Positions 1-20,862 of a DNA stretch of 20,862 bases are shown here, in pieces (positions within the stretch are counted from its first letter, which is position 1; each line of letters starts with the position of its first letter). The stretch spans positions 1-20,862 of IMG/VR virus record IMGVR_UViG_3300049893_001072; one strand, written 5' to 3'. The stretch is from a virus. A program made the position numbers and the translations under genes. The notes beneath the pieces are model-generated. The model saw only the letters and a list, made by a program, of their open reading frames with translations, was not told the origin of the DNA and searched no databases.

Positions 1-203
1 GCTATACCATCCTTATTAATATCCTCAAACCAAATCAGGATTAATTTACCTACTAATCCACAAATACCTATTGCAATAAACCATCCATAATGCACCTCAT
101 TAATCCCCATCTCTGTTACTGCAACAGCACCGATAAGGCCAAAGCTTCTTTCAACCTTATTCCAGAAGCTCATACGGCTCCACCATGATTTTAATTGTGT
201 CAT
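1..203 (-). CDS. Holin-like small membrane protein, C-terminus cut by window edge
   Basis: This reading frame is open from an ATG at 201-203 to the left edge, giving 67 visible residues. It begins MTQLKSWWSR, then has two hydrophobic stretches: about residues 21-30, and about 40-57, which is the clearer membrane helix (WFIAIGICGLVGKLILIWF). It ends in an acidic DINKDGI segment that resembles a calcium-loop pattern. The gene starts one base after the stop codon of the upstream membrane-protein gene, so the two are probably translationally coupled. Small two-helix membrane proteins at the end of a phage late operon, beside a cell-wall-acting candidate, are usually holins. That role is inferred from size, topology and position, not from a family match I can prove. 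The C-terminus lies outside the window. Confidence 0.7.
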   Translation of the reverse strand, partial: MTQLKSWWSRMSFWNKVERSFGLIGAVAVTEMGINEVHYGWFIAIGICGLVGKLILIWFEDINKDGI

Positions 204-204
204 A

Positions 205-570
205 TTAAAACGTTATGTTAAACAATTCGTAAATAATTACCGGCACTGCAATTAGTTTTAATGCCCAATAAGCTGATGGAAATTGATTACCAAGCCTGTC
301 AATAAAACTATTTGTGCCTATGTAAAAAGGACTTTTACTTCTGAGTAAATTAAGTGTTAAATCAAACAACACCCAAAAAGAACAGGTTACAAAAAAGAAC
401 CATTTAGATGCTGATTCAAAATCTGATACATCTAAAATAAAACCACCATAGGCAATTGCAAAATTAGCCCTGATAATTGTTAACCATAAATAATCAGGTA
501 CGGATTTCTTTTTCTCAATCCACCACCAATTAATAACAGCGTCTATTAAAATGTATATTATCCAAATCAT
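205..570 (-). CDS. Predicted four-helix membrane protein, function unknown
   Basis: This 121-residue protein is strongly hydrophobic, with probable membrane segments near residues 3-18, 28-46, 57-76 and 101-117, separated by short charged loops (EKKKS, LLRSKSP). I see no catalytic motif and do not recognise the family. Its ATG at 568-570 overlaps the TGA of the DUF5675-like gene by 4 bases (ATGA), and its TAA sits one base before the holin-like gene, so it belongs to the lysis end of the operon. It could be a second holin, an antiholin or a superinfection-exclusion membrane protein. The sequence does not decide between these. Confidence 0.75.
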   Translation of the reverse strand: MIWIIYILIDAVINWWWIEKKKSVPDYLWLTIIRANFAIAYGGFILDVSDFESASKWFFFVTCSFWVLFDLTLNLLRSKSPFYIGTNSFIDRLGNQFPSAYWALKLIAVPVIIYELFNITF

Positions 571-959
571 TTCTTTGTAATTTCAAGTTCAAAACTATCT
601 GGTAAATTCTTAGCTAACCAATCCATTTTAACAGTAGAGCTTTCAAGTATTGGCTGATTGCTGTTTACTTCTGCAAACCTGCTCCCTACCAAAATGCAGC
701 CCTTTGAGTGAATTGGTTTAACTCCCCTATGAATTAATATGCCTGACCTACCAGGTACATTTAAAACCCTGAAATAAACGTAAGGTCTATCCGCTTTAGG
801 TGGTTCTTTAATTACTTTATATTTACCTTCAGGAATGCATGAAACAGAACGAGAGTTATTTTTCCACGGGAGCTCTAATGTTTTAGCAATCATTTCACCT
901 TTATCATCATAAAGGCTGCCTAACGTTCTATCACTTAGATAAACTCTTTCCAGCTTCAT
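567..959 (-). CDS. DUF5675-like protein, candidate cell-wall-acting lysis protein
   Basis: This 130-residue protein has the pattern I associate with DUF5675: TLELPWKNN near residues 27-35, SCIPEGKY at 40-47, and a core ILIHRG...SKGCILVG at 74-92. His77, His84 and Cys88 in that core, with the local sequence S-K-G-C-I, resemble the His/Cys active-site region of YkuD-type L,D-transpeptidases. A peptidoglycan-related activity is therefore plausible but unproven; the family itself is uncharacterised. There is no signal peptide. The gene overlaps the end of the upstream 48-residue coiled-coil gene by 29 bases and shares a 4-base ATGA overlap with the downstream membrane-protein gene. Its position immediately before two membrane proteins supports a place in the lysis module. 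No canonical endolysin such as a lysozyme or amidase is visible in this window. Confidence 0.75.
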   Translation of the reverse strand: MKLERVYLSDRTLGSLYDDKGEMIAKTLELPWKNNSRSVSCIPEGKYKVIKEPPKADRPYVYFRVLNVPGRSGILIHRGVKPIHSKGCILVGSRFAEVNSNQPILESSTVKMDWLAKNLPDSFELEITKK

Positions 960-1077
960 TTTCTTTCTGTGTTAGCTCTGCAATCTTTTGGTTAACTGCG
1001 TTTAATTCACGTTGAATAAATTCTAACTGTGATATTAAATCATAAGCCTTTACTTTTAGTTCTTTTATTTCTTCCAT
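931..1077 (-). CDS. Small coiled-coil protein, 48 aa
   Basis: A short ORF fills the apparent gap between the SGNH hydrolase and the DUF5675-like gene. It starts at an ATG at 1075-1077 and stops with TGA at 931-933. The protein begins MEEIKELKVKAY and continues as a charged amphipathic helix (QLEFIQRELNAVNQKIAEL) with leucine/isoleucine spacing typical of a short coiled coil. It starts 3 bases after the hydrolase stop region and overlaps the next gene by 29 bases, which fits the tight packing of the rest of the operon. I know of similar tiny proteins in Bacteroidota phages but no assigned function. It could oligomerise with a virion or lysis protein; this is a guess from the coiled coil alone. 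Confidence 0.65.
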   Translation of the reverse strand: MEEIKELKVKAYDLISQLEFIQRELNAVNQKIAELTQKENEAGKSLSK

Positions 1078-1080
1078 ATA

Positions 1081-2388
1081 CTATGTAGTTAGTGCTGTGT
1101 AAACCCCGTTCTGCCATCTTGTTTGCCCTGATGCATTTAGATGTACTGAATCTGATAATAAAGTATCTCCACCATTATCTTTTATATCTGTATATAAATC
1201 GAAAAACTTTGTATTGTATGTTGTTGCAATTGATTGATAGGCTGTATTGTATTCAGATAAAGTAGTTGCATTTGCCCCACTCTGCTGATAAGGTGGAGAA
1301 CAAATACATATTTTACTTGCATTATAACCATATCCAATAAGTCCACTTACTATTGTTTCAAGGCTACTCCCAGCAGTGGATGCTGTTACAGAATTTAAAA
1401 TATCATTAGTTCCATACTGTAAAACAACATAATCTGTATATGGTCTTGTAACTATTTGAGATTCCCATCTTGATATTCCATTATTGGTTCCACTTGTTAA
1501 TCTTGTTCCGCTTATACCAAGATTTAAATCAGCTACATTTAAAGATGATGATAATGCTCTTAAATATGATGTAACTCCTTGCCCAACAGTATTACTATCT
1601 CCAAATCCGCAAATGTTTTCAGTCGCTGTATCCGATGATAAATTATAATTACTATAAAGACTATTAATTACAGATGTGTTTATTGATTCGCTTAAATTTT
1701 GCGATGACATACATACCGCTTTTACACCACCGGCCATATTAAATCCTCCGCTAACAAAACCCATTAATCTATATATTAATGTAGCTTGTCCTGCAAAATT
1801 TGATGTCTTTGTTAATAAAGTTCTATCATTAATTTTTGCAGAAAGTGTATTGCCATTACGCCTTATTGATAAAATTGAATATCTATTACCAGTTATTCCG
1901 GCAACCCATCTTTCGCGAGCAACTCCACCTGTTGCCATCTGGATACTATCATAAGATGATGATGGAGCGTCATGCATTATATAATCACTATTTGTATTTG
2001 CTGCTAATAATATTTTTGTTATAGCCCCTGTATCTTTAAAAACAATATATAATGAAAAAGTTGTAGCACTTATTTCAGATGCTCTCAAAAGCTGGTCATT
2101 ACTGCCATCGAAAATAGGTATACCATCTGTTAATAATGGCCTATTCGCTGAAGTTGATTGAGTCCATTTTGTTCCAGATATTTCGGCCCATTCAGTTATA
2201 TTACTACCTGATAGAGTAAAATATGATGATGAGTCAGATTGTAGATTTATTAAATCCATATAAGGGTCTATGTTAAAAGAACCACCCGACCACCAATCAG
2301 TTAATATTTTTTTATTCATAATTTCTTCTTCTATGCATGAACTTAATCCTAATAAGCCTAAAACCTGTAAAAATTCTCTTCTATGCAT
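1081..2388 (-). CDS. SGNH/GDSL hydrolase with lectin-like domain and Tat/lipoprotein-like leader
   Basis: This 435-residue protein has two domains. Residues about 45-255 look like a LamG/concanavalin-type beta-sandwich (EWAEISG, PIFDGSNDQLL, TTFSLYIVF). Residues about 257-435 form an SGNH hydrolase: block I GDSN with Ser265 as nucleophile, block II LNLGISG with Gly291, block III GTND with Asn328, and block V DSVH with Asp413 and His416. SGNH enzymes of this type often remove acetyl or other acyl groups from glycans. From the first ATG the protein starts with a twin-arginine motif (RREFLQ, residues 3-8), a short hydrophobic run and a lipobox-like LSSC ending at Cys18, followed by IEEE, a pattern of an exported lipoprotein. 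Met24, preceded by an A-rich leader, is an alternative start that removes this leader. The gene overlaps the upstream fibre gene by 8 bases, so a receptor-glycan esterase carried on the tail is an alternative to a host-surface lipoprotein. Confidence 0.88.
   Translation of the reverse strand: MHRREFLQVLGLLGLSSCIEEEIMNKKILTDWWSGGSFNIDPYMDLINLQSDSSSYFTLSGSNITEWAEISGTKWTQSTSANRPLLTDGIPIFDGSNDQLLRASEISATTFSLYIVFKDTGAITKILLAANTNSDYIMHDAPSSSYDSIQMATGGVARERWVAGITGNRYSILSIRRNGNTLSAKINDRTLLTKTSNFAGQATLIYRLMGFVSGGFNMAGGVKAVCMSSQNLSESINTSVINSLYSNYNLSSDTATENICGFGDSNTVGQGVTSYLRALSSSLNVADLNLGISGTRLTSGTNNGISRWESQIVTRPYTDYVVLQYGTNDILNSVTASTAGSSLETIVSGLIGYGYNASKICICSPPYQQSGANATTLSEYNTAYQSIATTYNTKFFDLYTDIKDNGGDTLLSDSVHLNASGQTRWQNGVYTALTT
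2327..2338 (-). repeat. 12-base direct repeat, copy within SGNH leader
   Basis: The minus-strand sequence ATGCATAGAAGA occurs here and again at 2377-2388, where it forms the start of the SGNH gene (M-H-R-R). In this copy it is read in a different frame and encodes the Cys18-Ile-Glu-Glu part of the leader. The two exact copies are 50 bases apart. No function is implied; it may simply mark how the leader arose. Confidence 0.8.
2377..2388 (-). repeat. 12-base direct repeat, copy at SGNH start codon
   Basis: This is the second exact copy of ATGCATAGAAGA. It contains the ATG start codon and first codons of the SGNH hydrolase and lies across the last codons of the upstream fibre gene. Confidence 0.8.
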
Positions 2389-3736
2389 TCGTTAATGCTC
2401 TCCATCTGCTTGATGTGCCATCATAAAAAAACATAAGACTCTCATCAGCCTGTAACGTTATATCTGCATTTAATGCAAATCTATTACCGGCTGTACTTGA
2501 TGCAGATTCGTCTTTAATCACTAAATCAAATGAACCAACATTTGCAATTATTAAAAGCCTACCAGATGTACCGCCTGATAAACCTGTTAAATCCCTGCTT
2601 GCATCTGTTGATAGTCTTAATATTGAAGCCCCATAAGGCGAACCTCCTGTATTAAATCCAGTTGGATTATAGTCATTTTGATTGGATGTTATTTGTGATG
2701 GGCTTAATATAGATGTCCACTCTACATAACCTGAGTCATGTTTAAAAGCCACTTGTGCTGCACCTACTGCTGTATTTGTAGGGTTCCAGTAAAATCCTCT
2801 ACTTATACCATTAGCACCACCTGTTTGATTTATTATAGGATTGGCTCTCCAAAAATTAAAAATGGCTGTTCCTGATGTTGGTGCAAATGCAGATACAGAT
2901 GAAGATATATTAAAATAATCAAATGTTCCGCTCGTTGATGTTACGTTTGATGAATATTGAAAAGACACAACACTACCGGCAGTAGAAGTAAATAACATAC
3001 CACCAGAATGTATTATACTTCCACTTGCCCTCCCCATTCCAAAACCAGAACCAGAAGTAATACCAAATCCAATCCCAGCTGAATTTAAAACATTTATCCC
3101 CCCTGTTGACAAAAAAGAAACAGAACTTGTAAATGACCCATTTATAAAATGTTCTATTAATAATTGACCTGTAATAACAGATGTTCCCGTTGATGGTCTT
3201 TGAAATAAATACGTTTCAGCGTCTTGACTTGAGGCAGTTGCATTACTTTTCCAGGCTGCACCCTTAAAAGTTAATGCTCCTGAAAATTGGATTTGGTCTG
3301 CAACAGTTGATGTAGCTGCGGTTGTGTTTTCAAGTTTTATTTGTCTTGTTACAACCTGTTTTATATTATCTAATTGATATGAAATTAGGTTACCGGCCTG
3401 TGCGATTGTATTTGATGCAGTTAAAGTACCGCCTGAAGCTAACAACCAAGCCAAGCCAGTATTTAACTTACCTGTGAATTGAGTTTGTATAGAACTTGTT
3501 ACGCCCTTAACATAACTTAACTCTGTAAGACTTGGATATGTAGCAGTTGTAAGACTTCCTAAAGACGTTGCACCTGTGAAGTAAGCTATCTCATTGGTTG
3601 TTCCTGAGCCGGTTAAATTACCTGACCCACCACTACCAGTATTTGTTGTTAATGCAGACAATACGGATTTTATATCACGCCTTTTTATTTTTGTGCGGAT
3701 ATAATCAATCTCTAAATTGCTGTTTATATTACTCAT
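2381..3736 (-). CDS. Tail fibre / receptor-binding-like structural protein
   Basis: This 451-residue protein has fibre-like composition: a short basic N-terminal helix (residues about 10-27, IDYIRTKIKRRDIK), a Gly/Ser linker (SGGSGNLTGSG), and a segment with the wording EIAYFTGATSLGSL and YPSLTELSYVKGVTSSIQTQ that I associate with phage fibre shafts. Long beta-rich stretches of Ser, Thr, Gly and Asn follow, ending in a C-terminal region with ADESLMFFYDGTSSRWR. The N-terminal plan, basic helix then flexible linker, mirrors the other fibre at 12408-13586, which suggests both attach to the virion in a similar way. It overlaps the upstream beta-rich gene by 4 bases (ATGA) and the SGNH hydrolase gene by 8 bases. 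The receptor cannot be inferred. Confidence 0.75.
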   Translation of the reverse strand: MSNINSNLEIDYIRTKIKRRDIKSVLSALTTNTGSGGSGNLTGSGTTNEIAYFTGATSLGSLTTATYPSLTELSYVKGVTSSIQTQFTGKLNTGLAWLLASGGTLTASNTIAQAGNLISYQLDNIKQVVTRQIKLENTTAATSTVADQIQFSGALTFKGAAWKSNATASSQDAETYLFQRPSTGTSVITGQLLIEHFINGSFTSSVSFLSTGGINVLNSAGIGFGITSGSGFGMGRASGSIIHSGGMLFTSTAGSVVSFQYSSNVTSTSGTFDYFNISSSVSAFAPTSGTAIFNFWRANPIINQTGGANGISRGFYWNPTNTAVGAAQVAFKHDSGYVEWTSILSPSQITSNQNDYNPTGFNTGGSPYGASILRLSTDASRDLTGLSGGTSGRLLIIANVGSFDLVIKDESASSTAGNRFALNADITLQADESLMFFYDGTSSRWRALTNA

Positions 3737-4014
3737 CCAACTATTGAAACCGTAAATACCTCACTGCCAGCTCCTCCTTTATACTTAATAGTAAATCCAG
3801 GGTCAAGCTGCAAAACTATCTTTGTCTGTGTTGAATTTAAATCAGCACTATCAGAAGTAATTGCCTCTCTACCTGATACCTGTATTGTTGTGCCTGATAC
3901 CCATTCAAGTAATGCTGTTTTACCGTATGCAAACTTTGAAAAATCAAGCTCATTTTCTGATGTACCTGATACGGTTATCTTTTGAGGGTTAACGGATAGT
4001 TTAGTTATTGCCAT
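3733..4014 (-). CDS. Small beta-rich virion-associated protein, unknown function
   Basis: This 93-residue protein consists of alternating short beta-prone segments (ITVSG, ALLEWVSG, IVLQLDPGFTIKYKG, EVFTVSIVG) with no membrane helix and no cysteine. Such small all-beta proteins in structural operons are often capsid decoration, head-tail joining or fibre-associated proteins, but I do not recognise a specific family. Its ATG at 4012-4014 lies 5 bases after the preceding gene, with an A/T-rich leader and no Shine-Dalgarno. Its stop overlaps the start of the downstream fibre gene by 4 bases, so a fibre-attachment or baseplate role is a reasonable guess from context. Confidence 0.6.
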   Translation of the reverse strand: MAITKLSVNPQKITVSGTSENELDFSKFAYGKTALLEWVSGTTIQVSGREAITSDSADLNSTQTKIVLQLDPGFTIKYKGGAGSEVFTVSIVG

Positions 4015-4019
4015 ATATT

Positions 4020-4379
4020 TTAAATAATTATAATCTCACCAAATCTTAATAATTCTTCATAACCACCTGAACGGATATACCCCATTTCATAGTAATAAGT
4101 TCCTATATCTTCAAATGTCATATCTGACACTGAGCAATTCATTATAAGTCTGTTGCTGTTACGGGTTACCTGTGAATTGTATTCTTTTAATTCCCGGCCT
4201 GAACGCTCATCTAATACTCTAAAAAAGTAACTACCTGAATCATCTGTAAAATCAAATTCAGTTTCATCTTCATCATCATAGTAAAAAGCAAATACAAGAT
4301 TGATAACAGCCTTACCGTTATAAAATTGCAATCCTTCATTCTCTGCAATAAAACCGCTAACTATTAAATCAGTCGCCAT
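4020..4379 (-). CDS. Beta-sandwich structural protein, possibly head-tail or baseplate component
   Basis: This 119-residue protein is acidic and beta-rich. It contains the segment FYYDDEDETEFDFTDDSG (residues about 32-49) and a C-terminal pattern in which a strand ending TYYYEMGYIRSGG is followed by LLRFGEIII. This Ig-like layout recalls the small beta-sandwich domains of baseplate upper proteins such as BppU, but the similarity is by pattern only. The gene overlaps the connector candidate by 11 bases and precedes another small beta-rich gene and a fibre gene. It may link head completion to fibre attachment. No enzyme motif is present. Confidence 0.6.
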   Translation of the reverse strand: MATDLIVSGFIAENEGLQFYNGKAVINLVFAFYYDDEDETEFDFTDDSGSYFFRVLDERSGRELKEYNSQVTRNSNRLIMNCSVSDMTFEDIGTYYYEMGYIRSGGYEELLRFGEIIII

Positions 4380-4917
4380 TTAAATAAGTTTGTCTGTTAA
4401 TTTTATTACTTGTTTTGTCTTTTGCTGTTATCGCTGTGATATGAAAACCGTTACCTATCCTATCACCTCCGCAATCTTTATACAATGGATATTTTGATGA
4501 GTCTATTCTTTGCTGTTGCTTGATATAAGTCAGCATTTCACCCTTATAGAACTGTGTCCACTGTTTAGCGTCTTTAATAATGTTACCCATTACCACATCA
4601 GAAGCCATTTCGCTGTTCTCTTCTGAAAATTGTCTGAATCCGGTTCTACTTTCATATACGTTGGCCCTAACAATGTAGAACTCATACGCCTGCCATGCTA
4701 AAAACTTCTTAATGTATGGGTCAAATAGTGAATCGTTATCAGTAGAAAGTGAATTTGAGTCAAACTCATCCTGTATTTCCTCAAAAAATGCCTTACCTAA
4801 CACAAAAGAAAGCATGTCCTGCGCTCTTTTGATAGGATTATCAAGCATTTTATTGTCAATGTTCTGACTAATGTCAGTTTCTTGCCGTAAATATTGGTAT
4901 GTTATTAGCTTGCTCAT
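4369..4917 (-). CDS. Head-tail connector / head completion protein candidate
   Basis: This 182-residue protein is mostly helical: ITYQYLRQETDI near the N-terminus, then helices around residues 27-50, 66-88 and 100-135. This resembles the small all-alpha adaptor proteins, of the HK97 gp6 type, that follow portal genes. The ATG at 4915-4917 overlaps the portal stop codon by 4 bases, and direct adjacency to the portal is the strongest argument for a connector role. The C-terminal 40 residues are polar and probably extended. The family is recognised only in outline, so another portal-adjacent role such as a neck protein is possible. Confidence 0.6.
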   Translation of the reverse strand: MSKLITYQYLRQETDISQNIDNKMLDNPIKRAQDMLSFVLGKAFFEEIQDEFDSNSLSTDNDSLFDPYIKKFLAWQAYEFYIVRANVYESRTGFRQFSEENSEMASDVVMGNIIKDAKQWTQFYKGEMLTYIKQQQRIDSSKYPLYKDCGGDRIGNGFHITAITAKDKTSNKINRQTYLNGD

Positions 4918-6500
4918 TCTTCCACCTCTTTAATTTTCATTTCAGCCCAATCTAACATATCCTTGCCACCCCATGCAGCAAATAAAACAGCATCACAAGA
5001 ATCCATAAACGGAGTATTCTTGTAAATTTCATTTCTTACTAAGAAATTCCTTACTCTTTTAACTTGCTTGTAACTTAATGGCTTGCCTTCAGCGATTGTT
5101 TTAGCTACATCCCATCCCATTTTAGTACCGCATCCAGGTTTTTGCTCATTCCATTTAATAGCATCGGAGGCATTTTTACGTGCCTTCTGTGGGTATTGAG
5201 TATATAAAAGATTTACCGGCCCTTGCGGTGTTGGTGTTGGTGATTCGATGATTTCAATATTGGTATTTTTCTTTATCCAGTTAAGTTTTGTTTCTGTATT
5301 AAGAACTTCCCAAATCTTATCTTCAATAGACTCATCTGCAACAAATGGAGTATGGTCTACAATCTCAAAATCAGTATCAACAGGATAATACCATTCTTTA
5401 AATATCTTTTTGTAAGTCTGCTCTAAAATAGCTTGCCATTTAGCCGCCCTTTGTTGCATTAACTTAACGGCAGCCATGATTGTATTACCGTCACCACCTA
5501 AACTTACCCCCTCGTGAATGTTTGCAAGAATAGCCGGTACTTTTGTAGCTATTGTAATGTTCTTAGTCGTTAGATTTTGTAACGTATCTAATATCTGGCT
5601 ATTAACCGATGTCGGGAAAGGCTCTACTACTGGGAACTCTTCCTTATTCTGTGCCCAAAATGCCATAATATTACCTACCCGCTCAGTGCCTGCGAACTTT
5701 TCGCCCATCATTTCATCAAACACTTCTCCAATAGTCTTAACGGCTTGTTGTTTGTTGTTATCAGAATCGAAGGCAGTGTCATCCGGATTTGTAGCCGGTG
5801 CGTTAGGGTTACCAATCAACTTAAAAATAGCGGATTGTAAGAATCCGTTTTTAAGGTTCTCTTTATGAAACTCACCTATTCTGGCGTCAACCTCCATCCA
5901 GTTTTTAGCTGAATAGTAAGAAGGCTGAGGATAAAACCTGCTTAAAGCTCTTGTAGACCCCCAGTAAAATATATGCCCTTTGAATTTCTTACCGTCTTTC
6001 TTTAACTGAGCCATAATAACAGCTGGGTCAGGATTAAAAGAATAGTAAGTTTCTGTTTTTTGTTGCTTGTATTTGTCTGTTCCGAAATAAGGATTGTACT
6101 TTATTTCATTAATTACCCCGTAACTATCAGGAATACCTAAACGGCAGTTTTCAAAAGGAACAAAAAATATCTGTGAAATCTTAGCCTCTGGGGTATACTT
6201 TATATTTAAAGATAATCCCTCATACATGGCCAAAGATTCAGCGCACAAATGATTTATTTCGTCTAATGTTTGGCCTTGCGAATTGACAACTAACTTGCCT
6301 ATGTCGGTAGAAAACCCATCACCCTGTATAAAATCTGAAATAGTGCTGATACATGAAGCCGCGGCAGGGCTTTCGTATACTAATTTTGAAAGTTTTAAAG
6401 GAAAATTATCGTTTGACCCGTAAATTAAATGGTCATCAACCTTTGAACTGTAAGGATTTTCTAAAGGTTGTCTTCTGACGTAGTTTTTAAATCTTTCCAT
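4914..6500 (-). CDS. Portal protein with an extra C-terminal helical domain
   Basis: This protein, 528 residues from the ATG at 6498-6500, has features of a phage portal: an N-terminal segment with DHLIYGSNDNFP, a clip/wing-like middle part, an Asp-rich insertion near the centre (NPDDTAFDSDNN), and a helical stem region (LGGDGNTIMAAVKLMQQRAAKW) followed by IFKEWYYP. The frame stays open upstream to a TTG at 6557, but the ATG is preferred because the first residues of the longer form lie inside the preceding glycosyltransferase gene and TTG starts appear nowhere else as the best choice. Even so it overlaps that gene by 40 bases. The last 93 residues (encoded by about 4917-5195) form a separate domain beginning YPQKARKNA and ending in AAWGGKDMLDWAE, resembling a domain found on other phage head-morphogenesis proteins. 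Portal identity is supported by the adjacent connector candidate but not proved. Confidence 0.78.
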   Translation of the reverse strand: MERFKNYVRRQPLENPYSSKVDDHLIYGSNDNFPLKLSKLVYESPAAASCISTISDFIQGDGFSTDIGKLVVNSQGQTLDEINHLCAESLAMYEGLSLNIKYTPEAKISQIFFVPFENCRLGIPDSYGVINEIKYNPYFGTDKYKQQKTETYYSFNPDPAVIMAQLKKDGKKFKGHIFYWGSTRALSRFYPQPSYYSAKNWMEVDARIGEFHKENLKNGFLQSAIFKLIGNPNAPATNPDDTAFDSDNNKQQAVKTIGEVFDEMMGEKFAGTERVGNIMAFWAQNKEEFPVVEPFPTSVNSQILDTLQNLTTKNITIATKVPAILANIHEGVSLGGDGNTIMAAVKLMQQRAAKWQAILEQTYKKIFKEWYYPVDTDFEIVDHTPFVADESIEDKIWEVLNTETKLNWIKKNTNIEIIESPTPTPQGPVNLLYTQYPQKARKNASDAIKWNEQKPGCGTKMGWDVAKTIAEGKPLSYKQVKRVRNFLVRNEIYKNTPFMDSCDAVLFAAWGGKDMLDWAEMKIKEVEE

Positions 6501-7285
6501 GTAGGTATTCCGAATACGTTCGGGCACTTTCGTAAGTGCTTTCCGTAAAATTCGCAATAATACCCGTCTTTAGCGTGAAGTAAATCGTTCAGAACTGTGG
6601 ACTTTTCAATGTTCTGCCTTGCGGTGCTGTTTCTTATTTTCTTTTTTATGTCTTTTCTAACGTAACTGTAATGATGCATTACAATTTGCGACCATTCTAT
6701 ACCTGAAGTGAATGATAACTGCCTTGTGGGGTCTACCCTTATTTGCTTTTTAATCGTATATGGTACATTATCCATTACCGACCAGGCATAAGGCATATTT
6801 CTATTTAAAACGTGATTACAATCGACTTTATTTAAAAATGGGACTAAGGTAATATCGTACCCTATCGTTAACTCAGGGCTATTAAAATACACCTGAGAGC
6901 GACATATTAATCCGTTTGTGCCTGAGTTTAAAACCCTTTCTTTTTCTTTTAAAAACTCCTCTTGTAAATAGAACTCATCGCAATCAATATCTAAGAAATG
7001 AGTATATCCTAACCTTTTAGCTGTTACCAATCCAAGTTCCCTTTTTGCTCTTTCGTTTTCTGCCGGTTGTTTTGATAGGTCTGGTTTATAGTAAATAGGG
7101 TAAACGTTATTTCGTGTTATTGAGGCGATATAATTAACTGAATCAGCCACAGAATAATCATGCTCACCTGTATTGCTTGTGGTCTGGTAAACTATTATAA
7201 TACCTTCAACACATGGGCTTATATTACTTACGCTAAACGGCAGTAATTCTATCCCATCGTATACGTTAAATATTGCGGCTACCAT
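6461..7285 (-). CDS. Glycosyltransferase with DxD motif (GT2/GT92-like)
   Basis: This 274-residue protein opens with a Rossmann-like segment (MVAAIFNVYDG). It carries the sequence KRELGLVTAKRLGYTHFL leading into DIDCDEFY at residues 99-106, in which Asp101-x-Asp103 is the expected metal/nucleotide-sugar binding motif. The combination of a lysine/arginine-led helix and THFLDIDCDEFY is typical of GT-A enzymes of the GT2/GT92 type acting on an activated sugar in the cytoplasm. A His-rich segment MHHYSYVRKD follows near residue 203. No membrane helix is present. It overlaps the zinc-ribbon gene upstream by 7 bases and the portal gene downstream by 40 bases, so portal expression is physically tied to this enzyme. 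Donor and acceptor cannot be predicted. Confidence 0.8.
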   Translation of the reverse strand: MVAAIFNVYDGIELLPFSVSNISPCVEGIIIVYQTTSNTGEHDYSVADSVNYIASITRNNVYPIYYKPDLSKQPAENERAKRELGLVTAKRLGYTHFLDIDCDEFYLQEEFLKEKERVLNSGTNGLICRSQVYFNSPELTIGYDITLVPFLNKVDCNHVLNRNMPYAWSVMDNVPYTIKKQIRVDPTRQLSFTSGIEWSQIVMHHYSYVRKDIKKKIRNSTARQNIEKSTVLNDLLHAKDGYYCEFYGKHLRKCPNVFGIPTWKDLKTTSEDNL

Positions 7286-7470
7286 TTATTTATTTCGCAT
7301 GATTCATCAGGTTCACTTGCTTTAGCTTTCAAAGGACATCCGCATAAATTACAAACCCCGTAATAGTTATGCGTACATGATTTACATATACGTAAACGTC
7401 TGCGCATTAGTTTGAGCTCTCTGCCTACTATAAGATTAAACCAACCTCGTAAAATATGCCTAATATTCAT
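7279..7470 (-). CDS. Small cysteine-rich zinc-ribbon-like protein
   Basis: This 63-residue protein has a basic N-terminal helix (residues 1-26) followed by Cys29-x2-Cys32, Cys40-x2-Cys43-x-Cys45 and Cys58, and it ends in INKW. The paired CxxC motifs suggest one bound zinc ion. I associate short proteins with this spacing and a terminal KW with Bacteroidota phages, but not with a defined function. The gene overlaps both neighbours (11 bases upstream, 7 bases downstream) and lies between two glycosyltransferase-like genes and next to another small protein. An adaptor or nucleic-acid-binding role are both possible. Confidence 0.7.
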   Translation of the reverse strand: MNIRHILRGWFNLIVGRELKLMRRRLRICKSCTHNYYGVCNLCGCPLKAKASEPDESCEINKW

Positions 7471-7702
7471 TTAAATATTTTTTGACTTCATTCCAATATT
7501 GAAATATAGGTGCATCAGGATTACCATTACATGTTAACCACCAAGATTGTATAACCTCATCACAAACCTTTAAAGCACTTCTTTTAGCTGATTCTTTACT
7601 GGCTTTCTTAAATACATTACCCCAGTCCGCTGTTCCTTCCATCTCTGAGAACTCATAAAACGTTTCATAGAGTTCATCGGCTTTTTCTTTTGGTGTTTTC
7701 AT
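7460..7702 (-). CDS. Small helical phage protein, unknown function
   Basis: From the ATG at 7700-7702 this is 80 residues, beginning MKTPKEKADELYETFYEF, with a second helix SAKRSALKVCDEVIQ near residues 39-53 and a C-terminal WNEVKKYLNEY. The ATG is chosen over an upstream TTG because it forms a 4-base ATGA overlap with the preceding glycosyltransferase-like gene. Proteins starting TPKEKAxEL with a downstream AKRxALxxxDE helix are familiar to me as very common, uncharacterised small phage proteins of Bacteroidota. Its place inside the glycan cassette may be incidental. Confidence 0.7.
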   Translation of the reverse strand: MKTPKEKADELYETFYEFSEMEGTADWGNVFKKASKESAKRSALKVCDEVIQSWWLTCNGNPDAPIFQYWNEVKKYLNEY

Positions 7703-8358
7703 TGGCTTAATAAACAAACTGAATCACTAAATTTAATTACTTCTCCTGTTTCTAATCTTACTCCATCATGAGCAGCATAACAGAAGAATGTTTTATGTCC
7801 GGTTAATATTTTCATATTCAAATCATAAATTAAACAACTTGCTACGCTTTGGTCATGGCGGTGGTCATTCCATTTCCCATGATATAAATCAGTTAACCCT
7901 ATGTAGTCTTTTAAAAACTTCTGAGTAATGTCATGGTCTACATTAAAAGCCATACAACAGGCCATAATCATGTTGATATTCATGGCCTCCTGCCTGGTTA
8001 TACCAAAGTATTGAAGGCATTTGTCATTTGTCCACATCCCCAAACTATGACCGATGTTATTAAAAAAAGCATAACCATGCTGCGCAATATGGTCAAAAAG
8101 TGGGTGTATCGGTTTGATAGCAATAATCGGACTATCACACCATATAATTTGACTGTAACCAAGCTCAATCGCTTTCTTAATGGCATAGGATTTAAACTTA
8201 TAAGGTACCACTGAATGATGTTCACAGTTAATCTCTTTATAATCCGTAAACATTAACAGGTCTGCATCTGTATTGTCTTTTAAAGACTGTTCAAGGCGTT
8301 TTAACTTACGCTTATAATCTCCAGCTCCATCAGCAAAACTAACTATGCAACGCTTCAT
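7699..8358 (-). CDS. Glycosyltransferase-like protein with atypical CDS motif
   Basis: From the ATG at 8356-8358 the protein has 219 residues, starting MKRCIVSFADGAGDYKR. The frame extends further upstream (ATG at 8391, TTG at 8415), but those starts lie deeper inside the preceding gene and the conserved-looking core begins at the chosen ATG, which overlaps that gene by 20 bases. Key segments are FTDYKE, YKFKSYAIKKAIELGYSQIIWCDSPI and HRHDQSVASCL. The layout of a helix ending in IIWCDS at the expected metal-binding position, then a late HDQS, recalls small retaining-type sugar transferases of the GT8/GT32 fold, although the usual DxD is replaced by C-D-S. Donor and acceptor are unknown. It is embedded among other glycan genes, which supports the assignment. 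Confidence 0.65.
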   Translation of the reverse strand: MKRCIVSFADGAGDYKRKLKRLEQSLKDNTDADLLMFTDYKEINCEHHSVVPYKFKSYAIKKAIELGYSQIIWCDSPIIAIKPIHPLFDHIAQHGYAFFNNIGHSLGMWTNDKCLQYFGITRQEAMNINMIMACCMAFNVDHDITQKFLKDYIGLTDLYHGKWNDHRHDQSVASCLIYDLNMKILTGHKTFFCYAAHDGVRLETGEVIKFSDSVCLLSQ

Positions 8359-8941
8359 AGGCTTCTGATTTAGTAGTTCTGTTATATTCATGTAAAATAT
8401 TATCTGAATGCGCAAAGGTACGGCAGTTCTTTAATGCCTGTTTTATAAATCCTGTGTCTTCATCCCAATTAGCATCAGGGAAATTAACACCTTCCAATAC
8501 GCCACGCCTGAAGGCGCATACATGGTACGGCCTTCTGTTTATAATCCCTGGTTTAGCTTGGTCATCTAACTTTGTTTTGAAGTGCATCTTTACCACCATC
8601 CAGAAGTTATCAAACTTGGATATGTTATTGAAAGTGCATACATCTGCCCCTTTATTAGCAAGCCTTACCAAAGTTTCAACGTAATCCGGGCTTATATTGT
8701 CGTCATCATCAAGCCAACAAACATACTCACCTTTTGAAAGCTCTAAACCTTTCTGCCTTTTACGGCCTATTGAATCACCACCGTCTTTAAACTTAGGGCT
8801 GTTTACTTCTACTATTTCAATTTGTCCTAATGTCGGATGGTACTTTTGACAATAGTCTATTTGTGATTGGACTTTTGTCTTTAGCTTTTGAAAACTCTCT
8901 GAACGCTCAGGAATGGTAATCATTATAATACTCAGAATCAT
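8339..8941 (-). CDS. GT2-family glycosyltransferase (second of a paralogous pair)
   Basis: This 200-residue GT-A enzyme begins MILSIIMITIPERSE, has GRKRQKGLELSKGEYVCWL leading into LDDDD at residues 77-81, the metal/nucleotide-sugar binding motif, and a late WDEDTGF that supplies the acidic catalytic position of inverting GT2 enzymes. Its overall plan and the phrases TIPER and (W/Y)VC-x-(I/L)DDDD match the enzyme at 10156-10713, so the two are probably paralogues with different donor or acceptor use. It is shorter than many GT2 proteins and has no membrane segment, so it should act in the cytoplasm. The start overlaps the FkbM-type methyltransferase stop by 4 bases. Confidence 0.85.
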   Translation of the reverse strand: MILSIIMITIPERSESFQKLKTKVQSQIDYCQKYHPTLGQIEIVEVNSPKFKDGGDSIGRKRQKGLELSKGEYVCWLDDDDNISPDYVETLVRLANKGADVCTFNNISKFDNFWMVVKMHFKTKLDDQAKPGIINRRPYHVCAFRRGVLEGVNFPDANWDEDTGFIKQALKNCRTFAHSDNILHEYNRTTKSEAYEALHS

Positions 8942-9540
8942 TTAGCGTAAATTAAGTTTTCTGCACTCGTATAAATAACATTGAACCCATAAAGTATTCG
9001 GTCAAATTCTGACTTTACTTCTGGCTTACTATTCCACTCAGCACACACTAACTTTACATCTGTAAAGTCCATCTGTTTCATAATTTCAACTTCCATTCCT
9101 TCCACGTCAATACTTACAAAATCAAACTTCTTAAACTTTATCCTGTTTAAAAAAGTCTTATATCTGTAGCATTGAACCTCTACATCAGTATACTGTGTTG
9201 TTGACTTCCATCGGTTTGTTTCTTCAGGTATTAACGTACTCAATAAACCTGAATCAGATTTGCCTAAATGGGAACCGCTATCTTTAAGAATTACTTTGTC
9301 GTTAGTGGTTCCTAAAGCAAACGGATAACAGTAAACGTTTTTATTACCCTTGTAAAGCTCTTGTAATTTAACAAAAGCAGTTGGCGAAGGCTCAACACAT
9401 ACCCCACTCCATCCCTGCTCCGCCAATGCTCTTGTATTACTCAAGGTTATCCCGTCATTGCTTCCAATATCGAGAAACACACCTTTAAAATCTTTGAAGT
9501 AATCTTTAATTACTTGCTCTTCGTTATTCTGTGAATACAT
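8938..9540 (-). CDS. FkbM-family methyltransferase
   Basis: From the ATG at 9538-9540 this is a 200-residue class I SAM-dependent methyltransferase. It has an N-terminal SQNNEEQVI segment, the SAM-binding motif FLDIGSNDG at residues 22-30, VCVEPSP at 48-53 as the acidic motif II region, and SIDVEGME at 143-150, which is characteristic of FkbM enzymes. The family O-methylates sugars or small-molecule hydroxyls. The ATG is preferred over a TTG at 9552 because it forms a TAATG stop-start overlap with the TylF-like gene. Two different O-methyltransferases in succession beside glycosyltransferases suggest that a sugar in the built glycan is methylated at more than one position or step. Confidence 0.9.
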   Translation of the reverse strand: MYSQNNEEQVIKDYFKDFKGVFLDIGSNDGITLSNTRALAEQGWSGVCVEPSPTAFVKLQELYKGNKNVYCYPFALGTTNDKVILKDSGSHLGKSDSGLLSTLIPEETNRWKSTTQYTDVEVQCYRYKTFLNRIKFKKFDFVSIDVEGMEVEIMKQMDFTDVKLVCAEWNSKPEVKSEFDRILYGFNVIYTSAENLIYAK

Positions 9541-10178
9541 TATTTTTTCCAATAAGTTATACCATTATTTAAAACACATTGAGGTTGGTCATCATAAGCA
9601 TAGTTACCTAAATATTCATAAAATGCTTTCTTGCATCCGGCAAGATTCCAGTCATCTATAATCATAATACCGCCTTTTACTAACTGAGGGTAAAGATGTT
9701 CTAAACACACCTTAGTACTATCATAAAGGTCACCGTCTAACCTTAAAACAGCTATACCATTAGGCGCATCCCATAAAGGAACGGTGTGCTGAAACCATCC
9801 CTTGATTAAAGTGTAGTTTTCTAATCCCCATCGCTCAAAATTCTTTTCTACATCTTCAAATGAATGGACCGTAATGCCTGAGCTTTCTAAAACTCCATCC
9901 TTGCCTTTAACTTTCTTACTCATACCAGGCTGTTGGTCATCTTTAGGACCAGCCCACGGGATACCCTCAAATGAATCAAAACCGTAAGCATGACGGCCAG
10001 CGTAAGCCATAGCCGCTAGGTTGTTTCCGGTAGCTACTCCGCACTCTACAAAATCACCTTCAATATTATTATCAATTACATATTTAGCGCATTGATATGT
10101 TAATTCTATTGTCTGCCAAGTAGAATAATTAGGCTCAATGATTCTGCTAATCTGTTTATTTTTGGGTTCTGAAATCAT
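9540..10178 (-). CDS. TylF/MycF-type macrocin O-methyltransferase family protein
   Basis: This 212-residue protein has the TylF signature: EGDFVECGVATG at residues 40-51 (SAM-binding loop), YGFDSFEGIP at 65-74, RLDGDLYDST at 146-155 and IIDDW at 173-177, where the aspartates are the expected metal ligands. TylF enzymes methylate sugar hydroxyls in antibiotics, and relatives are common in surface-polysaccharide clusters. It overlaps the upstream GT2 gene by 23 bases and shares a stop-start junction with the FkbM gene. Length is slightly shorter than bacterial TylF proteins but all core motifs are present, so it should be active. The acceptor sugar cannot be named. Confidence 0.9.
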   Translation of the reverse strand: MISEPKNKQISRIIEPNYSTWQTIELTYQCAKYVIDNNIEGDFVECGVATGNNLAAMAYAGRHAYGFDSFEGIPWAGPKDDQQPGMSKKVKGKDGVLESSGITVHSFEDVEKNFERWGLENYTLIKGWFQHTVPLWDAPNGIAVLRLDGDLYDSTKVCLEHLYPQLVKGGIMIIDDWNLAGCKKAFYEYLGNYAYDDQPQCVLNNGITYWKK

Positions 10179-10713
10179 AATGATATAAATGCTTTGGAAT
10201 ATGTACGCTCGTTTTTATAAGGTTTAAATCTTTTATTCTTGTAGCCCATGCGAAATCTTCACCTTGCCAAACTTCAGGAAATCTAACCTGATTAGCTATT
10301 GATTTTCTAATAACCGCTAAGTGATTAGGATACCTGAAAAACATATACTTACCCTTCTCATGCCTTGCCTCGTATCTTTCACCTAACTTAATAACCCAGT
10401 CTACCCTATTCCTGCCGTTCTCAGTATACCAACCCTCAAAGGTTACGCAGTCAGGATTCGATTCTAAAGCCTTTAGGATGTCGTCAATATATGTAGGAGC
10501 TATCCAGTCATCGTCATCAATAAAACACACCCATGCCCCGGAAGATTGATTTATAAGGTCGTTTCTTTTCTTTCCTGTTGGCACATGCTTTGGCCGTGGG
10601 TCTATTAAAAACTCCACCGGCTTACCTTCCATTTGAGGCGTTAACAAATTACTCAACCTTTTGAGGTAATTTGCCCGCTCAGGAATGGTGCACGTGAGGA
10701 TTGATAATTTCAT
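10156..10713 (-). CDS. GT2-family glycosyltransferase
   Basis: This 185-residue protein starts MKLSILTCTIPERAN, has KKRNDLINQSSGAWVCFI leading into DDDD at residues 66-69, followed by Trp, as the sugar-nucleotide and metal motif, and WQGEDFAWATRI near residues 149-160, whose Glu-Asp pair matches the catalytic acid/base region of GT2 enzymes. No transmembrane helices follow, so it is a soluble short GT-A enzyme. The ATG overlaps the upstream stop by 4 bases. It is the clear counterpart of the enzyme at 8339-8941. Confidence 0.87.
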   Translation of the reverse strand: MKLSILTCTIPERANYLKRLSNLLTPQMEGKPVEFLIDPRPKHVPTGKKRNDLINQSSGAWVCFIDDDDWIAPTYIDDILKALESNPDCVTFEGWYTENGRNRVDWVIKLGERYEARHEKGKYMFFRYPNHLAVIRKSIANQVRFPEVWQGEDFAWATRIKDLNLIKTSVHIPKHLYHYDFRTQK

Positions 10714-11360
10714 AGCGGAAACCCTTGTAATCTTCTTTTCTCAAATAATCTTTCGCCCTGCTTCCAGTATCCTTCACTTTTCTTATATGTTTCATCCATT
10801 GGCGCTTTACCTACGCTAGGATGTTTATGTTCAAACTTTAAATGCCGTGCATATCGTAACCATCCGTTACGTTTTACAACCTCGTATAAGTCGCAATCAC
10901 AAAACATGCTTTTATAATCAGGATGCCAGAAATAACCCAAAGTATTGTAAAGTTCTTTTGACATTATAGGGATAGTCAATACCGGAACTTCAAACTTCTG
11001 TAAACAGTCATCAACCTTAATAAGAAATACTGAGCTTGGAATATGTGTTTTTATTTCGTGCTCTAATAGCTGTGCCCAATTATCAGGGCAATCAAAATCG
11101 TCACTAAGGTAAATAAGAACATCACCAGTAGCAAGTTTAGCCGCATGGTTGGTAGCCTGAACAACACAATCGTTATCGTTCATGGTAACCTTTAAATCCA
11201 TGCCGGTACTTAATTCTAAATAATCAAACTTCTTAGAATCGCTTGTGTCTAACGATAGTATCCACTCAACATCACCGCCTGATTTTTCAATCCATTTTTT
11301 AGCTGTTTGAATCGCTTGCTGTGGTCTGCCTCGGCTTGGATGGATTAAACTAAACCTCAT
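10710..11360 (-). CDS. Glycosyltransferase, GT-A fold, SDDFD motif
   Basis: From the ATG at 11358-11360 the protein has 216 residues, beginning MRFSLIHPSRGRP, a start typical of GT2-like proteins that bind a nucleotide sugar. It has ATNHAAKLATGDVLIYL leading into SDDFD at residues 86-90 as the metal-binding motif, and a histidine-containing segment FEHKHPS near the C-terminus. The ATG is chosen over a GTG at 11396 because it gives the 4-base ATGA overlap with the preceding gene that most genes here show. It lies first among the clear glycosyltransferases of the cassette after the DUF4422-like protein. The transferred sugar is unknown. Confidence 0.82.
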   Translation of the reverse strand: MRFSLIHPSRGRPQQAIQTAKKWIEKSGGDVEWILSLDTSDSKKFDYLELSTGMDLKVTMNDNDCVVQATNHAAKLATGDVLIYLSDDFDCPDNWAQLLEHEIKTHIPSSVFLIKVDDCLQKFEVPVLTIPIMSKELYNTLGYFWHPDYKSMFCDCDLYEVVKRNGWLRYARHLKFEHKHPSVGKAPMDETYKKSEGYWKQGERLFEKRRLQGFPL

Positions 11361-12010
11361 AAATATTCTACTTTCAAATTCTGCGTTTCTAACCACTGAC
11401 TAAAAAACCTTTCACAGATAAAAGGATGCATAGGGTAATAACCTACCCCCAAATCAATCTTAGCCTTATCTGTTAATGGTTCTCTTTTCAATTTTGTATA
11501 GTTTGCGTTCTGCCAACATAGTTTGTTTATCTCAGCATCATTTACCATAACATCCATGCATGGTATTAAAAACTCTGTCACATATTTCTTATAAATTTGT
11601 GACTTGGCTATAAAAGCATTTTGATACACCGGATATTTAGGTTCTTTGGGGATTATGTTTACCGCTTTTACCATAATTTTAGTGAGTAGCTCGGTAAAAC
11701 CAGGATGCCAAACCTCAGCGCCCGCTAACATCTTGTGAAATTTAGAACTGCGGCTGAAGGAAAGCACGTCATAATCCTCTTCAAGTACTTCCCTAGTTAA
11801 TTTTCTGATGTTTAACCGCATTTTTGAACGCAAAGCCCATGAAGTAACGGATATTTTATCGCAATCAGCCTCTAAAACCAGCTTTTTTATGACTGCATTC
11901 TCAAAAAATGGCGTTAGTTTGTCGTTAAAGTAAGGTATCGCAAATGGATACAGATGTGAAAGCTGTAAATCTCGGTAGTAAATCTGATAAAATTTTATTT
12001 CCTGAGCCAT
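11357..12010 (-). CDS. DUF4422-like putative glycosyltransferase
   Basis: This 217-residue protein has KFYQIYYRDLQLSHLYPF at residues 6-23 and a C-terminal pair of segments, NAFIAKSQIYKKYVTEFLIP (131-150) and HPFICERFFSQWLE (195-208), that parallel the conserved end of DUF4422 proteins, which occur in polysaccharide and glycan clusters. The parallel is from memory of the family pattern, not a search. No DxD motif stands out, so if it is a transferase its sugar-binding site is unusual; it could instead be an acceptor-recognition partner. It overlaps the small cysteine protein by 16 bases and the next glycosyltransferase by 4 bases. Confidence 0.5.
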   Translation of the reverse strand: MAQEIKFYQIYYRDLQLSHLYPFAIPYFNDKLTPFFENAVIKKLVLEADCDKISVTSWALRSKMRLNIRKLTREVLEEDYDVLSFSRSSKFHKMLAGAEVWHPGFTELLTKIMVKAVNIIPKEPKYPVYQNAFIAKSQIYKKYVTEFLIPCMDVMVNDAEINKLCWQNANYTKLKREPLTDKAKIDLGVGYYPMHPFICERFFSQWLETQNLKVEYL

Positions 12011-12168
12011 GCCAGCACTTTTCTATAACAGGAACCACATTTATACCCTACCTGTGTATCCCCCGTGCTATTTTTATAAGCATCAAACGCCTCAACCCAT
12101 ACAGGATGCTCTTTGAATGTACCTAAAACACCGTTATCTGATAGCTTTTTAAGTAATTCCGCCTTCAT
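11995..12168 (-). CDS. Small protein with CxxC motif, 57 aa
   Basis: A short ORF runs from the ATG at 12166-12168 to the TAA at 11995-11997. The protein begins MKAELLKKLSDNG, continues with FKEHPVWVEAFDAYKNSTG and ends with KCGSCYRKVLAWLRK, so it has a single CxxC close to the C-terminus. It overlaps the start of the DUF4422-like gene by 16 bases and lies 37 bases after the small membrane-protein gene. Amino-acid composition, dense coding context and consistent overlap argue for a real gene. I recall similar small CxxC phage proteins in Bacteroidota phages but no function. One CxxC alone could bind metal only as a dimer or with a partner. Confidence 0.65.
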   Translation of the reverse strand: MKAELLKKLSDNGVLGTFKEHPVWVEAFDAYKNSTGDTQVGYKCGSCYRKVLAWLRK

Positions 12169-12205
12169 GGCTGTAAATTTAAAAAAGTAATAACTATTTT
12201 AAAAA

Positions 12206-12403
12206 TTATTCCGGCCTTAATTTTAATTCATATTCAATCCGGATAATTTTCTTTTCGATATTGTCGGCTTTCTCGGCTACTCTTTTAATATCTGTTTTAA
12301 CCTCGTTGTAAGAGGTAACCATCAGGAAAGATGCCAATGAAATAGACCCATACATTATCCATTTCATGACTGTTGTTATATCTGTTCTCATTTCTGTGCT
12401 CAT
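12206..12403 (-). CDS. Small membrane-anchored coiled-coil protein, 65 aa
   Basis: This 65-residue protein has one predicted membrane helix at about residues 14-32 (KWIMYGSISLASFLMV) followed by a charged coiled coil (residues about 35-60, EVKTDIKRVAEKADNIEKK). This is the topology of some holin-accessory and spanin-like proteins, and of small anchors in phage operons. It sits between the fibre (4 bases apart) and the glycan cassette. It could recruit a glycan enzyme to the inner membrane or act in lysis; neither is supported beyond topology. Confidence 0.65.
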   Translation of the reverse strand: MSTEMRTDITTVMKWIMYGSISLASFLMVTSYNEVKTDIKRVAEKADNIEKKIIRIEYELKLRPE

Positions 12404-12407
12404 TGGT

Positions 12408-13586
12408 TTATGCTATTCTTATTGCCCTTATTGAAGTTGATTTATCAGAATTATTTGATACGTTGTTAGCCGTATTTAAACCCGTACCGTCCGAAACAAT
12501 ACAGTTACCAGTTTGAGTTGTAGCACCCCTTGCCCCCCTTAATTTATAAGTAGTAGTGGAAGCAGGTGTTACTATTGCTGATAGCGTTACATTACCCCAA
12601 GTTCTTACAGTTGCAGTACCGGCTACTATGTGCTGTGCACCTTCCGCTATCACTGTGTTTGCATTATCAGTTATTGCCGCTATTAAAACCGTTGCCGTGG
12701 TTGTTTGTGATGAGCCGTTTATTGTAGCTAATATCAACCACGTACCCGCAGCCAATGAAATGCTTGCCCCTGTAATATCCGCATAAGTAGCAGCCGATAA
12801 AGTAGTTTCTGCTGTACAAAATGCCTGGGCTGTTGTTAAACTTATTGCCTTAGTTGTTGTTCCTGTTAATCCAAAACCATTAGTAATTACCGGCTCTTTA
12901 CCATCAAGAGTAGTTTGTAAATTGGTTATATCTGATATTGCGTGAGTATGTGTAGATGCCGCATAACTACCTGATGCCTGTTTACCATCTAAGGCAGTTT
13001 GAAGTCCTGTTACATCACTAATAGCGTGACTGTGTGTAGATGATGCCTTACCGTCTAATGTTGTTTGTAGGCTTGTTATATCGCTTATTACGTGACTATG
13101 AGTAGTAGGCGCATCACCTACATACATAAAATCCCCATCTGTTACGGCTGTATTAAATTGCGCCTTAGTGCCTGTTATGCCTACTATTGAGGTTTGGTCG
13201 CCTGTATTTGTTCCTGTGATAGCATCTAGTTTAGTCTCTTGGGCATCGGTCATAAACCTTTTATCAGTGCTATCAGTTTGGTTTGCCGTTGTATTTAAAC
13301 CTAAGTTAGTTCTTGCCGTTGATGCATTAGTTAAGTCTGATAAATTATTACTTGAAAGTAAATCACCACCACCGGCAAGAGTAGCAAATTCAAGAGCGTT
13401 AGAACCTGCGTTTACCTTAACAAACTTACCAGCCTGACCTGAGAAACTTGATGGAGTATCAGTAAGAGCTAAAAAAGTAGTAGCACCTGATGAACCACCA
13501 CTTGTATTAATAATGGTAGTGGTTTTCTTAGATGCAGCTCTTTTAATCTTTTTATTTAAACTCCTATATGCTTTTTTAAAGTCCAT
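12408..13586 (-). CDS. Tail fibre with His-x-His repeats and C1q-like head domain
   Basis: This 392-residue fibre has a basic N-terminal helix (residues 1-25), a Gly/Ser linker, a shaft containing NLSDLTNASTARTNLGL, and three near-identical repeats of the type HSHAISDVTGLQTALDGK at residues 163-180, 185-202 and 213-230. His-x-His in trimeric fibre shafts can bind metal ions along the axis. The C-terminal 140 residues (ATYADITGASISLAAGTWL, TTTYKLRGARGAT, DKSTSIRAIRI) resemble the C1q/TNF-like beta head found at the tips of Bacteroidota prophage fibres and are the likely receptor-binding part. The first codon is immediately preceded by the U-tract of a terminator, so expression may depend on read-through. 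The same architecture is seen in outline at 2381-3736. Confidence 0.85.
   Translation of the reverse strand: MDFKKAYRSLNKKIKRAASKKTTTIINTSGGSSGATTFLALTDTPSSFSGQAGKFVKVNAGSNALEFATLAGGGDLLSSNNLSDLTNASTARTNLGLNTTANQTDSTDKRFMTDAQETKLDAITGTNTGDQTSIVGITGTKAQFNTAVTDGDFMYVGDAPTTHSHVISDITSLQTTLDGKASSTHSHAISDVTGLQTALDGKQASGSYAASTHTHAISDITNLQTTLDGKEPVITNGFGLTGTTTKAISLTTAQAFCTAETTLSAATYADITGASISLAAGTWLILATINGSSQTTTATVLIAAITDNANTVIAEGAQHIVAGTATVRTWGNVTLSAIVTPASTTTYKLRGARGATTQTGNCIVSDGTGLNTANNVSNNSDKSTSIRAIRIA
12897..13100 (-). repeat. Three in-frame His-x-His repeats in the fibre gene
   Basis: The coding stretch holds three copies at 13047-13100, 12981-13034 and 12897-12950, each 54 bases, encoding HSHVISDITSLQTTLDGK-type units. 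Spacer lengths between them differ (12 and 30 bases). Such repeats can change in number by slippage or recombination and thereby change fibre length. Confidence 0.85.
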
Positions 13587-13616
13587 AAAAAAAGGTGAGG
13601 TTTTACCCCCACCTCT
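13587..13616 (-). terminator. Intrinsic terminator abutting the fibre start codon
   Basis: Read on the minus strand, an AGGTGGGG-type arm (13607-13614) pairs with CCTCACCT (13593-13600) around a loop of 6 bases, with one mismatch, followed directly by seven T residues (13587-13593). The T-run touches the ATG of the fibre at 13584-13586. It lies 26 bases after the stop codon of the tail tube candidate. The GC-rich stem plus uninterrupted T-tract is the textbook rho-independent form. It would lower expression of all downstream genes relative to capsid and tube genes. Confidence 0.75.
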
Positions 13617-13641
13617 CCAAACTTAAACCTATGAAAAAATA

Positions 13642-14187
13642 TTATGCTGTTCTTGCTTCAAGGTACGCTAATGTAGTATTTACATCCGTTCTTAAAAACC
13701 TTTTCGGCAATTCTCTCTCTGAACCGGTCAAAGTTAAAGTCGTTACAGTTGAGTCGGCAAGTTGTCTGCCTGTCCCGCCTGTTCCATCCGTTAAACCTAA
13801 ACCTGATGCAGCACCGTAGATGAAAAACTCATCATTGTTCGTTTGAACTATTACAAACACATCAGAAGTCAATAAGTCTTCAATTACTCCGTCATCGGTA
13901 GGGTCATTGTTAAACAACCTTAAAATAACGGTTTGGTTAATAGCCACGTTACCACCTTCAGACTTTACAGCCTGGAAGCTGGCCTCATGGCTAAACTTTG
14001 AAGACTCAAACAAATATAAAGACTGATATGTAGAAAGTTCAATGTTAGTAACATACGATGAGCCGGTTGCTATGGTGCTGGATAGGTCCTCAATATTACC
14101 CACCCATACACGTTTTGCAACACCGCCTACCCTTCTAAGGTCATCGCATGATACAGTTATCCCAGTTGATATTCTACAATTCGCCAT
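13642..14187 (-). CDS. Probable tail tube (major tail) protein
   Basis: This 181-residue protein begins MANCRISTGITVSCDDL, then VGGVAKRVWVGN, and continues with alternating beta-prone segments (YLFESSKFSHEASF, QTVILRLFNND, VFVIVQTNND), ending TTLAYLEARTA. A short N-terminal cysteine pair followed by a GGV-x-VWVGN strand is a layout I associate with major tail tube proteins of Bacteroidota phages. It directly follows the capsid gene (3-base gap) and is followed by a strong terminator, a common arrangement for a highly expressed structural gene. Size is in the normal range for tail tubes. A head-decoration role cannot be excluded from sequence alone. Confidence 0.65.
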   Translation of the reverse strand: MANCRISTGITVSCDDLRRVGGVAKRVWVGNIEDLSSTIATGSSYVTNIELSTYQSLYLFESSKFSHEASFQAVKSEGGNVAINQTVILRLFNNDPTDDGVIEDLLTSDVFVIVQTNNDEFFIYGAASGLGLTDGTGGTGRQLADSTVTTLTLTGSERELPKRFLRTDVNTTLAYLEARTA

Positions 14188-14190
14188 ATA

Positions 14191-15261
14191 TTAGTCGTGG
14201 AATGCGATTAAATCACAGTTAATAAATTGAACACCAAAACGCATTGCTGATTGCATGTAGTATGTTTTTAACCTCTGGTCGTAAAAACCTTCTAAGCTAT
14301 TCAGGTCAGCAGCATTTTCAACACCTAAAACGATGTTAGCAAAACGAGATGAACCTTTAGTAGTGTAGATGATAAAGTTCTTCATGTTGTTATAGAATGG
14401 GTTAGAAGAATCTTGCAGGTCGTTATCTGCAATCCACAGAGGGCGAACTTCAATACCACGATAGAACAACTGAGTAGTACCATCTTGCAACAGCTTAAAC
14501 TGGCCTTCAGTACCGTTAGTGTTAGCTTCCAAAGAACCTAAATAGTTCTCGTAAACTGCACCGGTTACCCAGAACACTTTTTCAGAGTTAGGGATTTGCT
14601 TCAGGATGATAGCAGCTCCTTCATGAGTAGCTTTCAACGCTGTAAGAGATTCACCAGAAGTTAGTACAGTGGTAGCTGAGTTACCCAATGAGTTACCTAC
14701 ACGCTTAACGCAGTAGTTAGAGAATGCATCGTACATCTTTACAAAAAGACCTTCAATCATATTGTAGTCAGATGAACCTGCAGCATCGTTACCGAAAAGT
14801 GCTATACGCCAAATGTCACGTCTTACAGAATCCAAAAGTTGGTCAAACAAGAATGAACGTAACTTTGCAGTTGGCTCGAACCCTGCTAAACCATCGGCTG
14901 CCCATGTGGGGTCGTTAGTAAGCTGAGAAGCAGCAGATGACCATTCCTCATAACACCACTCATGATTAATCTCAAACTTTGCTACACTCAACTTACGGTC
15001 AGATAAAGTACCTGATGCTGTGTAAGTAGGTGAACAACCTTGAGCCGCCTTCAGAATCTTAGAAAGAGGGGCACCATAGATAAGGTACTCATCAGTTCTG
15101 ATTCCCTGGCGGATGTTAAACATATCAGAAAGTGCAGGCGTGCCAATAGATGGCTGCATGAAAATTTCTGTAGGCAAATTACCATCAAAGGTAAATGATG
15201 GAGAATAAGTATAGCCGGCTGCGTTCTGTGGGCCAGCGTTTTTAAATTTGTGTGCTTTCAT
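14191..15261 (-). CDS. Probable major capsid protein (HK97-type fold expected)
   Basis: This 356-residue protein follows directly after the protease-scaffold gene (10-base gap), the usual place of the major capsid gene. The N-terminal region has an extended segment (GPQNAAGYTYSPSFTFDG), then the helical pattern EINHEWCYEEWSS near residues 97-109 and a long helical stretch FDQLLDSVRRDIWRIALFG (139-157), like the spine helix and flanking parts of HK97-fold capsids. The C-terminus has MRFGVQFINCDLIAF. No coiled-coil scaffold is present, in agreement with the scaffold residing in the upstream gene. Cleavage by the protease may remove a few N-terminal residues but no clear site is visible. G+C is higher here (27 of 60 bases at 14581-14640) than in the fibre/hydrolase region, as often seen for strongly expressed capsid genes. 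Confidence 0.8.
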   Translation of the reverse strand: MKAHKFKNAGPQNAAGYTYSPSFTFDGNLPTEIFMQPSIGTPALSDMFNIRQGIRTDEYLIYGAPLSKILKAAQGCSPTYTASGTLSDRKLSVAKFEINHEWCYEEWSSAASQLTNDPTWAADGLAGFEPTAKLRSFLFDQLLDSVRRDIWRIALFGNDAAGSSDYNMIEGLFVKMYDAFSNYCVKRVGNSLGNSATTVLTSGESLTALKATHEGAAIILKQIPNSEKVFWVTGAVYENYLGSLEANTNGTEGQFKLLQDGTTQLFYRGIEVRPLWIADNDLQDSSNPFYNNMKNFIIYTTKGSSRFANIVLGVENAADLNSLEGFYDQRLKTYYMQSAMRFGVQFINCDLIAFHD

Positions 15262-15271
15262 TTTTAGTTGG

Positions 15272-16399
15272 TTAAATTAATCTACGGCCCTGTAAAAATC
15301 TTCTCAAATCCTCAGTAGCAGGGTCGTATACTTCTGTGGTTTCTACATTCTTATCTGGTGCATCCTGTGGGCCGTTCTGCTCGCCTACGGTTACATTTTT
15401 CAGCTCATTGTATTTAGCTTCAAGTGCTTTAATTGATGCCTCAAACTTTGCAATCTTCTTGTTAGATACTTCAGCCTCTTTAGCTTTAGCTTCTACCTCC
15501 TGATTCTTAGCATCCAGTAAAGCCTGCATTTCTTCGAGCTTCTTTTTCATGTCTTCCATCGGGTCAGTAGTCTCTTCCGGCTCAGGTGCAGGCGCTTGAA
15601 TAGCGGCCGATACTGTGCCTTGTTGAATAGTCAACTCAATACCCTCAGCGGTCTGATATACACCATCTTCCAAAGGTGAACCGTCAACAGTTGAAACGGT
15701 AGCCCCTACCATTTCCTCAGCGGTAGGCGTTTCGCTTTCTGTTCCTACTACCACCTGAACACCATTAGCCAATGTCAGAGTAGCTACGTTTTTAGGTGAT
15801 TCACCCGTAATCAGGTTTTTCAATTCAGCAAATCCTTTATCCAGGATTTCAACCAGTTTATTTTTTTCTTTACTCATTTTAATTTTTGTTACATCTATGT
15901 AGGCAACGGCTTTTAGTTTGTCTTGTATTTCATCAACGAAGCCCCGCTGTTTAGCTTCATCGGCTGTCATCCACGTCTCATTATCCATCATCATAGATAA
16001 TTCATCAGGGCTTAAACCTGTCCGTTTCTGATACACTGATATAATGGTATTCTTAATGCGGTCAAGCTGGCCGGCAGCATTGATTAAGTCATCGGACTCA
16101 CCGCTTAAGGTTACATTAGGATTGTGTATCATGAATTCGGCCGGTTTAGTCATAATGACCTTATCACCTGCCTGCGCTATTAATGTGGCTATGGATGCGC
16201 AAAGTCCTTCGATTATTACAGTAGTTGGTTTTTTGAGGTTTGAAAGTATGCCGTAAATAGCATACCCCTCATACACATCACCGCCTACAGATGAGATATG
16301 CACCTCGTAATCTGTGGCGTTTGGTTCTATTTGGTCTTGAATAGATTTAGCAGTAACCTGCGCACCTATTTCTCCATAAATGAAAATATGCCCTGTCAT
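15272..16399 (-). CDS. ClpP-like prohead protease fused to scaffold-like domain
   Basis: This 375-residue protein begins with a ClpP/S14-type domain (residues 1-165): HISSVGGDVYEGYAIYG (34-50), GLCASIATL (65-73) with Ser69 in the nucleophile position, MIHNP (90-94) with His92, and MMMDNETWMTADEA (136-149) with Asp139, matching the catalytic triad. Residues 175-375 are hydrophilic and contain a coiled coil (DMKKKLEEMQALLDAKNQEV), the expected form of a scaffold. The protein should therefore supply both the maturation protease and the internal scaffold during capsid assembly. Met175 (codon 15875-15877), preceded by an A-rich leader, could start an independent scaffold. It lies 44 bases after the helix-turn-helix gene, without overlap. 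Confidence 0.88.
   Translation of the reverse strand: MTGHIFIYGEIGAQVTAKSIQDQIEPNATDYEVHISSVGGDVYEGYAIYGILSNLKKPTTVIIEGLCASIATLIAQAGDKVIMTKPAEFMIHNPNVTLSGESDDLINAAGQLDRIKNTIISVYQKRTGLSPDELSMMMDNETWMTADEAKQRGFVDEIQDKLKAVAYIDVTKIKMSKEKNKLVEILDKGFAELKNLITGESPKNVATLTLANGVQVVVGTESETPTAEEMVGATVSTVDGSPLEDGVYQTAEGIELTIQQGTVSAAIQAPAPEPEETTDPMEDMKKKLEEMQALLDAKNQEVEAKAKEAEVSNKKIAKFEASIKALEAKYNELKNVTVGEQNGPQDAPDKNVETTEVYDPATEDLRRFLQGRRLI
15875..15877 (-). promoter_or_regulatory. Possible internal start codon for an independent scaffold protein
   Basis: An in-frame ATG at residue 175 of the protease-scaffold gene lies at the boundary between the protease domain and the coiled coil. Its leader on the minus strand, ACAAAAATTAAA, is A/T-rich like the leaders of the other non-overlapping genes here. 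It would yield a 201-residue scaffold alone, comparable to the nested scaffold (Nu3) inside the C protease gene of phage lambda. Confidence 0.4.
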
Positions 16400-16443
16400 T
16401 AGGACAAAGTTCCCAAATTAGGATATATTCTCTTTGAAGTTGT

Positions 16444-16662
16444 TTATTCAAATCTTTTAATAACCTCATACACCCACCTATCTGAAATATTATAGGTTAA
16501 TGAGGTTTGTTTGATAGCTTCCGAATGGCTTACAGTCTTTTTCTTTTCCCTATAGTAAATGTAAACTTCCTCATACTTAGCCACAGAGCAACTAATCCAA
16601 CCATCCTTCATCATGGCCTTAACTGCGCTTTGTGGTATACCGTACTTTTCAGATAGCGTCAT
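16444..16662 (-). CDS. Small helix-turn-helix protein
   Basis: This 72-residue protein has two helix-turn-helix-like segments: [19 protein letters not shown] near the N-terminus and [19 protein letters not shown] followed by VYEVIKRF near the C-terminus. Both look like the DNA-recognition halves of small phage regulators or of small terminase subunits. The ATG overlaps the tape-measure stop by 4 bases, so it is co-translated with tail genes, which is odd for a repressor and more compatible with a terminase small subunit or a late regulator. It is too short and lacks other motifs to decide. The DNA site it would bind is unknown. Confidence 0.65.
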
Positions 16663-18413
16663 TTTCGTGAGATGTTTTGTTTAACAGAAACCCTATTTTG
16701 AACTTTAGAAATCTCTTTAACACTTACTACCGGCTGAGGCATTTTCTTCAATGAATTAGCTAACATCATAGCTTGATTTATAGGCGCTGTAGATGTGTTT
16801 GTTACCAGACCACCATCAGCATAGCCTTTTAATCTTTGACGTTCTAATGTGCTTAAAAGTGGCCTGTTTTGTGGCATTTCAACCAGGTGTTTAGGTACTA
16901 CATATTCACCCCTGTGAACAATACCGGCAGGCTCATATTTACCACCTTTACCAGTATAACCACCCTCAGCGAAGCCTATCCCGTTAATACGGGCAACGTT
17001 GGCAAGACCCTGAGCAATAGTAGCAGCCGCAAAAGCAAAAGATAATGGAGGTCCTGGCTCTCCTTCTAGTGCTTTTGTTGCGGCTAAGTAAGTAGCAATA
17101 ATTGCCTCACTTGAGGCAGTTGCTTTATATAAAGCAGATTGTTCACCACCAAAAGTAGCCGCTATTGTACTGGCCGCCTGAAAGTACATTAAGGTTGCCA
17201 TTTCTTTAGCTTCCTGAGCGGCTATGTAGTTATCACTATCTCTTTGGTATTGGTCATTTAATGCCTGAGTCCTATCGGAAGCCAGCTTAACCAAATCGTT
17301 ACCAAAGTCTTTAGTTACCTTTATTTGGTCTTTAAAAGTATCCTGTAGTCCTTCCTCCGCCCTTCCGGTTGCGGTTGTCCCGCCTTCTAAATCTCTGATT
17401 CGTTTACGTCTTTGAAATTCTGAGTCTAATTCATTATTTGTAGCTTTTTGTGCCGCAACTCTTTTATTTTCAGCATTAACAATAGAGTTTAACTGTTTCT
17501 CAATTTTTTCAGTTTGCTTTGTTTCTTCTTTTAATATCTGTGCTTTTTGAGCTTTCAGTGCATTAATTTTAGCCTCAGCATCTTCTTTATTTTCTTGTGT
17601 TGATGCTATTTGAATTTCAGCTATTAATTCACGTTCTATTAGCTTCCTTCGTTCTTCTGCATTTTTACGGATGTTTTCTTTAGCCTTCTCTGCAAATGCT
17701 ATCTTATCGTTTATGCTTGTTTCCTGATTAGCAATCTCGGTTAGTAGCTCTGAGTTTTCAGCTAATCTTTCATTAATCTCAGCCTGAATTAAAGACCTAT
17801 CACGGCCTATCTGCTCAAGTTCTTCCTGAGCTAAAGCGGCTATCCTTGATTGAGCGGCAACGTTTAGCCCCGCAAATTGTAAGACAATAGAATTAACAAA
17901 GCTGGATAAAAGCCCTTCACCATCTTCTACACTTGAAAAAAGCCCCGCAAAATTATCCGTTAACCTTGCTACCGCAAATCCAAGCTGATTAGAGGCAAAC
18001 TCTAAATCTTTTGCACCTATTGATGAGCGGGCATAAGCGGCAGCCAAAGCACCGGCAATGCCAGCAGCGGCACCGGCAGGTGTTAGAAATTCACTTAGCT
18101 TTGAAGATAATGCCCCTACATTTGTTCCGGCTATATTTAAATTACCGGCAGCCTCCTCTATTGACTTTGAATAGTTACCTACATTTAAACGCTGTTTTTC
18201 TAAGGCATTACTATTCTCTTTAATAGTTTGGTTATTCCTATCAATAGCCTTATTCAAAGCCTCTATCTGCTTCCTGCCTTCTTCAGTAGCCGTATTAGCT
18301 TTATTTCTTTCCTGAGTTAATAATCTATTCTCAGCCCTTAATCTTTCAATAGACTTTACGCTATCCGAAGTATCTAATGTAAGGTTTAATAATATGTCTT
18401 TCTCCTCTGCCAT
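16659..18413 (-). CDS. Tail tape-measure-like protein
   Basis: This 584-residue protein is mainly coiled coil (about residues 18-90 and 185-345), with hydrophobic segments at about 109-129 ([20 protein letters not shown]) and 425-478. It ends in a region typical of tape measures in Bacteroidota and other siphoviruses: [20 protein letters not shown] (482-501), GEYVVPKH (502-509), [10 protein letters not shown] (48-57 residues later). Tape-measure proteins set tail length and are ejected with DNA. It is short for the class, consistent with a short-to-medium siphovirus tail. It lies between the tail/baseplate gene (10 bases upstream) and the helix-turn-helix gene (4-base overlap). No lytic transglycosylase domain is visible. 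Confidence 0.82.
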
Positions 18414-18423
18414 TTCTTTTTAT

Positions 18424-20862
18424 TTAAGGTGATACGCAAGGCACATCCGCGCAGCTTGCGTAAACTGTATCGCTTACTAAAGTATAATCTGATGGTGCTG
18501 AACCTAAAGCATAAATATAGGCCGCATAAATACCCTCAGCATTATACCATTTGTTAAATCTTAATTGACCTATTGATTCATATTCCACAACCTGAGCCGA
18601 TAATACTAACGCACATGTTGAGCAATTATACAGGTCTGCTAAATAATATCTAACGGTAGTAGTAGGTGGAGTAACCGGTGTGCTTCCCTCCTCATCAGGT
18701 GTTTGAACTGTTCCGCCTGTTTCTACCTGGTTATTCTGTATGCTGATTAACTCCATCTCACAAGGTCTGCCATTACCTTGATAACCTGTAATACTGTTAA
18801 CCAAAAACAACCCGTTTACCTGTTCTTTCTTAATTCTTACCGGTCGTAAAAAGTCTATTTGTTTGAAAACAAACTCTGGCAAATAAGCCGTTACATTTAA
18901 TAATGTTCCATTATTTAAAAGGTTCTGAGTTGACTTATAATAAATATCTAATAACCCTTTTTGATTAGAGTTTTGAGGCGTACCCCATGAAAGGCTTATA
19001 TTTCTTTTATTGCCTAAGTTTGTGCCGTTGTTAGGATAGTAGAAATAAGCTAATCCAATCGTATCATAATCGTTTGAATCAGGGCCATAAATAATATCTG
19101 AATTACCTATATCGGTAAGTTTAGTCGATGGCCTATTTATTAATAATGCCTGTTCATCATTATCTAGATCCTCCCATTCGAGTTCAGTAATAGTACAAGT
19201 CGCATCCCCTAAATAAACAACATCTCTTAAAACAACATAAGATGCAGCGTTAATTAATATTTCGTGGTCACCGTTATACTCATCTATTGTTGAAAGGCTT
19301 ACCCGTACAAGTGTACCGGCAAAGTCATTGCTACCGCTAAAGTTAAACCTCGCATAACCATCACCATTATCCGTTACACTTGTTATTGATTTGGTGACAT
19401 CGTTTTCAACCATCTCAACGTAATCAAATCTTGGAAGACTTGATAAAAAATCAACATCCTGTTGCCACCCAGAAATAAAATCCAACTCTAATAAATCATT
19501 AGACTCGTCTAAAAATTCATTATCAATGGTTATCTGACCACCACCATAAGGTATAACATTCTCTTGGTCATACCTTGTTTGCTCATCAAAATCCTGAGCT
19601 TGATATAAAAAATTGTTTATTTGTGAATAGCTATCTACAAACTCAGTATAATTAATATCATTCAGTTCAATATATTCGCTAATGTCTACAGGTTCAGCCC
19701 TTAAAATATTATCTAATTTCTTAACGGTTAAAACTTTTGAAATAGGATTGTAAGAACAAAATCCATTAAATAGCTTAAATATAGATGGTATAAACTCATT
19801 AGCTTTTACATCTGGAAGTAATGAAGATGCGTAAACCTTATTGAATTTTGTAGGCTTAACCTTTACCCATGAGCCTGTTAAAACATCAATTGTACCAGAA
19901 CCCGCAATATCTGAATATTGCATTTTGATTTCTACGTATTCACCTGTAGCAAAACCGCCTAATCTTGTAACAGTATTAAAATCAGTGCTATCAACTGTTT
20001 TAGTTATTGTTCTTGTTATTTGATTAAGCGATAATACCTGCTTATCATATAATGTACCATTTACGTATATTCTAACAGAAATAGAACTTAGTACCGTTGA
20101 TGGTTGTTCAATTTTAATACTATAAGATACCTCAAATTTTAAAACATTTTCTGTGAATGTATATCGTGAATTTGTGGTGTCCCAATTCGAATAAGTACTT
20201 TGTTCGTATGGAGTATTTGTATCTGTAAATGTTATTGATGTTAGAGTATTCTCATTTATAGTTTGATTGGATGATTTACCGATATAGGTTGATTGTGCGT
20301 CAATGTTTGCCTGAACACCACCCAAACCATTGTTAGTGGTTATGAGGCTATTATAAAGTGCATCGCTTTCTAAATCACCTTCTAATTTAATACCCTCCTG
20401 AGCTAATACAGAATTTACAACATCTTTAACATAAATAAACGGCTGAAAATCTTGGTCGTAATAATAGCCTATTTTTCTAGTAAGTAATCCACCTCGATTA
20501 ATAAACGGCCATACTATACCTGAATCTAAAGACCATGAGGAAACAATACCTGCCGATGTGGTTTCTTTATCGTATCTTGAAAAGTTATAATTTCTTATAT
20601 TAGTTTCTAAAAGCTGAAACCAATCCGAATTACCTGAGAAGAAGTTAACTCTTATTTCTCTCTTGTCTGATGTTTCAATCCTTAAAAATCCTACATAAAG
20701 AATCTCGCCTGAATCGCTTAATAACTGGCAGTCTATCCTTCTGTTCCAGTAGTTTAAAGCGTTTAATCCATTGATACCAAGTATGTCGATATTGTTAGCA
20801 GTTACAGGTAGTGTAAAACTATAAGAGTAATCCCCGTCAATAGTGCTAATGTCATCAAATAG
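18424..20862 (-). CDS. Large tail/baseplate protein, N-terminus cut by window edge
   Basis: The frame is open from the right edge to the TAA at 18424, giving 812 visible residues; an in-frame TTG at 20325 is merely internal because the frame continues upstream with good protein sequence. The visible N-terminal part includes SFTLPVTANNIDILGINGLNA and a domain continuing with YVGFLRIETSDKREIRVNFF, the middle has SSLLPDVKANEFIPSIFKLF and SYNPISKVLTVKKLDNI, and the C-terminus is a Cys-containing module (YNCSTCALVL ... YASCADVPCVSP). I associate this combination with large tail proteins of Bacteroidota phages that may form the tail hub or attach fibres. Its position directly before the tape measure supports a tail role. 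The true start lies outside the window. Confidence 0.75.
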   Translation of the reverse strand, partial: LFDDISTIDGDYSYSFTLPVTANNIDILGINGLNALNYWNRRIDCQLLSDSGEILYVGFLRIETSDKREIRVNFFSGNSDWFQLLETNIRNYNFSRYDKETTSAGIVSSWSLDSGIVWPFINRGGLLTRKIGYYYDQDFQPFIYVKDVVNSVLAQEGIKLEGDLESDALYNSLITTNNGLGGVQANIDAQSTYIGKSSNQTINENTLTSITFTDTNTPYEQSTYSNWDTTNSRYTFTENVLKFEVSYSIKIEQPSTVLSSISVRIYVNGTLYDKQVLSLNQITRTITKTVDSTDFNTVTRLGGFATGEYVEIKMQYSDIAGSGTIDVLTGSWVKVKPTKFNKVYASSLLPDVKANEFIPSIFKLFNGFCSYNPISKVLTVKKLDNILRAEPVDISEYIELNDINYTEFVDSYSQINNFLYQAQDFDEQTRYDQENVIPYGGGQITIDNEFLDESNDLLELDFISGWQQDVDFLSSLPRFDYVEMVENDVTKSITSVTDNGDGYARFNFSGSNDFAGTLVRVSLSTIDEYNGDHEILINAASYVVLRDVVYLGDATCTITELEWEDLDNDEQALLINRPSTKLTDIGNSDIIYGPDSNDYDTIGLAYFYYPNNGTNLGNKRNISLSWGTPQNSNQKGLLDIYYKSTQNLLNNGTLLNVTAYLPEFVFKQIDFLRPVRIKKEQVNGLFLVNSITGYQGNGRPCEMELISIQNNQVETGGTVQTPDEEGSTPVTPPTTTVRYYLADLYNCSTCALVLSAQVVEYESIGQLRFNKWYNAEGIYAAYIYALGSAPSDYTLVSDTVYASCADVPCVSP

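Follow-up and report, generated by a model that had tools for sequence, protein, structure and literature searches.

A phage SGNH hydrolase gene with a predicted lipoprotein leader, and recurrent export leaders downstream of the portal in related loci

Phage enzymes that trim surface sugars are usually regarded as parts of the virion. Among animal viruses, the haemagglutinin-esterases are envelope proteins that combine an SGNH receptor-destroying esterase with a lectin domain. For phages, an SGNH enzyme has been described in the tailspike gp41 of the Acinetobacter phage Aristophanes, which deacetylates the capsule, and cells treated with the purified protein cannot be infected by the same phage (PMC8471582). 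Phage proteins may also be placed in the host envelope: Llp of phage T5 is a lipoprotein that stops re-adsorption and superinfection (PMC9586334), and five genes of unassigned function in Porphyromonas gingivalis phages have Q-rule signal peptides, their products being suggested to modify the host outer membrane (PMC10367356). We report here on a phage gene in which an SGNH hydrolase is preceded by what is probably a lipoprotein leader.

The SGNH gene and its surroundings

The window, that is, the whole stretch of DNA that was analysed, corresponds to an entire virus record of 20,862 bases. Its genes lie mostly on the (-) strand, in a series consisting of a tape measure, a ClpP-like protease (Pfam CLP_protease, 1.7e-31), a capsid-position protein, a tail-repeat protein, a sugar-gene cassette and a portal-like protein, followed by a fibre-like gene with a Phage_depo_C domain, the SGNH gene, a DUF5675 gene and small membrane proteins (Table 1). 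The stop of the fibre-like gene overlaps the Met1 start of the SGNH gene by 8 nt. The DUF5675 gene sits at the position of a lysis module and may have a role in lysis. The SGNH gene shares its run with fibre and lysis genes, which makes late expression probable. Portals similar to that of the window were found in 119 phage records, among which 79 are from phages of Bacteroides, 24 of Phocaeicola, 5 of Cellulophaga and 4 of Parabacteroides (112 records together); as the similarity is mostly to phages of these genera, a Bacteroidota host is likely.

The part of the window between the tail-repeat and portal genes (6461-12010, (-) strand) holds about eight genes, including glycosyltransferases and methyltransferases (Glycos_transf_2, FkbM, TylF), and a comparable run of sugar genes was seen at the same place in a related locus (L004, 1326-6333).

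Table 1. Positions of features in the window and of Q-rule ORFs in related loci
Feature	Position	Strand	Basis
SGNH hydrolase gene (435 aa with Met1 as start, 412 aa with Met24)	1081..2388	(-)	ORF and Pfam PF13472
SGNH catalytic domain, residues 262-422	1123..1605	(-)	PF13472 (Lipase_GDSL_2), E 3.7e-19
N-terminal region, possible lectin-like (ConA/LamG) domain, unconfirmed	1624..2301	(-)	no library match
Signal-peptide codons 1-17, MHRREFLQVLGLLGLSS	2338..2388	(-)	similar leader in L010 and L007
Cys18 of the lipobox LSSC, predicted to be lipidated as the +1 residue	2335..2337	(-)	sequence rules
IEEEI, acids at +3 to +5, encoded by ATAGAAGAAGAAATT, a purine tract immediately upstream of Met24	2320..2334	(-)	sequence
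Met24, alternative start with typical initiation context	2317..2319	(-)	score 3.54
First copy of the 12-bp direct repeat, covering the start codon of Met1	2377..2388	.	ATGCATAGAAGA (minus-strand sense)
Second copy of the 12-bp direct repeat, covering the codon of Cys18	2327..2338	.	ATGCATAGAAGA (minus-strand sense)
Tail-fibre-like gene with Phage_depo_C domain, upstream of the SGNH gene	2381..3736	(-)	Pfam PF25692, 1.6e-6
DUF5675 gene, downstream of the SGNH gene	567..959	(-)	Pfam PF18925, 3.1e-23
Q-rule ORFs, portal-to-lysis slot of related loci	L005 15091; L006 5524; L008 9467; L010 8389; L012 7305		
Q-rule ORFs, portal-to-lysis slot of related loci	L016 14131; L021 6453; L022 16431; L029 13022, 15947, 16826; L057 15230; L060 15137		

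The initial annotation had described the gene as an SGNH hydrolase with an apparent lipoprotein leader. Its reading frame and strand, the leader MHRREFLQVLGLLGLSSCIEEEIM, Cys18, Met24 and the catalytic residues were all recovered, and the identification as an SGNH hydrolase is solid: the PF13472 match is accompanied by a match to PF00657 (3.9e-9), and the SGNH/GDSL catalytic set is complete, with Ser265 (block I), Gly291 (block II), Asn328 (block III) and Asp413/His416 (block V). The lectin-like domain proposed for residues ~30-255 fared less well, as this region had no Pfam match at E <= 0.05 and no meaningful match in the PDB; a single-sequence AlphaFold model of the protein was unusable (pLDDT 32). 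A lectin reading, based on what we take to be a resemblance to ConA/LamG domains, is plausible by eye only.

Neither the whole protein nor its halves had a match in the phages collection at E <= 1e-5 (seven weak matches were obtained at E <= 10, the best with E 0.06) or a homologue in viral_contigs or genome_contigs. Related loci were collected by other means: a portal-profile scan of the viral contigs gave the 60 used below, while a portal-based scan of genome_contigs gave no relatives, and scans based on the capsid and neck proteins gave only L002, L003 and L004, which end short of the SGNH slot. A PF13472 scan of the records of 50 of 61 relatives yielded L028 and L044 alone, both of them below the cut-off. 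It missed L010, whose leader-bearing esterase came from the leader scan. Four duplicates (L001, L003, L064 and L065) were omitted from the first leader scan, from the BLASTP comparison of the window with L010 and from the repeat count in relatives.

The leader and its counterparts

The first 23 residues of the SGNH protein read as a lipoprotein signal, with the features that sequence rules ascribe to SPII signals: a positively charged n-region, a hydrophobic h-region and a lipobox ending in Cys. Pure chance was rejected as an explanation of this leader. Among 2,000,000 random in-frame extensions built with the codon usage of the window, a lipobox combined with a Tat motif had a frequency of 5e-7 (1.9e-4 for the lipobox and 6.9e-4 for the Tat motif taken singly), and the combination was absent from all 291,902 open frames generated with a dinucleotide model, its definition having been written after the leader had been seen.

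A similar leader was found in two related loci. In L010, it heads a SASA esterase (6815-8386; PF03629, 2.5e-6) whose gene has a TTG start and comes directly after a small fibre gene; the leader consists of MNRKAFLSLLGLTS, followed after the predicted cut by CIED-M and continuing as CIEDMSLF... In L007 (4319-), where the gene is cut by the contig end and again has a TTG start, the leader ends in CIDD-M and differs from that of L010 by one residue. BLASTP aligned the window and L010 proteins over the leader only (1-31 with 1-28, E 0.003 in a four-protein comparison). This leader pair scored 55, whereas no score above 39 came out of 5000 shuffles and none above 31 when the window leader was compared with 13 other leaders of the group.

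Codons were then compared. For the window and L010 leaders, 5 codons are identical, 7 differ synonymously (one of these being ATG/TTG) and 6 non-synonymously, with a gap made up of whole codons. Between L007 and L010, 3 of 18 leader codons are changed (1 amino acid), as against 41 of the 67 codons that follow the leader (16 amino acids) and 45 of 139 codons in the upstream fibre gene (5 amino acids). The pattern between L007 and L010, together with the synonymous changes and the whole-codon gap between the window and L010, argues for a leader that is translated and selected, whether the window and L010 leaders are alike by common descent or by convergence. With a near-matching leader, altered at synonymous positions, at the head of a different SGNH enzyme, the lipoprotein leader of the initial annotation gains support, and we conclude that it is probably real. 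L010 and L007 are close relatives, so that there are at most two independent cases, the window included. The L007 gene has no longer start, because its TTG is immediately preceded by an in-frame stop codon.

Searching viral_contigs with a DNA pattern independent of the protein body gave 35 stretches, of which only two were real leaders, namely those of L010 and L007 met again as L084 and L100; the leader family is therefore small or diverged. A tblastn search of the phages collection with leaders only gave one chance match for the window leader (E 5) and none for that of L010.

The initial annotation had also ascribed to the leader a Tat-type twin arginine and an acidic signal for surface export. 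The RR of the window leader is RK in L010 and L007: Tat export was rejected as a conserved feature, and because of this replacement Sec/SPII is the simpler reading and appears to fit better. Acids at +3 and +4 are common to all three leaders (EE, ED and DD), as in the lipoprotein export signal (LES) consensus SDDDD of B. fragilis (PMC5080379). However, the residue at +2 is Ile in all three, whereas in the tested minimal LES the acids must be preceded by a residue that is polar or basic; the window leader has no Lys or polar residue there, and has Glu where Asp is preferred (PMC5080379). The cluster was rejected as a clear LES. As the EEE codons of the window form a purine tract before Met24, there may be a second reason for the acids.

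The choice of start was assessed with a start-context model trained on 242 phage starts, among them the Met1 site itself, against 3586 internal ATGs. Met24 scored at the 45th percentile of the 242 starts (Table 1) and Met1, with -2.14, at the 2.5th; in L010, the TTG (2.69) and Met19 (2.06) were both plausible. An in-frame Met follows 4 to 6 residues past the Cys in all three leaders. Its presence in every leader found makes a two-product gene a serious possibility, with a shorter, leaderless second product possibly made from Met24. A start at Met24 would leave a gap of 61 nt after the upstream stop; most neighbouring genes of the window overlap or nearly touch. The start region also contains a 12-bp direct repeat, ATGCATAGAAGA, whose copies are 50 bp apart and which is the sole repeat of such kind within 60 bp in the window. 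If the stretch between the copies were absent, the upstream stop would fall 12 nt before Met24. The repeat was not seen in L010 or L007; in the relatives, 71 close repeats of such kind were counted in 758 kb, about one per 10.7 kb.

Export leaders downstream of the portal

A rule-based classification of signal peptides was applied to the ORFs with a length of 150 aa or more in the 60 portal loci. The rules were home-made, fixed after a first look and adjusted between the first leader scan and the slot count; the class following the Bacteroidetes Q rule, in which a signal peptide is followed by Gln, was singled out after the first scan. Of the 188 ORFs located downstream of the portal, 13 had a Q-rule signal peptide, one had a lipoprotein signal (L010) and one another kind. 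Upstream of it, none of 437 ORFs was of the Q-rule or lipoprotein class, and seven matched a loose third class and look like false positives. On the other strand, the corresponding numbers were 0 of 89 and three. Fisher's test gave 1.2e-7 for the 13 Q-rule ORFs downstream of the portal, a value that overstates independence because the loci include near-duplicates (L021 and L022 share identical sequence, L016 and L057 a 93% identical protein). Of the loci, 29 extend 4 kb or more past the portal, and the 13 ORFs fall in 11 of these.

The bodies behind the leaders were, according to Pfam, in some cases of beta-helix, collagen-like or alpha/beta-hydrolase type, and in others without family. The leader-bearing proteins were compared with the ORFs of 42 of the 60 loci, and leaderless homologues were found for several: L005 is matched by L052 (55% identity, beta helix), L012 and L022 by L020, the second exported protein of L010 by L016, and the L010 esterase by L028 and L027. 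An in-frame stop lies just before the start in L052 and L028. As several leader-bearing bodies have leaderless homologues, leaders seem to be gained and lost among the related bodies encoded here. Leaderless SGNH proteins occupy the slot in L027, L028 and L044. On the question of whether homologues start at the equivalent of Met24, which the initial annotation had raised against the leader, the answer is thus divided: the SASA-family proteins of L027 and L028 have no leader, but those of L010 and L007 do. Since both forms exist, the two readings of that annotation, a surface-exported enzyme and a tail-associated one, may be compatible.

Two further observations were made in the slot. Alpha/beta-hydrolase-like proteins occur there without a leader in L028 (16417-17214) and with signal peptides in L014 (15423-16193) and L029 (16826-17713), the L014 and L028 proteins matching with a BLASTP E of 9e-7. 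In L060 (15137-18655), a protein of 1172 aa has both a Q-rule signal peptide and a match to Phage_head_fibr (2.1e-6), an odd pairing of a leader with a virion domain.

Proposed function and comparison with known systems

We give about an even chance to the proposal that the gene encodes an exported, envelope-anchored SGNH esterase altering a host glycan late in infection, where we infer that the leader is used, which way the enzyme faces, what it acts on and what the phage gains. The phage would make an SGNH-type carbohydrate esterase with a lipoprotein signal peptide, and the host Sec machinery (or, less likely, Tat) would export it late in infection, the signal being cut before Cys18 and the Cys lipidated. 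The esterase would sit in the outer envelope of the host, possibly facing outwards, and would deacylate the surface glycan on which the phage relies as its receptor. Progeny would thereby escape recapture by the cell that made them, by the debris of that cell and by neighbours that are infected. In favour of this proposal are the SGNH domain with its catalytic residues, the low chance of the leader motif, the leader counterparts in L010 and L007, the signal peptides downstream of the portal, the portal similarity to phages of Bacteroidota and the effect of the gp41 deacetylase on cells (PMC8471582). Against it count the TTG starts of L010 and L007, the poor initiation context of Met1 beside the typical one of Met24, the leaderless SGNH proteins of the slot, the Ile at +2, the home-made nature of the signal-peptide rules and the negative searches for a homologue of the whole protein.

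Were Met24 the only start in use, the product would be an ordinary virion tail esterase that modifies the receptor, and the leader would be untranslated or a relic. For a virion tail esterase as such, only the position of the gene after the fibre-like gene counts; the use of Met24 alone would agree with that position, with the percentiles of the two start contexts and with the leaderless SGNH proteins in the slot of L027, L028 and L044, and SGNH tailspikes are established (PMC8471582). It would not account for the near-matching leader of L010 and L007, with its synonymous changes and whole-codon gap, for a leader motif with a chance of ~5e-7, or for the gap that Met24 would leave after the upstream stop among closely packed genes, and we consider it rather unlikely. 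We take the same doubtful view of the use of both starts, whereby a weak Met1 would yield a little envelope lipoprotein and a strong Met24 a cytoplasmic form that joins the virion tail. The Met that follows the Cys in all three leaders would suit such an arrangement, as would the weak context of Met1 beside the typical one of Met24, the two plausible starts of L010 and the leaderless homologues of the L010 body, which show that a leaderless version of it is possible. However, the cases are two at most if only independent ones are counted, a nearby Met is not rare, and the location of the leaderless forms in virions is a presumption.

The 12-bp repeat suggests a different origin, in which a small duplication or insertion just upstream of an old start would have lengthened the reading frame and so produced the leader by chance. 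The two copies lie over Met1 and the Cys18 codon, no other such repeat occurs in the window, and removal of the intervening stretch would bring the upstream stop close to Met24. This origin seems very improbable: the similar leader of L010 and L007, both without the repeat, is not explained by it, and repeats of this kind are met in the relatives at the frequency given above. In a broader reading, the fibre-to-lysis slot of this lineage of Bacteroidota-type phages would gain and lose export leaders on glycan enzymes. A given family would have no leader in some phages, where it is presumably carried by the virion, while in others it would be secreted or anchored in a membrane; in the window and in L010 and L007, nested starts would yield both forms, so that one enzyme would open the receptor glycan on entry and destroy it on exit. 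We offer this reading tentatively, and think it unlikely to hold as a whole.

Returning to the envelope-anchored esterase, the closest enzyme, Aristophanes gp41, shares with the window protein the SGNH fold and a gene in the tail or appendage region, but the N-terminus of gp41 serves for binding to the virion (PMC8471582) and gp41 lacks an export leader, whereas the window protein begins with a predicted lipoprotein leader. T5 Llp (PMC9586334) and Ltp of a Streptococcus phage (PMC3952083) are phage-encoded lipoproteins of the host envelope that act against superinfection, and the window candidate is alike in predicted type. Llp, however, is a small protein that blocks a protein receptor by binding to it from the periplasmic side, whereas the window protein is a putative enzyme of 435 aa encoded in a late tail/lysis region. 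The P. gingivalis phage proteins (PMC10367356) resemble the slot proteins of the relatives in following Bacteroidota signal peptidase I rules; here, by contrast, the leaders are on glycan-enzyme-like bodies and in one recurrent slot, and that of the window is of lipoprotein type. In the literature searched, no account was found of a receptor-modifying phage esterase tethered in the host envelope, the nearest being PMC10367356.

Such a tethered esterase would be a combined picture: SGNH phage esterases and phage-encoded lipoproteins are both known, and what would set it apart is their combination, made more interesting by the recurrent export leaders of the slot. The slot has matched leader-bearing and leaderless homologues, so the effect of the leader is directly testable. 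The likeness to the viral haemagglutinin-esterases is a functional analogy only, with no homology claimed. If the proposal is true, phages with recurrent export leaders would also remodel the surface of the cell that is being left, which would be a bacterial parallel to the receptor-destroying enzymes of viruses.

Follow-up and report, generated by a model that had tools for sequence, protein, structure and literature searches.

Why does a tailed phage carry a run of sugar-modifying genes between its capsid and portal genes, and what would their product be attached to? The question is raised by a window of 20,862 nucleotides from the IMG/VR virus record IMGVR_UViG_3300049893_001072, in which a block of glycosyltransferase and methyltransferase genes occupies the minus strand from 12168 to 6461. 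The initial annotation had placed a cassette of overlapping genes at 6461–12168, and this was borne out by gene coordinates, verified ATG starts and stops, and overlaps of 1 to 23 bases at every junction from u0 to A. Chance cannot account for the cassette: its ten overlapping genes point the same way, and nearly all belong to families that related phages conserve. A scan for sigma-70 promoters and terminators gave no excess over shuffled sequences, so no internal promoter is claimed.

Gene content of the cassette and its flanks

All genes described here lie on the minus strand. The upstream flank encodes a ClpP-type head maturation protease (15272–16399), a putative major capsid protein (14191–15261) without a database match, called from its position after the protease, and s13642 (13642–14187), a conserved putative virion protein that matches phrog_19091 and, weakly, phrog_19979 (virion structural). 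The window alone has, in the gap from s13642 to u0, a tail-repeat fibre gene and a gene for a 65-aa protein (12206–13586). The upstream boundary gene, u0 (11995–12168), encodes a 57-aa small Cys protein (KCGSCYRKVLAWL); it fell below the threshold of the ORF list, overlaps J, belongs to a conserved family and accounts for the upper limit of 12168 given initially. The portal gene (4914–6557; phrog_11226, 4e-52) forms the downstream flank. Fibre/GDSL genes follow the portal gene in the window.

HMM searches, suggested by the initial annotation, assigned E, H, G, F and I to Pfam or PHROG families and gave no match of their own for A or D. E (8339–8941) and H (10156–10713) are paralogous GT2 glycosyltransferases that exceed the Pfam cut-off (2e-11 and 1e-8, respectively). 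The interior gene I (10710–11360) encodes a GT-A glycosyltransferase that is sub-threshold in Pfam and has a PHROG glycosyltransferase match (phrog_14945, 1e-20). G (9540–10178) is a TylF-type O-methyltransferase (Pfam, 2.6e-33) and F (8938–9540) an FkbM-type methyltransferase (Pfam, 2e-16; fkbM_fam, 6e-18), both over cut-off and as first read from the sequence. Enzymes of these two families act on sugars or small molecules.

D (7699–8358) has a confident GT-A predicted structure (pLDDT 95.7) with a GT8/GT6/PBCV-1-A064R-like fold; Foldseek aligned the model with LARGE1 (2e-7) and also with BoGT6a, LgtC and the PBCV-1 capsid glycosyltransferase (2p6w, E = 5e-6). A (6461–7285), the final gene ahead of the portal, encodes a probable GT-A glycosyltransferase of GmaR/GT2-like type. 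Two of eight members of its family match GT2 weakly, a D-x-D-E motif is invariant in the family, and the sole structural sequence match of the family profile is the glycosyltransferase domain of GmaR (E = 0.001), which glycosylates flagellin. A relative of A is encoded in the Flavicella marina chromosome. J (11357–12010) is possibly a glycosyltransferase: the best model has a pLDDT of 88.9 (range of five models, 54–89), its closest fold is WbbM (TM 0.49, E = 1.1e-3), the likeness to GT-A is weak and a catalytic motif is not evident. PDB sequence searches with D, J, the capsid protein and s13642 returned nothing usable. Among the four enzymes first called clear GT-A proteins, A is not clear by profile; of two further glycosyltransferase-like proteins, D was strengthened by its model and J is only weakly GT-A-like.

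Two small proteins complete the cassette. C (7460–7702) matches phrog_21441 and has no orthologue among the slots compared, and B (7279–7470) is a zinc-ribbon-like DUF6171 protein at the downstream boundary.

A constant slot with an exchangeable interior

Relatives were found by a scan anchored on the capsid gene, which is not biased to the cassette. Single-protein scans with the portal or TylF protein gave few or no relatives and alignments were required instead; the portal alignment was too diverse for scanning. When the FkbM profile was iterated, it shifted to a longer gene lying upstream, probably owing to a 394-aa ORF in one locus (L106) that contains FkbM. That longer gene, which has no Pfam match, is taken from its conserved residues to encode a GT4-like GT-B enzyme, and from then on it was covered by its own GTB profile. 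No phage record was matched by megablast of the window or found by tblastn of D, J, s13642 and the capsid protein. Across 50,697 phage records, neither the capsid protein nor s13642 has a relative, and the identity of the portal to any phage record does not exceed 24%. A literature search found no description of this slot.

The capsid–portal interval is spanned by 26 other contigs, and at least one glycosyltransferase is encoded there in 26/26; a one-off chance acquisition was rejected on this ground. Whether the cassette is conserved or replaceable had been left as a question for comparison, and the answer is divided: the edges are conserved and the interior is exchanged among the 26 contigs. 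At the edges, u0 and J follow the capsid gene and s13642, and B and/or A precede the portal. J is present in 26/26. In most complete slots a u0 orthologue separates s13642 from J, and orthologues also occur in the minimal slots L174 and L175 and after s13642 in L142. The interiors comprise window-like sets (18), sets with fucosyltransferase, epimerase, GT25 and GT47 genes (5), single enzymes (2) and one intermediate. Some slots encode sugar-nucleotide enzymes, either a GDP-mannose dehydratase with an FdtA-like cupin or an NAD-dependent epimerase.

Correlations of protein identity with the virion genes were computed over the 15 loci that carry the full set. J follows the virion genes closely (r = 0.91, bootstrap 0.81–0.96), within the range of the capsid protein, s13642 and portal on the same measure (0.88–0.94). 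Values are 0.66 for A and 0.62 for F, and fall to 0.47 for D, 0.42 for H and 0.19 for I. J is inherited together with the virion genes; I, H and D are not. AU tests of the pair L156/L159 gave p = 0.37 for the capsid, 0.04 for J, 9e-39 for I and 2e-72 for H. Loci L007 and L183 share 68% capsid identity, yet their interiors are of different types. The slot interior is exchangeable between close relatives. This property is more interesting than the cassette itself and is invisible from the window alone.

The core set I, H, F and D is also found in unrelated phages, upstream of the terminase or inverted beside virion genes. Only in this phage lineage, then, is the cassette locked into the structural operon as first described, and the placement of the core set in the other phages shows that it need not be co-transcribed with the capsid gene.

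Candidate targets of the glycan

The initial annotation had proposed a methylated-glycan pathway tied to virion genes. Such a multi-enzyme pathway is well supported by comparative genomics, and the virion is favoured as target over the host surface or DNA. Three lines of evidence argue for this choice: the lack of flippase, GtrA or thymidylate-synthase/dCMP-hydroxymethylase homologues together with almost no membrane helices, the homology to virion-glycosylation enzymes of the Che8 and Corndog types, and the co-inheritance of J with capsid and portal genes. Searches of 24 related records found a flippase in 0/24 (control 14/14), GtrA (PF04138) over cut-off in 0/24 (control 7/14) and thymidylate synthase/dCMP hydroxymethylase (PF00303) in 0/24 (control 9/14). 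TET was likewise found in 0/24, but with a silent control this result is not decisive. The related records may be fragments.

The enzymes might instead remodel host surface polysaccharide late in infection and so mask receptors or exclude superinfecting phages, a function comparable to that of gtr serotype-conversion cassettes. Bacterial surface-polysaccharide loci often contain GT2 and methyltransferase genes, the F. marina relative of A lies in a locus resembling one, and nucleotide-sugar genes occur in several slots. However, the gtr cassette has a GtrA flippase and membrane-anchored transferases, whereas the 24 related records gave no flippase and no GtrA over cut-off, and the enzymes have few predicted transmembrane helices. 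In this lineage the cassette also keeps a fixed position beside virion genes, with J co-inherited with capsid and portal. Host remodelling is thus unlikely.

Decoration of tail fibres or spikes only, tuning attachment and leaving the capsid and s13642 unmodified, is less probable again. In the window the tail-repeat fibre gene immediately precedes u0 and fibre/GDSL genes come after the portal, but the former is absent from that position in other slots, where the constant neighbours are the capsid and s13642 genes, and mycobacteriophage glycans are reported on the capsid and tail tube (PMC12619734).

Glycosylation of phage DNA against restriction, with hypermodified bases extended by several glycosyltransferases, is the least probable reading, given the substrates of FkbM and TylF enzymes, the PF00303 result and a cassette that adjoins virion genes. 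Phage glycosyltransferases that hypermodify DNA with diverse glycans are nonetheless known (Pyle 2024, cited in PMC12619734).

Glycosylated proteins have been reported for Che8, Corndog and Myrna (PMC12363180). Che8 (cluster F) gp108 is a fusion whose N-terminal half is homologous to the H/E-type glycosyltransferases (H profile, 7e-46; E profile, 2e-29) and whose C-terminal half is a TylF methyltransferase homologous to G (2e-21). G also matches Firecracker gp33 (HMM, 2e-22). Che8 gp108–110 lie at the right end of the genome record, whereas the window cassette lies among virion genes. Che8 gp109/110 and Firecracker gp34–36 have no homologue in the window, and no cassette profile or BLAST search matched Che8 gp109/110 or Firecracker gp35/36. 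The Che8 gp110/Corndog gp38-type glycosyltransferase has been called essential for glycosylation by others, and for want of it the cassette is treated as a variant of the Che8/Corndog type rather than a member.

The cassette was rightly said to exceed the single glycosyltransferase usual in phages, but Corndog-type (cluster O) phages already had a four-gene glycosyltransferase/O-methyltransferase block (Firecracker gp33–36, Corndog gp35–38). Its genes overlap and lie inside the head operon (PMC4351075), as here, and its methyltransferase is homologous to G. It differs in having four genes rather than eleven, in the lack of an FkbM enzyme, and in its place between portal and protease instead of between capsid/s13642 and portal. 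Exchange between close relatives, as seen in the slot here, is not described for that block in the literature consulted.

Chlorovirus PBCV-1 also encodes glycosyltransferases (A064R and others) for its major capsid glycan, mostly without transmembrane domains, together with a predicted methyltransferase domain and a GDP-mannose dehydratase (PMC5408694). The fold of D is close to a PBCV-1 capsid glycosyltransferase domain; PBCV-1 is a eukaryotic virus with no sequence homology shown, and the likeness is analogy only.

A model of glycan assembly and its meaning

The preferred reading, with a probability of roughly 0.6, is that the cassette serves a Bacteroidota-type tailed phage as an exchangeable locus for glycan biosynthesis. 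It would decorate virion proteins with a methylated glycan, J providing the constant first step. Against this reading weigh the core set lying upstream of the terminase or inverted in other phages, the weak fold match of J and the lack of a Che8 gp110 homologue in the window. MAG contigs suggest Sphingobacteriales/Chitinophagales as candidate hosts of the lineage. We infer the target protein, the order of steps, the glycan structure and the benefit. Soluble enzymes produced alongside virion proteins would work in the cytoplasm to assemble a short O-methylated oligosaccharide, most likely directly on a virion protein, with the capsid protein or s13642 as first candidates. J would recognise that protein, and the interior genes would lengthen the chain begun by J. 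Five or six glycosyltransferases (I, H, E, D, A and possibly J) would attach sugars, and G and F would methylate them. A swap of the interior would then alter the surface glycotype and leave capsid and portal in place.

Bacterial O-antigen and capsule loci have conserved flanks and an exchangeable interior of glycosyltransferases, methyltransferases and nucleotide-sugar enzymes. The phage slot shares this pattern, but no flippase was found, it is in a phage, and its boundary gene J is co-inherited with virion genes. More tentatively, and at somewhat less than even odds, the slot may be a phage serotype locus. A constant primer, J, would then evolve in step with the capsid, the enzymes that follow J would be replaced one at a time or as whole sets, the sugar coat of the particle would be diversified in O-antigen-like fashion, and the core set would pass between unrelated lineages.

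Relatives keep the cassette at the same spot and swap its content, which suggests particles coated with changeable methylated sugars. Virion glycosylation by phage-encoded enzymes was previously known in a few actinobacteriophages. If the reading is true, it would also characterise a whole lineage of uncultured Bacteroidota-type phages, in which the enzyme set is exchanged at a fixed slot. Switching of the phage surface glycotype would become a testable process, and natural variants with full, alternative and minimal slots would be at hand for probing the purpose of the coat.

Organization and enzymes of the block

The linear 20,862-base record makes up the entire window, and its main genes all lie on the minus strand. 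In transcription order, the genes for a tail protein, a tape measure (PHROG match, 9e-23), a small protein, a ClpP-type head protease (4e-58) and a putative capsid protein lead to s13642, a conserved putative virion protein (13642..14187, minus). The putative capsid gene gave no match in database searches and is named from its position. After s13642 come a tail-repeat fibre gene, a 65-aa gene, the block u0-J-I-H-G-F-E-D-C-B-A (12168-6461, minus) and the portal (4e-52), followed by a DUF6712 protein, more small and fibre-like genes, a GDSL protein and a DUF5675 protein. The initial annotation placed the block correctly, and every junction within it is overlapping or touching. Its first gene, u0 (12168-11995, minus), encodes 57 aa and falls under the ORF-list threshold. 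Only in the window do the fibre and 65-aa genes (12206-13586) separate s13642 from u0; in sister locus L142, whose capsid is 79% identical, that position is taken by a 92-aa ORF, resembling by eye the window fibre C-terminus, and u0 follows.

E and H, a pair of paralogues, belong to GT2, G and F are methyltransferases of the TylF and FkbM families, and I is a glycosyltransferase by PHROG match. D, without a family of its own, gives a confident GT-A model (pLDDT 95.7), with LARGE1, XXYLT1, WbbM, BoGT6a, LgtC and the PBCV-1 capsid glycosyltransferase as closest solved folds. A is probably a GT-A enzyme because its DxDE motif is invariant, its profile weakly matches the GmaR glycosyltransferase domain and two relatives have weak GT2 matches. 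J weakly resembles GT-A. B is a DUF6171 protein of zinc ribbon-like appearance; C and u0 are small proteins. Longer, apparently fused versions of cassette enzymes include a D of ~402 aa in L113-L117 and an FkbM ORF of 394 aa in L106.

Slot contents and inheritance

Related loci were scanned with a capsid alignment so that they were not selected by enzyme content. Of 50 loci, 26 span s13642 to portal, an interval of 1.8 to 8.6 kb that holds at least one glycosyltransferase in every case. J follows s13642 in all 26, mostly with u0 ahead of it, and B and/or A lie ahead of the portal. The interior is window-like in 18/26 (I, H, F, D, usually E and often G, in varying order), with additions of GDP-mannose dehydratase and FdtA-like cupin, extra methyltransferases, radical SAM and HNH-like endonucleases. 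Five have a different interior, with varying combinations of GT11, GT2, NAD epimerase, Methyltransf_24, GT25, FkbM, GT47 and GT2_4. L174 and L175 contain a single recognised glycosyltransferase besides J, and L188 is intermediate. In L097/L098 the homologous interval holds one 150-aa gene without a cassette, and a wide-type cassette lies elsewhere. HNH-like genes inside the slot (L048:8142-8708, L154, L164), named from sequence and not by profile, are possibly agents of slot exchange. At L013:7561-8346, an in-slot radical SAM/SPASM protein adjoins an extra glycosyltransferase-like gene and a second FkbM-family ORF.

In the 15 loci that carry the full set, J identities between pairs of loci correlate with virion-gene identities at r=0.91, as strongly as virion-gene identities correlate among themselves (r=0.88-0.94). 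The correlation with virion genes is 0.19 for I, 0.42 for H, 0.47 for D, 0.62 for F and 0.66 for A. All of these correlations come from non-independent pairs, best-hit choice among paralogues (H/E) makes them noisier, and evolutionary rates may be uneven for some interior genes. Trees point the same way: a constraint that keeps L156 and L159 together, a pair picked after identities had been seen, is accepted for capsid (p=0.37) and rejected for I (9e-39) and H (2e-72), with J borderline (0.04). L007 and L183 have different interior types despite sharing 68% of capsid residues.

The core set in other phages

When IMG/VR was scanned with alignments of D, TylF and FkbM, >100 loci were recovered. 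Of the loci anchored on FkbM, 23 have sufficient flanking sequence on either side. All 23 contain I and H, 20 contain D, 17 a longer GTB-family enzyme with an additional glycosyltransferase-like gene (c5), and 15 a terminase large subunit. The largest group carries the core immediately upstream of terminase genes. The core is inverted relative to flanking tail-like genes in L011, there also relative to a GpA-type terminase, and in L126 and L130, both MAG-binned contigs; in L063 an inverted core adjoins a lambda-type portal and MCP-E capsid gene, and in L080 it is set between other putative virion genes. Several unrelated phage lineages therefore have the core in common.

Elsewhere, a lone TylF methyltransferase (L005:6083-6820) follows genes resembling T4-type capsid and tail tube. 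In other phages (L109-L115), stand-alone proteins of ~210 aa encoded near terminase match the portal family profile, apparently via the portal C-terminal domain (C-terminus of window 4914-6557). A chromosomal A relative in Flavicella marina (L139:9977-10768) lies among genes resembling a surface-polysaccharide locus. Large Sphingobacteriales MAG contigs (L129, L131) harbour proteins related to A, B, protease and capsid, apparently in prophages, which hints at the host phylum.

Known systems and proposed route

G and H/E have homologous enzymes in the mycobacteriophage Che8 and a Corndog-type phage. Published work reports mycobacteriophage glycans on capsid and tail tube (PMC12619734; PMC12363180), and the block of Corndog-type phages is located between portal and protease (PMC4351075). 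The window block shares two enzyme families and a similar proposed working with Corndog/Che8 virion glycosylation; however, the gp110/gp38 family is missing, so by gene content the block appears to be a variant and not a member. The likeness to PBCV-1, which has a glycosyltransferase, a methyltransferase domain and a GDP-mannose dehydratase (PMC5408694), is an analogy.

A simple hydropathy scan found TM-like stretches in few members of the enzyme families, and one in the window's A. The 24 related records searched, which may be fragments, contained no flippase or thymidylate-synthase/hydroxymethylase homologues and nothing over cut-off for GtrA; a TET search of these records likewise gave no hit, with a silent control. 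Given the few TM-like stretches and the missing flippase, GtrA and thymidylate-synthase/hydroxymethylase homologues, the simplest route would be stepwise sugar transfer onto a protein in the cytoplasm. Because J is co-inherited with the virion genes, we infer that it may be the constant enzyme that recognises a virion protein.
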